Positions 1-64,000 of a stretch of DNA of 64,000 nt are shown here, piece after piece (the stretch's first letter is position 1; every line of letters begins with the position of its first letter). The notes under the pieces were generated by a model. That model did no database searches. It saw nothing but the letters and a program-made list of their open reading frames with translations, and was not told the DNA's origin. The position numbers and the translations under genes were made by a program. The stretch spans positions 1,922,001-1,986,000 of the forward strand of contig NZ_SHKW01000001.1 of assembly GCF_004217555.1 (NCBI RefSeq), read 5' to 3'. The stretch comes from Edaphobacter modestus (GTDB lineage: Bacteria > Acidobacteriota > Terriglobia > Terriglobales > Acidobacteriaceae).

Positions 1-193
1 TCTCCATCTCATCCTTCAGGCTCAGCTTCAGCTTTTTGAGTCGTATCTCTTCCAGCTTCTCCGGTTCGGTCAGAAATAACTTCGAACGCAACGTGTCCAG
101 CCTGCGATCATACAGGCTGTGTTCCTGCTCAAGCTGCTGAATGGATAAGTGCTGTGTAACATTCGGGAGCTCCGTATATTTAGCAGTCTGCAT
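1..193 (-). CDS. YdcH/DUF465-like small coiled-coil protein, partial
   Basis: This reading frame is open from an ATG at 193 down to the window edge, so the C-terminus is missing. The visible 64 residues run MQTAKYTELPNV, then a heptad-like charged helix rich in Leu, Glu, Arg and Lys (QQLEQEHSLYDRRLDTL, then EKLEEIRLKKLKLSLKDEME). That is the pattern of the YdcH/DUF465 family: short proteins of about 70 residues forming a helical hairpin, of unknown function. The start is supported by GGAGG ten bases upstream of the ATG. I recognise the family from the helix pattern and the terminal LKKLKLxLKDEM motif; the remaining few residues lie outside the window. Confidence 0.7.
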   Translation of the reverse strand, partial: MQTAKYTELPNVTQHLSIQQLEQEHSLYDRRLDTLRSKLFLTEPEKLEEIRLKKLKLSLKDEME

Positions 194-331
194 CCGATCG
201 ATACCTCCAGGGTCATTCAACTTCCCAACGCTGGCTCAACAAGCTAACACAGCCCGTCAAAGTGAGGCAAAGCCAGTTATCCACCGTTTTGTATCGCTGT
301 TTCCGTCGAAAATCGGACCTTTCGATCCTCT

Positions 332-844
332 TCAAGGTCTCTGCGGCGAGCCCTCTCTGCCCGGCCCGGCCATCTCCAACCGCATCAACACGGCATCGTC
401 TTTGGGCTCGCTGTAGTACCCCTTCCTCCGCCCCAACTCGACAAATCCCAAGCGACGATACAGTGCGATCGCGGCGGCATTCGCCGAACGGACCTCCAGT
501 TCCACGCCAGCGGCTCCATTCGCTCCGCACCAGGCAATCACCGCCTCGCACAGGGCCCGCCCAACTCCCTTCCTTCGAGCCGTCTCCGCCACAACAACGC
601 TCTCCAGCTCTGCAATCGAGCCGGCTCCGGCCCCAATCACTTTGCCCACGGCAAACCCCACCAGATACGTCCCTTCCTCCCCCACCAGCAGACCCCGTTT
701 TACCGAATCACCCTCATCGGCCTCGGCAATCCCCGCATACTCCCTCTCGGCCCAATGGGGTGCAGTCGAGATCATTCGCTCCAGCGCAATCACCGCCCCC
801 ACATCGCCCGCTCGAGCCACCCTTATCCTCAGCTCGCCCGTCAC
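332..844 (-). CDS. rimI: ribosomal protein S18-alanine N-acetyltransferase
   Basis: GNAT-family N-acetyltransferase of 170 residues. The acetyl-CoA binding loop is RRKGVGRAL at residues 90-98, preceded by the beta-bulge strand AELESVVV. The segment ELEVRSANAAAIALYRRLGF (115-134) and the following YY match RimI, which acetylates the N-terminal alanine of ribosomal protein S18. The gene starts inside the stop of tsaB (ATGA, 4-base overlap), and a tsaB-rimI pairing is common in bacteria, which supports the RimI assignment over a generic GNAT. The C-terminal dozen residues (GPGREGSPQRP) look disordered. The precise substrate cannot be read from sequence alone. Confidence 0.85.
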   Translation of the reverse strand: MTGELRIRVARAGDVGAVIALERMISTAPHWAEREYAGIAEADEGDSVKRGLLVGEEGTYLVGFAVGKVIGAGAGSIAELESVVVAETARRKGVGRALCEAVIAWCGANGAAGVELEVRSANAAAIALYRRLGFVELGRRKGYYSEPKDDAVLMRLEMAGPGREGSPQRP

Positions 845-1512
845 CCCTCGGAGCCCTTTCCTATCCTGGCCAGAATCTCCAGATCCATTCGCCGAAGGTA
901 GTTCGCGTCGATCGCCTCCACGTCGTCGAACTGCCCTCTTCTCACCCGCTCCACTGCCAGAGGCAGGACATCCTTCGCTGTGGGCTCCTCCACTACTCGA
1001 GGTCGCAGCGCCACCAGAGCCTCTGCAACTCGCGGCTCACATACCACCACCGCGCTTGCTCCTTCCGCCAACACCGCCACCTCCTGCGCGGTCAACAGCG
1101 CCTCGCTTCGCCTTCGACCCGCCGCATAAACACCGCCGTAAAACTCCCCGCGGCCTGCATCCAGCACCGCGCACACATCGCTTTCAACACTCCCCGCAGC
1201 CGCCGCCAGAACCGCCAGCCGCGAGACAGCAATCAGGGGAACCCGCCCCGCCTCGCTCAAACCTTTGGCTGCACTCAGCCCTACCCGCACCCCGGTAAAC
1301 GATCCCGGCCCATGCACAACAGCGATAGCCGTAAGCTCGCTCAACTTCCAGCCCTCCGCCGCCATCCTCTGTCGTATCGCCGGAATCAGTCTCTCCGAAG
1401 CACTTCGCCCTGGCAGTACCTCCGACGCCACAACCTTCGGTTCCCCCTCGCCCTCTGCCAGCGCAACGCTGCCTTCCGTTCCACTTGTATCAATCAGCAG
1501 CAGTCGCATCAT
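841..1512 (-). CDS. tsaB: tRNA threonylcarbamoyladenosine biosynthesis protein TsaB
   Basis: The 223-residue protein begins MMRLLLIDTSG and carries the family-defining block GPGSFTGVRVGLSAAKGL at residues 68-85, with an ASKHA-type fold expected. TsaB is the inactive partner of TsaD and, with TsaE, helps transfer threonylcarbamoyl-AMP to A37 of ANN-decoding tRNAs to make t6A. Length is normal for the family (about 220-230). It overlaps the upstream MeaB fusion gene by four bases (ATGA) and the downstream rimI by four bases, so the three are almost certainly translated from one message. TsaD and TsaE are not in this window. Confidence 0.92.
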   Translation of the reverse strand: MMRLLLIDTSGTEGSVALAEGEGEPKVVASEVLPGRSASERLIPAIRQRMAAEGWKLSELTAIAVVHGPGSFTGVRVGLSAAKGLSEAGRVPLIAVSRLAVLAAAAGSVESDVCAVLDAGRGEFYGGVYAAGRRRSEALLTAQEVAVLAEGASAVVVCEPRVAEALVALRPRVVEEPTAKDVLPLAVERVRRGQFDDVEAIDANYLRRMDLEILARIGKGSEG

Positions 1513-2780
1513 CCCTCACCCACAATCTCCAGCAACACCCCTCCCGTACTCGCGGGATGCACAAAAAAATACCTGTGCCCCCCGGCGCCCCTGCGAACCT
1601 GGTCGCTCACAAGCCTCACACCGTTCTCCTTCAGCCGCACAAACATCGCATCCACATCCGCCACCTTCATCGCGATATGGTGCAGCCCCTCGCCGCGCTT
1701 CGCCAGGAATCTCCCAATCACCGAATCCTCCGCCGTAGGTTCCAACAGCTCTAACCGGCTCTCCCCCATCGGAAGCATCGCCACCTTCACCTGCTCATGC
1801 TCCACCCTCTCTTCCTGCGCAACTGCCATCCCCAGCATCTCGTAAAAACCGCGCGCTCCCGCGATACTCTTTACCGCAACCCCAAGGTGATCTAACCGTA
1901 GCTCGTTGCCCAGCTCGCTCATCCACTCTCGCGCCCCGTGCGACTCATCCCTCGTGCTCTTCTCCTCGCCGCATCGCGCAATCGCATCCATCGACTCCGC
2001 GATAGCATCCATCAACTTCTCGACACCCTCACCCGTCGTCGCTACCGTCTGCACCACAGCCGGAACCCGCTCTCCAGGCACACTCGCCAACCCCTGCATC
2101 CCGACAATCTCCGCCACCACCCGCTCCGCCCCTTCGCGGTCGCTCTTGTTCACCACGAACACGTCCGCGATCTCCATCAGGCCCGCCTTCAGGCTTTGCA
2201 CGTCATCCCCCATGCCCGGCACCAGCACCAGCACCGTGACATCGGCAAGCCGGGCGATCTCCACCTCATCCTGCCCCACCCCCACCGTCTCGATCAGGAT
2301 CTTTCCGCGACCCGAGGCTTCCATCACGTCGCACACATCACGCACCGCCCGCGCAACTCCTCCCACCGCACCCCGCGAGGCCATGCTGCGCACATAGATC
2401 CCCGCATCTCCCACCGGCTCCTGCATCCGGATCCGGTCACCCAGCAGCGCCCCTCCTGTATAAGGACTCGAAGGGTCGATCGCAATCACCCCCACCGCCT
2501 CTCCCCGCCCTCGCAGCCAACGCGCCATCTGATCCACCAGCGTGCTCTTCCCCGCCCCCGGCGGTCCCGTCACCCCAATCTTCAGAGCCTTCACTCGGGA
2601 TCTCCTGCACTCGGCCAGCAGAGTCTCCGCCCCTTCAGCGCCATCCTCCACCATGGAGATCGCCCTGGCCAGCGCCCGCACATCTCCCTGGCGCAGCCTC
2701 GCCACCATCCTCTCGATCTCGTTGCCTGATGCGGCCGTCTTCCTGTCCACGTCAGCGATCATATCCTGCGCCGCAGGCAC
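1509..2780 (-). CDS. MeaB-type GTPase fused to methylmalonyl-CoA epimerase
   Basis: One 423-residue frame joins two enzymes of the propionate/methylmalonyl-CoA route. Residues about 20-275 are a G3E GTPase of the MeaB/ArgK type: Walker A GPPGAGKST at 72-80, IDPSSPYTGGALLGDR at 101-116, ETVGVGQDEVEIA at 164-176, NKSD at 211-214. MeaB loads and protects adenosylcobalamin in methylmalonyl-CoA mutase. Residues about 295-423 are a glyoxalase-fold methylmalonyl-CoA epimerase, with LDHLGVAV (H298), GLHHIAMKV (around H368) and LLEIV (E418) as likely metal ligands. The epimerase is about 130 residues, the usual full length, so both parts look intact. The GTG start at 2780 is six bases after DUF302; an ATG six codons later is an alternative. 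The mutase genes are not in this window. Confidence 0.9.
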   Translation of the reverse strand: MPAAQDMIADVDRKTAASGNEIERMVARLRQGDVRALARAISMVEDGAEGAETLLAECRRSRVKALKIGVTGPPGAGKSTLVDQMARWLRGRGEAVGVIAIDPSSPYTGGALLGDRIRMQEPVGDAGIYVRSMASRGAVGGVARAVRDVCDVMEASGRGKILIETVGVGQDEVEIARLADVTVLVLVPGMGDDVQSLKAGLMEIADVFVVNKSDREGAERVVAEIVGMQGLASVPGERVPAVVQTVATTGEGVEKLMDAIAESMDAIARCGEEKSTRDESHGAREWMSELGNELRLDHLGVAVKSIAGARGFYEMLGMAVAQEERVEHEQVKVAMLPMGESRLELLEPTAEDSVIGRFLAKRGEGLHHIAMKVADVDAMFVRLKENGVRLVSDQVRRGAGGHRYFFVHPASTGGVLLEIVGEG

Positions 2781-2786
2781 ATCGTC

Positions 2787-3278
2787 TCAACCCGCAGCCT
2801 CAGTCAGAAGGGCAATCACCTTCTCGTCAAGAGACCGAGCCACCGCAAGAACTGCCTCATCTCCGCATCCATTTAAATAGCTCGACATGGTGTCGTAGGC
2901 CAGATGCACTCCACCGTCATTCTCGTAGACCAGGATCGTCACCGGAGCATACGACCCCGCATCCGGAACGCGCTCGACCATCTGCTTCATGATCAGCGGA
3001 TTCCCCGCGATGATTCTCACGATTCGAAATGACTTCGCCGCCGGGTCTTTCTTGATCGCAGCTCCCAGATCCAGCCGCAGAAAATCCATAAGGTCCGCGC
3101 TCCCCACCGCCGCATGAATCAGCCTCTCGAACTCCTCCAGAGACTCGGCTCCATCCATCTGCGGCTTGAGAACCCGCATATCGGGTCTGCCGATCCCCTT
3201 CTCAAGTCCACGCAAAACCTCGTCGAAGCTCTTCGCCGAAGTCACGCCGAACCTATCGACCGCCACCCGCCTCATCAT
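2787..3278 (-). CDS. DUF302 family protein
   Basis: Protein of 163 residues beginning MMRRVAVDRFGVTSAKSFDEVLRGLEKGIG. The C-terminal half contains the DUF302 hallmark, NPLIMKQMVERVPDAGSYAPVTILVYEND followed by VHLAYDTMSSYL, as in a domain of unknown function with an alpha/beta fold found in bacteria and archaea. I place the start at 3278 because AGGAGGAGGG lies five bases upstream of that ATG; a TTG six codons earlier would overlap the Shine-Dalgarno. It is the first gene of the DUF302 / MeaB-epimerase / tsaB / rimI run and lies divergently from the fucosidase gene. No signal peptide or membrane segment is seen. Confidence 0.75.
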   Translation of the reverse strand: MMRRVAVDRFGVTSAKSFDEVLRGLEKGIGRPDMRVLKPQMDGAESLEEFERLIHAAVGSADLMDFLRLDLGAAIKKDPAAKSFRIVRIIAGNPLIMKQMVERVPDAGSYAPVTILVYENDGGVHLAYDTMSSYLNGCGDEAVLAVARSLDEKVIALLTEAAG

Positions 3279-3392
3279 CGACCCTCCTCCTGGCAAGACC
3301 GGAGCCCTCGAAAACCTGCACGAGCAGGCCTGCGCCAGATAAGATGCCCCCGGGAAAATTTCGCTCTACAAAGAGCAGCCGCAAAAATAGGT

Positions 3393-3423
3393 TTGCCAAT
3401 AAACGTAAACTTTCACCTATAAT
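3393..3423 (+). promoter_or_regulatory. candidate sigma70-type promoter of the fucosidase gene
   Basis: TTGCCA at 3393-3398 and a perfect TATAAT at 3418-3423 are separated by 19 bases, longer than the preferred 17. The -10 lies 34 bases before the GTG start of the fucosidase gene. The sequence between is AT-rich compared with its surroundings (GTTTGCCAATAAACGTAAAC), with GTTT and AAAC ends that could mark an operator half-site pair. Inferred only from hexamer matches. Confidence 0.4.
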
Positions 3424-3456
3424 TCCCGTGCCATAAATTCACCCAAAGGAATCCCC

Positions 3457-4899
3457 GTGAAGCTTTTGCACCGCAGCATCGCAACCGGCCTCATCCTCGC
3501 ATCCGCTTCGCTCAGCTACGCCCAGCTCGAAGGCAGCAAAGCGGATGCCACCCCCACCAATCATCCGGTTCCCGCCATCCAGGACACCGAGACCCCCGCT
3601 CAGCGCAATGCGCGCATGGCATGGTGGCGCGATGCCCGCTTCGGAATGTTCATTCACTGGGGCCTCTACTCTATCCCCGCCGGCGAATGGCACGGCAAGC
3701 GCACCGACCACATCGGCGAATGGATCATGAACGACCTCTCCATCCCCGTCGCCGACTACAAGGCCTTCGCCCCGCAGTTCAATCCCACCGGCTTCAGCGC
3801 GCACGACATCGTGGCCCTCGCCAAGGCCGCCGGCATGAAGTACATCGTCATCACCGCCAAGCACCACGACGGCTTCGCCATGTTCGACTCCAAGGTCGAC
3901 CCCTTCAACATCGTCGCCGCGACTCCGTTCAAGCGTGATCCGCTCAAGGAGCTCGCCGAAGAGTGCCGCAAGCAGGGCATCAAGCTCGGCTTCTACTACT
4001 CCCAGGCCCAGGACTGGACCGCCCCCGGCGGAGCCGCCGCCGTCCGCGGCGATCACAACAAGGAGACCGGCCACTGGGACAAGGCTCAGGATGGCAGCTT
4101 CGACGACTATCTCCACAAGAAGTCCATCCCGCAGATCAAAGAGCTCCTGACCAACTACAAGGACTACCCCGTCGTCGTCTGGTTCGACACCCCAACCAAG
4201 ATGATGACCCCCGAGCGCTCCGCCGAGATCGTCAAGCTCCTCAACCAGCATCCCAACCTCATCTGGAACAACCGCCTCGGCGGAACCTATAAGGGCGACA
4301 CCGAGACCCCCGAGCAGTACATCCCCGCCCAGGGCTACCCCGGCCGCGACTGGGAGTCCTGCATGACCATGAACGACACCTGGGGCTACAAATCTTTCGA
4401 CACCAACTTCAAGCCCACCGATACCCTCCTCCGCAACCTCATCGACATCGCCTCCAAGGGCGGCAACTACCTCCTCAACATCGGTCCCGACTCCAAGGGC
4501 ATCGTTCCGCAACCTGAGGTAGAGCGCCTGCAACAGGTCGGCCAGTGGCTCAAGGTCAACGGCGAGGCCATCTACGGAACCAGCGCCACCCTCTTCGATG
4601 TCCCCACCGGAACCTTCTCCGCCACCGAGAAGGGCCACAGCGGTCAGCCCAAGTTCATTCCTACCTGGAACTGGCGTTCCACCACCAAGGGCAACAAGGT
4701 CTACGTCGAAATCTTCGAATGGCAGAACACCTTCCACGTCGACAAGATGCCCCGTAAGGTCGCCAGCGCCTACCTGCTCGCCGACTCCGCCCACAAGCCG
4801 CTCAAGTTCACCCAGAACGGCACAGCGCTCGATGTCCAGCTTCCCGCAAAGGCGCTGGACCCCATCGCCACCGTCCTCGTCCTGAACACCACCAAATGA
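3457..4899 (+). CDS. alpha-L-fucosidase, GH29, exported
   Basis: Glycoside hydrolase family 29 protein of 480 residues. A signal peptide (KLLHRSIATGLILASASLSYA) ends near residue 22. The catalytic barrel shows FGMFIHWGLYS (62-72), EWIMN, KHHDGFAMFDS (135-145), GFYYSQAQDW and VVVWFDT (around 239-245), whose Asp244 sits where GH29 enzymes carry the nucleophile; the end of the barrel has NYLLNIGPDSKG. The C-terminal ~100 residues form the usual beta-sandwich. It would release terminal L-fucose from glycans outside the cytoplasm. The GTG start at 3457 is chosen because AAAGGA lies six bases upstream. The MFS transporter downstream is on the same strand but 540 bases away, so a shared message is unlikely. 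Confidence 0.93.
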   Translation: MKLLHRSIATGLILASASLSYAQLEGSKADATPTNHPVPAIQDTETPAQRNARMAWWRDARFGMFIHWGLYSIPAGEWHGKRTDHIGEWIMNDLSIPVADYKAFAPQFNPTGFSAHDIVALAKAAGMKYIVITAKHHDGFAMFDSKVDPFNIVAATPFKRDPLKELAEECRKQGIKLGFYYSQAQDWTAPGGAAAVRGDHNKETGHWDKAQDGSFDDYLHKKSIPQIKELLTNYKDYPVVVWFDTPTKMMTPERSAEIVKLLNQHPNLIWNNRLGGTYKGDTETPEQYIPAQGYPGRDWESCMTMNDTWGYKSFDTNFKPTDTLLRNLIDIASKGGNYLLNIGPDSKGIVPQPEVERLQQVGQWLKVNGEAIYGTSATLFDVPTGTFSATEKGHSGQPKFIPTWNWRSTTKGNKVYVEIFEWQNTFHVDKMPRKVASAYLLADSAHKPLKFTQNGTALDVQLPAKALDPIATVLVLNTTK

Positions 4900-4951
4900 T
4901 CACCCACCCTTATCGCATCATTACCCACGCCCACGACCCACGCCCACAGCC

Positions 4952-5000
4952 GTCATTCTGAGCCGAAGGCGAAGAATCTCAGTATTTTTTGCAGGATCTC
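4952..5000. repeat. dispersed extragenic repeat, copy 1
   Basis: A 49-base element beginning GTCATTCTGAGCCGAAGG and ending TTTTTTGCAGGATCTC. Nearly identical copies occur at 6929-6977 and 8261-8310. It lies in the gap 4900-5440, in which I see no credible gene. Confidence 0.9.
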
Positions 5001-5079
5001 AAAAGCAAATCGCCTGTGAAGTGACACCAGCCATCCCCATGGCCGGTGTCCACCTCCGGCTCTCGCCACAAACCGAGTA

Positions 5080-5118
5080 CCCCACCTTCGGCGCAGCTCT
5101 ATCGCGCCGAAGGTGGGG
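5080..5118. repeat. perfect 15-bp hairpin element
   Basis: CCCCACCTTCGGCGC at 5080-5094 is followed by a 9-base loop and its exact complement GCGCCGAAGGTGGGG at 5104-5118. No T-run follows, so a simple intrinsic terminator is unlikely; it resembles acidobacterial extragenic palindromes. Apart from this and repeat copy 1, the 541-base gap between the fucosidase and the MFS transporter shows nothing I can name. Confidence 0.85.
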
Positions 5119-5440
5119 CAGCCGAACGAAGCTCGAACCGCCTCCCTCAGCCCCTGAATCACTACTTCACCATCGTAGAATCCCATCCATCCACACCCGC
5201 AGATCCACATTCGTCTTCTGCTTCTTCGCCGTCATCCGCCGTCAGCAGCTTCTAGCGTCCCCAGGCATTTTCCCTAAGAATGGATAGACCACTTCCTGCT
5301 CCGGGTATCTCGTTTGCTCCTTGACACACCTGACCCGCCAGCGACTATCCTCATCCAGAACATATTCCATTGACTTCCAACGGCCTTAGCGGCCCTCTTC
5401 CAGCAATGGTCTGACCTGCATTGCGCCGGAGCTTTGATTC

Positions 5441-6772
5441 ATGTCGACGAATCCTGCCATCCGCCCGTCCGATACGGGCTTTACCACCTCCGCTCCAGAC
5501 AAGTCCAATGTTCGCTGGTTCGTCTGCTTCCTTCTCTTCCTCGCGACGACCATCAACTATATGGACCGCTCGGTCTTCTCCCTCATCGAGCCGCTCCTTC
5601 ACCTCGACTTCATGGGCTGGGTTCCCGGCATCGACGCCGCGCATCAAACCGTCTACAACCTGAACTACGGCCGCATCCTCATCTGCTTCCAGATCGCCTA
5701 CGGCATCGGCTTCCTCTTCGCCGGCCGCATCATCGACAGGCTCGGCACCAAGACCGGATACGCCATCGCCATCCTGGTCTGGGCATGCGCCTCCATCAGC
5801 CACTCCCTCGTCGGCAGCGTCATGGGCTTCTGCATCGCCCGCATCTTCCTCGGTCTCGGCGAATCCGGAAACTTCCCTGCCGCCATCAAGGCCACCACCG
5901 AGTGGTTCCCCTCCGAGGAGCGCGCACTCGCCACCGGCCTCTTCAACTCCGGCTCCAACGCCTCGGCCTTCGTCGCACCTGTTCTTATCGCCGCCGTAAC
6001 CATGCGCTGGGGATGGAACGCAGCCTTTATCACCACCGGCTCCATGGGCCTTATCTGGTGTGTCATCTGGCTCTTCTTCCCTTACAACAAACTCCGGCGC
6101 GGCCTCACCCAGACCCAGGCCGATCTCGCTCCCGTCACCAGGGGCCGTCCCATCTACTCCGTCCTCGTACGCCATCGCGGCTTCTGGGCTTTCTGCATCG
6201 GCAAGGGCCTCACCGACCCCATCTGGTGGTTCTATCTCTTCTATCTCCCCAAATTCCTCAATGACAACTACGGTCTCGATCTCAACCACGTCAAATACCC
6301 GCTCATCGTCATCTACACCGTCGCCAGCGTCGGCTCCATCGCAGGCGGCTGGCTCTCCGGCTTCCGCATGAAGCACGGACACAGCGTCAATTCCGGCCGC
6401 AAGTTCGCCATGCTCGTCTGCGCCGTCTGCGTTCTGCCCATCATGCTCGTGCCCCACATGCACGACCTCTTCCCCAATAATGCCTGGCCCGCCATCGCCC
6501 TCTTCTGCCTCGCCACCGCGGCTCACCAGGGCTGGTCCGCCAATCTCTTCTCCACCCCGACAGACATGTTCCCCTCCACCAGCGTAAGCACAGTCGTCGG
6601 AATCGGAGGAACTGCAGGGGCCATCGGCGGAGCCATCTTCACCTGGATCGTCTCCCACTACTTCTCTCTCCACCCTCTGCCCATCTTCGCCATGGCCGGT
6701 TTCGCCTATGTCACCGCCCTGCTGATCTTCCAGCTGCTCGTTCCACGTCTGGGCGAGCCCCGCACCGCCTGA
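5441..6772 (+). CDS. MFS transporter, anion:cation symporter (hexuronate-like) family
   Basis: Inner-membrane transporter of 443 residues with about 12 hydrophobic segments. TM1 ends in NYMDRSVFS (39-47), the loop between TM2 and TM3 has GRIIDRLGTKTG (95-106), and TM4 carries RIFLGLGESGNFPAAIK (134-150), the signature of the ACS family that includes ExuT (hexuronates) and related organic-anion symporters; GLFNSGSN and the WWFYLFYLP segment agree. The substrate is probably a sugar acid, but this is a family-level inference. ATG at 5441 with a weak CGGAG nine bases upstream. It lies downstream of the GH29 gene on the same strand but is separated by repeat elements. Confidence 0.88.
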   Translation: MSTNPAIRPSDTGFTTSAPDKSNVRWFVCFLLFLATTINYMDRSVFSLIEPLLHLDFMGWVPGIDAAHQTVYNLNYGRILICFQIAYGIGFLFAGRIIDRLGTKTGYAIAILVWACASISHSLVGSVMGFCIARIFLGLGESGNFPAAIKATTEWFPSEERALATGLFNSGSNASAFVAPVLIAAVTMRWGWNAAFITTGSMGLIWCVIWLFFPYNKLRRGLTQTQADLAPVTRGRPIYSVLVRHRGFWAFCIGKGLTDPIWWFYLFYLPKFLNDNYGLDLNHVKYPLIVIYTVASVGSIAGGWLSGFRMKHGHSVNSGRKFAMLVCAVCVLPIMLVPHMHDLFPNNAWPAIALFCLATAAHQGWSANLFSTPTDMFPSTSVSTVVGIGGTAGAIGGAIFTWIVSHYFSLHPLPIFAMAGFAYVTALLIFQLLVPRLGEPRTA

Positions 6773-6809
6773 TCTCAGGGGAGGCATAGACCACATCAGA
6801 GACGAACAG

Positions 6810-6930
6810 CATTCTGAGCCACAGCCCCTCACTGCCGTCACCCTGGGCCGCAGCGTCACCCTGAGCCGCAGCCCCTAACCGCCGTCACCCTAACCGCCGT
6901 CACCCTGAGCCACCGCCCCCTTGCCGCCGT
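6810..6930. repeat. degenerate tandem repeat leading into repeat copy 2
   Basis: Five or six imperfect units of the form CACCCTGAGCCGCAGCCCC...GCCGT follow each other, with unit lengths from about 15 to 30 bases, and run directly into the full-length dispersed repeat at 6929. It looks like an expanded 5' portion of that repeat. No reading frame here resembles a protein. Confidence 0.75.
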
Positions 6931-6977
6931 CATTCTGAGCCGAAGGCGAAGAATCCCAGCATTTTTTGCAGGATCTC
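6929..6977. repeat. dispersed extragenic repeat, copy 2
   Basis: A 49-base copy of the element at 4952-5000, differing by only a few bases (CCCAGC for CTCAGT in the middle). It is in the gap 6773-7297, which holds repeats only. Confidence 0.9.
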
Positions 6978-7143
6978 CGCCCCGGATACCGCCGCCACAC
7001 CTAAGCCCGCTCCGGTACCAGGCCAACCCAGCTCGCATCGAGCTGTTCAGCCTGGCATCGCGGCGACTCAGTTGGAATCAGGCGGATTAGCCTCACATCA
7101 GGGTCACCTCTCTCTGGATCACAGTTCTGGCCCTGAAAAAAAG

Positions 7144-7207
7144 TGTCATCCTGAGCGGAGCCTCCTCGCAGTCTCACCGCGAGGAGGCGAAGTCGAAGGA
7201 CCTGCGG
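7144..7207. repeat. related extragenic repeat with internal 10-bp hairpin
   Basis: The element opens GTGTCATCCTGAGCGGAG and closes GAAGTCGAAGGACCTGCGG, a second version of the dispersed family. Between these lies an insertion with exact inverted repeats GCCTCCTCGC (7160-7169) and GCGAGGAGGC (7179-7188). Confidence 0.75.
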
Positions 7208-7297
7208 TTCACCCTCTCCTCGTCCCCTCAAAACACCTGGCTCTGTTTACCTTTCGCTCAGCCGCGCGTCGTATCATTACGCCAGCAGTCTGAGAGC

Positions 7298-8137
7298 ATG
7301 ACCACCCAGACACCAATCCGACTGTTCCTCCTGCTCTGCCTCTCCGCGCCTCTCGCCGGTCAGTCCGCACCCTACGCACACTCCCGTCATTCGCAAATGT
7401 CGTCCCCACCGCCCCAGCAGACACAAGCTCCGTCCCCACAGACACCAGCCCCGTCCCCACCACCTTCGCAGACACCCGCCGCGTCCACGCAGCTTCCATC
7501 CACCGCCCCCACGGCATCGCTTGCACCGTCGCAGCCTGCCCCTGCCCCCACGGCGGCCCCACCACCACCGCCGCTTCCCCCCGCGAATCACGCCAGAATC
7601 ACCTATCTCGACCACCAGCTCACCGTCACCGCCGATAACTCCAGCCTCAATCAGATCCTCCATGAGGTCTCCCAGCTCGTCGGAATCACCATCACCGGTG
7701 GCGTCGCCGAAGAGCGGGTCTTCGGCAGCTACGGCCCCACCAGCCCCTCTCAGATCCTCGATCAGCTCCTCGACGGAACCGCAAGCAACATGCTCTTCAT
7801 CTCGAGCACCGAAGACCAACCGGCTCAGCTCATCCTCACGCCGCGCCGAGGCGGCCCGACTCCTCCCAGCCCCAGCTCCATGAGCTTCAACGAACGCGCC
7901 GACTCGGACGACCCACCGATGAATCCACCCGAACCCCCATCCGAGTCGGAGTCAGTCGCCACCCCGCAACAGCCCGCTCCGCCCACACCAGCGGCCACCC
8001 CGGCGGCCGCACCAGCGGCGACCCCAGCAACCTCACCCAGCGGAACTCCACAGGATCCCGCCAGCTCCGATCCCAATGCTGTCAAGACGCCCCAACAGAT
8101 CTACGACCAGCTCATGAAACTCCGGCAACAGCAGTAA
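7298..8137 (+). CDS. proline-rich exported protein with STN-like domain
   Basis: Protein of 279 residues in three parts. Residues 1-22 look like a signal peptide (RLFLLLCLSAPLAGQSA). Residues about 25-97 are almost entirely Pro, Ala, Ser, Thr and Gln, a disordered spacer. Residues about 99-182 are the only folded part: ITYLDHQLTVTADNSSL, LHEVSQLVGITITGG, YGPTSPSQILDQLLDGT and MLFISS, an order that resembles the short secretin/TonB N-terminal (STN) domain. The remainder is again Pro/Ala-rich. No secretin or TonB receptor gene is adjacent. I do not recognise a named family, and the STN comparison is inferred from strand/helix pattern only. A periplasmic scaffold or peptidoglycan-spanning role is possible. 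Confidence 0.65.
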   Translation: MTTQTPIRLFLLLCLSAPLAGQSAPYAHSRHSQMSSPPPQQTQAPSPQTPAPSPPPSQTPAASTQLPSTAPTASLAPSQPAPAPTAAPPPPPLPPANHARITYLDHQLTVTADNSSLNQILHEVSQLVGITITGGVAEERVFGSYGPTSPSQILDQLLDGTASNMLFISSTEDQPAQLILTPRRGGPTPPSPSSMSFNERADSDDPPMNPPEPPSESESVATPQQPAPPTPAATPAAAPAATPATSPSGTPQDPASSDPNAVKTPQQIYDQLMKLRQQQ

Positions 8138-8260
8138 TCCAGGTAGCAACTCCTACCCTCCGGCACCCATCATCGGCGTGAACCGCTTGCCTCCCCAAAA
8201 ACCTCTCCACACGGACGTCATCACCCCACACGCCCATCATCAAAATCTCCCCCACACGGG

Positions 8261-8310
8261 GTCATTCTGAGCCGAAGGCGAAGAATCCCAGTATCTCTTT
8301 GCAGGATCTC
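8261..8310. repeat. dispersed extragenic repeat, copy 3
   Basis: A 50-base copy of the family seen at 4952 and 6929, with TATCTCTTTGCAGGATCTC at its end. The gap 8138-8661 contains this copy, a terminator-like hairpin and an AT-rich motif region, and no convincing gene. Confidence 0.9.
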
Positions 8311-8519
8311 CCCCAAATGGATACGGCTGCCATCCCCTGAATCTCGCTTCCGTATCCAGACAAGCAACGAAAGCTCGAACCATACTTACCGTTCCAGCTT
8401 CAGCCAAACCTCCCAAAATCCTGTCAACCCCCAAACCCACCGAAACACAACAAAACAAACCACATCCAAATGCCGATTAGATTTCTTCCCCTTGCTAAAA
8501 TAGAACCAGCAAAAGAAAA

Positions 8520-8542
8520 CCCCGGAAACCCGGGGCTTTCTT
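8520..8542. terminator. terminator-like hairpin
   Basis: CCCCGG (8520-8525), loop AAAC, CCGGGG (8530-8535), then CTTTCTTT on the plus strand; on the minus strand the hairpin is followed by TTTTCTTTTGC. It could end transcripts from either side: the proline-rich gene on plus, or the small membrane ORF on minus. Confidence 0.6.
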
Positions 8543-8598
8543 TAAGTCCTTATTTTCCAATATTTTGCCCCATAAGCCATCTATTTTGAATATTTTAC
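8543..8598. repeat. AT-rich paired motif (AATATTTTGC / AATATTTTAC), copy 1
   Basis: Two adjacent 25-base AT-rich units, at 8544-8568 ending AATATTTTGC and at 8574-8598 ending AATATTTTAC. The second unit matches 21 of 25 bases of 57165-57189, upstream of pyrE. Both decamers recur there. Function unknown. Confidence 0.6.
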
Positions 8599-8661
8599 AA
8601 GGACAACTCAACGTAAAATAAACAAAACAAACAAGTTATAAAGATGGATGAAGGGGGGGTA

Positions 8662-8838
8662 CTAGCTCTCTGCGACCCGGTTCGGCGCAACCACGGTCCG
8701 CGCCTGTCTCTCCGCGGCTACCTGCCGGGCATGGATCCGGAAAAGACGAAACATGGTCATGCAGATCCCATGGGCTGCCAGCACACCCACGGCCAGCGAA
8801 GCCAGCACCGCAGAGATAAGAACGATCGACGAATTCAC
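8662..8838 (-). CDS. small single-span membrane protein, divergent from uvrA
   Basis: A 58-residue frame starting with GTG at 8838, supported by AGGAG five bases upstream. The product MNSSIVLISAVLASLAVGVLAAHG... has one transmembrane segment (about residues 4-31) followed by a basic, amphipathic tail RLFRIHARQVAAERQAR. Upstream extension to an ATG at 8904 is possible but lacks a ribosome site. The ribosome site, the single clean membrane helix and the positive-inside tail make it likely to be real. I know no function; it is transcribed away from uvrA. Confidence 0.55.
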   Translation of the reverse strand: MNSSIVLISAVLASLAVGVLAAHGICMTMFRLFRIHARQVAAERQARTVVAPNRVAES

Positions 8839-8867
8839 TGCCACTCCTGAATCATTTCCTCTGGTTA

Positions 8868-8895
8868 TTGTCCCAGACTCAGGCCCGATTACAAT
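8868..8895 (+). promoter_or_regulatory. candidate uvrA promoter
   Basis: TTGTCC (8868-8873) and TACAAT (8890-8895) are spaced by 16 bases, 140 bases before the chosen uvrA start. I see no palindrome that clearly resembles a LexA box nearby. Confidence 0.3.
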
Positions 8896-9035
8896 GCCCT
8901 GCACGCTGATCGATAGTATGTTTTCGGGTACATTGGCCCATTTTGGATCAGCTCCGGTCCCACTCCGCTCCCCTGCACGCCAGAGCCCGGATGCCGTATC
9001 CTAGATGCTTGGCCATAAAGCCTGACCTACCGTCT

Positions 9036-12139
<3,104 letters not shown>

Positions 12140-12143
<4 letters not shown>

Positions 12144-13105
12144 GTCACTCCACCATCCCGCCGCTGCCGGACGAAGTCCCGCGAGTCTTCTCTACGCCGC
12201 CGCTGAACCCGGTAGCGGATGATCCCTCTCTCCCACCCAGTAGAACCGCCATTGTCATCGAGGCTCCTCCACCGTCGGAAGCGCCCGGTCCCGGAGTTCC
12301 CGCCCGCGTTCCCCACCTTGGTCACGCGCTCCTCTTTGTCTCCTTCGCCGGACTCGTACTTATCCTCACCCAGACCGTTCTCCTGGGGATGACCCATGCA
12401 GCCGTGGACGCTCAGAAGATGGTCACAGCTGCCGCGCATCCCAAGCTGCTGGTGGCGGCGATGGCCATCACCTACGTCATCACGCTCCTCGGTTCCTTCT
12501 TCGTCTTTCCGCTTCTCTGGCAGCGCAGCTTCGGCAACGGCATCCAGTGGGACTTCAGCACCGCCCGTCGCAATCTCCACAAGCTCATTCCCATCGGCCT
12601 GATTACAGGCTTCGCGGTGCAGGCGATCTCTTCGCTCATTCCGGTTCCGAAGTCCATCCCGATGGACAACTTCTTCCGCACACCCTCCGACGTCTGGCTC
12701 GTCGCCGCCTTCGGAACCCTGCTCGCTCCCATGTTTGAGGAGATCTGTTTCCGCGGCTTTCTGCTTCCTGCATTTGCCATCGCCTACGATTGGCTCTCGC
12801 TGCCCAAAACTCCAGCCGCCCGCGAACGCTGGCATATCACCACCGCGCTTTCCCCTGCATCGCTTGTCTTTGCCGCTATCCTCTCGAGCATCTTCTTTGC
12901 TCTTCTTCACGCGGAGCAGCTCGCCCACGCCTGGGCCGCCCTCGGCGTTCTGTTTTTTGTCTCGCTCATCCTGACGCTGGTCCGCATCCGAACGCGCTCG
13001 GTGGCCTGCTCGACCGTGGTCCACGCAAGCTACAACTTCTCGGTCTTCCTCACACTTTTCATTGCTACCGGAGGCTTCCGCCACCTCGAACGGATGGCGC
13101 GGTAA
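12140..13105 (+). CDS. CPBP-family intramembrane metalloprotease
   Basis: Multi-pass protein of 321 residues. A 60-residue Pro-rich N-terminal region precedes about seven hydrophobic segments. The CPBP (Rce1/Abi) motifs are intact: FEEICFRG with E200, E201 and R205; FFALLH with H257; and STVVHASYN with H295 and N299. These residues form the catalytic site of Rce1-type intramembrane proteases; bacterial members have varied and mostly unknown substrates. It overlaps uvrA by four bases (ATGA), so the two are translationally coupled. A link to DNA repair is not known from the family; the coupling may simply reflect operon packing. A 13-bp hairpin follows at 13185. Confidence 0.88.
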
Positions 13106-13184
13106 CCCATCATTCCGAATGATGCCGAGTAATTGTAGTGGTGGGTTGCATTAGAAAAGGACGAATTCCCCCACCCCATTGAGC

Positions 13185-13218
13185 CACTTGTCCGAAATGC
13201 CTACTTTTCGGACAAGTG
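13185..13218. repeat. perfect 13-bp inverted repeat after the uvrA operon
   Basis: CACTTGTCCGAAA (13185-13197) and TTTCGGACAAGTG (13206-13218) with an 8-base loop. It sits 80 bases after the CPBP gene. There is no T-run, so it could be a transcript-end stem, an operator, or a remnant of a mobile element end. The remaining gap 13106-13366 holds nothing else I can name. Confidence 0.8.
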
Positions 13219-13366
13219 CTAATTCCTGGACTTCAGGGTGGGTTCCTGGATGCTTGCGCAACGATCGGTTCGCTCAAATCATCACAGAGACTCCTTCGCA
13301 GAGAAGGCCTTGTGGAATAGTGTCGATAGCCCTACTATCGCCGTAGCGAAGGCCTTCACTAACCCA

Positions 13367-14197
13367 ATGAAACTACAATTGCCTGGTTCTCGTTTGATCG
13401 GCAGAGCGCCTTTAGTGGCAACCGTTCTCTCCCTTTTGCTTCTTCATCATGGCTTTCAAAGTCGGGCATGGTCCCAGAATTACCAGAATTACAGGGTGGG
13501 TTATCCTTCTGGCCCACTGCCTATCCCCGTGTCCGCAGACGAGTTGAGGAGCGAATTCCAATTAGGCGAACCGGGGCAACGCGAAGATCTGCTCAAACGA
13601 CTTGGCGTACACCCCGGAATTGCCCACGAGGCATCCGTGGCGACCACCGAGACAACCATCAAAGTTGACAGCCTTGAGGGCAAGAATATGCACGTCCTGT
13701 TCTTGCCCTGCACAGGCCCTGGAGTTCCGACAGCCCATCTGTTACTTCTCCGGCCAGTTGCGAAGCAGGGCTGGCGCGTGGCTGAGAACGTGCCACTTGA
13801 TTGCTGGTACGGGGACGCAACCTATGAACTGCTTTCAATTCCCGGACACGTCCAGCAAGCCGTGTTGGCCCATCATGTCAACCTTGGCCACGGCTCCGGC
13901 TATGTACAGAACGATATGCTGCTGCTGTTCGCCGTGGATACCGGACATCTGTCCACAGTTCTCAGAACCGCTGAGTACAGCAAGCAAACAAGCCTCCCAG
14001 AGGACAAGACCGTCGAACAGCAAAGCACGCTTCAGCCATTCCCAGATGGCAGTTTAGAAGAGACACGCGCGACAACTTTTCTCGAGGGAGAGAATGGGGT
14101 GGAGAAGCGCCTGATCCGCATTGAACGCCGTCGTTGGAGCTGGGATAAAACATCTCAAAGTTTCGTCTCAGGAGAGTTCACATCTGTGACAGATTAG
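13367..14197 (+). CDS. exported protein of unknown function
   Basis: From the ATG at 13367 the product has 276 residues and begins with a basic, hydrophobic signal-like segment (MKLQLPGSRLIGRAPLVATVLSLLLLHHG). The mature part has SADELRSEFQLGEPGQREDLLKRLGV, then EGKNMHVLFLPCTGPGVPTAHLLLLRP and GWRVAENVPLDCWYGD, then an acidic C-terminus ending FVSGEFTSVTD. I recognise no family. Codon choice is less C-ending than its neighbours and it is isolated between two hairpin elements, which could mean recent acquisition, but this is a visual impression. The frame is open upstream to 13238, without a good ribosome site. Two Cys residues (about 117 and 147) could form a disulfide. Confidence 0.65.
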   Translation: MKLQLPGSRLIGRAPLVATVLSLLLLHHGFQSRAWSQNYQNYRVGYPSGPLPIPVSADELRSEFQLGEPGQREDLLKRLGVHPGIAHEASVATTETTIKVDSLEGKNMHVLFLPCTGPGVPTAHLLLLRPVAKQGWRVAENVPLDCWYGDATYELLSIPGHVQQAVLAHHVNLGHGSGYVQNDMLLLFAVDTGHLSTVLRTAEYSKQTSLPEDKTVEQQSTLQPFPDGSLEETRATTFLEGENGVEKRLIRIERRRWSWDKTSQSFVSGEFTSVTD

Positions 14198-14229
14198 ACG
14201 GCACAGGTGCTTTCATACTCGCCGGGTGC

Positions 14230-14312
14230 CCCACATCTCGATTTTGAGATGTGGGTTCATTCGAGCTTCAACTCGAACCCGCCTCGCTCAAGGGCACGGC
14301 TTCAGCCGTGCC
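14230..14312. repeat. composite extragenic element with three hairpins
   Basis: Three stems follow one another: CCCACATCTC / GAGATGTGGG (14230-14255, loop GATTTT), TTCGAG / CTCGAA (14260-14277), and GGCACGGC / GCCGTGCC (14293-14312, loop TTCA). The last has the GGCTTCAGCC core seen again near 16000. It fills most of the gap between two convergent exported-protein genes and may end both transcripts. Confidence 0.75.
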
Positions 14313-14375
14313 GCAATCACCCCGCCAGAAACGCGGCTTCGTCCGCTGAGGTGCTCTTTCCTCCCCTTCGTGAAC

Positions 14376-14954
14376 TCAATCCGCTTTCTTGTAAGACAAG
14401 CTATAAGCAACCGGACTAGAAAGCCTGCCACTTGTCAACGTAACCTTCAGTGTCACCGTCTTCCCATCCTTCGAGAGCGTGTACTCGTTTTCGCGCCTGC
14501 CGTCGTCCGATACAAAAACCTGCGAGATTCGGTCAGCCGCAAGCACCTGCGTCAGTGTGCTGTGCTTGCCGTTGTACACATAGTCGACTGGCTCTCCCTT
14601 ATCCCCGGAGACCATCTCCGGACGAGCCTCCGGACGAACAACGATCTTCCCCGGCTCAAACGAGAAGCTATAGAAACCCAAAATCTGTGTCGTCGCCGAG
14701 ACGCGGTTTCGCGCCGTAGATCGAGTGACAAAAGAAAACCCTTCGACCGCATGATCAATCGCCGCCCTCCGCGCCTCTTCCCCCTGCGCGCTCCCCGCAT
14801 AACGATACGTCCCGGTAAACCGCGCCTGCTGGTCGCTTGACGCCGCAGACTTCGCCGAATCATTCGCTGCAGCTTGTACCCCTCCGCCGATTGCGAACCC
14901 ACCCACAGCGCAAAGAAACAGAGGGACGATCATAAAATCTCGGCATAGGCGCAT
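14376..14954 (-). CDS. exported protein of unknown function
   Basis: Protein of 192 residues with an N-terminal signal peptide (MRLCRDFMIVPLFLCAVGGFAIGGGVQA). The mature part shows ARFTGTYRYAGSAQGEEARRAAIDHAVEGFSFVTRSTARNRV and then a beta-rich stretch, ILGFYSFSFEPGKIVVRPE, PVDYVYNGKHSTLTQVL, DRISQVFVSDDGRREN, TVTLKVTLTSGRL. This alternation suggests a small lipocalin-like or calycin-like beta barrel that could bind a hydrophobic ligand, but I do not recognise a named family. It lies 53 bases upstream of the DUF1080 gene on the same strand, transcribed after it. Confidence 0.7.
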   Translation of the reverse strand: MRLCRDFMIVPLFLCAVGGFAIGGGVQAAANDSAKSAASSDQQARFTGTYRYAGSAQGEEARRAAIDHAVEGFSFVTRSTARNRVSATTQILGFYSFSFEPGKIVVRPEARPEMVSGDKGEPVDYVYNGKHSTLTQVLAADRISQVFVSDDGRRENEYTLSKDGKTVTLKVTLTSGRLSSPVAYSLSYKKAD

Positions 14955-15007
14955 GATCTTCTCCGTTTGCTCAGGGTTGAACTGCTAGTGAGAGTAAGAC
15001 CGCCGAG

Positions 15008-15772
15008 TTACTTCAGCGGATACAGCTTCATATCCCGAAAGTAAAGTTCCGCCCCTTCGGACTGAAACAGAATCTTCCCGCTCGTCGGCGACGGATTCAT
15101 CCCCTCATTCACCAGCTTTCCATTCACATACTGCTTCACGTCGTTCCCCTGGATCACGAGCTCCACGACATTCCACTCCCCATGAGGCTTCTCCACCTCT
15201 CCCACTGGATCGCGAAAACCCACGACATTCTCCGACGGCCCCTTGCCGAAGCGATCGATCTTCATCGCCTTCCCCGCCGGCCCTTCCACCCGAACGCCGT
15301 CCTTGCCGGTCAGCGCCGCCCCATCGGTCATCCAGAAGTCTCCCGTGCCGCCCTCCATAATCTGGAACTCCAGCGACCGCGGCCACACCTTCTGCTCTCC
15401 CTGGATGTCATAGAGAATCCCGCTATCCCGCGCCTTCCCCTCGCGCGACCCATACGTCCCCTCTCCCCACTTGAACTCCGCCCGCAGATAGTAGTTCTGA
15501 TACTCCTTCTTCGTGATGATGTAGCCCATGTCTTTGCCCGAGACGTGAATCACTCCGTTCTCCACCTGGAAGACATGATCCGGATCGTCGTTCAGTCCCT
15601 TGCTCTTCAGAAACACATCGAAGTTGTTCAGGGTCTTCCCATCGAACAGAACCACCGCGGCCTTATGTGCCGGTATCGCAGGCGTCTGCGCCAGCGCCTC
15701 ATTCTTCATGCCCGAACACGCAACCAACGCAAATACCACAAGTGTCGAAACATCTCTTCCCTTCAAAGCCAT
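15008..15772 (-). CDS. DUF1080 (3-keto-disaccharide hydrolase) family lipoprotein
   Basis: Starting at MALKGRDVSTLVVFALVACSG, the product has a short signal sequence ending in lipobox LVAC, so it is probably a lipoprotein of about 254 residues. The mature part is one DUF1080 domain with a concanavalin-like fold: LFDGKTLNNFDVFL near the start, YYLRAEFKWG, ARDSGILYDI, WPRSLEFQIMEGGTGDFW, EWNVVELVIQGNDVKQYVNGKLVNEG and GKILFQSEGAELYFRDMKLYPL at the end. Related proteins cleave 3-keto-glycosides or act in polysaccharide breakdown. The frame extends ten codons further to an ATG at 15802; I prefer the inner start because it gives a normal signal peptide and has AGGGGG just upstream. Confidence 0.85.
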   Translation of the reverse strand: MALKGRDVSTLVVFALVACSGMKNEALAQTPAIPAHKAAVVLFDGKTLNNFDVFLKSKGLNDDPDHVFQVENGVIHVSGKDMGYIITKKEYQNYYLRAEFKWGEGTYGSREGKARDSGILYDIQGEQKVWPRSLEFQIMEGGTGDFWMTDGAALTGKDGVRVEGPAGKAMKIDRFGKGPSENVVGFRDPVGEVEKPHGEWNVVELVIQGNDVKQYVNGKLVNEGMNPSPTSGKILFQSEGAELYFRDMKLYPLK

Positions 15773-15999
15773 GGACCCCCTCAGATCGTCGATAAGACTC
15801 ATCGCCCAGCCGGATCAGACCGGAACACGATCATCATAGCCTTTTGTGACCAGCGAGATACGTTTCGTTTCCCTCTGTAAATGATCGGGCCTGATGTTCT
15901 GGGGCCTCGAAGGATGATAGGCTCATGACGTTTCATTTTGCCGTTGCCTCTGGGTACGCAAGCCTCCAGGCTCGGCCATCCCTCTAGACTCCTAAAAGC

Positions 16000-16015
16000 A
16001 GGGGCTTCAGCCTCT
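16000..16015. repeat. short GGGGCTTCAGCC hairpin element
   Basis: AGGGGC, loop TTCA, GCCTCT forms a 6-bp stem with one G-T pair, the same core as the third hairpin at 14293. It lies 24 bases before the first DGPF gene. Confidence 0.45.
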
Positions 16016-16038
16016 GGGATATGCATCGGAGACTCACC

Positions 16039-16494
16039 ATGCGATTCATGATCCTCCGCAGATCCGACGCCAACATGGAAGCCGGAGCCCTCACCGACAA
16101 GGCCCTCCTCGCAGCCGTCGGCCGCTACTACCAGGACATGCGCGACGCCGGCGTCCTCCTCGCCGGCGAATGGCTCCGCCCCACGGCTAAGTCCGCACGC
16201 ATCGTCGCCTCTCAGGGCAGGCAGACCGTCGTCGATGGCCCGTTCACCGAGCTCAAAGAACTCATCGCCGGCTTCATCCTCATCGAGGTCCCCTCCCTCG
16301 AAGAGGCCATCCGCTGGGCCCGCCGATGCCCCACACTCACCGGCAGCTTCGACGCCCAGGCCGAGGTTCGCCAGGTCGTCGAAGCCTCCGACTTCCCCGC
16401 CGACTACGCCCAGGAACTGACCCTCCACGCCTCAAAGACCATGGCCGCCGACGCCGAAGAACTCCTCCGGACACAAACCGCAGCCATTCAATAG
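16039..16494 (+). CDS. DGPF/YCII-domain protein (paralog 1)
   Basis: A 151-residue cytoplasmic protein starting MRFMILRRSDANMEAG. It has the hallmark VVDGPFTELKELIAGFILIEV (residues about 64-85) and the later WARRCPTLTG and AEVRQVVEASDFPAD segments, which identify the DGPF/YCII family, a dimeric ferredoxin-like fold of unknown function. I place the start at 16039, where GGAGA lies six bases upstream. The three YCII genes at 17152, 17552 and 18022 are paralogs. This copy lies before the ECF-type promoter at 16613 and is therefore probably transcribed separately from them. Confidence 0.88.
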   Translation: MRFMILRRSDANMEAGALTDKALLAAVGRYYQDMRDAGVLLAGEWLRPTAKSARIVASQGRQTVVDGPFTELKELIAGFILIEVPSLEEAIRWARRCPTLTGSFDAQAEVRQVVEASDFPADYAQELTLHASKTMAADAEELLRTQTAAIQ

Positions 16495-16612
16495 GTTTCC
16501 GCTACTAGGTCCGTCTCCACATGGAGCGGCGGCAGAGGAAATCCCTCCTCGTCACGGGGTTCGCACGCCTGAAGTCTCTCCGCGAAAAATAATTTAAAAA
16601 TTTCAACGTTTG

Positions 16613-16639
16613 TGTCGATTCTGTTCGTTCCCGTTCGAC
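16613..16639 (+). promoter_or_regulatory. candidate ECF42-type promoter of the VOC-YCII-DoxX cluster
   Basis: TGTCGA at 16613-16618 is followed after exactly 17 bases by CGAC at 16636-16639, 53 bases before the VOC gene. As I recall the published work on ECF42 sigma factors, targets carry TGTCGA at -35 and CGA/TC at -10 and encode DGPF proteins. The region just upstream is strikingly AT-rich (AAATAATTTAAAAATTT at about 16586-16602), like an UP element. A sigma factor of this type is encoded at 52676. Confidence 0.65.
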
Positions 16640-16692
16640 GTACATGTAGAGCGGCAGAAAAACCGCTCCCAAAAACACGAAGGAGCAGACAC

Positions 16693-17106
16693 ATGCAGAT
16701 CCAGCCGTATCTCTTCTATAAAGGCGATTGCGAAGAAGCCTTCAAATTCTACGAGCGCGTCCTCAATGGCAAGATTGACGCCCTGCTCCCCCACGCCGGA
16801 ACTCCCGCTGAACAGAACACCCCGCCCGAGTGGCGCGACAAGATCATGCACGCCCGTCTTACGGTCGGCGAGGCTGTCCTGATGGCCTCCGATGCTCCTC
16901 CTGAGCACTACAGCGCTCCCGGAGGATTCTCCGTCAGTCTTCAGATTGATGAAGTCTCCAAAGCTGAGCGCGTCTACAACGAGCTCTCCGCCGGGGGCAA
17001 GATTACGCTGGCCTTGCAGCAGACCTTCTGGGCAACACGATTCGGAATGTTTACGGATCGGTTTGGCATTCCCTGGATGATCAACTGCAACCAGCCCACG
17101 GCCTGA
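16693..17106 (+). CDS. VOC-superfamily protein, PhnB-like
   Basis: A 137-residue protein (MQIQPYLFYKGDCEEAFKFYERVLNGKID) with the glyoxalase/bleomycin-resistance fold. Typical PhnB-type features are YLFYKGDCEEAFKFYERVLNG, WRDKIMHARLTVGEAVLMASD, GGFSVSLQIDE, and FWATRFGMFTDRFGIPWMINC near the end. PhnB-like members are dimeric; most have no known reaction. AGGAG seven bases upstream fixes the start at 16693. It is the first gene after the candidate ECF promoter, followed by three YCII genes and a DoxX gene with gaps of 10 to 80 bases. VOC and YCII proteins commonly accompany ECF-type sigma factors, which supports membership in one regulon. Confidence 0.85.
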   Translation: MQIQPYLFYKGDCEEAFKFYERVLNGKIDALLPHAGTPAEQNTPPEWRDKIMHARLTVGEAVLMASDAPPEHYSAPGGFSVSLQIDEVSKAERVYNELSAGGKITLALQQTFWATRFGMFTDRFGIPWMINCNQPTA

Positions 17107-17151
17107 ACCAGCCCTGAAATACAGAGCGGAACAACGAAGGAGTTCTTTCGA

Positions 17152-17541
17152 ATGCGATTTCTCATGCTTTATCGTCCCTCCGATGCAGCCAGCGTAGAAG
17201 CCGGTGTTCCTCCCACGCCCGAGATGATGGCCCGGATGGGCACCCTCATCCAAAAGAAGATCGAAGAAGGCAAATTGCTCTCGACCGAAGGCTGCGCTGC
17301 CACCAGCAAGGGAGCGAAGGTGCAGTTGTCCAAGGGAAAGCTAAGCGTAACGGACGGCCCTTTCTCCGAAGCGAAAGAGCTGATCGCGGGCTTTGCTCTC
17401 TTCCGTGTCAACTCGAAGCAAGAGGCCATCGCGGAGGCGCGTGAGTTCCTCGATGTCGCCGGGGATGGGGAGGTGGAGATTCGCCTCGTCCACGATTCAG
17501 ACAACTGCATTGAATCCGTCAAACTGAGCCACCAGGCCTAA
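17152..17541 (+). CDS. DGPF/YCII-domain protein (paralog 2)
   Basis: A 129-residue protein, MRFLMLYRPSDAASVEAGVPPTPEMMARMGTL..., with the YCII core TDGPFSEAKELIAGFALFRVNSKQEAIAEAREFLD. It is the most divergent and shortest of the four paralogs: the WxKRCP motif of the others is replaced by AREFLDVAGDGEVEIRLVHD. AAGGAG lies nine bases before the ATG. Position between the VOC gene and paralog 3, ten bases upstream of the latter, indicates cotranscription. Function unknown; the DGPF motif lies in the dimer cleft of the family and may bind a small ligand. Confidence 0.88.
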   Translation: MRFLMLYRPSDAASVEAGVPPTPEMMARMGTLIQKKIEEGKLLSTEGCAATSKGAKVQLSKGKLSVTDGPFSEAKELIAGFALFRVNSKQEAIAEAREFLDVAGDGEVEIRLVHDSDNCIESVKLSHQA

Positions 17542-17551
17542 GGAGCAACCC

Positions 17552-17974
17552 ATGCGATTCATGATGTTGATGATTCCCAAAGGCTACGAGAGCGCCCAGC
17601 CAGGAGAGATGCCGAGCGCAGAAGCCGTAGCGGCGATGATGAAGTACAACGAATCCCTCAAAAAGGCCGGCGTGCTGCTCGCGCTCGACGGCCTTCATCC
17701 GCCTTCCATGGGGGCACGCGTAAGCTTTCCTGACGGAAGGCCACACGTCACCGACGGTCCTTTTGCAGAGGTCAAAGAGGTTCTGGGCGGCTACTGGATG
17801 ATCCAGGTTCGATCGCGCGAAGAGGCGATCGAGTGGGCCAAACGCTGCCCCGCCTCTGCAAACGAAGTCATTGAAATTCGCCAGGTCCAGGAGCTCGCCG
17901 ATTTTCCAGCCGACGTCCAAAAAGCCGCAGCGGGCTTCACAGAAATGCAGCCGCACAGCAAAAAAGCATCCTGA
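17552..17974 (+). CDS. DGPF/YCII-domain protein (paralog 3)
   Basis: A 140-residue paralog, MRFMMLMIPKGYESAQPGEMPSAEAVAAMMKYNES..., with AGVLLALDGLHPPSMGARVSF, the hallmark VTDGPFAEVKEVLGGYWMIQV and EAIEWAKRCPASANEVIEIRQVQELADFPADV. This is the best match of the four to the standard YCII-related protein of about 140 residues. AGGAG lies six bases upstream of the ATG. It starts ten bases after paralog 2 and is followed by paralog 4 after 47 bases. Confidence 0.9.
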   Translation: MRFMMLMIPKGYESAQPGEMPSAEAVAAMMKYNESLKKAGVLLALDGLHPPSMGARVSFPDGRPHVTDGPFAEVKEVLGGYWMIQVRSREEAIEWAKRCPASANEVIEIRQVQELADFPADVQKAAAGFTEMQPHSKKAS

Positions 17975-18021
17975 CCCACGACAAACCAGTACCACTTATT
18001 CGAGAAAGGAAACTAAATCCA

Positions 18022-18450
18022 ATGCGATTCATGATCATCATCAAGGCCACTCCCAGCTCCGAGGATGGAACACCACCGGACGAAAAACTGCTCACGGAGA
18101 TGGGCAAATTCAACGAGGAACTCGTCGCCGCGGGCATCATGCTCGCGGGCGAGGGGCTCCAGGCCAGCTCAAAAGGTGCGCGCGTTCGCTTCAGTGGCGA
18201 CAAACGCACCGTAGTCGACGGTCCCTTCTCCGAGACGAAAGAACTGATCGCCGGCTTCTGGATATGGCAGTGCAAGTCGAAGGAAGAGGCCATTGAATGG
18301 GTAAAGCGCTGCCCCAATCCCTTCAATGAAGAGAGCGAGATCGAGATCCGCCAGGTCTTCGAACTCGAGGACTTCGGCCCCGAGCTTCCCGCCGAGGTAC
18401 GCGAGAGCGAAGAACGTCTCCGTGCCGAGCTCGCCTCCCGCCAGAAGTAA
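18022..18450 (+). CDS. DGPF/YCII-domain protein (paralog 4)
   Basis: A 142-residue paralog, MRFMIIIKATPSSEDGTPPDEKLLTEMGKFNEEL..., with AGIMLAGEGLQASSKGARVRF, VVDGPFSETKELIAGFWIWQC and EAIEWVKRCPNPFNEESEIEIRQVFELEDFG. An acidic/basic helix extends the C-terminus (EVRESEERLRAELASRQK). AAAGGA lies about ten bases upstream. It is the last YCII gene before the DoxX-like membrane protein, 80 bases away. Four related copies in under 2.5 kb suggest duplication with divergence. Confidence 0.9.
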   Translation: MRFMIIIKATPSSEDGTPPDEKLLTEMGKFNEELVAAGIMLAGEGLQASSKGARVRFSGDKRTVVDGPFSETKELIAGFWIWQCKSKEEAIEWVKRCPNPFNEESEIEIRQVFELEDFGPELPAEVRESEERLRAELASRQK

Positions 18451-18530
18451 GCTTGATCCGCCCACGTCAGCCGCCGCGGCGCTGTCCAACGCCGCGGCCT
18501 GCCAAATCGAATACAGAGAGAAGATCGAAC

Positions 18531-19340
18531 ATGACAGTCGACATTCAAGCCGCCCCATCCAAGACCCGGCTCTACACCGGCTACACCTTTACTACGCTCG
18601 CCGTCCTGTTCCTCCTGCTGGACGCGGGGATGAAGTTCACCACCGACCCGCACGTTGTCCAGGCGCAGGCTCAACTCGGCTTCCCCATGCGGCTCCTGCC
18701 GGGCATCGGGGTCCTCGAGCTAGTCTCGATCGGGTTATACGTCATTCCAGCAACATCGGTGCTCGGCGCATTGATGCTCACGGGCCATCTCGGCGGCGCC
18801 ATCGCGCTGCACCTACGCGTCGACAACCCACTCTTCACGCACACCCTCTTCCCCATCTACATCGCTCTCTTTATCTGGGGAGGCATCTGGCTGCGCGACC
18901 GGAGCCTTCGCGATCTCTTTCCTGTGACCCACCGCTCAACCGCAGTTATACCCAACCCATCCAAAAAGCTACTTCGGACTGGCTATGTGCTCACAGCGAT
19001 CTCGGCTCTCTTCATTCTCTTCACCGCTGCGATGAAGTTCATCTATACGCCCCCGGCAGGCGCTCCACCACCAACCTTCCCTCTTCATCACATTCATCAT
19101 CTTGCCTTCCTCGAGATTGCCTGCACCGCGTTGTATCTGTTTCCAGCCACATCGTTCCTCGGGGCCGTTTTGATGACCGGCTATCTTGGCGGGGCCACAG
19201 CCATCAACCTTCGTGGTGGTGAATCCATTGGCGCAAGCCTGATTCCCGCCCTCGTCGGAGTTGTCGTCTGGGCCGGTCTCTGGCTTCGCGAACTGCGTAT
19301 CCGCCAACTCTTCCCGATTCGCTCTGCCTCGTCTCGCTAA
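18531..19340 (+). CDS. tandem DoxX-like membrane protein
   Basis: A 269-residue membrane protein made of two homologous halves. Half one (about 14-130) has TGYTFTTLAVLFLLLDAGMKF, GVLELVSIGLYVIPATSVLGALMLTGHLGGAIALHLR and IWGGIWLRDRSLRDLFP. Half two (about 150-265) repeats the plan: TGYVLTAISALFILFTAAMKF, ACTALYLFPATSFLGAVLMTGYLGGATAINLR and WAGLWLRELRIRQLFP. Each half has the four membrane segments of a DoxX-family unit. DoxX-like proteins are often produced with ECF-sigma regulons. The start MTVDIQ at 18531 is preceded by GAGAGAAG. Its stop shares four bases with the convergent amidohydrolase stop. Confidence 0.85.
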   Translation: MTVDIQAAPSKTRLYTGYTFTTLAVLFLLLDAGMKFTTDPHVVQAQAQLGFPMRLLPGIGVLELVSIGLYVIPATSVLGALMLTGHLGGAIALHLRVDNPLFTHTLFPIYIALFIWGGIWLRDRSLRDLFPVTHRSTAVIPNPSKKLLRTGYVLTAISALFILFTAAMKFIYTPPAGAPPPTFPLHHIHHLAFLEIACTALYLFPATSFLGAVLMTGYLGGATAINLRGGESIGASLIPALVGVVVWAGLWLRELRIRQLFPIRSASSR

Positions 19341-20398
19341 CGGAGATGAGGCATCAGCTTGAGAGCATTCTCGCGGTAGACCTTGCGCAGAACGTCATCC
19401 GGTAGATAGAGCCCGTAGATGTTCCACCGTCCCTGCCGCGATGCATGCGATGGATATTCGAAGTATTCGTCGGCAGTCTCCAGAAAGCGGAAGTAAAGCC
19501 GATACATCGCGTCATCGGGCAGCAGGTCGGTGCCGAACAAGATGCGGTCCGCGTACTTCAGGAAGAACTCGCGCGCGCTGTAGGGCTGCCGTCCCAGCTC
19601 CGGGGTCCGCGCGCTGATGTCGACCTGCAGATTCGGCAATGCGTCGAGCTGCTGCGCCAAAAAGCGCAGATCCTCCGAAGACTCCGCGCAGTGCGCTCCA
19701 ACGAAGGTCACCTCCGGATGGCGAGCGATCACGCGGTTACGCTGCTCCAGCAGCTCGCGCTTCGACACGGGCGAATCGTGGAAGCTCCAGTCCGGATGCG
19801 CCGCCAGCTCTTCGTACCGCTCATTGCACTCATCGATCGGCTGGAAGAAAGCCGTTGGATCGGCGGTGTGAAACATGACCGGAAGCCCGAGCTCTCCACA
19901 TGCCGCGAAGATCGGCGCGAAACGCTCGTCATCAATCCGCAGCAGCGAGCCATTGGCATCCCGCAGGGTCAGGCCGAGATCCTTCCAGAACTTGATGCCG
20001 CAGGCCCCATGATCCACGAGCCGCTTCAGCCGATCGATCGTGACTTCGGCGAAGTCGCTGCGATCCACGCCATTCCAGTCCATCCAGCCGATCGAGGAGA
20101 ACCGCCCCGGGGCCGCGCGATGGAAGCGATCCATCGTCTCCAACGCCGCCTGCCCTACCTGCATCGTGATGTTCACCACGTGTTCCACGCCGCAGCGATC
20201 CATGATGGCAAGCACGTCCCGCGGCTCGGTGGAGTCCAGGTGATTGTGATAATCGATCGCCGGATACTTTGGCTTCAAGACAGCATGCTCGTCCAACGCC
20301 AGCGAGGATCGCGGGCGAAAGTCGCTCAGCCGCAGATCGACTTCAGCCGTGGCCGTCACCATATCGACAAACTTATCGTTCAGATCCGTCTTCTTCAT
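19337..20398 (-). CDS. amidohydrolase-family protein (metal-dependent hydrolase)
   Basis: From MKKTDLNDKFVDMVTATAEV the protein has 353 residues. It shows the amidohydrolase-2 barrel: DYHNHLDS near residue 50 (two His ligands), VVNITMQVGQAALETMDRFHRAAPGRF, CGIKFWKDLGL, VMFHTADPTAFF, VTFVGAHCAESSEDL and FGTDLLPDDAMYR, which supply the His, His and Asp of the metal site. Relatives decarboxylate or hydrolyse carboxylic-acid rings or lactones. The frame is open to 20566, but the upstream part reads as non-protein; the ribosome site for 20398 is weak (GGGGAAG 13 bases away). It is divergent from the DeoR regulator, a typical regulator-target arrangement. Confidence 0.8.
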   Translation of the reverse strand: MKKTDLNDKFVDMVTATAEVDLRLSDFRPRSSLALDEHAVLKPKYPAIDYHNHLDSTEPRDVLAIMDRCGVEHVVNITMQVGQAALETMDRFHRAAPGRFSSIGWMDWNGVDRSDFAEVTIDRLKRLVDHGACGIKFWKDLGLTLRDANGSLLRIDDERFAPIFAACGELGLPVMFHTADPTAFFQPIDECNERYEELAAHPDWSFHDSPVSKRELLEQRNRVIARHPEVTFVGAHCAESSEDLRFLAQQLDALPNLQVDISARTPELGRQPYSAREFFLKYADRILFGTDLLPDDAMYRLYFRFLETADEYFEYPSHASRQGRWNIYGLYLPDDVLRKVYRENALKLMPHLR

Positions 20399-20589
20399 TG
20401 AGCGCAGCGTCTTCCCCGTAAGATAGCTTCCCGAAAGATAATGAACCGGGCCCTCTGCGTCAAAAAAGTGACCGCATCCTCCTGCCACGCATCCAAGCAA
20501 TGTCTGCGTGTAAAGAAGATGTAGGATAGACCCCACCAGAAACGACCATGAAAAAGAGAACGACACAGATTGAAAGAAAGGCCGGTCCG

Positions 20590-21351
20590 ATGTTGATTGA
20601 GGAACGGCGGCAGCACGTGCTGAGCCAGATCCATAAGAACGGCCGAGTGCTTGTCGCTGAACTCTCTGACTCCCTTAGCACTTCACGGATCACCATCCGC
20701 AAAGATCTCGACAATCTCGAAGCCCGGGGACTGCTCCAGCGAACACATGGAGGAGCGCTCGCTCCGCAGGCAACCTCGTTGATGGACCCTACGCTCAAGG
20801 AGAAACAGCGTCAGCGACTCAAGGAAAAGCTACGGATCGCCGAAGCAGCCGCGAAACTCGTGCACGACGGTCAGTGCGTCCTTCTTGACTCCGGCACCAC
20901 GACGACAGCAGTCGCACAGGCTCTGCGCCGCTTCAACTCCCTGACGGTGATTACGAACGCGGTCAATATTGCCACTGAGCTCGCCAGCACCAACTTCGAG
21001 GTGATTCTCATCGGCGGCACCATGCGTAAAAACTCCTTCTCCCTGGTGGGCCCCCTGGCGGAGGAGATGCTGGGCGAGATTCACGCAGACATTCTTTTTC
21101 TTGGTGTGGATGGCTTCGATCCAGCTGTCGGAGTTACCACGCCAAACGTCCTTGAATCGAGGGTCAATCGCGCGATGGTCAAGGCATCCCGGCGAGTGGT
21201 CGCGGTGTGCGACTCCACGAAGTTCGATCGCCGAAGTCTGGCGCTCATCGTTCCACCTTCGGCAATCCACACCGTCATCACGGATCGTCAGATTTCAGAA
21301 AAGGATTACGAATCGCTTCGCAGTTCGGGCATTGACGTAATTCGCGCATGA
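20590..21351 (+). CDS. DeoR-family transcriptional regulator
   Basis: From MLIEERRQHVLSQIHKNGRV the product has 253 residues. The N-terminal winged helix is complete: VAELSDSLSTSRITIRKDLDNLEARGLLQRTHGGAL. The C-terminal DeoR sensor domain has LLDSGTTTTAVAQALRRF, VITNAVNIATEL, VILIGGTMRKNSFSLVGPLAEEML, FLGVDGFDPAVGVTTPNVLESRVNRAMVKASRRVVAVCDSTKF. These regulators usually repress sugar-phosphate operons and respond to phosphorylated sugars. An ATG 14 codons earlier (20548) is possible but without a ribosome site. It probably controls the following SIS and PfkB genes and the divergent amidohydrolase. Confidence 0.9.
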   Translation: MLIEERRQHVLSQIHKNGRVLVAELSDSLSTSRITIRKDLDNLEARGLLQRTHGGALAPQATSLMDPTLKEKQRQRLKEKLRIAEAAAKLVHDGQCVLLDSGTTTTAVAQALRRFNSLTVITNAVNIATELASTNFEVILIGGTMRKNSFSLVGPLAEEMLGEIHADILFLGVDGFDPAVGVTTPNVLESRVNRAMVKASRRVVAVCDSTKFDRRSLALIVPPSAIHTVITDRQISEKDYESLRSSGIDVIRA

Positions 21352-21447
21352 GACCGACCGGCACGTTTCGCTGTTATTGTTTTCTTTCGTTTTATTTCTA
21401 ATATCATGGCAGTATCGGTCGGACACCGCCCGAAGGAAGGTCTTCTT

Positions 21448-22494
21448 ATGCATGAGAATGTTTGGACGCTGCGCGAGATTCAAAGCCAGCCACAGGTCTG
21501 GAATGAATGTCTCGGGATGCTGCAACAGACAGATCTCAGCGGACTGGTGGCGGGACGCGAGCCGGAAAGAGCGGAGTGGATCTTCATCGGCTGCGGAACC
21601 AGCTTTTATCTTGCTCAAGCCGCAGCATCCAGTCTCAACCTGCTTCTCGGCGTTTCCGCACGAGCGATCCCGGCATCGGAGTTCCTCCTGTTCCCCACGC
21701 TGGTCGTACCCCACGACCGCAAATCCTATTTCCCGGTACTGATCTCCCGTTCGGGCCACACCTCGGAGGTTCTGCAGGTAGCCCGACATCTTCAGTCCCA
21801 GGGCATCTCGTTTCTCGCCGTCACCTGCGACGGCCGTGAACTTACGGACATGACGCCTCGCGTGCTCAGGATGCCCGTCGTCGAGAAGAGCACCGTGATG
21901 ACCTCCTCGTTCACGTCCATGCTGCTCGGGCTTCAATATCTGGCCGCAACGCTCGCGGGCAAGACGCAGTTTCTTGATTCTCTGAAGACACTCCCAGCCG
22001 AGCTGAACCGCCTGCTCGAGATCTACACCCCCAGGATCGAGAGCTTCGCGCAAATCGATGTGGAGGACGTTGCGTTTCTCGGGCAAGGAGCGCTCTATCC
22101 CATCGCATCGGAGACAGCGCTGAAGGTGATGGAAACCTCCTGCACCTATGCGCAGTATTTCCATACACTCGAATTCCGCCACGGCCCCAAATCCATCGTG
22201 GGCCCGAAGACCCTGGTTGGCGCACTGCTTTCAGAGACAGGCTACGAGCAGGAAGCGGCTGTGCTGCGTGAGATGAAAGAACTCGACGCCTATACCATGG
22301 CGGTCGCAAACACGGCCTCGCCTGCCCTGCGCAACACCGCGGATCTGCTGATTGAGCTTGGCCTTTCCGTACCGGAGCTTGCCCGCATCGCCGTCTACGT
22401 CGTCTGGGGTCAGCTCTTCGGCAGCTACCGCGGCCTTGCCAAAGGCCTCGATCCAGATAATCCCAGGAACCTGAGCCGCGTGGTAACGATCTAA
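21448..22494 (+). CDS. double-SIS sugar-phosphate protein (AgaS/GlmS-isomerase-like)
   Basis: A 348-residue cytoplasmic protein with two SIS domains in the order seen in the isomerase half of GlmS. Domain one has WIFIGCGTSFYLAQAAA, VLISRSGHTSEVLQVARHL and FLAVTCDG; domain two has VAFLGQGALYPIASETALKVMETSCTYAQYFHTLEFRHGPKSIVG. The EFRHGPKS motif is typical of aldose/ketose isomerase or deaminase/deglycase members such as AgaS and FrlB. The glutaminase half of GlmS is absent, so this is a catabolic form. AAGGAAGG lies seven bases before the ATG at 21448. It is seven bases from the PfkB kinase gene, and the pair recalls sugar or fructosamine phosphate breakdown. Confidence 0.87.
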   Translation: MHENVWTLREIQSQPQVWNECLGMLQQTDLSGLVAGREPERAEWIFIGCGTSFYLAQAAASSLNLLLGVSARAIPASEFLLFPTLVVPHDRKSYFPVLISRSGHTSEVLQVARHLQSQGISFLAVTCDGRELTDMTPRVLRMPVVEKSTVMTSSFTSMLLGLQYLAATLAGKTQFLDSLKTLPAELNRLLEIYTPRIESFAQIDVEDVAFLGQGALYPIASETALKVMETSCTYAQYFHTLEFRHGPKSIVGPKTLVGALLSETGYEQEAAVLREMKELDAYTMAVANTASPALRNTADLLIELGLSVPELARIAVYVVWGQLFGSYRGLAKGLDPDNPRNLSRVVTI

Positions 22495-22501
22495 ACCCGG
22501 A

Positions 22502-23434
22502 ATGAAGACCTTCGACGTTACGATTGCGGGCGATATCAACCTTGACCTTATCCTCTATGGTCTGCCTGCGCAGATGCCTGAAGAGCGCGAGCTTCTGGCA
22601 GACGACTTCAAGCTGACGCTCGGAGGTTCCTCCGCAATTCTGGCGCACAATCTTGCGGCGCTGGGGTGCAAGGTGGGTCTCATCGGCAAGGTCGGACACG
22701 ATGAGATGGGCAGCATCGCACTCGGGCGTCTGCGACAGGCAGGCGTCGATCTCTCTCGATGCATCGAGGCAGTCGATGCCACACAGACCGGCGTCACTGT
22801 TCTTTTACATCACGGCGCGAGCCGGCACATCCTCACCTACCTGGGAACAATGGCCGAACTGGGTGCGGAAGACCTCGATGTCCAGTATCTTGCCGATTCG
22901 AAGCACTTCCATATCTCGTCCTTCTTTCTGCAGAAGGCCCTGCAAAAGGGACTTCCGGAGCTCTGCCGAAGCCTTCGCTCCCACGGCTTGACCGTCTCTC
23001 TCGATACCAACGACGATCCGGACAATCGATGGGGAGATGCATTCTCTTCGATGCTTCCAGTCATCGACATTCTTCTGCCCAACGAAGCAGAAGCCAGGCG
23101 AATGGCTCGGCACGACGATCTCAGCGAGGCCATCGACTGGCTCGCGCAGCGTGTCCCGATCGTCGCGGTAAAGTGCGGCTCCCGCGGCGCCATCGTGCAG
23201 CAGCAGAGACAACGATGGGAGATTCCGCCCGCAACCGCATCTCCCGTCGATACGATCGGCGCGGGCGACAGTTTCAACGCGGGCTTCCTCTCCCGCTTCG
23301 TCCAGGGAGAGTCTCTCGAAGCCTGCGCAGCCATGGGGAACCTGGCCGCGGCAATCTCCACTTTGAAGCCTGGGGGAACAGAATCATTCCGAGATCCTGA
23401 GCTTCTTCAGCGGCTTCGGCGGGGTGAGGGGTAG
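22502..23434 (+). CDS. PfkB-family carbohydrate kinase
   Basis: A 310-residue sugar kinase of the ribokinase/PfkB family. The N-terminus has DVTIAGDINLDLILYG, then GGSSAILAHNLAALGCKVGLIGKVGHDEMG (first signature), and the C-terminal signature DTIGAGDSFNAGFLSRFVQG near residues 250-270 with the catalytic Asp in GAGDSF. The substrate is probably a ketose, ketose phosphate or glycated amine given the coupled SIS gene, but this cannot be fixed by sequence. It follows the SIS gene after seven bases and is the last gene of the DeoR-SIS-PfkB operon; the convergent beta-CASP gene ends ten bases away. Confidence 0.9.
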   Translation: MKTFDVTIAGDINLDLILYGLPAQMPEERELLADDFKLTLGGSSAILAHNLAALGCKVGLIGKVGHDEMGSIALGRLRQAGVDLSRCIEAVDATQTGVTVLLHHGASRHILTYLGTMAELGAEDLDVQYLADSKHFHISSFFLQKALQKGLPELCRSLRSHGLTVSLDTNDDPDNRWGDAFSSMLPVIDILLPNEAEARRMARHDDLSEAIDWLAQRVPIVAVKCGSRGAIVQQQRQRWEIPPATASPVDTIGAGDSFNAGFLSRFVQGESLEACAAMGNLAAAISTLKPGGTESFRDPELLQRLRRGEG

Positions 23435-23444
23435 CGTATCAGGG

Positions 23445-24905
23445 CTAGCTGACCTCGAAGCGATCTCCGCGCGCTGGGCAGACCACCGGCAGCTTGTATC
23501 GCCTCTCAATCTCCTCCTGCAAAGCCTGCTGGGCAAGAGGCTCGCCGTGCACCAGGAAGACCTTCTTCAGTCCCGTCACCGCCGGTTCCATCCACGACAG
23601 CAGCTCGTTCTGATCCGCATGTCCACTTAGCTCGCCGATCGAGTCGACCTCGGCCCGAAGGCGCATCGGCTCGCCGAAGATATTTACCTCAGGAAGCCGG
23701 TCCACCAGCTTTCGCCCAAGCGTGTTCGCGGCCTGATATCCCGTAATCAGGATAAGGTTCCGCGGATCTTCAATTCCGTTCTTCAGATGATGCAGAATCC
23801 TGCCCGCCTCACACATCCCCGACGCCGACATGACGATAAACGGAACATGAAGGTCGTTGAGAGCTTTGCTCTCCTGCACGGTCTGCGTGTATCGCAGCTG
23901 CTCCCAGCCAAATGGATCGATCCCATTCTCAGAGAAACCGCTGATCTCTCTGTCCCAGTCTTCCGTGTGTTTGCGAAATACATCGGTAACTTTGCTGGCC
24001 AGCGGACTATCGACGAAGATGGGAAGCTGAGGAATCTGCTTCTCCGTAGTCAGCTCATGCAGCAGCATCACCAGCTGCTGTGTCCGCTCTACAGCAAACG
24101 CGGGAACGATAATGCGGCCACCGCGAGCGGCAACACGTTTCACCAGTCGTGCCAGCTTCTGCTTCACAGGTCCAGGCGGCTGATGCAGGCGATTGCCATA
24201 AGTGCTCTCCATAATCAGATAGTCAGCCACGGGAGCCTTATCGGGGTCCTGGATGATCGGCAGATTGTTTCTGCCCACATCGCCCGAGAACAGTAGCTTC
24301 GTCTTTTGACCGCGCTCCACCGCTTCGACCAGAACCGATGCCGAGCCCAGCATGTGTCCCGCATTCGTAAGCGATATGCTGAATCCCTCGTCTCTGGTCG
24401 AGCCTGCGAGTACGGTAGGCTCATGCAGCTTTATCGGGCGCATCTGTCGCAACGTCTGCTCTGCGTCCTCCTGGGTATAAAGCGGCTCGAAAGGCTCTGC
24501 GCCGAGTGGCACGCCAACCATCTTCCGGCGGAATCGCCGCCGATTCATAAACTCTGCGTCACCCTCTTGAATGTGCGCGCTGTCTTTCAGCATCGGATCA
24601 CAGAGATCGATTGTCGTCGGCGTCGTATAGATTGGCCCACGGTATCCCTGGCTGACCAGCCCCGGCAGGTTCCCACTGTGATCGATATGCGCATGCGAAA
24701 GCACCACAGCACTCAGAGCGTTGCCATTCTGGCTCGACAGCTCTTCGGCGTGCAAGGCCAGATGCGTATTGATCTCCTGCGCCTCCTGCCGTCTTCCCTG
24801 AAAAAGTCCGCAGTCCAGAAGAATCTGCCGCCCTGCACACTCCAGATGATGAGACGATCCCGTGACCGTCCTTGCCGCGCCCCAGAAATGCAAACGAATC
24901 CCCAT
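23445..24905 (-). CDS. MBL-fold beta-CASP RNA-processing-like hydrolase
   Basis: A 486-residue cytoplasmic metal hydrolase. The metallo-beta-lactamase core begins LHFWGAARTVTGSSHHLE and has the metal motif HAHIDHSG at 71-78, then SLTNAGHMLGSASVLVE and LLFSGDVGRNN. The inserted beta-CASP domain follows (ESTYGNR, GGRIIVPAFAVERTQQLVMLLHEL, IFVDSPLASKVTDVFRKH, FIVMSASGMCEAGRILHHL), and the C-terminal RMMBL segment contains ELSGHADQNELLSWM and VFLVHGEPLAQQALQEEIE. Related proteins are exo/endoribonucleases (Ysh1/CPSF-73-like). It is transcribed alone, opposite the DeoR operon. Confidence 0.9.
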   Translation of the reverse strand: MGIRLHFWGAARTVTGSSHHLECAGRQILLDCGLFQGRRQEAQEINTHLALHAEELSSQNGNALSAVVLSHAHIDHSGNLPGLVSQGYRGPIYTTPTTIDLCDPMLKDSAHIQEGDAEFMNRRRFRRKMVGVPLGAEPFEPLYTQEDAEQTLRQMRPIKLHEPTVLAGSTRDEGFSISLTNAGHMLGSASVLVEAVERGQKTKLLFSGDVGRNNLPIIQDPDKAPVADYLIMESTYGNRLHQPPGPVKQKLARLVKRVAARGGRIIVPAFAVERTQQLVMLLHELTTEKQIPQLPIFVDSPLASKVTDVFRKHTEDWDREISGFSENGIDPFGWEQLRYTQTVQESKALNDLHVPFIVMSASGMCEAGRILHHLKNGIEDPRNLILITGYQAANTLGRKLVDRLPEVNIFGEPMRLRAEVDSIGELSGHADQNELLSWMEPAVTGLKKVFLVHGEPLAQQALQEEIERRYKLPVVCPARGDRFEVS

Positions 24906-25061
24906 GCTTGTCGTTCCTCTCGCTCCAGGCTGTCAACCGCACATAAGTCACGAAGATATCCCGAACCTCGGCCCCTGACAAACCGATCGTCCCTAAGCGA
25001 CGGAACATTGCATCTCTCGCGCCTGTCCCATACACTTAATTTCGTTGCACTTTTCCGAAGT

Positions 25062-25138
25062 GGGCGGATAGCTCAGTTGGTTAGAGCGGGTGCCTTACAA
25101 GCACTAGGCCGGGGGTTCGAGTCCCTCTCTGCCCACCA
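25062..25138 (+). tRNA. tRNA-Val (anticodon TAC)
   Basis: A complete cloverleaf with encoded CCA. Acceptor GGGCGGA pairs with TCTGCCC (one G-T), D arm GCTC/GAGC, anticodon stem GGTGC/GCACT with loop CTTACAA giving anticodon TAC, T arm GGGGG-TTCGAGT-CCCTC, discriminator A then CCA at 25136-25138. It reads GTA and, by wobble, other valine codons. Its 3' end is repeated 763 bases downstream. Confidence 0.97.
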
Positions 25139-25139
25139 A
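25119..25139 (+). other. attL-like site: tRNA-Val 3' end
   Basis: The 21 bases GAGTCCCTCTCTGCCCACCA plus A, covering half of the T arm, the acceptor strand and CCA, are repeated exactly at 25882-25902. Site-specific integrases of the tyrosine family commonly use exactly this part of tRNA genes. Confidence 0.75.
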
Positions 25140-25351
25140 ACCACTTCGTAAACGATTGAAAACAAACGCAAATAACTCATAATAACCACCTTATGGGCAG
25201 AACGATTGTGTTCAATTTGTTCAGAATTTTCGTGCAATTAGGTTTCTTCGGCTAATTTTTCTTACAACGACGAAGGTGTCTTACAACGAAGGGGATGATG
25301 GTCGTGTGCCGGGTCCCACATAAAATTGCCAAGTGAAATCCATAAAAGTAG

Positions 25352-25726
25352 ATGAGAATTGGATTTCTATACATGAGCACAAAATTGTCATCAGCGCTTT
25401 CAGGAATTGCGGTAGGTACACTCGGCGTTGTCGGAATTGCGTTCTGGCCAAGCCACACTTCATTCATACAAATGGCACTATATTCGGTGTTTGTACTTGG
25501 TGCAGTGATATCAGGAATCTGGTCGCGTAAAGGCCATCCACGATTTTGGACGGCCATAGGGTTATTGCTCTTTTTCCACGTGATTGTTCTATATGCAGTT
25601 CGCTCGATTTTTCCGTTCAAGTCAATCCAGCTAGTCTTTCCATTGACGTTTGTCGAAGGTCTTGTCGCCTTTGTCCTAATGATCAAATTTCTGGGGGCCT
25701 CCAGAAGCGAGTCGGAACATCGGTAG
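25352..25726 (+). CDS. small four-helix membrane protein in the tRNA-bounded insert
   Basis: A 124-residue hydrophobic protein with about four membrane segments: LSSALSGIAVGTLGVVGIAFW, FIQMALYSVFVLGAVISGIW, WTAIGLLLFFHVIVLYAV and LVFPLTFVEGLVAFVLMIKFLG. I recognise no family. Base composition is much more AT-rich than the neighbouring genes, with codons such as TTA and ATA, consistent with foreign origin. An inner ATG at 25373 (MSTKLSS) is an alternative start; neither has a strong ribosome site. It is the only plausible gene between the two 21-bp repeats, and no integrase or excisionase is present. The hydrophobic periodicity makes this frame more convincing than the overlapping minus-strand frame. 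Confidence 0.6.
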   Translation: MRIGFLYMSTKLSSALSGIAVGTLGVVGIAFWPSHTSFIQMALYSVFVLGAVISGIWSRKGHPRFWTAIGLLLFFHVIVLYAVRSIFPFKSIQLVFPLTFVEGLVAFVLMIKFLGASRSESEHR

Positions 25727-25881
25727 ATTTGGAGTCTTTGCTCCAAACTAAAATTGTGCCAGTATCACCTATGCCTATGCCCCATTCGCGTGTCGAACAA
25801 CTGATCTGGGCCTACGGTACGTTAGAAGACAATGCACGTTGACCGATTTGGACAAAGTGGGAAATTAGCCCCCATATTCCG

Positions 25882-25902
25882 GAGTCCCTCTCTGCCCACC
25901 AA
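25882..25902 (+). other. attR-like site: copy of the tRNA-Val 3' end
   Basis: An exact 21-base copy of 25119-25139, with no other part of a tRNA attached. Together they bound a 742-base AT-rich insert, as expected after integration at a tRNA gene. The gap 25727-25942 holds this site and no gene. Confidence 0.75.
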
Positions 25903-25942
25903 GTAAATCTGCTAAACCGTACAGAAATGGTCGAAGCCTGCC

Positions 25943-26236
25943 TCATCGAGGCTCTTTCCGCTTTTTTCCTTCTGTATTCTTCTTCTTTTTCTTCAAGTCT
26001 TTCTTCTCAGCTTTTTTCTTCTTGTTCTTCCCCTCTTTTTTCTTCTTCTTTCGCGCTGGTTGCCCTGCAATCTCTGCGTGATACGTAACCTCGCTCTCAA
26101 ACCAACACAGCATCTCCGCGCCGCAGGAACAAATCTCCCTGTGCGGCATGCTCTTCACCCAGTCAGCACATTCGCCGTGCTTTGCTCCGCAGCCAGGACA
26201 GACCACCCAGTCTCTGCTCACCGTCCTCAGAATCAT
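25943..26236 (-). CDS. zinc-ribbon protein with lysine-rich tail
   Basis: A 97-residue protein. The first half has paired Cys motifs suited to one zinc: CPGCGAKHGEC at about 13-23 and EICSCGAEMLCW at about 35-46. The second half (from about residue 62) is almost only Lys, with Glu, Gly, Asn and Arg: KKKKKEGKNKKKK, EKKDLKKKKKN, EGKKRKE. Such a tail would be disordered and strongly basic, suitable for binding nucleic acid. GGGGAG lies about ten bases before the ATG at 26236. I know no named family; small zinc ribbons of this kind occur in phages and in cells. It begins 40 bases from the attR-like site, just outside the insert. Confidence 0.6.
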   Translation of the reverse strand: MILRTVSRDWVVCPGCGAKHGECADWVKSMPHREICSCGAEMLCWFESEVTYHAEIAGQPARKKKKKEGKNKKKKAEKKDLKKKKKNTEGKKRKEPR

Positions 26237-26413
26237 TCTTTTTCCGCTCCCCTTAGCTAGGATGATGCATCAAAAGATGCTGTCTTGACCGGATAACGCG
26301 GATCGACCGATTCCCTTCGCAATACACTCCGCATCGGCTCTCCGACCAGAAACTAATCCACAGAACGCAACATCGTATCCAGGAGAGCGTCTTTATAAAC
26401 AGGAGTAACTGCG

Positions 26414-27607
26414 GTGGCAACGGATAGAGAGCAAACATCGACCGCCGTCTCTCACTCCGGCCACTCGAGGCGCAGGCCCGAACTGGATGCCCTTCGCGGC
26501 TTCTTCCTGGTCTGGATGACCCTCACCCATCTGCCTACCCGGCTAAGCGAATACGTCAATCAACCCTTCGGCTTCGTCTCTTCCGCCGAGGGCTTTGTCT
26601 TTCTCTCGGGCCTTCTGCTGGCGATGCTTTCCATTCGCCGCGCCGCGGAAGAGCCCGAGCAGATGCGGGACAAGATCTGGAAGCGCAGCCTTCACATCTA
26701 CGGGTACCACCTCTTCATGCTGATGTTCGCCTTCACGGTCGCGGCATCAGTGGCCTCTCACGCGCACCGCACCGCTCTCTTCAATCTTCTTAACTACTAC
26801 CTTTCGCACCCGCTCTCGGCCATCATCTCTTCTCTCCTGCTCATCTACTGCCCTCCACTCCTCGATATCCTGCCGATGTACATCGTCTTCATGTTTGCCA
26901 CGCCGCCCTTGCTCCTCTTCGCCGCCCGAAAGGGCTGGGGATGGATTCTCGCGGCAAGTGGCAGCATCTGGCTGCTGGCTCAGTTCGGTCTTCGAGGATG
27001 GGTTCACAACGTTGTCGTAGCGACTACCAGGCTCCACATCCCGCTGCAGGAGACGGGCGCGTTCAACCTGTTCGCCTGGCAGCTTATCTGGGTGCTCGGA
27101 TTGTGGGTGGGGGCTTCGATTGCCGACCGAGATCTGCCAGCTCCCCGGCTGCCCCGCTTCGTCTATCTTTCGAGCGCAATCGTCTGTCTCTTCTTTATGG
27201 GCGTTCGACACTCCTGGTTCGGGTCGCAACTCTCCCCACAGTTTTTCGGACTTCAGCTCGATAAGTGGCAGCTCGGTCCCCTTCGCATGCTCAACCTCTT
27301 TGCCTTTGGTCTCTTCCTCTATGGTTCGCGAAGGTTGGTCAAGCGCATCGTCAGCATCGAACCGTTCCTTACCTTGGGGAAGGCCTCGCTCGCGGTCTTC
27401 TGCGCCCATCTGTTTTTCGTCTTTGTCGGACTCGCACTTCTCCATGGAGACGCCGGCCAGGTCCATGGCATCCAGGCCACGCTGCTCATCCTCATGACCT
27501 TCTCTGGAATGTTCCTGGTGGCGAACCGTCAGGTCAACCACCGCCAGCATAGGGATCGTTCTCCCAAAGTCGATCCTTACCCAAAGGATGCTCCCACTCC
27601 CGGCTAG
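26414..27607 (+). CDS. OpgC-like integral membrane protein
   Basis: A 397-residue protein with about ten membrane segments. The start resembles OpgC (osmoregulated periplasmic glucan C-domain): RRPELDALRGFFLVWMTLTHLPTRLSEYVNQPFGFVSSAEGFVFLSGLLLAM, followed by WKRSLHIYGYHLFML and, near the end, FLTLGKASLAVFCAHLFFVFVG. OpgC proteins are related to acyltransferase-3 enzymes and succinylate periplasmic glucans. No glucan synthase (opgGH) is near, so the acceptor is unknown. GTG start at 26414, with AGGAG eight bases upstream. It appears monocistronic. Confidence 0.82.
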   Translation: MATDREQTSTAVSHSGHSRRRPELDALRGFFLVWMTLTHLPTRLSEYVNQPFGFVSSAEGFVFLSGLLLAMLSIRRAAEEPEQMRDKIWKRSLHIYGYHLFMLMFAFTVAASVASHAHRTALFNLLNYYLSHPLSAIISSLLLIYCPPLLDILPMYIVFMFATPPLLLFAARKGWGWILAASGSIWLLAQFGLRGWVHNVVVATTRLHIPLQETGAFNLFAWQLIWVLGLWVGASIADRDLPAPRLPRFVYLSSAIVCLFFMGVRHSWFGSQLSPQFFGLQLDKWQLGPLRMLNLFAFGLFLYGSRRLVKRIVSIEPFLTLGKASLAVFCAHLFFVFVGLALLHGDAGQVHGIQATLLILMTFSGMFLVANRQVNHRQHRDRSPKVDPYPKDAPTPG

Positions 27608-27658
27608 TCGATCTTCTTCGTGCCGCGGCGCAACTCCTCGACGAACTCCGCCTGCAAC

Positions 27659-28774
27659 TTATCCTTCCTGCTGCATCAGAGTCTGGATTCCGACGCTTAG
27701 AATGCCGCCGATTCCCAACGTCGTCAGCGGAGTCGCCCCCACATGCACCGAGAGCATCTGTTCGAAGATGCGTGGGTTCTTCTCAAAGGCTCCCTGGGTC
27801 CAGCGCCGCAACGGGCCAAAGCGGTCCATCAGAAGCATCGTCCGCGACATAAACAGCGGAACTCTCCGAATACGCCGGTGGGCCGCTTCGTAAAACCGTA
27901 GGTCGCCGCTCTTCAACGCAATCCCAAGCGCCTCTGCCTGTAGAAACGAAAGTGCCAGCCCCTGGCCGGAGATCGCATCCACCGAGCCGGAGGCGTCCCC
28001 GATCAGTGCCGTATGTCCCGCCGTCACTCGGTCGTAGAGATGTCCCTCGGTCAACGCTCCTCGTTCCGTGCTTACCGGCTCCGCCCCCTTCAGCCGCGAA
28101 GCGAGTTCGGGAAAGGAAGCGAGAGCCTCGCGAACCGATCTCACACGATGCGAGGCAACGACCACCACACAGACCTCATCCTTTCCAGTGGGTGTCATGT
28201 AAGCCTGGCCGCCATTGCACCAATAAATCTCCATGAATTCACCCCAGGGCCGGATCTTGAAGTGCTGCCTCAGACCAATCCGTCGACTCAGACGCCTCCC
28301 TCCACCAAGCCCTGACCATTCGCGAACGCGTGAGCGAATCCCATCCGCCCCCACCAACCAATTCGTCCGGATCTCCTCGCTTCCCGCACGCACCACACCA
28401 TCGCGTACGTTCAGAACCTGCGTCGACCACCGAAACTTCACCCCCAGCTCCATCGCGTTCTGATGCAGCAGATCATGAAGAACGGTTCTCCGGATTCCCC
28501 TACCCACTCCCTCGGGAAAACGCGCCTCCACCGAACGGCCGTCTTCCACAAATCGAATTCCATGGAAAGTCCCCGTCTCCTCCTCCGTCGGGGTCACTCC
28601 CAGTGCAGCCAGGGCCGCCAGGCCATCTGGCATCAAACCTTCGCCACATGCCTTGTCGATCCTCGGCTTAAAGCAATCGGCAACCATCACATCCAGGCCC
28701 TGGCGTCGAGCCGCAATCGCAGCCGCCAGGCCAGCAGGCCCACCCCCGCAGACAAATACGTCCGTCTTCAACAT
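27659..28774 (-). CDS. FAD-dependent oxidoreductase, geranylgeranyl-reductase/UbiH-like
   Basis: A 371-residue flavoprotein. The dinucleotide fold is at the start (TDVFVCGGGPAGLAAAIAARRQGLDVMVAD), with KACGEGLMPDGLAALAALGV typical of the geranylgeranyl-reductase branch and NWLVGADGIRSRVREWSGL and HTALIGDASGSVDAISGQGLALSFLQAEAL for the second FAD-contact motif. A hydrophobic C-terminal part could bind membrane. Family members reduce isoprenoids or hydroxylate quinone precursors and polyketides. No polyketide or methyltransferase gene adjoins in this window, so the substrate remains open. The gene is divergent from the ChbG gene, 164 bases away. Confidence 0.85.
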   Translation of the reverse strand: MLKTDVFVCGGGPAGLAAAIAARRQGLDVMVADCFKPRIDKACGEGLMPDGLAALAALGVTPTEEETGTFHGIRFVEDGRSVEARFPEGVGRGIRRTVLHDLLHQNAMELGVKFRWSTQVLNVRDGVVRAGSEEIRTNWLVGADGIRSRVREWSGLGGGRRLSRRIGLRQHFKIRPWGEFMEIYWCNGGQAYMTPTGKDEVCVVVVASHRVRSVREALASFPELASRLKGAEPVSTERGALTEGHLYDRVTAGHTALIGDASGSVDAISGQGLALSFLQAEALGIALKSGDLRFYEAAHRRIRRVPLFMSRTMLLMDRFGPLRRWTQGAFEKNPRIFEQMLSVHVGATPLTTLGIGGILSVGIQTLMQQEG

Positions 28775-28938
28775 GAGGATTGGACTTTAGAGATCACCGT
28801 GCGATTCACCTCGAATGTAATTTTGCTGTCGCGATATCGTCGAGCATTCACACCCCTGCCCCGACGCATCTCCTGCTAAAGTAATGCAAGCAGTGCGACG
28901 TTCGCCTATTCGCGAGTGTCTATCCTGTCGTTGATCTC

Positions 28939-29844
28939 ATGCCTTCCCGCCTCATCATCAACGCAGACGATTTTGGCCTTACTCCAGGCATAAACCGCTC
29001 CATTGCAGAGCTCCACTACGCCGGTGTCCTTACCTCGGCCACCCTCATGGCTACAGGGCCCGCCTTCGAAGACGCCATTTCCGTGACGCGCGGCATTCCG
29101 TCTCTCGGTGTCGGCTGCCATATCGTCCTCACCGACGGCGTCCCGGCCGCTCCCCTCCAAAGCATTCCATCGCTTCTCGGTCCCGATGGCAAGACCTTCC
29201 GTCCGTCGCTGCTCGACTTCGTCCGCGCTCTTTTGCGCGGCCAGATCCGCGAGGCTGATATCGAACGCGAGGCTCAGGCCCAAATCGACAAGCTGCAACA
29301 AGCGGGAATCACCATTACCCACGTCGACACGCATAAACACACCCACCTCTTTCCCGCCGTTGCCCGCCCCCTTCTCCGGGTTCTCGCACGCTCAAACATT
29401 CACGCCATTCGCAATCCCTTCGAACCCACTTTCACACAACGCCTTGCCCATGCAGGGATCAAGCGACGGCTTCAGATCCAGATCCTCAACCGTCTGAGGC
29501 CTGCATTCGAACGTCAGCCTCAGGTAGGCGACCAGAAGGTTCTCACGACCGAAGGAACGCTCGGCGTGTCCGCCACCGGAAATCTCAACACATCCACTCT
29601 TGGAGAGATTCTGAGCGCAATGCCTGCAACCGGGACCTTTGAGCTTGTCTGCCACCCCGGCTATAACGATCGCGACCTCGACCGCGTTACCACGAGACTC
29701 CGCTCGCACCGGGAGATCGAGATGCAGGCCCTCCTCACCACCATCCCTCCGGCCCTCGCGCAACCAAACGGCATCGAGCTCATCCATTACGGTAGCCTTG
29801 GTTCGGCAGACAGTTCACGGCCGAACGCCGTCAACGTTCGTTAG
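28939..29844 (+). CDS. ChbG/HpnK (YdjC)-family carbohydrate deacetylase
   Basis: A 301-residue protein with the YdjC fold. The metal and catalytic motifs are seen: LIINADDFGLTPGINRSIAELH at the start (DD as metal/catalytic acids), GCHIVLTDG, and THVDTHKHTHLFP with paired His residues; the end has FELVCHPGYND and ELIHYGSL. Relatives deacetylate N-acetylglucosamine units (ChbG, chitooligosaccharides) or act in hopanoid glycosylation (HpnK). It lies 28 bases upstream of bshA on the same strand; the neighbour makes GlcNAc-malate, so a deacetylase partner is notable. Hopanoid genes are not seen in this window. Confidence 0.88.
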   Translation: MPSRLIINADDFGLTPGINRSIAELHYAGVLTSATLMATGPAFEDAISVTRGIPSLGVGCHIVLTDGVPAAPLQSIPSLLGPDGKTFRPSLLDFVRALLRGQIREADIEREAQAQIDKLQQAGITITHVDTHKHTHLFPAVARPLLRVLARSNIHAIRNPFEPTFTQRLAHAGIKRRLQIQILNRLRPAFERQPQVGDQKVLTTEGTLGVSATGNLNTSTLGEILSAMPATGTFELVCHPGYNDRDLDRVTTRLRSHREIEMQALLTTIPPALAQPNGIELIHYGSLGSADSSRPNAVNVR

Positions 29845-29872
29845 ATTCCACACCTTAGCCGTAGGAGCTTCA

Positions 29873-31024
29873 ATGAAGATCGGCATCACCTGCTACCCCA
29901 CCTACGGCGGCTCGGGCGTCGTCGCCACCGAACTCGGCATCGAGCTCGCCGCCCGCGGCCATCAGATCCACTTCATCACCTCGTCGCAGCCCTTCCGTCT
30001 CACCGGACGCGAGGCGAACATTCACTTTCACGAAGTCTCCGTCTCCACCTATCCCCTCTTCGAATACCCACCCTATGATCTGGCTCTTGCCACTCGCATG
30101 GCCGAGGTCGCGGACTTCTACTCGCTCGACCTGCTCCACGTTCACTACGCCATTCCTCACTCCGTCAGCGCCCTCCTCGCCAGCCAGATGATCGAGTCTC
30201 ACTCCCTCGTTGCTCGACGCCGAAGCCTTCCTTTCATCACCACGCTTCACGGCACCGACATTACCCTCATCGGCCTGGACCCGTCCTATCTGCCCATTAC
30301 CCGCTTCGCCATCGAGCGCTCTCATGGCGTCACGGCGATCTCTTCCCATCTGGCCGACCGCACCCGCGAGGCCTTCGGCGTCACATCCGAGATCGAGGTC
30401 ATCCGCAACTTCGTCAACTGCGATCTCTACGTTCGGAAGCCCGAACTCGTCGCCGCGATGCGTCCCCGCTTCGCCTCTCCCGGCGAGCATCTTCTCGTAC
30501 ACCTCTCCAACTTTCGCGCCGTCAAACGCGTCCCCGATGTCATCGAGACCTTCGCCCGCATCGTCCGTTCCGTTCCCGCGCGCCTCATGCTCATAGGCGA
30601 CGGACCCGACCGCAGCCTCGCCGAGCATCTCGCCCTTCGCTATAAGGTCCAGGACCGCATCCATTTTCTCGGCAAGCAGGATGCCGTCCACGAGCTGCTT
30701 CCTCTCGCCGACCTCATGCTCATGCCCAGCCAGATGGAGTCCTTCGGGCTCGCCGCGCTCGAAGCCATGGCCTGTGGGGTTCCCGCCATCGCTACGCGTG
30801 TCGGCGGCGTTCCCGAACTGATCGACGACAACGTGAATGGCCTTCTCTTCGAGATCGGCGACGTCGATGCCATGGCCAGCGCCGCCGTCGCTCTGCTCAC
30901 CGATTCTGGCCGCCTCGAGGCCATGTCGCAGGCAGCCCGCCGCACCGCGCAGGATCGCTTCTGCACCACGCGCATCATCCCGCTGTACGAGGACTTCTAC
31001 CAACGTGTCCTCGACCGCACCTGA
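29873..31024 (+). CDS. bshA: N-acetyl-alpha-D-glucosaminyl L-malate synthase
   Basis: GT4 glycosyltransferase of 383 residues, starting MKIGITCYPTYGGSGVVATELGIELAARGHQIHFITSS. The segment PTYGGSGVVATELG, then LLHVHYAIPHSVSALLA, TTLHGTDITLIG, VIRNFVNCD and the nucleotide-binding PSQMESFGLAALEAMACGVPAIATRVGGVPELI, match BshA, the first enzyme of bacillithiol synthesis, which joins GlcNAc from UDP-GlcNAc to L-malate. AGGAG five bases before the ATG fixes the start. The later pathway enzymes (BshB, a PIG-L deacetylase, and BshC) are not in this window. Bacillithiol is known or predicted in Bacillota, Bacteroidota, Deinococcota and acidobacteria. Confidence 0.93.
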   Translation: MKIGITCYPTYGGSGVVATELGIELAARGHQIHFITSSQPFRLTGREANIHFHEVSVSTYPLFEYPPYDLALATRMAEVADFYSLDLLHVHYAIPHSVSALLASQMIESHSLVARRRSLPFITTLHGTDITLIGLDPSYLPITRFAIERSHGVTAISSHLADRTREAFGVTSEIEVIRNFVNCDLYVRKPELVAAMRPRFASPGEHLLVHLSNFRAVKRVPDVIETFARIVRSVPARLMLIGDGPDRSLAEHLALRYKVQDRIHFLGKQDAVHELLPLADLMLMPSQMESFGLAALEAMACGVPAIATRVGGVPELIDDNVNGLLFEIGDVDAMASAAVALLTDSGRLEAMSQAARRTAQDRFCTTRIIPLYEDFYQRVLDRT

Positions 31025-31068
31025 GATGTCATCCCAACTCGCAGTTCGAAGCCTTGCGGGAGAAAGCC

Positions 31069-32469
31069 TTACCCTCGCACCTTCGCCCGCCGCATCACAT
31101 CATCCACGGCGCTCACCGCAGCTTCCAGCACATGCCTTCCGCTCTGGGACCAGGTCTGCGCTTCCAGCACCGGCATTCGCAGCGTGACCTTCGTCCCACG
31201 CCCCGGCCTGCTGTTCACCTCTACGCTCGCCGGACTGCCATACTGAACCTCCAGCCGCTCCCGGACGTTTTTCATACCGATCCCTGCGCCCTGCCGCACC
31301 ATCGACTCAGCTCCGGACACCTGGTTGCGCTCGATCGACATTCCAACCCCGTCGTCCTCGACCTCAACCACCAGCATTCCGGTCTCATCGATCCTGCTTC
31401 GCAGCGTGACTGTTCCCCCGCTGATCCTCGGATCCAGGCCGTGCTTGATGCTGTTCTCGATCAACGGCTGCAGAAGCATTCCCGGCACTACGATGTCCAG
31501 CGTCTCCGGGGCAATCTCCTTCACCACCCGCAGCTTCGCACCGAACCGGACAACCTCGATATCCAGGTAGTCATCGGTAAATGCGAGCTCTTCGCGGAAA
31601 GGCACGAAGGCGTCCCGGTCCTTCAGCAACACCCGCAGAATATTTGCCAGCTTCACGATCATCTCCCGTGCCAGCTCGGGCTGCGATCGCACCAGTGAGG
31701 TGATGGAGTTCAGCGTGTTGAACAGGAAGTGCGGATTGATCTGCCTTTGCAACGCATCCAGCCGTGCCTCCAGCAGAAGGCGCTCCTGCTCCTCCAGCTT
31801 TCTCTCCACCCGAACCGCATTCCATATCTTCAAAGGAATTCCCACTACCACCGGGGCATTCGCACAGATCAGTAGCTCCACCCACCACTCTGTAGAGTGC
31901 AGGCTGAAATATCGCCTCGGATTGAACCAGGAGATCAGGCTTGCGCAGAACTGCATGCCCGCAATCAGCACGAGCAGCAGAACCTGCCTGTCCAGATGGG
32001 GCCGCTCCAGGTTTCGTCTGATCCACCGATAGAGACTCAGGTCGATCATGGGAGAGAACGACCACACATCTTCAGGATCGGCAAACCGCGAAAAGCTCCC
32101 CGCAACCGCCGCCACAATCAGGTTCACCGGCAACGCCCAGTATTCGTGATGCAGAAGCGCCGGGATCGCAAGCGCTGCGCCTCCCGCCATCGCCGCCAGC
32201 GGTCCCACCAGGATTCCAAGCAGAATAGTCGTCTCAAGGGAGAGGTCCGCCGCAAGAAAATTCGGTACCTTTACCCGCACCATCACGCCCAGAACCATCG
32301 GTGCGCAGATCATCGCCACCAGCTCGACCTTCTGGCGCGTCGTCTTGCGCGGTGCGAGCAGGGTGTCCTTGAACTTCTTCGATCGCGCCAGCGAGCTCGA
32401 CATCGCCGCCGCCACGCCCAGCTCCACCAGCAGCGTAATCAGAATTAGCGATTGTGAGATATGCACCAC
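31069..32469 (-). CDS. LytS/YehU-type sensor histidine kinase
   Basis: A 466-residue membrane histidine kinase. The N-terminal ~215 residues hold about six hydrophobic segments (ITLLVELGVAAAM, ICAPMVLGVMV, ILLGILVGPLAAMAGGAALAIPALL, VNLIVAAVAGSF, QVLLLVLIAGMQFCASL, LLICANAPVVVGIPL). The kinase core has the LytS-type phospho-acceptor INPHFLFNTLNSI with His247, then MLLQPLIENSIKHGL and VEVEDDGVGM...GAGIGMKNVRERL as ATP-binding motifs. These kinases normally pair with a LytTR response regulator; none is adjacent, so it is an orphan in this window. Two consecutive GTG codons at 32469 and 32466 are possible starts, behind AAGGGGG. Confidence 0.88.
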   Translation of the reverse strand: MVHISQSLILITLLVELGVAAAMSSSLARSKKFKDTLLAPRKTTRQKVELVAMICAPMVLGVMVRVKVPNFLAADLSLETTILLGILVGPLAAMAGGAALAIPALLHHEYWALPVNLIVAAVAGSFSRFADPEDVWSFSPMIDLSLYRWIRRNLERPHLDRQVLLLVLIAGMQFCASLISWFNPRRYFSLHSTEWWVELLICANAPVVVGIPLKIWNAVRVERKLEEQERLLLEARLDALQRQINPHFLFNTLNSITSLVRSQPELAREMIVKLANILRVLLKDRDAFVPFREELAFTDDYLDIEVVRFGAKLRVVKEIAPETLDIVVPGMLLQPLIENSIKHGLDPRISGGTVTLRSRIDETGMLVVEVEDDGVGMSIERNQVSGAESMVRQGAGIGMKNVRERLEVQYGSPASVEVNSRPGRGTKVTLRMPVLEAQTWSQSGRHVLEAAVSAVDDVMRRAKVRG

Positions 32470-32675
32470 CCCCTTAATCTACGCTCTCCCTCAAACTGCA
32501 ATACCTCCCGCGGCCACGACAGCGCACCCCAGGGGCATAACCCCACCTCAATCCAGTCACCCTGCGCGAGGGCGAAGTCCAGGCACCTCCGGTGAACCTG
32601 CCCCGCATCCTGCATCGTCGGCACCTCCACCGGAATCCAATCTTCGTGAGCGCCAAAACGTATAATCAAAAAGAG

Positions 32676-33314
32676 ATGCCTTTCACCGCCGTAAACAAGG
32701 TCGCCGACGCCGATTTCCCCACCCGATGGGGACAGTTCCGTATCCTCGGTTTCGAAGGCATCATCGACAAGCCCGAATCCTGTAACGGTGCTCTTCCCGC
32801 TCCCGCCCGTCGCATTGAAGGCGCCGTGGCTCTTGTGATGGGAGACATCCACAACGCTCCCCCCATCGTCCGGATCCACTCCCAGTGCCTCACCGGCGAC
32901 GTCTTCCATTCCCTGCGCTGCGACTGCCGCCAGCAGCTCGAGCTCGCCATGGCGATGATCGCCGAGACCGGCTCAGGAATTCTGCTTTATGAGCAGCAGG
33001 AAGGCCGCGGCATTGGCCTGATGGCCAAGCTTCGTGCCTACGAGCTTCAGGATCAGGGTCTTGATACGATCGAGGCCAACCTTGAGCTCGGCTATAAGGC
33101 TGACTGCCGCGAGTTCGAGCTTCCCGCCGAGGTGCTCAAGCTGCTTGGTGTTCCTGCGGTACGCCTCATCACCAACAATCCAGCCAAGGTCGAGGCCCTC
33201 GAAGTAGCCGGAATCAAAGTCGTCGAGCGCATCTCAGCCGAGGTTCCCCCCGAACCGACCAATGCGCGCTACCTCCAGACCAAGCGCGAAAAGATGGGCC
33301 ACCTCGTTAGCTAG
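32676..33314 (+). CDS. ribA: GTP cyclohydrolase II
   Basis: From MPFTAVNKVADADFPTRWG the product has 212 residues, the stand-alone RibA length. It shows IVRIHSQCLTGDVFHSLRCDCRQQLE with the three zinc-binding Cys, ILLYEQQEGRGIGLMAKLRAYELQDQGLDTIEAN with the catalytic Tyr/Arg region, and VRLITNNPAKVEAL near the end. RibA opens GTP to the first pyrimidine intermediate of riboflavin synthesis. No DHBP synthase domain is fused. The frame is open upstream to 32592, but the family alignment favours the inner ATG. It lies alone, divergent from the LytS-like kinase. Confidence 0.93.
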   Translation: MPFTAVNKVADADFPTRWGQFRILGFEGIIDKPESCNGALPAPARRIEGAVALVMGDIHNAPPIVRIHSQCLTGDVFHSLRCDCRQQLELAMAMIAETGSGILLYEQQEGRGIGLMAKLRAYELQDQGLDTIEANLELGYKADCREFELPAEVLKLLGVPAVRLITNNPAKVEALEVAGIKVVERISAEVPPEPTNARYLQTKREKMGHLVS

Positions 33315-33583
33315 CGACAACGATCGTTCCCCGATTCCACCCAGCTTCAAAGCATCCGCGCCGAGGATTTTGGAGGGAGCCATTTTCATCGAGGAATCTT
33401 CCCCAAGTAGTAGACTCGTGCGGACGGCCCCATTCAAGAACAACTTGGACAGTTTTAATGAAATTGCTCAAATAAAACAACTTGTACATAAATTCAAGAG
33501 ACGCGGCCACGGTCAGCCACCGAATCTCAGATAAACTGCATCGCATCTGCAAGTAGCTCTGTCGGCAACGAAAGGGATTGCAA

Positions 33584-35794
33584 ATGGCCGCACGGTACCG
33601 AACTCCCCTCATCATCCTCGGTAGTCTTGTTGCTTTGGTCGTCATCGCCATCCTCGCTGTCCCTCTGTTTCTGAATGCCGACAACTTCCGCGCCCGCATC
33701 GAAAATGAGCTCTCCACCTCGCTCGGCAGGAAGGTAACCCTGGGCAAGCTCGACCTCTCCGTCTGGTCTGGAAGCCTCGTTGCTCAGAATGCCACCTTGG
33801 CCGACAATCCCGCATTCAGCAACCAGCCCTTTCTGCAGGCTGCCTCGGTCAAGATCAACGTTGAGATGATTCCGCTCATCCTCAACCGCCAGGTTCATAT
33901 CACCGGCTTCTCCATCGACACGCCGAAGATCAATCTCATTCGCCATACGAATGGCACCTGGAACTACTCCACCATCGGAGCCGCGTCATCGAAATCCTCC
34001 GGCAACGGCAACGGATCCAGTTCCATGACGGGCGGCGTCACCGTCGGCCACGTCACGGTCACTCACGGACAGGTCAGCGTCTCCACCGAATCGGCCCCGG
34101 GAACTCCCGCAACTCCCAAGCGGACCTATGACCAGGTGAATCTCGAAGCGAAGAACTTCGCCTTCAGCAGGACGTTCCCCTTCACAGTCTCGGCGCACTT
34201 GCCAGGGGACGGGACCGTCAACCTGAACGGTAACGCCGGTCCCATCAATTCGACTGACGCCTCCCTTACTCCCTTCGGAGCCAAGCTCGCAATCAAGCAC
34301 CTTGATCCCGTAGCCTCGGGCTTCCTCGAACCTTTCGAGGGAATCACCGGTCTCATCAACGCGGTTGACGTCGAAGCCACCTGGAATGGCAAACAGCTTC
34401 ACGTCGCGAATCTCACCGTCGACACCCCTCATCTCACCGTCGTCCGCAAGGGCACCCCTCCAGCCGCCAGCGCCCCAAACGCACCCGATAGCAACGACAT
34501 GCTGAGCACCCTCGTTGCCGACCATCTGCAAGTGAAGAACGGCACGCTCGCCCTGTCCACTGCCGGCCAGTCGAAGCCAGCCGTCTACCAGCAGCTCAAC
34601 GCCGAGGTCTCCAACCTGTCGCCCATCGCGTCCTCGCCCTTCAAACTCAGTGCGCAGGTCCCCGGCGGAGGCTCACTCAACGCGGACGGAACCGCCGGCC
34701 CAATCAACTACAAGGACGCATCGGCCACGCCGCTCAACACGCACGCCGTCCTCAATCACATCGATCTCGCATCGAGCGGCCTTATCGCTCCCGAGACCGG
34801 GATCAGCGGCCTCGCCAACGTGGACCTCAAAGCTGTCTCCGACGGCAAAACGATCAACGCCAATGTCTCTTCCAACGCTCAGAACCTTCGTCTCGCCCGC
34901 AACGGAACTCCTTCGGACAAGCCCGTCGATCTGAAGGTAACCCTCGCGCACAATGTGCAGCAACAGACCGGGCAGATCCCGAGCGCAACCGTCACGATTG
35001 GAAATGCCGTCGTCAACATCAACGGAACCTACCAGACGAGCGGGCCAACCACCACCGCCATCAACCTGAAGGTCTCCGCACCGTCGCTCTCCATCGACGA
35101 GATCCAGGCCTTCCTTCCCTCCATCGGCGTGAATCTCCCCACCGGTTCCCGCCTGCAGGGTGGGACCCTCACCGCGAATCTCGACGTCACCGGCTCCACA
35201 GCCAATCCCATCATCAGCGGGCCGATTCGTCTCGATAACACCAATCTTGCAGGCTTCGATCTCGGTTCCAAGCTCTCGACCGTGAGCGCGCTTACCGGAG
35301 CCAAAACCGGATCGGTCACCGCGATCCGTTCCCTCAGCACCAACATCCGCGTCGACGGAGGAAACGTCCGCACCGACAATCTTGCTCTCGACGTCCCCGC
35401 GCTCGGAACCGCAACCGGAGCCGGAACCGTCGCCCCCTCAGGCGCGCTCAACTATAACGTCATCCTCAAGCTCACGGGCCTCGTGGGAACCGGCAACGCA
35501 GGAAGCGCTCCCGGAATCGGGGGCATCGCCGGTCAGCTTATGGGCATGATTCCCAACAGTGGAACCGCCGGCGCAGTCGGGGGAGTCGCCACCAGCGCCC
35601 TGCGCAATGGCATTCCCGTCGCAATCGGAGGCACGACCTCAAACCCCACCTTCGCGCCTAACCTCAGCGGAGCCGTCAGCAGTGGCGCTTCAGCCTTCAC
35701 CGGCGGCACAAAAAACGCCCCCGGCCAGAAGAATCAAAACCCAGCCGATTCGCTGAACGACGCACTGGGCGGTCTTCTCAACCGCAAGAAGTGA
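33584..35794 (+). CDS. AsmA-family protein
   Basis: A 736-residue protein with one N-terminal membrane helix (TPLIILGSLVALVVIAILAVPLFL) and a long beta-rich, Gly/Ala/Thr/Asn-rich periplasmic part. The AsmA start motif is clear: NADNFRARIENELSTSLGRKVTLGKLDLSVWSGSLVAQNATLADNPAFS. Later segments repeat the pattern KHLDPVASGFLEPFEGITGLINAVDVEATWNGKQL, consistent with stacked beta-groove repeats. AsmA-like proteins move phospholipids between membranes in Gram-negative cells. AAGGGA six bases before the ATG at 33584 sets the start. The 3' end is Gly/Pro/Asn-rich (GGTKNAPGQKNQNPADSL). The 269 bases upstream are AT-rich and probably hold the promoter, but I cannot fix it. Confidence 0.87.
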   Translation: MAARYRTPLIILGSLVALVVIAILAVPLFLNADNFRARIENELSTSLGRKVTLGKLDLSVWSGSLVAQNATLADNPAFSNQPFLQAASVKINVEMIPLILNRQVHITGFSIDTPKINLIRHTNGTWNYSTIGAASSKSSGNGNGSSSMTGGVTVGHVTVTHGQVSVSTESAPGTPATPKRTYDQVNLEAKNFAFSRTFPFTVSAHLPGDGTVNLNGNAGPINSTDASLTPFGAKLAIKHLDPVASGFLEPFEGITGLINAVDVEATWNGKQLHVANLTVDTPHLTVVRKGTPPAASAPNAPDSNDMLSTLVADHLQVKNGTLALSTAGQSKPAVYQQLNAEVSNLSPIASSPFKLSAQVPGGGSLNADGTAGPINYKDASATPLNTHAVLNHIDLASSGLIAPETGISGLANVDLKAVSDGKTINANVSSNAQNLRLARNGTPSDKPVDLKVTLAHNVQQQTGQIPSATVTIGNAVVNINGTYQTSGPTTTAINLKVSAPSLSIDEIQAFLPSIGVNLPTGSRLQGGTLTANLDVTGSTANPIISGPIRLDNTNLAGFDLGSKLSTVSALTGAKTGSVTAIRSLSTNIRVDGGNVRTDNLALDVPALGTATGAGTVAPSGALNYNVILKLTGLVGTGNAGSAPGIGGIAGQLMGMIPNSGTAGAVGGVATSALRNGIPVAIGGTTSNPTFAPNLSGAVSSGASAFTGGTKNAPGQKNQNPADSLNDALGGLLNRKK

Positions 35795-35798
35795 TCGG

Positions 35799-36308
35799 CT
35801 ACTTCGCGCGAAGCTCCATCACAACTTTTGCAGTTGTGATGGCCTGCCCGACGTGGCGCTGCGTGTGGTCCGCGCAGTGCACCAGCAGCCCGCCGACGGT
35901 AGTCGGTAGCTTCTTTCTTCCCACCCCCCGCGGCTGGTCGTAGCTCCTGTCCGAGAAAGCGAGCACGCGCCTGATCGAAACTTCAATCGCCTCGGCAAAC
36001 TCCATCAGGGTCGCTTCGCGATCCACGAACTCTTCTTCCGTCTTCAACAGCTTCAACTGGCGCGGCGTGAGCTGCTGGCCATCGGCATAGGTCAACAGCC
36101 GATCGAGCGAACGCGCGACATGCCGCAACTGCAATCCCACCGAAGGAAGCCCCAGGGGACGGGCTTCCATCTCCTCACCATTCAATTCATCACACCACCG
36201 CGCAACGTCCTCAGCTGCCAGTTCCAGCGCGTGCAGCACCCCGCGTCGCACGGCATCCACCTCACTCCGCGTCCCCCGAAGCCAGGGCTCAACTCTCTCG
36301 CCTGCCAT
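35799..36308 (-). CDS. DinB-family protein
   Basis: A 169-residue protein (MAGERVEPWLRGTRSEVDAVRRGVLHALELAAEDVARWC) with the four-helix DinB/YfiT pattern and three spaced His residues: LRHVARSLDRLLTY, then LLVHCADHTQRHVGQAITTAKV, which would bind a divalent metal. DinB-like proteins include thiol-dependent transferases (bacillithiol or mycothiol types); with bshA in this window that link is worth noting, but specificity is unknown. GGAGGT lies six bases before the ATG at 36308, whose first base is the last base of the preceding DUF1203 stop (TGATG). Confidence 0.8.
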   Translation of the reverse strand: MAGERVEPWLRGTRSEVDAVRRGVLHALELAAEDVARWCDELNGEEMEARPLGLPSVGLQLRHVARSLDRLLTYADGQQLTPRQLKLLKTEEEFVDREATLMEFAEAIEVSIRRVLAFSDRSYDQPRGVGRKKLPTTVGGLLVHCADHTQRHVGQAITTAKVVMELRAK

Positions 36309-36784
36309 CAAGACACCTCCATCCTCTCTACGCGGAAGTCGAAGCATCCCGCCTCGCCATCCCGTACCAGCACATACCGTATCGAAGCATCCTCAAAGAT
36401 CCTGGCGATCACCCCCTCCTGATCACCAGCAGCCGCTCTCCGTTCCGTCACCAGCCTCTGTTCCCCATCGTATCCATCCAGCACCACCGGATAAGGCACC
36501 AGCTCCGCCGGATAACCAGACTCCTCATCGAACCGCTGGCACAGCTCCGCATGAATAAACACCGGGCCCGGCGCGGGCACCGGAGCCAGCCTATAAAACG
36601 GATTGCACGTAAACAGGGTCCTCTTCTCCTCGCCAACTCGAAACGGTCTCAGGCAGTGTCTGCAGGGACCATGTCCTCGCGCAATCTCGGTATGGGCCGG
36701 ATGTCCATAGCCCGGCGAGCTCTTCGTCTCCAGCACCTTTTTCGCCGTCTCTGTCGGCAACGCAATCACTCGAATCTCAGCCAT
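36308..36784 (-). CDS. DUF1203 family protein
   Basis: A 158-residue protein starting MAEIRVIALPTETAKKVL. It shows the DUF1203 pattern: GHGPCRHCLRPFRVGEEKRTLFTCNPFYRLAPVPAPGPVFIHAELCQRF, then PAELVPYPVVLDGYDGEQRLV and RIFEDASIRYVLVRDGEAGCFDFRVERM. CRHCLR and the later Cys are conserved in the family; function unknown. GAGGTG lies five bases before the ATG at 36784. It is translationally coupled to the DinB gene (TGATG) and begins 105 bases after the ABC transporter operon, on the same strand. Confidence 0.85.
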   Translation of the reverse strand: MAEIRVIALPTETAKKVLETKSSPGYGHPAHTEIARGHGPCRHCLRPFRVGEEKRTLFTCNPFYRLAPVPAPGPVFIHAELCQRFDEESGYPAELVPYPVVLDGYDGEQRLVTERRAAAGDQEGVIARIFEDASIRYVLVRDGEAGCFDFRVERMEVS

Positions 36785-36889
36785 CTCACCACCTCGTGGT
36801 CTGTTGACCATTGAGGCAAGTCTGAACCTCCCGGACCGAGACCACACTCCGATCCGTTCACTCAAATTCGGAGCGCCCGTCGGCTTCCC

Positions 36890-37819
36890 TCAAAGCCCTT
36901 TGCTTCTCCGAAACTCGCGCACCACGTCAGCCACATCCCTGTGCTGTCCATCCACGGCATCGTTCATTCCGCGAACCTCATTTTCAGTCAGCTTTCCTGC
37001 GAGCCGATCCATCGCGGTCTGAATCCCTGGATGCCGTTGCAGCGAATCCTCCCGGATCAAAGGAACCGCCTCGTACGGTGGGAAGTAGTGCTTGTCATCC
37101 TCCAGAGCAACCAGTCGCAACGCTCGGATTGGTCCATCGGTCGAGTTCCCCGCAACCATATCCACCTGAGCCGACGAGAGCGCCCGATACAGCAGGCCCA
37201 GATCCATCGTTCGCGGCTCGTCGCCGAACTTCAGCCCATAGGCCGCCTCAAGCCCGCGCAATCCGTCCGGCCGCTCTTCGAACTCATACCCCACGCCCAG
37301 CCTCATCGTGTTGGCGTGCGGAACCGCATCCGATATCGTCTTCAGCCCGAACCGTTGTGCCTCGTCGCCACGAACCACCATGGCGAACGTATTCTCGAAT
37401 CCCAGCCCCGGTTCAACACGGACATGATAACGCTGCGCGTACAGACGCCGTACCGTCTCGAAGACTCGCGCCTCGTCGCGTTGCCCTACCGGCGGCAGCG
37501 GCTGCTTCAGGATCGCGGTGAGCGCCGTTCCGGTGTACTCGACATAACCATCGATGCGGCCGCTCACCAGTGCCTGCTGACAGATATAACTTCCCGCAAG
37601 GTAAAACCTTCTTTCCACCCCTTTACCGGTTACCGCTTCGATCTCCTGCGCCAGCAGCTCGCCCAGCACCACCTGCTCGGTAAAATTTTTGGCCCCAATC
37701 GTCACCCGGGACGACCGGGGCGGGGCGCAGGCCATGCAAAACAACAAAAGACAGATCAAGCTTCCGTTCAAAAACCGCGAAGCGACTGCGGTATGCGCTC
37801 TCGCAAGCCGTTCCGTCAT
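36890..37819 (-). CDS. glycine betaine/choline-type ABC transporter substrate-binding protein
   Basis: A 309-residue OpuAC/OsmF-type binding protein. A signal region ends FLNGSLICLLLFCMAC, a likely lipobox, so it is probably membrane-anchored outside. The mature start VTIGAKNFTEQVVLGELLAQEIE is the hallmark of the OpuCC/OsmF branch, followed by VERRFYLAGSYICQQALVSGRIDGYVEYTGTAL, GLGFENTFAMVVRGDEA and DMVAGNSTDGPIRAL. Typical ligands are choline, glycine betaine or carnitine; the ligand here is not decided. The ATG overlaps the permease stop (ATGA), completing an ATPase-permease-binding protein operon. Confidence 0.9.
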   Translation of the reverse strand: MTERLARAHTAVASRFLNGSLICLLLFCMACAPPRSSRVTIGAKNFTEQVVLGELLAQEIEAVTGKGVERRFYLAGSYICQQALVSGRIDGYVEYTGTALTAILKQPLPPVGQRDEARVFETVRRLYAQRYHVRVEPGLGFENTFAMVVRGDEAQRFGLKTISDAVPHANTMRLGVGYEFEERPDGLRGLEAAYGLKFGDEPRTMDLGLLYRALSSAQVDMVAGNSTDGPIRALRLVALEDDKHYFPPYEAVPLIREDSLQRHPGIQTAMDRLAGKLTENEVRGMNDAVDGQHRDVADVVREFRRSKGL

Positions 37820-38448
37820 GACTGCCGCACCGCAAGCTTCTTTTCCACCCATCCCAGACCCGCGTCCGCGATCAGGGCCAGCAGGGCGGCAGGAATAGCA
37901 CCGGCCAGCACCAGGCCGTTGTCCACGCTCGCCACGCCGCGGAAGATCAGCTCACCCAGACCTCCCGCCCCGATTGCAGCCGCAATCGTCGCCACCCCGA
38001 CGCAGATCACCGTCGCCGTCCGCACGCCGGCCAGAATGACGCTCGCCGCAATCGGCAGCTCGACTTTCCTTAGGCGCTGCCACCCTGTCATCCCCATCGC
38101 GTCGGCAACGCCGGTCAACTCCGGGCTTACACTCTCGATGCCGGCATACGTATTCCGAAGGATCGGCAGCAGCGCGTATCCGGTCAGGGCAACGATCGCC
38201 AGCCGGGCGGCGTTCTCTCCCAGCCAAGGTACGGGCAGCAACAGGCCGAAGAGCGCCAGGCTCGGAACCGTCTGGATCACATTCGCAAACCCGATCACAG
38301 GGTGGGCCCAGCGGCGTCTTCGGGTCAGCAGAACTCCAAGCGGAAGCCCGATGAGAACCGCAAAGAGCATCGCGCTCATGGTCAGCCACAGGTGCTCAAA
38401 CGTCAGTCGCGCGATCTCCCAGCCGTGCTGCCGCAGGAGATCCATCAT
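37816..38448 (-). CDS. OpuC/ProW-type ABC transporter permease
   Basis: A 210-residue permease with about five to six membrane segments. The core is TMSAMLFAVLIGLPLGVLLTRRRRWAHPVIGFANVIQTVPSLALFGLLLPV, then NTYAGIESVSPELTGVADAMGMTGWQRLRKVELPIAASVILAGVRTATVICVGVATIAAAIGAGGLGELIFRG, in which the EAA loop (ADAMGMTGWQRLRKVELP) contacts the ATPase. It overlaps both neighbours by four bases (ATGA). Single permease per operon, not a fused permease-binding protein. Confidence 0.92.
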   Translation of the reverse strand: MMDLLRQHGWEIARLTFEHLWLTMSAMLFAVLIGLPLGVLLTRRRRWAHPVIGFANVIQTVPSLALFGLLLPVPWLGENAARLAIVALTGYALLPILRNTYAGIESVSPELTGVADAMGMTGWQRLRKVELPIAASVILAGVRTATVICVGVATIAAAIGAGGLGELIFRGVASVDNGLVLAGAIPAALLALIADAGLGWVEKKLAVRQS

Positions 38449-39206
38449 CTTCCCACCATACGGTGTACGGCGGAAACATAATCTTTTACATGAGGGTTTT
38501 GAGATCTGGCAACGTCGCCAGAAAGTAGGTCCGCTACGACCCCTCCTTTGGACAGAATCACGACGCGGTCAGCCAGGAAGAGCGCCTCATCCAGATCGTG
38601 AGTGACCAGGAGAACCGTCTTCCCCATTCGCTCCAACAGTCCCTTGAGCATCGTCTGCATCTCTCCCCGCGTCAGGGGATCGAGCGCGCCGAACGGCTCG
38701 TCCATCAGAAGTACAGCCGGATCAAGCGCCAGAGCGCGGGCAAACCCCACCCTTTGTCGTTGGCCGCCTGAAAGCTGCCAGGGCAAGCGCTCGTGCAGCC
38801 CTTCGAAGTCCAGCCCAACCTGTTCGATCACTTCCCTCGCCCGAGCTCTTCGATCCTCACTCGACCTGCCCGCAAGTTCCAGCCCCAGGCCGGCGTTGCG
38901 CTCGATACTCATGTGAGGAAACAGCCCCGTCTCCTGGATCACATAGCCGATGCCTCTCCGCAAGGCAACAAGATCCGCGGCGCTTCGAATAGCACTGACG
39001 CTTTGCCCATTCACCGTCACCCCACCGGAAGTCGGCCGCACCAGGCCGTTCACCGTCCGCAACAGCGTGGTCTTGCCCGATCCACTCCGTCCCAGTAGCG
39101 CGGTCGTGCTCCCGGCGGCAAGCGAGATAGAGATGTCCCGCAAAATAAACTGCCCACCTGCCGGCGTGTAGCTCACCTTCGCGAACTCAACGCCGGCCGT
39201 GGGCAT
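38445..39206 (-). CDS. OpuC/ProV-type ABC transporter ATP-binding protein
   Basis: A 253-residue ATPase starting MPTAGVEFAKVSYTPAGGQ. It has Walker A GRSGSGKTT, Q-loop YVIQETGLFPHMSIERNAGL, signature LSGGQRQRVGFARALALDP, Walker B VLLMDEPFGALD and switch VTHDLDEALFLADRV, all intact. There is no CBS pair, so it lacks the ionic-strength sensor of OpuAA/ProV. The frame is open a further 25 codons but that part reads as non-coding. It is the first gene of the transporter operon and lies 28 bases downstream of the P-loop kinase-like gene on the same strand. Confidence 0.93.
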   Translation of the reverse strand: MPTAGVEFAKVSYTPAGGQFILRDISISLAAGSTTALLGRSGSGKTTLLRTVNGLVRPTSGGVTVNGQSVSAIRSAADLVALRRGIGYVIQETGLFPHMSIERNAGLGLELAGRSSEDRRARAREVIEQVGLDFEGLHERLPWQLSGGQRQRVGFARALALDPAVLLMDEPFGALDPLTRGEMQTMLKGLLERMGKTVLLVTHDLDEALFLADRVVILSKGGVVADLLSGDVARSQNPHVKDYVSAVHRMVGR

Positions 39207-39234
39207 GTTGTCTACTTTACCGCGTCCATTCCGG

Positions 39235-40086
39235 CTACTGCGCGGCCTCCGGGTCCGAGTCCACGGCGGCCGGCGATCCAACCGCAGCAGGCTCGCCGGT
39301 AGTTCCGGGCTGCCCTTTCACGCGAACGATCGTGATCTTGTCGAAGCCTTCCTTGAAGGTCGGTGCACGCAGACGCTCCGCCATCTTCTGCATCACCTCG
39401 TCGGAGACAGAGCGGTCGCGTTTGCTGTTGCGTTCCATGCATACGGCCAGCGGAACGTCGAAGAACACGGCCTGAACCTCGTAGCCGAAGCTCTTCGCCA
39501 TCCGGATCCACTGCCTGCGCTCATGCGGCGAGAGGTTGGTCGCATCCACATAGTTCCATGGCATCTTGGCGATCAACCGTGCGCGTAGCAGGCTCCGCAG
39601 CGTGGAAAACACCAGTCCCTGGTAACGCTGCTCCGTAATGTCATCGAACAGGATCGTTCGCAGCAGATCGCTCGAAAGCGGGGTTACGCCACGGCGTTTG
39701 TACCAGGTCGTCTTGCCTGAACCCGGAAGACCGATCGTCAACACCACATACCCCTTCGGCGACTTCACAGCCGGTTGCTCGGGCGGTGCAACCGCAACCG
39801 AATCCGGCTGCACCTCCACCACGACCTTCTGTTCCGGAGTGGCAGGCACGAACGGTTCAGCCAACTCAGCCGGAGCGACAGCTTCGGGCTCCTCCACCAC
39901 CTGCTGTGGCGGCGGTTCCGAATCACTCGCTTGTACCGGAGTCGGATCCGGATACGAGGGCCTCAAAGGTGCCTGTTGATTTGCGGGCAGTTCCTGTCCG
40001 CTCTTGCCCGTGGACTCCGACTCATTCGGTCCACGTCTTGGGCGTCGTCTCATCTTTTCGATTATCCATTCGCGCAGATCGCGCAT
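39235..40086 (-). CDS. P-loop (AAA_33-type) kinase-like protein
   Basis: From MRDLREWIIEKMRRRPRRGP the product has 283 residues. Residues about 20-110 are a disordered Pro/Glu/Ser/Val-rich region. Residues about 112-255 are a P-loop kinase-like domain: YVVLTIGLPGSGKTTWYKRRGV, LSSDLLRTILFDD, VFSTLRSLLRARLIAKMPWNYVDATNLSPHERRQWIRMAKSFGYEVQAVFFDVPLAVCMERNSKRDRSVSDEVMQKMAERL. This matches AAA_33-type proteins related to polynucleotide kinase and zeta-toxin-like kinases. A role in RNA repair is possible, but not shown. The longer upstream frame (to 40956) is antisense to gap and is rejected. Start is uncertain; no strong ribosome site. Confidence 0.8.
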   Translation of the reverse strand: MRDLREWIIEKMRRRPRRGPNESESTGKSGQELPANQQAPLRPSYPDPTPVQASDSEPPPQQVVEEPEAVAPAELAEPFVPATPEQKVVVEVQPDSVAVAPPEQPAVKSPKGYVVLTIGLPGSGKTTWYKRRGVTPLSSDLLRTILFDDITEQRYQGLVFSTLRSLLRARLIAKMPWNYVDATNLSPHERRQWIRMAKSFGYEVQAVFFDVPLAVCMERNSKRDRSVSDEVMQKMAERLRAPTFKEGFDKITIVRVKGQPGTTGEPAAVGSPAAVDSDPEAAQ

Positions 40087-40357
40087 ACGTCGCTTGTAAC
40101 ACACGGCCAAAGCCGCTCGCAAATCAACGAACCTGTTGTGACACCCGAACTCGCTCCCGATTCGGCATTGCAGTCCATCATCCCGCATCGCCGGCTTTCT
40201 GTCGGGATTGGGCAATGCGACAGAAACCGCGAAATTCCGCCCGATCCAAGGGCGCCCCTGAAACCGCCGCATTCCTGTGGATTTTTGCGGCGCCCCCCGA
40301 TCCAGTGATAGCATCCGGTGCTGATGGCGCACGCGCCTTTCCCGCGTTCTGGATATG

Positions 40358-40391
40358 CGCGTTTTGGGCGTTCTACAATAGATAAAACGCG
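40358..40391 (+). promoter_or_regulatory. gap promoter region with inverted repeat around the -10
   Basis: TACAAT at 40374-40379 is a plausible -10. It is flanked by exact inverted repeats CGCGTTTT (40358-40365) and AAAACGCG (40384-40391), an arrangement suited to a repressor covering the -10. No convincing -35 is visible. The larger gap 40087-40432 holds otherwise only non-coding DNA. Confidence 0.4.
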
Positions 40392-40432
40392 TAAACAAAC
40401 ACCCAGCATCAACGACAGGAGCAACCGAAAAC

Positions 40433-41437
<1,005 letters not shown>

Positions 41438-41470
41438 CAGGAGCAGAGCACCTCGCTCCAACAGCAATCA

Positions 41471-41521
41471 ATCATCGTCCGGGGGCGGCTCAGCCTGCGC
41501 TTGAGCCGTCCGGACGATGAT
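41471..41521. terminator. long hairpin after gap
   Basis: ATCATCGTCCGG (41471-41482) pairs exactly with CCGGACGATGAT (41510-41521), and inside it CGGCTCA (41486-41492) pairs with TGAGCCG (41502-41508). A 19-bp interrupted stem 34 bases after the gap stop. No T-run follows, so it may act as an RNA 3' stabiliser or a Rho-linked end rather than a classic terminator. Confidence 0.6.
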
Positions 41522-41556
41522 CCAGAGAATTCGCTGCAACCTCTCAGTATTTTTGT

Positions 41557-42036
41557 ATGGCTTCAATCGATTTGCGTTCCGACCTTTCCTTCTTTCGCCT
41601 CCTTAGGGATAGCTACCACCGCCTTACCCGGCTCTCTCTGATACCCGATGAGATCGAGGAGTCACGCGCACCCGAATGGCTCTATAAGACCGCCCCCTTT
41701 GGTCTTCTTGCCCACAACACTGCGACTGACCCGGTCTTCCTCTACGGCAACCAGACCGCGCAGTCACTGTTTGGATACACATGGGACGAACTGACGGCAC
41801 TGCCGTCTCGTCTCTCAGCCGAGGCACCGGAGCGCGACGAACGGCAGCGCTTTCTCGAACGCGTCCAACGCGACGGTTTCGTCTCGGGATACTCCGGCAT
41901 TCGCATCACAAAAGACGGGAGGCGCTTCCGTATAGAGAACGCAACGGTCTGGCAATTGATCGACAACGCCGGAACACATCATGGACAGGCAGCGATGCTT
42001 CCGACGGATGCTGTGAAAAGCGTCACATCAAGTTGA
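41557..42036 (+). CDS. MEKHLA domain protein
   Basis: A 159-residue soluble protein with the PAS-related MEKHLA domain across its length: SYHRLTRLSLIP, APEWLYKTAPFGLLAHNTATDPVFLYGNQTAQSLFGYTWDELTALPSRLSAEAPERDERQRFLERVQRDGFVSGYSGIRITKDGRRFRIENATVWQLIDNAGTHHGQAAM. The domain is known from plant HD-ZIP III proteins and from stand-alone bacterial proteins; its ligand and role are unsettled. It follows the gap hairpin and stands alone. Confidence 0.88.
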   Translation: MASIDLRSDLSFFRLLRDSYHRLTRLSLIPDEIEESRAPEWLYKTAPFGLLAHNTATDPVFLYGNQTAQSLFGYTWDELTALPSRLSAEAPERDERQRFLERVQRDGFVSGYSGIRITKDGRRFRIENATVWQLIDNAGTHHGQAAMLPTDAVKSVTSS

Positions 42037-42079
42037 AGATTGCTGGCACCAGATCCTCCGTCCATGTGGTCCATTCCGC

Positions 42080-42742
42080 TCACATCGCTTCTGAGTACGA
42101 ATAAGGCCGATGCTTGCCACTCCTCAGAAAATAGACGCAGATGATGATGCTGGCTACCGCTGCATAAGCGCACCACACCGAAGTAAACGCATACCGCTTC
42201 ACCGCCATAGTAATCAGCAAAATCGCCAGGTTTGCTCCACCGAAGATCACCATATCCCCAATACCCGAAAAAAACAGCGACCCGCACGTCGCGATCACAT
42301 ACAACAGCGCCGCCCACGTCTGGTTGGTCGCCTCATTCACATAGACAATGCTGTTGTGTTCCGCGTACACCTGCAACGGATACGCCGTAAGCCCCCACAA
42401 CATAAACAACGTCAGCCCCAGGCCTAACGCTGCGAACGGCAGCATCTTCCTTCGCCGCGCCACCGTAGGCTCAAACAGCACGACGCTCAACGGAATCAGG
42501 AACGGCAAGAGGCCCTGCGCATACAGCACAAACGCCGCACCGGCATCATGTGCCACCTTTGGCGACATAGACCCGTCCAGCCCCAGCCAGACGAAGCCCT
42601 CCATAAACTGGTGCAACGCAAACAAGGTCGGCAGAGACGCAAACAGCAATTCCCGCTTATGCTTTACACGCGATAGCGTAACTACGCCGATCGATCCCAG
42701 AACACCACTGCCCACAAAGTTCGCCGTTGCTGAAAAACACAC
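42080..42742 (-). CDS. DUF6629-like integral membrane protein
   Basis: I take GTG at 42742 as start, giving MCFSATANFVGSGVLGSIGVVTLSRV, the characteristic N-terminus of this membrane family; GGGAG lies nine bases upstream. The 220-residue product has about seven hydrophobic segments, with FALHQFMEGFVWLGLDG near residue 45, LPFLIPLSVVLFEP, YVIATCGSLFFSGIGDMVIFGGANLAILLI and CAYAAVASIIICVYFL. No function is known to me for the family. It is transcribed opposite to its neighbours, 65 bases divergent from the RidA gene. Confidence 0.8.
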   Translation of the reverse strand: MCFSATANFVGSGVLGSIGVVTLSRVKHKRELLFASLPTLFALHQFMEGFVWLGLDGSMSPKVAHDAGAAFVLYAQGLLPFLIPLSVVLFEPTVARRRKMLPFAALGLGLTLFMLWGLTAYPLQVYAEHNSIVYVNEATNQTWAALLYVIATCGSLFFSGIGDMVIFGGANLAILLITMAVKRYAFTSVWCAYAAVASIIICVYFLRSGKHRPYSYSEAM

Positions 42743-42807
42743 TACCAGTCTCTCCCTTTTGTCGTTGCTGATGCAGCCGATCATACTCGGGCCATTACAA
42801 TCCTCCC

Positions 42808-43182
42808 ATGACCCGCACGAACATTCCCGGCAGTAGCCCTTACGAGCCCATCATTGGCTTTTCGCGCGCCGTTCGCCTCGGCAATCAGGTCTACGTCTCG
42901 GGGACCGGTCCGGTCGGCGCAGACGATCTCGACGTCGCCCAGCAGACCGACCAGTGCCTCACCCTCATCGCCGCCGCGCTCAAGAACGCGGGCTCATCCA
43001 TCGAGCACGTCTACCGCACCCGCATGTTCCTCACCCGCACCGAGGACTGGGAGACCGTAGGGCGCGTCCACGGCAAGTTCTTCTCCCTCATCCGCCCCGC
43101 CGCCACCATGGTCGTCGTCAAAGAACTGCTCGACCCTCGCTGGCGTATCGAGATCGAGGCCGACGCCTTCATCCCCGAATAA
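42808..43182 (+). CDS. RidA-family protein
   Basis: A 124-residue protein with the YjgF/RidA fold: SPYEPIIGFSRAVRLGNQVYVSGTGPVG, then QTDQCLTLIAAALKNAGSSIEHVYRTRMFLTRTEDWETVGRVHGKFFS and ATMVVVKELLDPRWRIEIEADAFIPE. The conserved Arg before MFLT and the Glu near the end are kept, as in members that hydrolyse reactive enamine/imine intermediates. The N-terminal extension (MTRTNIPGSSPYEP) is of the YjgF-like subgroup often seen without an adjacent PLP enzyme. Followed after 44 bases by a membrane protein gene. Confidence 0.9.
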   Translation: MTRTNIPGSSPYEPIIGFSRAVRLGNQVYVSGTGPVGADDLDVAQQTDQCLTLIAAALKNAGSSIEHVYRTRMFLTRTEDWETVGRVHGKFFSLIRPAATMVVVKELLDPRWRIEIEADAFIPE

Positions 43183-43226
43183 ATTCGTTCCATCAACGCG
43201 ACTGACCTCGCTACAATCGAGACGCC

Positions 43227-43709
43227 ATGTCAACCGTCGCTGTCATGCGCCCGAGTCTCGCCAAGGTCATCGCCGGAGCGGGTCTTCTCGCTGGCACACT
43301 TGATATTGCGGACGCCATTCTCTTCTACGGTCTTCGCGGCGTCTCCGCCGAGCGCATTCTGCAAGGCATCGCCTTCGGCCTCATTGGCCGTGCGGCCTTC
43401 TCCCTGGGCGCACGCTCTGCCCTGCTCGGTCTACTGATACATTTCTTCATCGCCACCACGGTCGCGGCGATCTATCTGCTGGCCAGCACCAGACTTCCGC
43501 TCTCGCGGCATCCATGGCTCTACGGAACCCTGTATGGAATCGCCGTTTACCTCGTCATGAACTACATCGTCCTTCCCCTGTCTCACGTCGGTCTTCGTCC
43601 GCTCCCGCCACTGGTTCCCTTGATCAACGGTGTCGCCGCTCTTATCCTGTGCGTCGGAATCCCCATAGCTCTCATCGCGCGGCGATACCTTCCATCCAGG
43701 CCCTCCTAA
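43227..43709 (+). CDS. four-helix membrane protein of unknown function
   Basis: A 160-residue protein with four hydrophobic segments: VIAGAGLLAGTLDIADAILFYGL, ILQGIAFGLIGRAAFSLGARSALLGLLIHFFIATTVAAIYLLA, WLYGTLYGIAVYLVMNYIVLPL and LVPLINGVAALILCVGIPIALIA. Segments like IHFFIATTVAAIYLLAST and YGIAVYLVMNYIVLPLS recall a widespread small membrane family of unknown role, but I do not name it. Same direction as ridA and pgk. Confidence 0.75.
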   Translation: MSTVAVMRPSLAKVIAGAGLLAGTLDIADAILFYGLRGVSAERILQGIAFGLIGRAAFSLGARSALLGLLIHFFIATTVAAIYLLASTRLPLSRHPWLYGTLYGIAVYLVMNYIVLPLSHVGLRPLPPLVPLINGVAALILCVGIPIALIARRYLPSRPS

Positions 43710-43744
43710 CTTCACCAACAAGATTACGTCGAACCGATATGATG

Positions 43745-43762
43745 GAATGTCGAAAGACATTC
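43745..43762 (+). promoter_or_regulatory. stem with GAAA tetraloop before pgk
   Basis: GAATGTC, loop GAAA, GACATTC: a 7-bp stem closed by a stable GNRA tetraloop, 43 bases before the pgk ATG. It could stabilise the pgk message 5' end or end the upstream message; there is no T-run. Confidence 0.4.
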
Positions 43763-43805
43763 TCTAGCTCGAGCTGCACCGAACATCTGTAGAAAAGGAA
43801 GCCAA

Positions 43806-45032
43806 ATGTCGAAGCTGTCTATCCGCGATCTGGATCTCACCAACAAACGCGTCCTCATCCGCGTCGACTTCAACGTTCCTCTGTCGGTCGACGGCTCAGA
43901 CAGCGCGGCGCGCATCACCGACGACACTCGCATCCGCGAGACCATTCCCACCATCGAGTACGCCCTCCGTCGCAAGGCCCGCGTCATTCTCTGTTCTCAC
44001 CTCGGCCGCCCCAAAGGCATGGTCGTCCCTTCCATGAGCCTTCGTCCCGTCGTCGATCGCCTTCGCGAGCTGCTCGACCACGTCATCAATGACGATGAAA
44101 ACGTTGCCTTCTCCCCAGACTGCGTTGGCGAGATCGCCACCGAGCTGGTCGGCAACCTCGAGCCTGGCCAGCCCCTGTTGCTCGAAAACCTCCGCTTCCA
44201 TGCTGAGGAAGAGAAGAACGATCCAGCCTTCGCCCAACAGCTCGCCTCTCTCTGTGACATCTACATCAACGACGCGTTTGGAAGCGCACATCGCGCCCAC
44301 GCCTCCACCGAAGGCATCACACACTTCGTTCCCGTCTCTGCCGCGGGCCTCCTGATGGAAAAGGAGCTCGCCTACCTCAGTAAGGCCGTCTCCGATCCCA
44401 TCAAGCCCTTCGTGGCGATCATCGGAGGCGCAAAGGTCTCCGACAAGATCGACGTCATCGATAGCCTGCTCGACCGTGCGACCTCGCTGATCATCGGTGG
44501 AGGCATGGCCTACACCTTCCTCAACGCGAAGGGCCAGACGACAGGCAAATCCCTCGTCGAGACCGACAAGATCGACGTAGCAAAGGCGGCGCTCGACAAA
44601 GCCGCAAAGAAGGGCGTCAGTCTCCTGCTGCCCATCGACCACGTCCTCGCGGACAAGTTCGCCGCCGACGCCAAGACCCAGACCTTCTCAGGCGACGGCC
44701 CCTTCCCCGCCGACTGGATGGGCCTCGACATCGGTCCCGCGTCGATCGAGCTCTTCACAAAGGAGATTGCCGACGCCATCACCATCGTCTGGAACGGCCC
44801 CATGGGAGTCTTCGAGATGCCCGCCTTCGCCAAAGGCACCAACGCCATCGCCAAGGCTGTCGCGGCCAACCGTGACGCCACCAGCATCGTCGGCGGAGGC
44901 GACTCCGTGGCCGCAGTTCAGAAGTCCGGTGTAGCCGACAAGATCAGCCACATCTCCACCGGCGGAGGAGCCTCCCTCGAGTTCCTCGAAGGCAAAACCC
45001 TGCCCGGTGTAGCCGCACTGACCGATAAGTAA
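43806..45032 (+). CDS. pgk: phosphoglycerate kinase
   Basis: A 408-residue enzyme of normal length. N-domain: [89 protein letters not shown]-domain: [101 protein letters not shown]. It converts 1,3-bisphosphoglycerate and ADP to 3-phosphoglycerate and ATP. AAGGAAG lies six bases upstream of the ATG. A copy of the dispersed repeat separates it from tpiA. Confidence 0.97.
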
Positions 45033-45037
45033 TGTGC

Positions 45038-45091
45038 GTCATTCTGACCCTGAGCAAGCAAAGCGAGTCGAAGGGGAAGAATCTCAGCATT
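45038..45091. repeat. divergent copy of the dispersed repeat between pgk and tpiA
   Basis: GTCATTCTGACCCTGAGC ... GTCGAAGGGGAAGAATCTCAGCATT: same start and end as the family at 4952, with an altered middle. It is placed five bases after the pgk stop. Confidence 0.75.
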
Positions 45092-45144
45092 CGCAATTAC
45101 GTTGTTGAACCTTAGATCCTGCTGGAGGAATACTGATCCCTCAC

Positions 45145-45906
45145 ATGCGCAAACTCCTCATCGCCGCCAACTGGAAGATGTACAAGACGCCCACCGAGTC
45201 CACGGCCTTCCTGACCAGCTTCTTTCCGCTGGTCAAAAACATCGAAACCGCCGAAATCGTCCTCTGCCCCGCGATGACGTCGCTTACCGCACTCGTCGAT
45301 GCCGCACGCGGTAAGTCCGTCTGCGTCGGCGCCCAGACCATGCACTGGCTCAACGAGGGAGCCTACACCGGCGAGACCTCGCCCACCATGCTCACAGCTA
45401 TCGGAGCCACGCACGTCCTCATCGGACACTCCGAGCGCCGACAGTACTTCAACGAGACCGACACCACCGTCAACCTCAAGCTCAAGTCCGCCCTCGCACA
45501 CGGCCTCGTCCCTATCGTCTGCGTAGGCGAGCATCTCAACGAGCGCGAACAAAACCTCACCGCCGACGTCCTCAATCTCCAGGTCTCCGTCGCCCTCGAA
45601 GGCATCGATGCCGCCGCGCTCGCTCCTCTGGTCATTGCCTACGAGCCCGTCTGGGCCATCGGCACCGGCCGCACCGCCACACCCGAGATAGCCGAAGACG
45701 CCCACAAGATCATCCGTACGAAGATCGCTTCTATCGCCGGCTCAGATGTCGCCAACGCTACCCGCATCCTCTACGGAGGCTCCGTCAAGCCCGACAACGC
45801 CCGCTCCCTCTGCTGTCTTGACGACATCGATGGAGCCCTTGTCGGTGGAGCCAGCCTCGAACCCACTTCCTTCTCTCAGATCATCGCCAACGCCACGGCG
45901 CATTAA
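45145..45906 (+). CDS. tpiA: triosephosphate isomerase
   Basis: A 253-residue TIM barrel: [16 protein letters not shown] (catalytic Asn/Lys), [38 protein letters not shown] (catalytic His), [19 protein letters not shown] (catalytic Glu and flexible loop), [12 protein letters not shown]. It interconverts dihydroxyacetone phosphate and glyceraldehyde-3-phosphate. GGAGGA lies 17 bases before the ATG, an unusually wide gap, so initiation at an upstream non-ATG codon (CTG at 45133, in frame) should be considered. A hairpin terminator follows at 45916. Confidence 0.96.
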
Positions 45907-45915
45907 ACACAAAAT

Positions 45916-45939
45916 GCCGCGCGGCTAACGCTGCGCGGC
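45916..45939. terminator. hairpin between convergent tpiA and lepB
   Basis: GCCGCGC (45916-45922) and GCGCGGC (45933-45939) with a 10-base loop, preceded by AAAA on the left, which becomes a T-run for the minus strand. Likely a shared terminator. Confidence 0.6.
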
Positions 45940-45960
45940 TCACTCTATCTTGATTCGTCT

Positions 45961-46578
45961 TTAGTGAACGACCCCAACCTGCTCCATCGGCCAATAGACA
46001 AACGCGGCCTTGCCATAGATCAGGTCGCGATCCACCGGGCCGAAGTCCCGGCTGTCGCTCGAGATCGACCGATGATCTCCCATCACGAAGTACTCATGGT
46101 CCGGCACAATCGACTCCGGCAGGGAGCGGCCGTCCTCAAACCGTGGCGGAACGTACCTCTCCACCAGCTCTCTGCCGTTCACGAAGACACGGCCATGATC
46201 GATCTTCAGATCGTCGCCGGGCAGAGCGATCACCCGTTTGATATAGCTCTTCTGATGATCGTGCGGATACAGGAAGACCACCACATCTCCGCGATGGACC
46301 TCGCCCACGCGATACGCCAGCTTGTTGACGAACAGCCTGTCCTGGTCCTCGAGCACAGGCAACATGCTCGTACCCTCTACACGGACCGGCTGATATAGAA
46401 AGATGATGATGAACGCCGACACCGACACGGAGATCACCAGATCCCGTAGCCACGAACTGATCCCGCTGCTCCGTCGCGTCATCGGTTGGTTTTCCGCCGT
46501 CTCCCCAGAGAAATCCGTCTGCGGATCCTGGCCCGTTTGCTCGTCCACCTGCACCGTCTTGCTGTCTTCACCTGTCAT
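45961..46578 (-). CDS. lepB: signal peptidase I
   Basis: A 205-residue membrane serine protease. A 40-residue polar, cytoplasmic N-terminus precedes one membrane helix (WLRDLVISVSVSAFIIIFLYQPV). Catalytic boxes: VEGTSMLPVL with Ser71, SYIKRVIALPGD with Lys114, then YFVMGDHRSISSDSRDFGPV. It cleaves signal peptides of exported proteins. The ATG overlaps the stop of the beta-lactamase-fold gene by four bases (ATGA), so the two are translationally coupled. Confidence 0.95.
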   Translation of the reverse strand: MTGEDSKTVQVDEQTGQDPQTDFSGETAENQPMTRRSSGISSWLRDLVISVSVSAFIIIFLYQPVRVEGTSMLPVLEDQDRLFVNKLAYRVGEVHRGDVVVFLYPHDHQKSYIKRVIALPGDDLKIDHGRVFVNGRELVERYVPPRFEDGRSLPESIVPDHEYFVMGDHRSISSDSRDFGPVDRDLIYGKAAFVYWPMEQVGVVH

Positions 46579-47633
46579 TTAGACGTACCATCGTTCGATC
46601 CGGCACCGAGACCCAGGCCGGGAATCAGGCCCTTGCCGTCCAGTCCCGCAGGCGACCAGGATTCAACAATCTCCTTTGCCAGCCTTGCAATCATCATCTC
46701 AGCCTCGTTATCCGCAGTCCAGCTTTTGTCGTCGTTGCCGTACGTAAAGATCGATACCACCATCGGCCCACTCTTGCCCACAACAATCGCAACATCGTTC
46801 CGTACCGCGTTCAGGCTTCCCGTCTTGCTGGCAATTCCCGACCCGCTCTCGCTCGAATCCAGCTTCTCCAGGTATCGCGGTATCGTATTGCGGTAGAACT
46901 GGTTGCGCAGCATCGACAGGGCCGTCTGGCAGATCGCCGTATCTCCCGGCTGAGCTTCTTCTCCGGGCCCGGCCAACTGGCACCGGCCAATCCGCTCCAT
47001 CACCATCTCCATCTCATGCGCCGTCGTCTTCCCCAGCCCGAACTGCGGCTGATCTGCAGGCATCGGCTCCGTCGCCGGCTTGCCGATCTTCTTGTAGAGG
47101 TGCGTATCCTTCAGTCCCAGCCACGCGATCCGCGCATTAACCGCACTCGCACCAAAGCGGTCGATCGCCAGGTTCGTCGCTGTATTGTCGCTGACGATCA
47201 CCATCATCGTGAGCACGTCTTTGAGCGTAATTGTCAACGACGTGTCAAAAAATGTCAGGACCCCTGACCCGGTCACTGCATTCGCCTTGTCGAGAGTCAG
47301 CTTCTCCTCCCAATGAGCCTTCCCGTCGCGAACCTGCTCCATCGCCTCAAACAAAATGGTCAGTTTGATCACCGACGCGGTCTGCACCTGCCTGTCCGCA
47401 TCCAGCGCCACCGTCTTCCCCGTGTTCAACTGGGTTGCGTACAGGGTGACGTGGCCTTTATGCGTCGCTGCGATGGCCTCTATTTTCTGTTGCAGTACTT
47501 GATCCATCGCTCTGTCGGCGTTAGCCGACCGAGCAGCAGGAGTCTGCGCCTTCAACCGCGGTCCCCCCATCGCAAAAACAAGCACACCTGCGGTAGTCAC
47601 GGAGCGAAGAAAACTGTGGGTCATAATCTGCAT
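46575..47633 (-). CDS. class A beta-lactamase-fold serine hydrolase
   Basis: From MQIMTHSFLRSVTTAGVLVFAMGG the protein has 352 residues with an N-terminal signal peptide. Class A active-site motifs are present: SVIK (Ser87-Lys90), VSDNTATNLAID (SDN at 148-150), and SKTGSLNAVRNDVA (KTG at 270-272). The omega-loop Glu motif of class A enzymes (ExELN) is not clear; the region reads KPATEPMPADQPQ, and the loop is enlarged. It may therefore be a beta-lactamase, or a carboxypeptidase-like relative with weak activity. Coupled to lepB by ATGA. The inner ATG at 47624 is an alternative start. Confidence 0.85.
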   Translation of the reverse strand: MQIMTHSFLRSVTTAGVLVFAMGGPRLKAQTPAARSANADRAMDQVLQQKIEAIAATHKGHVTLYATQLNTGKTVALDADRQVQTASVIKLTILFEAMEQVRDGKAHWEEKLTLDKANAVTGSGVLTFFDTSLTITLKDVLTMMVIVSDNTATNLAIDRFGASAVNARIAWLGLKDTHLYKKIGKPATEPMPADQPQFGLGKTTAHEMEMVMERIGRCQLAGPGEEAQPGDTAICQTALSMLRNQFYRNTIPRYLEKLDSSESGSGIASKTGSLNAVRNDVAIVVGKSGPMVVSIFTYGNDDKSWTADNEAEMMIARLAKEIVESWSPAGLDGKGLIPGLGLGAGSNDGTSK

Positions 47634-47846
47634 CTTACAAACACACAGCCGATTTCGAGAGCTTCTTAGCGCAAAAGATTGCGGACTTCCCATGCGTCTA
47701 TCACATCTCGCGAAACAGATCTAATAAAAATCATCCGGATATCGATGACCTATGTATCAAACGTGAACCTTTGTGTACGCATCTAACCAACATTAGGACT
47801 AGAATCGTGTAGAAAAGAGCAGCACCCTTTCGTAGCAGGTCATCTT

Positions 47847-48815
47847 ATGGCAACCCTTACCATGCTCGAACCGGCCCAGTCATCAAAATCCGTCCCCAAC
47901 AGCCCCGATGAATTCCTCGGACTTGTCACAGAGACTTCTAATACAGCCTCTGAGGGGCTTGACACCAAATCCGCACTCGAGATTGCCCGCATCATCAATC
48001 ACGAAGACGCCAAGGTCGCGGCCGCTGTTAAGAAAGCGTTGCCCGAAATTGCCGTCGTGATCGATACTGTGGCGCGTTCCTTGCGCGATGGCGGTCGGTT
48101 AATCTATGTCGGAGCCGGCTCGTCGGGCCGCATCGCTTCGCTCGATGCCTCCGAGTGCCCCCCCACGTTCTCAACCGCGCCTGCACAGGTGCAATACATC
48201 ATGGCCGGTGGTCCCAAGGCTCTCGCCTCTGCCTCCGATGTCAACGAAGATTCCCCTGAGCTGGGACAGCGCGACATCGCGCGGCGTCGTCCCACCCGCA
48301 AAGACATCGTCATCGGTATCTCAGCCTCCGGCCGCACTCCTTATGTCGTCGGTGCTGTCGAATATGCTCGCGCCCGTGGCGCCAAGACGGCAGCCGTCAC
48401 CTGCAACATCAACACAGCCCTCTCCGAGGTCGCCGATACCACCATCGTTGCCGAGGTCGGCGCCGAGGCACTCTCCGGTTCCACGCGAATGAAGTCCGCC
48501 TCAGCCCAGAAGATGATCCTCAATATGATCACCACCGGCGCTATGACGCGGCTCGGCTATGTGTACGACAACCTGATGGTCAACGTGCACATGAAGAACG
48601 CCAAGCTCGTAGAGCGCGGCATTCGCGTGCTGATGAAGGTCTGCAACATCGATCGCGACACCGCCATCCGCACCATCAAATCCGCCGGAAAGTCCATCCC
48701 CATAGCCGTTGTGATGCTCAAGGCCAACGTGGACAAGATGGAGGCGGTCCGCCGGCTGACCAAGTCGGACGGTAACGTTCGCCTTGCCATCGATGACTCC
48801 CGCCTCGAGCTCTGA
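47847..48815 (+). CDS. murQ: N-acetylmuramic acid 6-phosphate etherase
   Basis: A 322-residue SIS-domain enzyme: GRLIYVGAGSSGRIASLDASECPPTFS, VIGISASGRTPYVVGAVEYARARGAKTAAVTCN, VGAEALSGSTRMKSASAQKMILNMITTGAMTRLGYVYDNLMVNVHMKNAKLVERGIRVL are the MurQ blocks, with the catalytic Glu in DASECPP. It cleaves the lactyl ether of MurNAc-6-P to give GlcNAc-6-P in cell-wall recycling. No MurP or AnmK gene adjoins. The N-terminus (about 30 residues) is slightly extended. A strong terminator follows. Confidence 0.95.
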   Translation: MATLTMLEPAQSSKSVPNSPDEFLGLVTETSNTASEGLDTKSALEIARIINHEDAKVAAAVKKALPEIAVVIDTVARSLRDGGRLIYVGAGSSGRIASLDASECPPTFSTAPAQVQYIMAGGPKALASASDVNEDSPELGQRDIARRRPTRKDIVIGISASGRTPYVVGAVEYARARGAKTAAVTCNINTALSEVADTTIVAEVGAEALSGSTRMKSASAQKMILNMITTGAMTRLGYVYDNLMVNVHMKNAKLVERGIRVLMKVCNIDRDTAIRTIKSAGKSIPIAVVMLKANVDKMEAVRRLTKSDGNVRLAIDDSRLEL

Positions 48816-48842
48816 TCGGCGATTCCAGAACCAGCGAATCGT

Positions 48843-48876
48843 GCGAAAAGCCCCCAAAATCCGGGGGCTTTTTCGC
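48843..48876. terminator. strong bidirectional terminator after murQ
   Basis: GCGAAAAGCCCCC (48843-48855) pairs with GGGGGCTTTTTCGC (48863-48876) across a 7-base loop, with A-run and T-run inside the stem arms. Classic Rho-independent terminator for murQ. Confidence 0.85.
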
Positions 48877-48991
48877 GTATAAGATTCTTCCAGGCGCGTT
48901 GGCATCCACGCTGCAGACCTATCGCGCACGAATTGTTTCTTTCATAAGGAAAATTAATCGAACTGGACGACCACATGCGTGGGCAGCTACT

Positions 48992-49855
48992 ATGCCGTGC
49001 ATGAAGCCAAACTTCTCGCGTCGCAGCCTTCTCGGTGGCGGAACCATGCTTGCCGCCTCCTCGCTTCTCTCCAACTCTGCCTTTTCCTTCGCCGCGCCGG
49101 CTTCTTCCACTTCCCCTATTCGGCTCGGCATTGCCAGCTACACCTTTCGCAAATTCGATCAGGCTCACCTCATCGAGTTCATGAAGGAGCTCAAGACGCC
49201 CTACCTCAACCTCAAGGACGTGCACCTCCCCATGACTCCCGCCGATCAGGTCGCCGCGCGTGCCGCCGAGTACCGCGCCGCCGGAATGACCCTCACCGCC
49301 GCCGGCACCATCTACTTCACGAAAGACGACGACGACGACATCCGCTCCAAGTTCGAGTATGTAAAAGCCGCCGGAATTCCCATCATCGTCGGAGCTCCCA
49401 CTCGCGAGGTCCTTCCCCGCGTCGAGAAGTTCGTGAAGGAGTACGACATCAAGCTCGCCATTCACAACCACGGCACCGAAGACAAACAGTGGCCTTCGCC
49501 TCTCGATATACTCGCGGTCGTCAAAACCATGGACCCCCGCATCGGCTGCTGCATCGACGTTGGACACACCATGCGCACCGGAACCGATCCCGTCGCGGCC
49601 ATCAAAAAGGTAGGCCCTCGAGTCTTCGACATCCACATAAAGGATCTGGCCGACGGCAAAGTCAAGGAGAGCCAGGTTGAAGTCGGCGATGGCATCATGC
49701 CCGTCCCCGGCATCTTCCGCGCACTCGTCGATATCGGCTACAAAGGCAATGTCGACCTCGAGTACGAAATCAAGGCCGACGATCCCATGCCCGGCGTGAT
49801 CAAGAGCTTTGCCTACATGCGCGGAGTCATCGCCGGCATGGGTCTCAACTCCTGA
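48992..49855 (+). CDS. sugar phosphate isomerase/epimerase-like TIM barrel, Tat-exported
   Basis: From MPCMKPNFSRRSLLGGGTM the protein has 287 residues. The N-terminus has a twin-arginine signal (SRRSLLGG) and hydrophobic core with AFSFAAPA cleavage region. The rest is an AP-endonuclease-2-type TIM barrel: IRLGIASYTFRKFDQAHLIEFMKEL, LNLKDVHLP, YDIKLAIHNHG, IGCCIDVGHTMRTG, VFDIHIKDL, VEVGDGIMPVPGIFRALVDIGYKGNVDLEYE, with the Glu, Asp, His metal ligands of sugar isomerases. The Tat signal implies it folds with a metal before export. Substrate unknown. ATG 49001 is an alternative start. Confidence 0.87.
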   Translation: MPCMKPNFSRRSLLGGGTMLAASSLLSNSAFSFAAPASSTSPIRLGIASYTFRKFDQAHLIEFMKELKTPYLNLKDVHLPMTPADQVAARAAEYRAAGMTLTAAGTIYFTKDDDDDIRSKFEYVKAAGIPIIVGAPTREVLPRVEKFVKEYDIKLAIHNHGTEDKQWPSPLDILAVVKTMDPRIGCCIDVGHTMRTGTDPVAAIKKVGPRVFDIHIKDLADGKVKESQVEVGDGIMPVPGIFRALVDIGYKGNVDLEYEIKADDPMPGVIKSFAYMRGVIAGMGLNS

Positions 49856-49876
49856 TCCTCCAGACGAGAGCAAAAA

Positions 49877-49917
49877 ATGCGGTTCCGAGCTCCACCTTCT
49901 GAACCGCATTCTCGTTT
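49877..49917 (+). terminator. Rho-independent terminator
   Basis: ATGCGGTTC (49877-49885) and GAACCGCAT (49901-49909) with a 15-base loop, then TCTCGTTTT. It lies 21 bases after the TIM-barrel stop; the preceding A-run also makes it usable from the other strand. Confidence 0.75.
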
Positions 49918-50017
49918 TCACCGCTCTGCTACTGGTACCCGCCTTCGTTTCGAACTCCCGTCATCCTCTGCATCCGTAATTCTATGCACCCGTAATAAAG
50001 CCACACCTTTTTTTGTA

Positions 50018-50059
50018 GTGTCATCCCGACCGGAGCGAAGCGAAGTGGAGGGATCTGCG
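50018..50059. repeat. related extragenic repeat beside the copper ATPase
   Basis: GTGTCATCCCGACCGGAGCG ... GTGGAGGGATCTGCG, a member of the same extended family as 4952, lying four bases from the 3' end of the ATPase gene. Confidence 0.7.
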
Positions 50060-50063
50060 TCTT

Positions 50064-52553
50064 CTACAGCTTCGCGGTCCTCAACCGCAAAGCATTCGCA
50101 ATCACCGAGACCGAGCTGAAGCTCATCGCCGCAGCCGCCACCATCGGGCTCAGCAGCCACCCGACCAGCGGATACAGCACGCCTGCCGCCAGCGGCACAC
50201 CGGCAGCGTTATAGACGAACGCGAAGAACAGGTTCTGCCGGATATTCTTCATCGTCTTCTCACTCAGTCGCCTGGCCCGCAGCAATCCACGAAGATCTCC
50301 GCTTACCAGCGTGATGCCACCCGCTGCCATCGCTACGTCCGTGCCAGTCCCCATAGCAATCCCTACCTGAGCCGCGGCCAGCGCCGGCGCATCGTTCACC
50401 CCATCGCCAGCCATCGCGACAATCTTTCCTTCCTTCTGCAGCCGGCGCACCACCTCGGCCTTCCCTTCCGGCGAAACCTCCGCCTCAAACTCGATTCCCA
50501 ATTTTTCGGCTACTGCGGCAGCCGTCGTGCGATTGTCCCCGGTCACCATCATCACCCTCAGCCCGCTCTTCCTCAGTGCATCGATTACCTCCGGCGACGA
50601 GCCCTTCACCGGATCGGCCACAGCAATCAACCCCGCGGCCTTCCCATCGATAGCGACCAGCATCACCGTCCGTCCGTCGCGTCGCAGCGCCTCAGCCCTC
50701 TGCGCCATCGCACTCGCGTCGACCCTCTCCTCCCGCATCAAAGCCACATTCCCCACAGCGACACACCAACCATCGATCACGCCCGTCACCCCCTTCCCCG
50801 TCACGGACACAAACTCCTTCACCGCGCCCAACGCAACTCCACGCCCCTCCGCGCCGGCAACAATCGCCGCCGCCAGCGGATGCTCACTCGCCCGCTCCAG
50901 GCTCGCCACAGCCCGCAGCAGATCGCCTTCGCTCACGCCTTCCGCCGCAATCACCTCCGTTACGCGCGGCTTCCCTTCCGTCAGGGTTCCTGTCTTATCC
51001 ACCACCAGCGTGTCGACCTTCTCCAGCGTCTCCAGCGCCTCCGCATTCCGCACCAGGACGCCCTCATGCGCGCCGCGTCCCGTCGCCACCATGATCGACA
51101 TCGGCGTCGCCAGCCCCAACGCACACGGACAAGCAATCAGCAGCACCGACACCGCAATCACCAGCGCATGCGCCAGCCTCGGCTCCGGACCCCACACCGC
51201 CCACACAATCGCCGCAATCGCCGCCGCCGCCAGCACCGCCGGTACAAAGTACGATGCCACCTGATCCGCCAGCCGCTGAATCGGCGCCCTGGACCGCTGC
51301 GCCTCGCTCACCATCTTCACGATCTGCGCCAGCAGCGTATCCGCGCCCACACGCTCCGCCCGCATCACCAGCGTCCCGGTCCCGTTGATGGTCCCGCCAA
51401 CGACCTGCTCGCCCTTCGTCTTCTCCACCGGAACCGGCTCACCCGTCACCATCGACTCATCCACCGCGCTCCGGCCGTCCTCCACCACGCCGTCCACCGG
51501 AACCTTCTCGCCCGGCCGCACGCGCAGCCTGTCGCCCACCACAATCTCGCTCAGCGGAACATCTCTCTCCGTCCCATCTGCCGCGATCCTCCGCGCCGTC
51601 TTGGGAGCCAGCCCCAGCAGCGCCCGTATCGCCTCGCCCGTCTTGTCCCGAGCCCGAAGCTCCAGCACCTGCCCCAGCAGCACCAGCACCGTGATTACCG
51701 CCGCCGCTTCAAAGTACAGCCCCACCTCGCCGCCGTGCCCGCGAAACGAGCCCGGAAAGACTCCCGGCGCGACCACAGCCGCCACGCTGTACAGATAGGC
51801 GGCACCCGTTCCCATCGCAATCAGCGTGAACATATTCAGGCTGCGGTGCACCACCGACGCCCAGCCCCGCTCAAAGAACGGCCACCCACACCACAGCACT
51901 ACCGGGCTCGCCAACGCCATCTGCGCCCACCCCATCCAGGTGCTCATCACGAGCCCCATAAACGGATGCCCCGGCCACATCTCCATCACCATCACCGCCA
52001 GCAGCGGGAGCGTCAGCGCCACTCCCACCCAGAACCGCAGCGTCATGCTCTTCAGCTCAGGATTCTCCTGGTCCGCCATCACCTCTCGCGGCTCCAGCGC
52101 CATCCCGCAGATCGGGCAGCTTCCCGGCCCATCCTTCATAATCTCCGGATGCATCGGGCACGTGTACTCCACCCGAGCCATCGCAGGCGCCACCGCCTCC
52201 AGCGCCATTCCACACTTTGGACACGCCGCCATCTTGTCCGACATCACCTCCGGGTGCATCGGACACGTATATCCTCCACTCCCATGCGCCACAGGCTTCG
52301 TCACCGCTGGAAGACCAGTTCCACCGCAGCAGCTCCCCGCAGCCTTAGCCGGACTCATCCCCCCAATCGCAACCAATCCCTCCGCTTCCCCCTCCAGCCG
52401 CGAGCCGTCATACCTCCCCGGCTCGGCCTCAAACTTCTTCCTGCACCCCTCGCAGCAGAAATACCAGCCCTTTCCCGCGTGTTCGCTCCTCCACTTCGCG
52501 GTCTCCACCTTCACCTGCATCCCACAGACCGGGTCCTTTACCATCTCGCTCAT
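50064..52553 (-). CDS. copper/silver-type P1B ATPase with YHS and two HMBD modules
   Basis: An 829-residue metal pump. N-terminal modules: YHS domain at about 5-48 ([21 protein letters not shown]), a GSCCGG linker, then two heavy-metal-binding HMBD modules [22 protein letters not shown] (95-117) and [22 protein letters not shown] (130-152). ATPase core: TGE at 370-372, [12 protein letters not shown] with CPC at 475-477, DKTGT at 519-523, SEHPLA at 557-561, [23 protein letters not shown] plus HMBD modules indicate a Cu+/Ag+ exporter (P1B-1, SilP/CopA-like). No classic HMA domain is present. The gene is monocistronic; no CueR- or CsoR-like gene is adjacent. Confidence 0.94.
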
Positions 52554-52675
52554 CGCTGAATCCCTCCTTCACCCAACGCAGACGGACAACCCGCTCTTTC
52601 ATTACACACCGACCTCAAAATCTTTCCCCTCACCCGGCTTGCCACACCTCGATCCAAGGTGGTGTCATCATTCCG

Positions 52676-53971
52676 ATGCCTTCCGAATCCCAGCGCACCG
52701 ACGCCATCCAGCGTTCCATCGACGCCGTCTGGCGTATCGAGTCGGCAAAGCTCATCGCCGCCCTCACCCGCATCGTCCGCGACGTCGGCCTGGCCGAAGA
52801 CCTCGCCCAGGACGCCCTCGTCGCCGCGCTCGAGCGCTGGCCCCAGACCGGCATCCCCGACAATCCCGCCGCCTGGCTCATGGCTGCCGCCAAAAACCGC
52901 GCCATCGACCTCCTCCGCCGCTCAAAGCTCCTCGAGCGCAAGCACCAGCAGCTCGGCTACGAGCTCGAAGCCACGCGCCAGCTCACCCCCGACGACATCA
53001 ACGCCGCCATCGACTCCCCCGTCGCCGACGACCTCCTCCGTCTCATCTTCATCTCCTGCCACCCCATCCTCTCGCCCGAATCCCGCGTCGCCCTCACCCT
53101 TCGTCTCCTCGGTGGCCTCACCACCGACGAGATCGCCCGCGCCTTCCTCCTCTCCGAGCCCACCGTCGCCCAGCGCATCGTCCGCGCCAAACGCACCCTC
53201 AGCGACGCGAAGATCCCCTTCGAGCTCCCTCGCGGAGTCGAGTTCACCTCCCGCCTCGCTTCGGTCCTCCAGGTCCTCTACCTCATCTTCAACGAAGGCT
53301 ACTCCGCCACCGCCGGCGACGACTGGACCCGTCCCGCCCTCTGCGAAGACGCCCTCCGCCTCGGCCGCATCCTCAGCGAACTTGTTCCCGATGAATCCGA
53401 GGTCCACGGACTCGCCGCACTGATGGAGATCCAGGCCTCCCGCCTCCACGCCCGCATCGGCCCCTCCGGCGAGCCCATCCTTCTCCTCGATCAGGATCGC
53501 GCCCGCTGGGACCAGATCCTCATCGGACGCGGTCTCGCCGCCCTCGAGCACGCCCAGCAGACCTCCGCCCGCCTCTCCTCTCCCATCGGCTCCTACACCC
53601 TGCAGGCAGCCATCGCCGCCTGCCACGCCCGCGCCGTCACCGCCGAGGCGACCGACTGGCATCGCATTGCTTCCCTCTACGCTCAGCTCGTCCGGCTCAC
53701 CCCTTCTCCTATCGTCGAGCTCAACCGCGCTGTCGCTGTCTCCATGGCCTCAGGTCCTGCCGTCGCTCTCCCTCTGATCGATGCCCTCACCGATGAGCCA
53801 GCCCTCAAGAGCTACCATCTGCTCCCCAGCGTGCGCGGCGATCTGCTCCTCAAGCTCGGACGTCATCAGGAGGCCCGCACCGAATTCGAGCGCGCCGCCA
53901 CCCTCACCCGCAACGAGCGCGAGCGAACCCTCCTCCTCAACCGAGCCAGGGCTGCAGGTCAGGTCTCCTGA
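52676..53971 (+). CDS. ECF42-type RNA polymerase sigma factor with long C-terminal extension
   Basis: A 431-residue sigma factor. Region 2 is at about 15-85 (VWRIESAKLIAALTRIVRDVGLAEDLAQDALVAALERWP, NPAAWLMAAAKNRAIDLLRR) and region 4 at about 118-176 (LLRLIFISCHPILSPESRVALTLRLLGGLTTDEIARAFLLSEPTVAQRIVRAKRTL). The 250-residue extension has the conserved ECF42 blocks: VLYLIFNEGYSA, CEDALRLGRIL, GLAALMEIQASRLHAR, ARWDQ, GSYTLQAAIAACHARA, DWHRIASLYAQL and PIVELNRAVAV, predicted TPR-like helices. ECF42 sigmas have no anti-sigma and associate with DGPF proteins. Here the DGPF cluster is 33 kb away. A hairpin at 53986 ends the message. Confidence 0.92.
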   Translation: MPSESQRTDAIQRSIDAVWRIESAKLIAALTRIVRDVGLAEDLAQDALVAALERWPQTGIPDNPAAWLMAAAKNRAIDLLRRSKLLERKHQQLGYELEATRQLTPDDINAAIDSPVADDLLRLIFISCHPILSPESRVALTLRLLGGLTTDEIARAFLLSEPTVAQRIVRAKRTLSDAKIPFELPRGVEFTSRLASVLQVLYLIFNEGYSATAGDDWTRPALCEDALRLGRILSELVPDESEVHGLAALMEIQASRLHARIGPSGEPILLLDQDRARWDQILIGRGLAALEHAQQTSARLSSPIGSYTLQAAIAACHARAVTAEATDWHRIASLYAQLVRLTPSPIVELNRAVAVSMASGPAVALPLIDALTDEPALKSYHLLPSVRGDLLLKLGRHQEARTEFERAATLTRNERERTLLLNRARAAGQVS

Positions 53972-53985
53972 CATTTAGAGAAACT

Positions 53986-54026
53986 GCATACTCGTAGAGC
54001 CCCGCTGACCGGCTCCACGAGTATGC
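53986..54026. terminator. hairpin between convergent sigma factor and lipoprotein genes
   Basis: GCATACTCGT (53986-53995) pairs with ACGAGTATGC (54017-54026), extended by GAGCC/GGCTC after one mismatch. A 15-bp stem, only a few bases from both stops, probably serving both. Confidence 0.75.
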
Positions 54027-54029
54027 GAG

Positions 54030-56171
54030 CTATCGGTTCACACCTTCCATAGCGCCCAGACCCAACAGATACTGGTCGATACTGATGAACACAGCCCTGT
54101 TGTTGTCGATCGGATAACTCACGAAATCGTTTGCCGTGGTGAAAGCCACAGCGTCGAAGCCCGCCAGTGACAGGATTCCGCTGGAGTTGTCCAGACTCCC
54201 CGTCAGACTCACATTCGGCGTCGGTGTGCCCGAGTCGTTATAGTCGGTAAATCCGCTGTAGCTCCCGGACGTGACCGTGACTGCGCCTCCCGCACTCCAT
54301 GGCGGGTTGTCGGTGTCAGTGACCAGGAATCCCTGGTTCGTAAGAGCGTACGTCCCCGCCAAAACCGGTGATGAAACCGTCTGCCGATAACCCGGACCCG
54401 CACTGATCTCTACCAGATCCGCTCCCATCACCAGCGCATTTCCGTTGCCGTCCAGATAGATTTCGAATGCATACGGACCGCCCAGAGGAGCGTATTGAGT
54501 CGTTACATTGCTCAACGTCACCCGGCCCGTAGCATCAACCGTGTAACTCCCGCCGGTAATCGTGTCCTCTCCTTGCTTCACAAGATCATTGATCGACATC
54601 GGGCCTGACACCGTACCATTGCTAAAGGCGAAGGAACCCGCAAGATCGAGCACTCCATTCGAATCCACGCCGCTACTTCCATAGACATAGGTAGTGCCCG
54701 TAATACTGTTCGAAGTGAACGTACCCGCATTGGAGCCCTGTCCCAAAGCCATGCCTGCAAGGTTGTAATTCAAGCCATCTGCCTGGCTTTCGATCAGCTG
54801 GATCTGGTTCGTTCCGACGACATAGCCGGTAAGGAGGATCGCCGCAACACCGGAAGCGGTGCTCGGCGTAAGCGTGAAAGTCATCCTGCCATAGGAGTCC
54901 GGAGTATTCGTCGAACCCGACGCAAAGCTCTGCGCTGCTTTAAGAGTCCCGCCAAAGTTGAAGTCGAAGACGCTGTTGCTGGCAGACAACGTAGTCCCGC
55001 TGATATTCAGCACGCCACCAATTGCAGTTGCAATGGTGGCAACAGGATTCTTCGTAGTATCGAAGCCCACGCCGGAGATAAGAAATGCATATCCCCCTGC
55101 AGGAGCTGCGACGCTTGTTTGCAGATCGATCGATCCCGTGCCGGTGGCATACCCGTCATATTCAGAAACCAGCGTCCGGGAGTTCGAAACCTTAGTACCT
55201 TGCAACGTAATCGCGCCATTGCCATTGGGGCCAATGTTCGTATTACTCGTCGCAAGCACGATTTGGAGATTGGTTCCGGAGCCGCTTGAAATACTGCTTC
55301 CAGCTTGATTGATTGCATTGCTATATCCGGTCACAGAGTCAGAGAAATCCTGCTCCCCGCCCGTGATCACACCATTCGCAATCACAAACGCCCCGGCAAA
55401 GAAGCAAGGTCCGTTCGCGTTCTGTCCAGCAACGTGATAGACATAAGTGCCGTCGTTGAGAATGGCGCTCGAAGTGGCGGCTATGATGATCGTCGCAGAC
55501 GCCGACTTCGTAGTGTCGGTTATTGAGGTGGCCGTGACTGTCACGGTGTTTCCCGTCGGAACTGCCGAGGGCGCCGTGTAGACGACTGAACTTCCGCTCG
55601 CAGTCTGAGCTGAACCGAACGACCCGCATGCAGAGGTGCCGCAGCTCGCCGTCCACTTCACACCACCGTTTGCGCTGTCATTGCTCACGATGGCCATGAT
55701 GCTCGTCTTCGCGTTCACTGTAAGCGATGACGGTGGCAGGGGGGTAATCAAAACCATCACCGGAGGAGGCGCAGGCGGGGTAATCGTAATCGTCGCCGAC
55801 GCGGTCTTCGTGCTGTCTGTTACCGAGGTCGCCGTCACGGTCACAGTATTCGAAGTTGGAACCGCAGCAGGCGCAGTGTAGGTCGTGCTCGCCCCGCTCG
55901 CCGTGGATGCAGCGCTGAACGAGCCACATGCGGAGCTACCGCAGGTTACCGTCCATCTGACGCCAGCGTTGGCACTGTCATTGCTCACGTTTGCTGTCAG
56001 GGCAGTCTGCGCATTCACTGTCAGAGAAGCAGGCGGTTGCGCGCTCAGCGCGACCGAGACCGCAGCAGCAGGAGGAGGAGGAGGAGTCGGATCGGACGAA
56101 CCTCCACACCCAATCAGTCCAAAGACGAGAGTCGCCGCAGCCACGAAAAGAACATTCTGTGTGCTCTTCAT
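54030..56171 (-). CDS. exported Ig-like-repeat lipoprotein
   Basis: A 713-residue protein with signal peptide and lipobox (TLVFGLIGCGG, Cys at 22), a Pro linker, then two tandem Ig-like domains of about 95 residues each (about 38-131 and 137-230): SLTVNAQTALTANVSNDSANAGVRWTVTCGSSACGSFSA... and SLTVNAKTSIMAIVSNDSANGGVKWTASCGTSACGSFGS..., each with a close CGSSACGSF Cys pair and YTAP. The following ~480 residues are Gly/Ser/Thr/Asn-rich with a repeated pattern such as GTYVYHVAGQNANGPCFFAGAFVIANGVITGGEQDFSD, GTTYVYGSSGVDSNGVLDLAGSFAFSNGTVSGPMSIND. It resembles acidobacterial cell-surface proteins of unknown role. It overlaps the upstream gene by four bases. Confidence 0.85.
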   Translation of the reverse strand: MKSTQNVLFVAAATLVFGLIGCGGSSDPTPPPPPAAAVSVALSAQPPASLTVNAQTALTANVSNDSANAGVRWTVTCGSSACGSFSAASTASGASTTYTAPAAVPTSNTVTVTATSVTDSTKTASATITITPPAPPPVMVLITPLPPSSLTVNAKTSIMAIVSNDSANGGVKWTASCGTSACGSFGSAQTASGSSVVYTAPSAVPTGNTVTVTATSITDTTKSASATIIIAATSSAILNDGTYVYHVAGQNANGPCFFAGAFVIANGVITGGEQDFSDSVTGYSNAINQAGSSISSGSGTNLQIVLATSNTNIGPNGNGAITLQGTKVSNSRTLVSEYDGYATGTGSIDLQTSVAAPAGGYAFLISGVGFDTTKNPVATIATAIGGVLNISGTTLSASNSVFDFNFGGTLKAAQSFASGSTNTPDSYGRMTFTLTPSTASGVAAILLTGYVVGTNQIQLIESQADGLNYNLAGMALGQGSNAGTFTSNSITGTTYVYGSSGVDSNGVLDLAGSFAFSNGTVSGPMSINDLVKQGEDTITGGSYTVDATGRVTLSNVTTQYAPLGGPYAFEIYLDGNGNALVMGADLVEISAGPGYRQTVSSPVLAGTYALTNQGFLVTDTDNPPWSAGGAVTVTSGSYSGFTDYNDSGTPTPNVSLTGSLDNSSGILSLAGFDAVAFTTANDFVSYPIDNNRAVFISIDQYLLGLGAMEGVNR

Positions 56172-56650
56172 CGGGCACCGCCATTCAGGTCGCTCTGTGT
56201 CTGTCTCGGCTGGGCTGTAGCGGCACCACTCATCCCGCGAGCCGGAAAACCATTTCTGCTACGCACCGTAATCGTCTCGCCACCGACGACCAGTTCACGG
56301 GCCAGCAGATAGTCTTTCCCGTTGATCGATCGCATAAAGCCCGTCACCTGAACCGTCTCCCCTGCGCGAAGCTGCTCTCTGACCTTGGGATCGAGGTTCA
56401 TACCGGCATTCACATCGACGACCTGCCGCGAACCGCTAAGAACGAAGTTGAAACCCGCCGGAGCACCGGTAGAGCGATTCGCAACGATCTCTCGAATCAC
56501 TCCTCCCGTCGTGATCTCCTCGCTGGCCTTCCAGGCCTGAATCGAGGAATCCGACATATGGAGGCTTCGTCCCTGCCCCGCAGCCGGATATCCAGCCGCA
56601 ACGCAGAGTAGAACCAAACAGAAAGCAGGACTGATCATCCGGCAAGACAT
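56168..56650 (-). CDS. small exported protein coupled to the Ig-repeat lipoprotein
   Basis: A 160-residue protein starting MSCRMISPAFCLVLLCVAAGYPAAGQG, a signal peptide. The mature part has EITTGGVIREIVANRSTGAPAGFNFVLSGSRQVVDVNAGMNLDPKVREQLRAGETVQVTGFMRSINGKDYLLARELVVGGETITVRSRNGFPARG, a strand pattern that resembles an OB-fold like those of small periplasmic nickel/nucleotide-binding-type proteins, but no family is certain. GAGGTG lies seven bases before the ATG at 56650. ATGA overlap couples it to the downstream lipoprotein, suggesting a surface complex. Confidence 0.8.
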   Translation of the reverse strand: MSCRMISPAFCLVLLCVAAGYPAAGQGRSLHMSDSSIQAWKASEEITTGGVIREIVANRSTGAPAGFNFVLSGSRQVVDVNAGMNLDPKVREQLRAGETVQVTGFMRSINGKDYLLARELVVGGETITVRSRNGFPARGMSGAATAQPRQTQSDLNGGAR

Positions 56651-57164
56651 CACAGGTCACCTCATCTGCTGAATTTTTGAAAATCGCGGCCCGGGACCCA
56701 ACTGCGTTTCAACTCTCCACAGGCAAAGCCAACCAATCCCGGTTACCTGGAAAACGTCGCCAATCTGTCGAATTTGATCTTTACGTAGCCCGTAAACGCG
56801 GAAGCACCAAAAATTGGCCGAATGGGGGAGAGGAAAAATACTGCGACATTACACCCTGTCTGTTACCCACACGACATCATGCTACTTGTATCGATTTCGC
56901 GCCACTTTTTTTCAGCTTTTTCATCTCACGAGAAATCCATTCCCCACTTGGCAAGCCATTTACCTTGAAGCGGATGAAGACAAACTCGAGATTCTTTGGA
57001 AGTCGACGCCCCCTTATCTCCAAATCGCAGCAAATTCACATGTCAAGCGACATATAGCGTAAGTCTCTAATATTCAATGACATGTGAGTGCCGATTCAAA
57101 GACGTCATCCCGCTATACTGGACACAGGACCTTGAACGGATGACATCGCCTGAACCCGACGTAC

Positions 57165-57260
57165 AAGCCATTTATTTTCAATAATTTGCTCGTAAGTTGC
57201 CTGAATGCAATATTTTACGTTCGGGGTCCAGGACTAACTCCTGTTGAATGAATATTTTGC
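57165..57260. repeat. AT-rich paired motif, copy 2, upstream of pyrE
   Basis: AAGCCATTTATTTTCAATAA begins a 25-base unit (57165-57189) matching 21 of 25 bases of 8574-8598. Further on are AATATTTTAC (57209-57218) and AATATTTTGC (57251-57260), the same two decamers as in copy 1. The wider gap 56651-57298 is AT-rich and shows no credible gene; it must contain the pyrE promoter. Confidence 0.6.
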
Positions 57261-57298
57261 ACCAAAAACTATAGAGGCCCCGAGGATCGAGAGCTGAC

Positions 57299-57898
57299 AT
57301 GTCCGACAACCGAACTGACCTCCTCAATCTCATCGCCACCCACTCCTTCCGCCTCGGCGACTTCACCCTCGCCAGCGGCCAGAAGTCCGACTACTACATC
57401 GACTGCCGCACCACCACCCTGCACGCCGAGGGCGGTCGCCTCTCCGGCCTCCTCCTCTACGACCTCATCCGCCAGCACTTCCCCCAGGCCGAGGCCGTCG
57501 GCGGACTCACCATGGGAGCCGACCCTGTCGTCTCGAACACCGCCAGCGCCTCCGCCTGGCACCACCTGCACCACAAACACGACCCCGTCGTCCACGGCTT
57601 CCTCGTCCGCAAGGCCGAGAAGACCCACGGAACCGGACGCCGCCTCGAAGGCTTCCACAAGCTCGGCGCGCACGTCGTCATCGTCGACGACGTCTGCACC
57701 ACCGGAGGCTCCACCATCACCGCCATCGAGGCCACGAAAGAATCCGGCATGAACGTCATCGGAGTCCTCTGCCTCGTAGACCGTGAACAAGGTGGACGAG
57801 CCAACATAGAAGCCGCCGCCCCCCACGCCCCCTTCTACTCCGTCTTCACCGCCAACGACGTCCGCGCCGCCCATGTGGCGTTGAAGGACGTGAAATGA
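57299..57898 (+). CDS. pyrE: orotate phosphoribosyltransferase
   Basis: A 199-residue enzyme: FRLGDFTLASGQKSDYYIDCRTTTLHAEG, VGGLTMGADPVV, FLVRKAEKTHGTGRRLEG and the PRPP-binding loop VVIVDDVCTTGGST at 126-139. It joins orotate to PRPP to form OMP in pyrimidine synthesis. GAGAG lies six bases before the ATG. Its stop overlaps the next small gene by four bases (ATGA), and mtnA follows, so the three form one operon. Confidence 0.94.
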   Translation: MSDNRTDLLNLIATHSFRLGDFTLASGQKSDYYIDCRTTTLHAEGGRLSGLLLYDLIRQHFPQAEAVGGLTMGADPVVSNTASASAWHHLHHKHDPVVHGFLVRKAEKTHGTGRRLEGFHKLGAHVVIVDDVCTTGGSTITAIEATKESGMNVIGVLCLVDREQGGRANIEAAAPHAPFYSVFTANDVRAAHVALKDVK

Positions 57899-58101
57899 GC
57901 ACGCACTGTTGCGAGCGGATGACCCTGCTCTTAAATGATGGCGAAGGCGCGGCCATCATTTACAACTCGAAGTTCGATGAATATGGAATCCCCGTACTGG
58001 ATGGAGGTTCCAGCTATATCACCCTTGAATTCTGCCCTTGGTGTGGAGCAAAACTCCCGCCCAGCAAGCGCGATGAATACTTCGGCCGGCTGGAAGGATA
58101 A
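57895..58101 (+). CDS. DUF6980-like small zinc-ribbon protein
   Basis: A 68-residue protein: MSTHCCERMTLLLNDGEGAAIIYNSKFDEYGIPVLDGGSSYITLEFCPWCGAKLPPSKRDEYFGRLEG. HCC near the start and CPWCG near residue 47 supply up to four Cys for one zinc. The motif DEYGIPVLDGGSSYITLEFCPWCGAKLPPSKR matches a small family (DUF6980-like) with no known function. It starts inside the pyrE stop (ATGA) and ends 12 bases before mtnA. Confidence 0.8.
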   Translation: MSTHCCERMTLLLNDGEGAAIIYNSKFDEYGIPVLDGGSSYITLEFCPWCGAKLPPSKRDEYFGRLEG

Positions 58102-58113
58102 ACTAGAGAAGAC

Positions 58114-59187
58114 ATGATTCCCACCCTAGAATGGCTCCCGAACGGCGTTAACTTCCTCGACCAAACCAAGCTTCCCCTCGAGGAGACCTACGTCCTCGCA
58201 ACCGACTACCAGCAGGTCGCCACCGTCATCCGCGACATGATCGTCCGCGGCGCGCCCGCCATCGGAGTCTCCGCCGCCATGGGCGTCGCACTCGGCGTCA
58301 GCCAGTCGAAGGCCACGAGCATCGAGGCCCTCAACGCTGAGGTGGCCACCATCGGTGACACCCTCGCAGCCACGCGGCCCACCGCCGTCAATCTCTTCTG
58401 GGCCATCGAGCGCATGCGCGACAAGTACAACGCCCTCGCCACCGCAGGCACACCCATCCCCGAGATCAAGGCCGCGCTCATCAAGGAAGCCCAGCAGATG
58501 TACGACGAAGACATCGCCGCCTGCAAGGCTATGGGAGCCCACGGTGCACCGCTGCTCCCGCAGGAAGGCACCGTCCTCACCCACTGCAACGCTGGAGCCC
58601 TCGCCACCTGCGGCTACGGCACCGCCCTCGGAGTCATCCGTGCCGCCGTCGAGCGCGGCCACAAGATCGACGTCTACGCCGACGAGACCCGCCCGTACCT
58701 GCAGGGAGCACGTCTCACCGCGTGGGAGCTGTTACACGACAACATCCCCACCACCGTCCTCTGCGACAACATGGCCGGCTCGCTGATGCGTCAGGGCAAG
58801 ATCCACGCCGTCATCGTCGGGGCCGACCGCATCGCCGCCAACGGCGACACCGCCAACAAGATCGGAACCTATTCGGTCGCCGTCCTCGCCAAAGAACACG
58901 GCATCCCGTTCTACGTCGCCGCTCCGCTCTCGACCATCGACCTTCAAACCGCCACAGGTGATGACATACCTATAGAGCAGCGCTCCGCCACCGAGGTCAC
59001 CCACTCGAACGGCAAGCAGATGACGCCCAACGGTGCCGCCATTCAGAACCCCGCCTTCGACGCCACCCCGGCGAAGTACATCACCGCCATCATCACCGAG
59101 CACGGCATCCTCCGCACCCCCTACGAGCAATCGATCCGCGACATGTTCGACAAGGCTGCGGCAAAGCCGGAGCTAGTCACCGCATAA
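58114..59187 (+). CDS. mtnA: S-methyl-5-thioribose-1-phosphate isomerase
   Basis: A 357-residue eIF2B-like enzyme: [66 protein letters not shown] with the catalytic Cys, [42 protein letters not shown] with the catalytic Asp, and [27 protein letters not shown]. It isomerises methylthioribose-1-phosphate in the methionine salvage pathway. No other mtn gene is near. It is the third gene after pyrE. Confidence 0.95.
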
Positions 59188-59214
59188 CCGGTTCCGGTCC
59201 GCAAGGACCGGGAC

Positions 59215-60591
59215 CTACGATCTCGTCAGGTAAAAAGCCCACTCCACCTGGACCGCGACAAGCACCGCCACGGCAGCCCAGCCGCGCCATCGCGCGCCGC
59301 CCGCCTGCCCGGCAAGCTGTTGCGCCATAACTCCCATCAGCGCCAGTGGAGCGATCACGGGAAAGTGATACGTGGGGTGCGACATCGTCACCCAGTACGG
59401 AAGGCCATAGAGCACAATCGTTGCCGTCAGCAGCCAGGTCTCCCACCGCGACCACAGACCGCCGGGCGCCGCAGCGATCCAGAAGAACGCATACCCCGCG
59501 ATCATCAGGTAACAGATCGCATCCATCCCAAACACCGGCACAAACCAGCGTCTCCCCGCACCGCCCGCGCCGTGCAGATTTGCTGCCGTGAAGGTGTCGA
59601 AGCCCCAGAAGCAACGCACCCGATTCACCGTACGCAGCACAAACAGATCCGGCCGGTGCAGCACGTATTCCATCGCCAGCTGCTTGAACTCTGCTCCGCG
59701 AGCCGTCTTAGGAAGCGTCACCACCCGGCGAACGATCCTCTCGTACTCCGGAAACTGGTGAATCTCTTCCGTCCCCAGCTTGGCGTGCGACCCGAAGTAC
59801 CAGGTCCGATACAGCGGTGTCCACGGATTATTTCCGTAATACAGGTTCGCCCCGTTGGAGTTGTTAATCGTCCACTGTCCCGAAAGCTGGTGCACCTCCA
59901 CCATCCACGCACAGATCAGCACCGATCCCAGAGCGACTGCGGCCAACGGCTCCGCCACACGTCTCCGCCGTAAGAACACCAATGCGGGCAGCGCAATCAT
60001 CAGCGGAATCGCACTGGGGCGCACCAGCGAAAGCCCGCCGCACGCCAGGCCCAGCAGAAGCGCCTCGCCCCAGCCGGCGCGACGCGAACACCGCATCGCG
60101 GCGCTCAGCGCCAACAACAGCAGGGCCGCCGAAGGCATCTGCGTCATCGGCTCAATCGAAAAATGAATCAGCGCCGGCGTCACGCTGAAGACGGCCAACA
60201 GCACCAGCGATATCTTTTTCTTTACTCCCAGGTCGGCAGACAGCCGCAGAAATCCAAGACAGAACAGCAGCCACCAGGGCAGCATCGCCGCCCGCAATCC
60301 TGCGTCGCCCAGCCCGGCTCTAAGAAACGGAACAAGATAAAGCGAAAGGCCCGGCGGCCAGTACGGTACAAACGGCCTGCCATCCATCAGGAGCAGAGCC
60401 ATCTCGCGGTAGTCGCTCGAATCGGACGCCAACGGCGTACCCGAAACCGCGTGCAGCACCAGCAGCCTCAGGGCAAGACTCGCCACGACAACCACCGCGA
60501 ACAGCAGCCACTCTTTCGGTCTTCCTTCGCTGATCGCTTCTTTGCGCTCGCTCAACGCCGGTCCTGCCATCCGCTCCTGGCTGGCTTTCAC
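59215..60591 (-). CDS. GT39/ArnT-like glycosyltransferase membrane protein
   Basis: From a GTG at 60591 (VKASQERMAGPALSERKE, with AGGAGA upstream) the protein has 458 residues and about 11 hydrophobic segments. The first periplasmic loop holds SGTPLASDSSDYREMALLLMDGRPFVPYWPPGLSLYLVPF, the acidic DSSDY motif of lipid-linked-sugar GT-C transferases, and the later GQWTINNSNGANLYYGNNPW and HFPVIAPLALMG segments agree with ArnT/PMT-like enzymes. The acceptor is unknown. The start at 60570 (MAGPALSER) is also possible. It is convergent with mtnA. Confidence 0.8.
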   Translation of the reverse strand: MKASQERMAGPALSERKEAISEGRPKEWLLFAVVVVASLALRLLVLHAVSGTPLASDSSDYREMALLLMDGRPFVPYWPPGLSLYLVPFLRAGLGDAGLRAAMLPWWLLFCLGFLRLSADLGVKKKISLVLLAVFSVTPALIHFSIEPMTQMPSAALLLLALSAAMRCSRRAGWGEALLLGLACGGLSLVRPSAIPLMIALPALVFLRRRRVAEPLAAVALGSVLICAWMVEVHQLSGQWTINNSNGANLYYGNNPWTPLYRTWYFGSHAKLGTEEIHQFPEYERIVRRVVTLPKTARGAEFKQLAMEYVLHRPDLFVLRTVNRVRCFWGFDTFTAANLHGAGGAGRRWFVPVFGMDAICYLMIAGYAFFWIAAAPGGLWSRWETWLLTATIVLYGLPYWVTMSHPTYHFPVIAPLALMGVMAQQLAGQAGGARWRGWAAVAVLVAVQVEWAFYLTRS

Positions 60592-60741
60592 ATGCTCTCC
60601 TGAATCAACGGCATCCCCGCAAGAAACAAGAAAACCCTGGGTGAGCGCAACAACAACCTCATCATATCGCGACCTCGCATCCTCGCATCCGGGCTGGCTG
60701 GCCACGCCTCGTCAAAACTTCTACCCTAGGGAGACAGCCCG

Positions 60742-61047
60742 GTGATCTACCCCTTTCTCAATCCGCGCCACCGTTCTCTCCTTCGTGGAACCTTCCTCGT
60801 GCTCGCCAGCCTCGGCGTCGCGGTTCTGCTCTCTGACTTTCCCCGCAATCGCGCCACGCCTCTGCTCGTACTTCCTGCCATCGCCGCGGTCGCCGGAACC
60901 ATCGATCACCTTCGCTGCATGCAAACGCGATGGAGCTTCTACCACGGTGGCGTCCTGCTTCTCATCTACATGGACCTGATGGCACTCGGCATGATCCTGT
61001 TCTTTCTCCTTTATCCCTATGCGCTGTGGATCACACACTCTACATAG
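60742..61047 (+). CDS. small three-helix membrane protein
   Basis: A 101-residue protein, GTG start at 60742 with AGGGAGA about ten bases upstream. It has three hydrophobic segments (LLRGTFLVLASLGVAVLLSDF, ATPLLVLPAIAAVAGTIDHL, GGVLLLIYMDLMALGMILFFLLYPYALWI). I recognise no family. It is divergent from the glycosyltransferase gene and 76 bases before mscL. Confidence 0.65.
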   Translation: MIYPFLNPRHRSLLRGTFLVLASLGVAVLLSDFPRNRATPLLVLPAIAAVAGTIDHLRCMQTRWSFYHGGVLLLIYMDLMALGMILFFLLYPYALWITHST

Positions 61048-61123
61048 TCCTGCACGGACCTATGTCGTATACTCGCGGTGACTTCCAGCACGCACCTTTT
61101 GAAACTCTCAAGGGAGAATCTTC

Positions 61124-61528
61124 ATGCTCAAAGGTTTTCGCGACTTCATCCTTCGCGGCAACGTGATGGATCTGGCTGTCGCTGTCGTCATCGGCGCCGC
61201 TTTCACGGCAATCGTCACTGCCCTCACAGCCAACATCATCAATCCCCTGATGGGTGCCATCGTCGGCCAGCCTAACTTCGATTCCATGGTCGCGCACGTC
61301 AACGGCGGCGTAATCGAATACGGCAAGTTCATCACCGCCGTGATTCACTTCCTCCTGATCGCCGCGGTCGTCTACTTCTTCCTGGTGCTGCCAACACAGT
61401 ATCTGCTCAAGAAGTTCAATCCAGCGGCAGCCACGCTGCCCGCAACCAAGGCCTGCCCTGAGTGCCTCTCCGATATCCCTGTCGCGGCCCATCGCTGCAA
61501 GTTCTGCGGCCAGCCCGTCGCTGCCTGA
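61124..61528 (+). CDS. mscL: large-conductance mechanosensitive channel with C-terminal zinc ribbon
   Basis: A 134-residue channel. The MscL core is present: MLKGFRDFILRGNVMDLAVAVVIGAAFTAIVTALTANIINPLMGAIVG (TM1 and pore), a short periplasmic loop, GKFITAVIHFLLIAAVVYFFLVLPTQYLLKKF (TM2). In place of the usual C-terminal helical bundle is CPECLSDIPVAAHRCKFCGQP (C111, C114, C125, C128), a rubredoxin-type zinc knuckle facing the cytoplasm. The channel opens under membrane tension in hypo-osmotic shock. AGGGAG lies seven bases upstream of the ATG. Confidence 0.95.
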   Translation: MLKGFRDFILRGNVMDLAVAVVIGAAFTAIVTALTANIINPLMGAIVGQPNFDSMVAHVNGGVIEYGKFITAVIHFLLIAAVVYFFLVLPTQYLLKKFNPAAATLPATKACPECLSDIPVAAHRCKFCGQPVAA

Positions 61529-61550
61529 GCTCTCTTTGTTTCTTGCCTGC

Positions 61551-61578
61551 GTGGCGCCGAGCCCTGTCAGCGCGCCAC
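61551..61578. terminator. weak hairpin after mscL
   Basis: GTGGCGC (61551-61557) and GCGCCAC (61572-61578) with a 14-base loop, no T-run. Possibly a transcript-end stem. Confidence 0.35.
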
Positions 61579-61625
61579 ACGGAATGCTGTACTCTTACCT
61601 CTAACCCAATCCTTTAGAGGTTCAC

Positions 61626-63779
61626 TTGCGCGCTGTCCGGACCCTGGCCTCCCCGCTCCTCTTCGCCGCCCTCACGGTTTCGGCTCAGACTCCGCACGTC
61701 TTCGGCTACCGCGACTTCACCCAGCAGGCAAAGTGGGACGCCGCCTTTCTCCCCGTGCCCGACGCCGCGCTCGCCGGACAACACCTGAAGATCCTCACCG
61801 CGACCCCTCACTGGGCCAGTTCGCAGCAGGACTACGCGACCGCCGTCTATGTCGCCGACAAGTTCAAGGCCGCCGGCCTCGAAACCCGGATCGTCCCTTA
61901 CAGGGTGCTTCTCAACAAGCCCGTAAAGATCTCCATCGAGGCCTTCAACGCCAACGGCGAAAAACTGATGTCCGGCCCCTCCCCCGAGCACGTGGATCCT
62001 AAGAAGCACGGCGGCGATCCCTTTCAGGATCTCCCGAACATCCTTCCGGCCTTCAACGGCTCTTCTCCGTCGGGTGACGTCACCGGCGAAGTCGTCTATG
62101 CCAACTACGGCAGCCTCGCCGACTTCAAGAAGCTCGCCAGCCTCGGCATCAGCGTAAAGGACAAGATCGTCCTCGTCCGTTATGGCTCCAACTTTCGCGG
62201 GGTCAAGGTCTATCTCGCCCAGCAGTATGGAGCCAAAGGCGTACTCATCTACTCCGACCCCGCCGACGACGGCTACTTCCGCGGCGACATCTATCCCAAG
62301 GGTCCCTTCCGTCCCGAGTCCGGTGTCCAGCGAGGCTCCGTACAGTTCCTTCCCATCTATCCCGGCGATCCCCAGACCCCCGGCGTCGCCTCCACGCCCG
62401 ATCTTCCCGACTCCAAACGCATCCCGCTCGCCGACCTCAAAGGAAACGAGCCTTCCATCCCCTCGAACCCCCTCTCCTACAAGGACGCCGCGCCCATCCT
62501 GAAGTGCCTCGACGGCCCGGTCTCTCCCCGTGACTGGCAGGGAGCGCTTCCCTTCACCTACCACCTCGGCGGTACCAGTCGCGTGACCGTCCACATGCAT
62601 CTGGAGCAGGACACGGCGCTGCGAACCATCTGGGACGTCATCGGGACGATCGAAGGAACCGATGCCTCGCAGAAAGACGACTGGGTCGTGGCCGGAAACC
62701 ATCGCGATGCCTGGGTCTTTGGAGCCGTCGATCCCAGCTCCGGCACCGCCGCCATGCTCGAGGCCATTCATGGCCTCGGCGAGTTGCTCAAACAGGGATG
62801 GCGGCCGAAGCGTCGCATCGTCATCGGTTCCTGGGACGCCGAAGAAGAGGGCCTCATCGGCTCAACCGAATGGGCCGAGCAACATGCCAGTGATCTGGCG
62901 CGCGCCGTGGCCTACTTCAATACCGACGTCGGTGTGTCCGGTCCTGACTTCAAAGCCGCCGCCGTCCCTTCACTCAAACAGTTCGTGCGGGAGGTCTCCA
63001 TGCGGGTGCCCTCGCCCAGAGGGGGGACCGTCTACCAGCAGTGGAAAACGGTGCAGGAGACCGATGCCGGCAACCACACCGCTTCCACTCTCGGGGCCAC
63101 TCACATCAGCTCCCTAGGCGAAGAAGACGTTCGCGTCGGGGACCTCGGCTCCGGCTCCGACTACACTCCCTTCCTCCAGCATCTTGGCGTGCCCTCTACC
63201 GACATCGGGTCGGAAGGTCCCTACGGCGTATACCACTCCGTCTTTGACAACTACAACTGGTTCACCAAATTCGCCGATCCCACCTTCGTCTACGAGCAGC
63301 AGCAGGCTCGCATCTTCGGCCTTGAGATCCTTCACATGGCCGACGCCGATGTCCTGCCCTACGACTATCAGCTCTACGGCAAAGAGATCGCAGGCTACCT
63401 CGAAAGCGCCCGCCGCCGCGCCGCCACCAGCCATCTGACGCTCGATTTTGCGCCAGCCCTTGAGGCCGCCCGTCGTTTCGAATCTGCCGGGGCTGCCATC
63501 CGGGATCGCCAGCTCTCCCCACCCCCCAACCCGGCTAGTCTCAACCGCGCCCTGCGCGACGCTGAGACCTCTCTCCTGAATCCGGAAGGGCTCCCGCATC
63601 GCTCGTGGTACAAGCACACCATCTACGCTCCCGGCGAATACACCGGCTATGCTGCCGTCGTCATTCCTGGAGTCAACGAGGCCATCAGCGAGCCTGACGC
63701 CGCTCGCGCCAACGCGCAGCTTGCCCAGCTCACCCAGGCACTCAATCGCGCCTCCGCTGTCCTCGAAGCCGCAAAGTAA
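61626..63779 (+). CDS. secreted M28 zinc peptidase, glutamate carboxypeptidase II-like
   Basis: A 717-residue protein with signal peptide (RAVRTLASPLLFAALTVSAQT). The order is that of human PSMA: PA-domain segment (VVYANYGSLADFKKLASLGISVKDKIVLVRYGSNFRGVKVYLAQQYGAKGVLIYSDPADDGYFRG), M28 catalytic domain, and C-terminal dimerisation domain. Metal ligands can be read: GNHRDAW (His), DPSSGTAAMLE (Asp), SWDAEEEGLIGS (catalytic Glu and ligand Glu), YFNTDVGV (Asp), YGVYHSVFDNY (His). It would trim acidic or other C-terminal residues from peptides outside the cytoplasm. TTG start, with AGAGG five bases upstream. A strong terminator follows. Confidence 0.93.
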   Translation: MRAVRTLASPLLFAALTVSAQTPHVFGYRDFTQQAKWDAAFLPVPDAALAGQHLKILTATPHWASSQQDYATAVYVADKFKAAGLETRIVPYRVLLNKPVKISIEAFNANGEKLMSGPSPEHVDPKKHGGDPFQDLPNILPAFNGSSPSGDVTGEVVYANYGSLADFKKLASLGISVKDKIVLVRYGSNFRGVKVYLAQQYGAKGVLIYSDPADDGYFRGDIYPKGPFRPESGVQRGSVQFLPIYPGDPQTPGVASTPDLPDSKRIPLADLKGNEPSIPSNPLSYKDAAPILKCLDGPVSPRDWQGALPFTYHLGGTSRVTVHMHLEQDTALRTIWDVIGTIEGTDASQKDDWVVAGNHRDAWVFGAVDPSSGTAAMLEAIHGLGELLKQGWRPKRRIVIGSWDAEEEGLIGSTEWAEQHASDLARAVAYFNTDVGVSGPDFKAAAVPSLKQFVREVSMRVPSPRGGTVYQQWKTVQETDAGNHTASTLGATHISSLGEEDVRVGDLGSGSDYTPFLQHLGVPSTDIGSEGPYGVYHSVFDNYNWFTKFADPTFVYEQQQARIFGLEILHMADADVLPYDYQLYGKEIAGYLESARRRAATSHLTLDFAPALEAARRFESAGAAIRDRQLSPPPNPASLNRALRDAETSLLNPEGLPHRSWYKHTIYAPGEYTGYAAVVIPGVNEAISEPDAARANAQLAQLTQALNRASAVLEAAK

Positions 63780-63811
63780 CTCTGGGCACGACAAAGTAAC
63801 TCCGACACAAC

Positions 63812-63846
63812 AAAAAGGGCGTATCCGAAGGACACGCCCTTTTGCT
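63812..63846. terminator. Rho-independent terminator after the M28 gene
   Basis: AAAAGGGCGT (63813-63822) pairs with ACGCCCTTTT (63834-63843) with an 11-base loop, inside A- and T-runs. It probably works from both strands. Confidence 0.85.
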
Positions 63847-64000
63847 TTCGATTTCGGAGAACCAGATCGAATTACCGGTTCCCATCCTATGTAACTTTAC
63901 GTGGTTCAGAGATTCCCGGGCTCAGCCCGAATTTCCCTTCCCCGGTTCATGTCACTTTGGTTGGGTCGACTTGCTTTCTGCCATCCATTGGTACGTCCGG
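63844..64000. other. window end, unassigned
   Basis: No plus-strand gene is seen. On the minus strand two reading frames are open into the window edge and end at 63947 (...KQVDPTKVT) and about 63955 (...MAESKSTQPK), and either could be the C-terminus of a gene running in from the right. Too short to choose. Confidence 0.25.

Follow-up and report, generated by a model that had tools for sequence, protein, structure and literature searches.

An ECF42-type promoter very probably serving a VOC-YCII-DoxX operon in Edaphobacter modestus, with a candidate hairpin in its leader

ECF42 is a widespread sigma factor group. In a 64,000-nucleotide stretch of the Edaphobacter modestus genome, referred to here as the window, a short promoter-like sequence precedes a VOC gene, several YCII/DGPF paralogs and a DoxX protein. 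The locus raises the question of whether this sequence is used by a dedicated sigma factor, which genes that factor would reach, and what the resulting message would carry at its 5′ end. The features concerned are:

16039–16494, + strand: YCII/DGPF gene 1, lying 5′ of the promoter (Pfam YCII 7.7e-18)
16585–16604, + strand: A/T-rich UP-like tract, 5′ of the −35 box, read from the sequence
16613–16618, + strand: −35 element TGTCGA (TGTCGAT invariant in 6/6 orthologous loci)
16634–16639, + strand: −10 element TTCGAC (TTCGACG invariant in 6/6 orthologous loci)
16649–16668, + strand: hairpin GAGCGG, 8-base loop, CCGCTC, at the predicted transcript 5′ end (fold)
16693–17106, + strand: VOC gene (PhnB/YjdN-like), first after the promoter (Pfam Glyoxalase, 3-dmu-9_3-mt)
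17152–17541, + strand: YCII/DGPF gene 2 (Pfam YCII 9.3e-09)
17552–17974, + strand: YCII/DGPF gene 3 (Pfam YCII 1.2e-24)
18022–18450, + strand: YCII/DGPF gene 4 (Pfam YCII 4.6e-20)
18531–19340, + strand: final gene of the operon, for a membrane protein carrying two DoxX_2 stretches (Pfam DoxX_2 6.5e-29)
52676–53971, + strand: ECF42-type sigma factor whose C-terminal extension matches DUF6596 (Pfam Sigma70_r2, Sigma70_r4_2, DUF6596)

The initial annotation had placed a VOC gene, three YCII paralogs and a tandem DoxX protein behind the promoter. Pfam matches agree with that content, but a fourth YCII gene, upstream at 16039–16494, had been missed. All four YCII proteins score above the Pfam cut-off and share an invariant D66 G67 P68 F69, and the 7.4 Mb genome holds four YCII matches, all in the 16039–18450 cluster. 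In each of the other five orthologous loci, a counterpart of YCII gene 1 lies ahead of the promoter. The gene shows no ECF42 motif of its own, with no matrix score above 5 in 15701–16060. YCII gene 2 has no match in TAA 166 (L013).

At a guess from their families, the operon proteins handle reactive, possibly quinone-like, compounds, and the recurrence of DoxX with YCII and VOC in operons of Acidobacteria would point to membrane-linked redox chemistry. A more specific proposal is that the operon is a quinone/hydroquinone detoxification unit with YCII proteins acting as TftG-like enzymes. The ring-cleavage dioxygenases of quinone detoxification in Bacillus and Staphylococcus are presumably of the VOC type. 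Their role in detoxification in both genera is described in PMC6798810, and the YCII family includes a dehydrochlorinase, TftG (PMC7641849). The latter source also states that TftG requires a His-Asp dyad; the four paralogs here, compared only with each other, share no invariant histidine. The YCII profile retrieved PA1349 (1s7i) as its sole solved relative, and the best structures for the VOC protein, led by 1u6l (E 2e-42), carry the labels hypothetical or PhnB. TftG-like chemistry for the YCII proteins is possible but not supported by these comparisons, and we consider the detoxification unit unlikely.

The initial annotation was accurate about the promoter sequence itself: TGTCGA at 16613–16618 is followed by a 17-base spacer and CGAC at 16636–16639, and 53 bases separate the site from the VOC start codon at 16693. 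The AT-rich, UP-like stretch that it noted is also present, with an A/T share of 80% in the 20 bases preceding the −35 box. The site matches the ECF42 promoter form of TGTCGR, a 17-base spacer and CGWC, and its footprint over six orthologous loci consists of two invariant boxes around a variable spacer. On the plus strand of 15780–19400, a simple consensus scan found no sigma-70-like site, and no terminator-like site was found.

The core motif alone proves nothing. In the window, the loose core TGTCGA-N15..19-CGWC occurs four times against 2.2 expected. In a genome-wide scan, the loose form exceeded its reversed control (352 sites, 175 + 177, vs 211, 99 + 112), but the N17 form stood at chance level (36 vs 40), which counts against the ECF42 reading. 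The core alone was therefore ruled out as evidence, and the excess of the loose form stems from other spacings. A matrix trained on relatives, including orthologs of this promoter but excluding the window itself, gave the site 50.3 bits, above the training median of 40.5. Elsewhere in the genome, the 35 further N17 sites with an exact core scored at most 10.6, about 40 bits lower, and the runner-up within the window reached 10.1. Genome-wide scoring covered exact-core N17 sites, so weaker targets could exist. Judged by these comparisons of sequence, the position and extended context of the site are not chance, and 16613–16639 is very probably an ECF42-type promoter used by a dedicated sigma factor. 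The promoter class first proposed is supported by the invariant boxes, the matrix score, the single DUF6596 sigma factor of the genome and the position of its gene beside the operon in three relatives.

Related loci carry the same signal. Among 197 related cluster heads the motif precedes 81 of 145 that begin with YCII, 4 of 20 with VOC and 1 of 2 with DoxX, against 0/197 for the reversed control, and the spacing between boxes peaks at 17 (87 sites). The exact motif is absent from 64 YCII heads and 16 VOC heads, and none of the 30 heads starting with a sigma gene has it; both observations count against our reading. The −10 box of the related-locus sites is CGAC in 31 and CGTC in 55, and 51 of 93 related promoters have an AAAA run within the 25 bases 5′ of their −35 box, compared with 3/93 for bases −60 to −36. 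Across the phylum, the strict promoter pattern was detected in 17 of 297 genomes and the reversed control in 0. Nine of 14 new sites had YCII and/or DoxX matches downstream, all nine from one genus, and the five without a seed match downstream count against our reading.

Transcription would start at about 16648, from the sequence, which would put the hairpin at the 5′ end of the message. The fold of 16648–16710, including the first 18 coding bases, has a z of −3.94 vs 200 shuffles, and the leader alone −2.3. A hairpin was found in 31 of 63 non-redundant related leaders vs 11.2 in shuffles, a comparison that is optimistic because the position window (offsets 8–12) was picked after inspecting the leaders. 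Both leader subsets exceed their shuffles (22/47 vs 9.4; 8/15 vs 1.7). Counting against conservation, the same test detects no hairpin in 32 of the 63 leaders and the ortholog in L086 has a stem mismatch. When 16 long leaders, chosen by eye from named loci, were aligned with MAFFT, RNAalifold predicted no pairs, and the 3′ arms in that alignment appear misaligned. There was no Rfam match in 16500–16800 up to E 5, and 12 related loci gave only tRNA at gathering score. The case for the leader hairpin is built on shuffles, position and controls.

The inverted repeat at 16649–16668 could also be read as a DNA operator for a repressor instead of an RNA hairpin. Operators commonly sit at the transcription start, as in the MhqR example at −6 to +12 (PMC6798810). 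However, the 31 hairpin leaders of relatives contain 27 different 5′ arms, and their loops range from 4 to 44 bases. Such diversity poorly fits recognition of one constant DNA sequence by a dimeric protein, and we regard an operator as quite improbable. Most likely, the predicted hairpin would act as a 5′-end stabiliser of the message.

The assignment to an ECF42 sigma factor in the initial annotation is supported, but the gene itself, at 52676–53971 in the same window, had been overlooked. Its product matches Sigma70_r2, Sigma70_r4_2 and DUF6596 above cut-off, with a weak TPR_2 match below it. DUF6596, which we take to be the mark of the ECF42 C-terminal extension, has this one match in the 7.4 Mb genome. 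Across 150 family genomes, a DGPF-type match occurs in 74 of the 75 that have DUF6596 and in 14 of the 75 that lack it (Fisher p 8.6e-27, uncorrected for relatedness). The protein is 79.5% and 82% identical to the operon-adjacent sigma proteins of AMP-1 and G034, respectively, and in E. aggregans identity is 85% over 285 residues and 63% over 119.

Here the sigma gene is 33 kb from the operon and hence has no adjacent YCII/DGPF gene, an unlinked position that counts against the pairing; orthologous sigma genes in L006, L059 and L086 have a YCII/DGPF gene nearby. The gene lies directly 3′ of the operon on the DoxX strand in L059 and L086, which would create positive feedback there, and in L006 it is beside the operon with an opposite-strand VOC gene in between. 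L007 and L013 have it apart from the operon, yet keep both promoter boxes. In our window no matrix score exceeds 5 in the 400 bases around the sigma start, and with the distance this suggests that the feedback has been lost. Since some genomes have the sigma gene directly behind the operon and others have it elsewhere, circuits with and without positive feedback could be compared. That transcription of the operon comes mainly from a different promoter, through a housekeeping sigma factor or read-through from YCII gene 1, with the ECF42 site minor or an inactive relic after the sigma gene moved, would agree with this distance, the empty sigma start region and the two relatives with separate sigma genes, but is very unlikely given the intact boxes, their score above the training median, their retention in those same relatives and the lack of a plus-strand sigma-70-like site in the simple scan.

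We hold it highly likely that the 16693–19340 operon is the main, perhaps single, target of the genome's one ECF42-type sigma factor. In the mechanism proposed with it, RNA polymerase carrying this factor would bind TGTCGAT and TTCGAC, assisted by the A-tract just upstream, and would transcribe the VOC gene, three YCII/DGPF genes and tandem DoxX gene as one message that begins with the predicted hairpin. The C-terminal extension of the factor would govern its activity, and YCII proteins may be partners in this. Comparison shows conservation of both boxes, the A-tract, the sigma ortholog and most of the gene order; sigma specificity, the start near 16648, co-transcription and control via the extension are inferred. 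The apparent pattern of one sigma factor, one strong promoter and one operon in this genome would offer a minimal case for finding the ECF42 signal. A wider proposal, on which we are evenly divided, is that ECF42-promoter messages, at least in Acidobacteria and Proteobacteria, carry a 5′-terminal hairpin kept as structure rather than sequence. Promoter and message-stabilising or ligand-sensing leader would form one travelling cassette, and the operon here would be one case in which the sigma gene escaped its own feedback loop. If true, the conserved hairpin would be an unrecognised control layer in a large regulon; in the literature searched, we found no description of such messages having a hairpin where their 5′ end is predicted.

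Pseudomonas provides the best solved structures for the YCII profile (PA1349) and the VOC protein (1u6l). We take 1u6l to be PA1353, and the PA1349 and PA1353 genes to lie beside an ECF sigma gene; we know of no tandem DoxX with these genes or with P. putida ECF-10. In Streptomyces venezuelae, ECF42 sigma factors reportedly have DGPF genes as targets. Caulobacter SigF and Haemophilus RpoE2 belong, we presume, to an ECF group other than ECF42. For each, DoxX and an ECF sigma factor come up in one paper (PMC3511200 and PMC7907618, respectively). PMC8999054 lists P. putida ECF-10 as an ECF42 member, describes the group, including the S. venezuelae factors (Sven_0747 and others), as having a TPR-rich C-terminal extension and a neighbouring YCII gene, and proposes that activity is controlled by the extension, perhaps with YCII partners.

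An ECF42 factor that controls glyoxalase-like genes and is accompanied by a YCII gene has been published, so the kind of system is known. In PMC6180224, overexpression of the Sinorhizobium meliloti ECF42 factor RpoE10 raised glyoxalase-like genes, and the promoters are TGTCGG-N17-CGTC. The likeness extends to the ECF42 sigma factor, N17 promoter, glyoxalase-like targets and a YCII neighbour, which in S. meliloti lies just before the sigma gene; although that YCII gene carries a similar motif, RpoE10 did not raise it (PMC6180224), and this counts against our reading. Unlike S. meliloti, with CGTC, the −10 here is CGAC, and DoxX is present here with 0 occurrences in the text of that paper, where the SMc01149 leader, as printed, seems to leave too little room for a hairpin. 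The view in the initial annotation that such an operon is poorly described therefore applies to its DoxX part, for which we found no description as a recurrent ECF42 operon member in open-access literature, and not to the glyoxalase-like link.

Seven related sites are symmetric, with an exact core on both strands (two in L006, and L010, L011, L014, L040 and L138). A role for TGTCGA-N15-TCGACA as a two-way promoter is not supported, as the open reading frames around four of the seven (L006 8398, L010, L011 and L138) formed no consistent divergent gene pair. Ten related sites have a spacing of 16 and 15 a spacing of 20; the latter probably reflect CGTCGTC being read one step further along and do not form a spacing class of their own.

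The ECF42-type promoter that the initial annotation placed before the VOC gene is well supported. TGTCGA-N17-CGAC is present there, and the VOC start codon follows CGAC by 53 bases. The VOC/YCII/DoxX make-up claimed for the cluster was recovered by Pfam as one VOC protein, YCII proteins and one protein with two DoxX_2 stretches, but an additional YCII gene upstream of the promoter had been overlooked. Across the whole genome (7,445,115 bases, 8 contigs, contamination estimate 6.38%), Pfam matches to YCII number four, all inside this cluster, and matches to DUF6596, the C-terminal extension of ECF42-type sigma factors, number one. The promoter can be tied to this putative sigma gene, which lies within the same window and had likewise escaped the initial annotation.

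16039-16494: fourth YCII gene, upstream of the promoter
16613-16618, + strand: -35 box, TGTCGA
16636-16639, + strand: -10 box, CGAC, spacer 17
16649-16668: inverted repeat GAGCGG / CCGCTC, predicted leader hairpin just past the -10 box
52676-53971, + strand: ECF42-type sigma gene (Pfam sigma regions 2 and 4 plus DUF6596 extension)

The N17 core alone carries no weight because it occurs at 36 sites in the genome versus 40 for the reversed pattern. An excess was seen only for the core with looser spacing (352 sites versus 211 for the reversed control). We scored all 36 N17 sites, the surroundings of the other 35 amounting to 34 stretches, with a 57-position matrix trained on 76 non-redundant members of 93 sites near seed genes in 140 related loci; training left out the window but took in orthologs of its promoter. 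Among these exact-core N17 sites, to which the genome-wide scoring was confined, the window site reached 50.3 bits (training median 40.5) and the others at most 10.6. Since the core is common to all 36, this gap reflects the wider sequence context.

We aligned six orthologous loci over their upstream regions: the window, L086 from the same genus, L006 (Edaphobacter aggregans), L007 (Acidobacteriaceae KBS 146), L059 (AMP-1) and L013 (TAA 166, where YCII gene 2 has no match). TGTCGAT and TTCGACG are invariant and the spacer is variable. The 140 loci, 80 found by similarity to YCII gene 3 and 60 taken from family genomes by DUF6596, contain 197 cluster heads. The motif lies within 250 bases upstream of 81/145 YCII, 4/20 VOC, 1/2 DoxX and 0/30 sigma heads, and the reversed control upstream of none of the 197; because loci were chosen for relatedness, the motif-bearing heads are not independent events. 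An AAAA run occurs within 25 bases before the -35 box at 51/93 sites, versus 3/93 in bases -60 to -36, and this A-tract is a feature common to the related promoters.

A strict pattern, TGTCGATT-N13-TTCGACG, was detected in 17 of 297 genomes of the phylum, with no reversed control among the matches listed. Three of these are the window genome, G034 and G336, the last with a site identical to that of AMP-1. Nine of the other 14 sites have a YCII match downstream, seven of them with DoxX too, and five have no seed match downstream. One genus supplies 10 of these 14 genomes, including all nine with YCII, so the phylum result represents one or few evolutionary events. The search does show DoxX and YCII matches behind the predicted promoter pattern in another acidobacterial family too, in a genus represented by L186, L189-L193 and L195; DoxX is thus a recurrent partner. 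In L191 and L192 the DoxX match begins some 700 bases further on, and another gene may lie ahead of it.

An inverted repeat just 3' of the -10 box is found in many relatives. From the printed sequences of published promoters we infer that transcription starts at this leader. In the window, folding gives a z-score of -2.3 for the leader on its own and -3.94 for 16648-16710. Among 97 leaders that were 38 bases or longer, the 63 non-redundant ones, window included, were tested for a helix of at least five pairs and a score of 8 (G-C 2, A-T 1, one G-T 0.5) that begins 8-12 bases past the -10 box when counting from 0, a range picked after inspecting the leaders. Such a helix was found in 31 of 63 leaders, versus 11.2 in shuffles (sd 3.1, maximum 19 in 200 runs), and the remaining 32 failed. 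Mean fold energy was -11.04 versus -8.48 (sd 0.28) in shuffles. Mean z was -1.14 for the 63 motif leaders, -0.20 for 53 motif-free heads and -0.33 for 92 internal junctions (same loci, non-redundant). The 31 hairpins have 27 different 5' arms and loops of 4 to 44 bases, variety that would suit an RNA structure better than a protein-binding site. Column covariation was not demonstrable in the leader alignment, and the parts of the window and related loci searched gave no Rfam match. By analogy with the known roles of 5'-terminal stem-loops, the hairpin may stabilise the message.

L059 and L086 share one arrangement: YCII, promoter, VOC, three YCII genes, DoxX and then, close by in the same orientation, the sigma gene. 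L006 likewise has its sigma gene downstream and in that orientation, but ~0.9 kb away and beyond a VOC gene on the opposite strand. In all three, the upstream flank matches the window's 10.4-13.1 kb or 12.7-15.9 kb region and the flank downstream of the sigma gene its 57.3 kb region; the window therefore departs from them by the ~33 kb that separate DoxX from the sigma gene. The sigma-operon gap is ~151 kb in KBS 146 and ~105 kb in TAA 166, assuming that equal contig numbers denote the same contigs. DNA matching the window's P-type ATPase gene precedes the separate sigma gene in both (L180, L181). In the window this gene (50064-52553, - strand), which encodes YHS and HMBD domains, is divergent from the sigma gene. 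A sigma gene in its own operon should make activation feed back on itself. Such a link from the operon promoter seems to be absent in the window, and 52301-52700, before the sigma gene, has no matrix score above 5. Among 150 genomes, a DGPF-type (YCII signature) match, alignment A1 at E up to 1e-8, was found in 74/75 family genomes with DUF6596 and 14/75 without. The Edaphobacter aggregans sigma ORF (L006 8729-10258) has 509 residues versus 431 in the window, the additional stretch being in the C-terminal extension. A 713-residue ORF with repeated Thr/Ser-rich stretches (window 54030-56171, - strand) has no Pfam match at E 0.001.

In Sinorhizobium, the sigma factor RpoE10 belongs to ECF42 and has TGTCGG-N17-CGTC promoters; its overexpression raised glyoxalase-like genes, and the YCII gene directly before RpoE10 has a similar motif overlapping its own transcription start and showed no response (PMC6180224). 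A YCII partner has been proposed to help control ECF42 (PMC8999054). Since the RpoE10 regulon and this proposed role precede it, the window system is of a known kind, and its regulatory unit is a variant of the ECF42-YCII module. The operon had been called poorly described, which does not hold for glyoxalase-like targets and a YCII neighbour, both published; it may stand for DoxX, as neither a DoxX operon member nor a leader hairpin was found described for ECF42 in the open-access literature searched, outside the main ECF42 papers. Two features merit follow-up: the separation of the sigma gene from the operon, and the hairpin. The four YCII proteins, compared only with one another, have no invariant histidine; TftG-like catalysis would need a histidine (PMC7641849).

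Symmetric TGTCGA-N15-TCGACA sites, which contain an ECF42 core whichever strand is read, occur in six related loci, and no consistent divergent gene pair surrounds the four examined.

L006: 4819 and 8398
L010: 6832
L011: 5465
L014: 5465
L040: 11052
L138: 9357

Parts of window 14218-14364 have matches at two distinct positions in L006 (94% over 97 bases at one, 77% over 88 at the other), and this stretch is possibly a small dispersed repeat.
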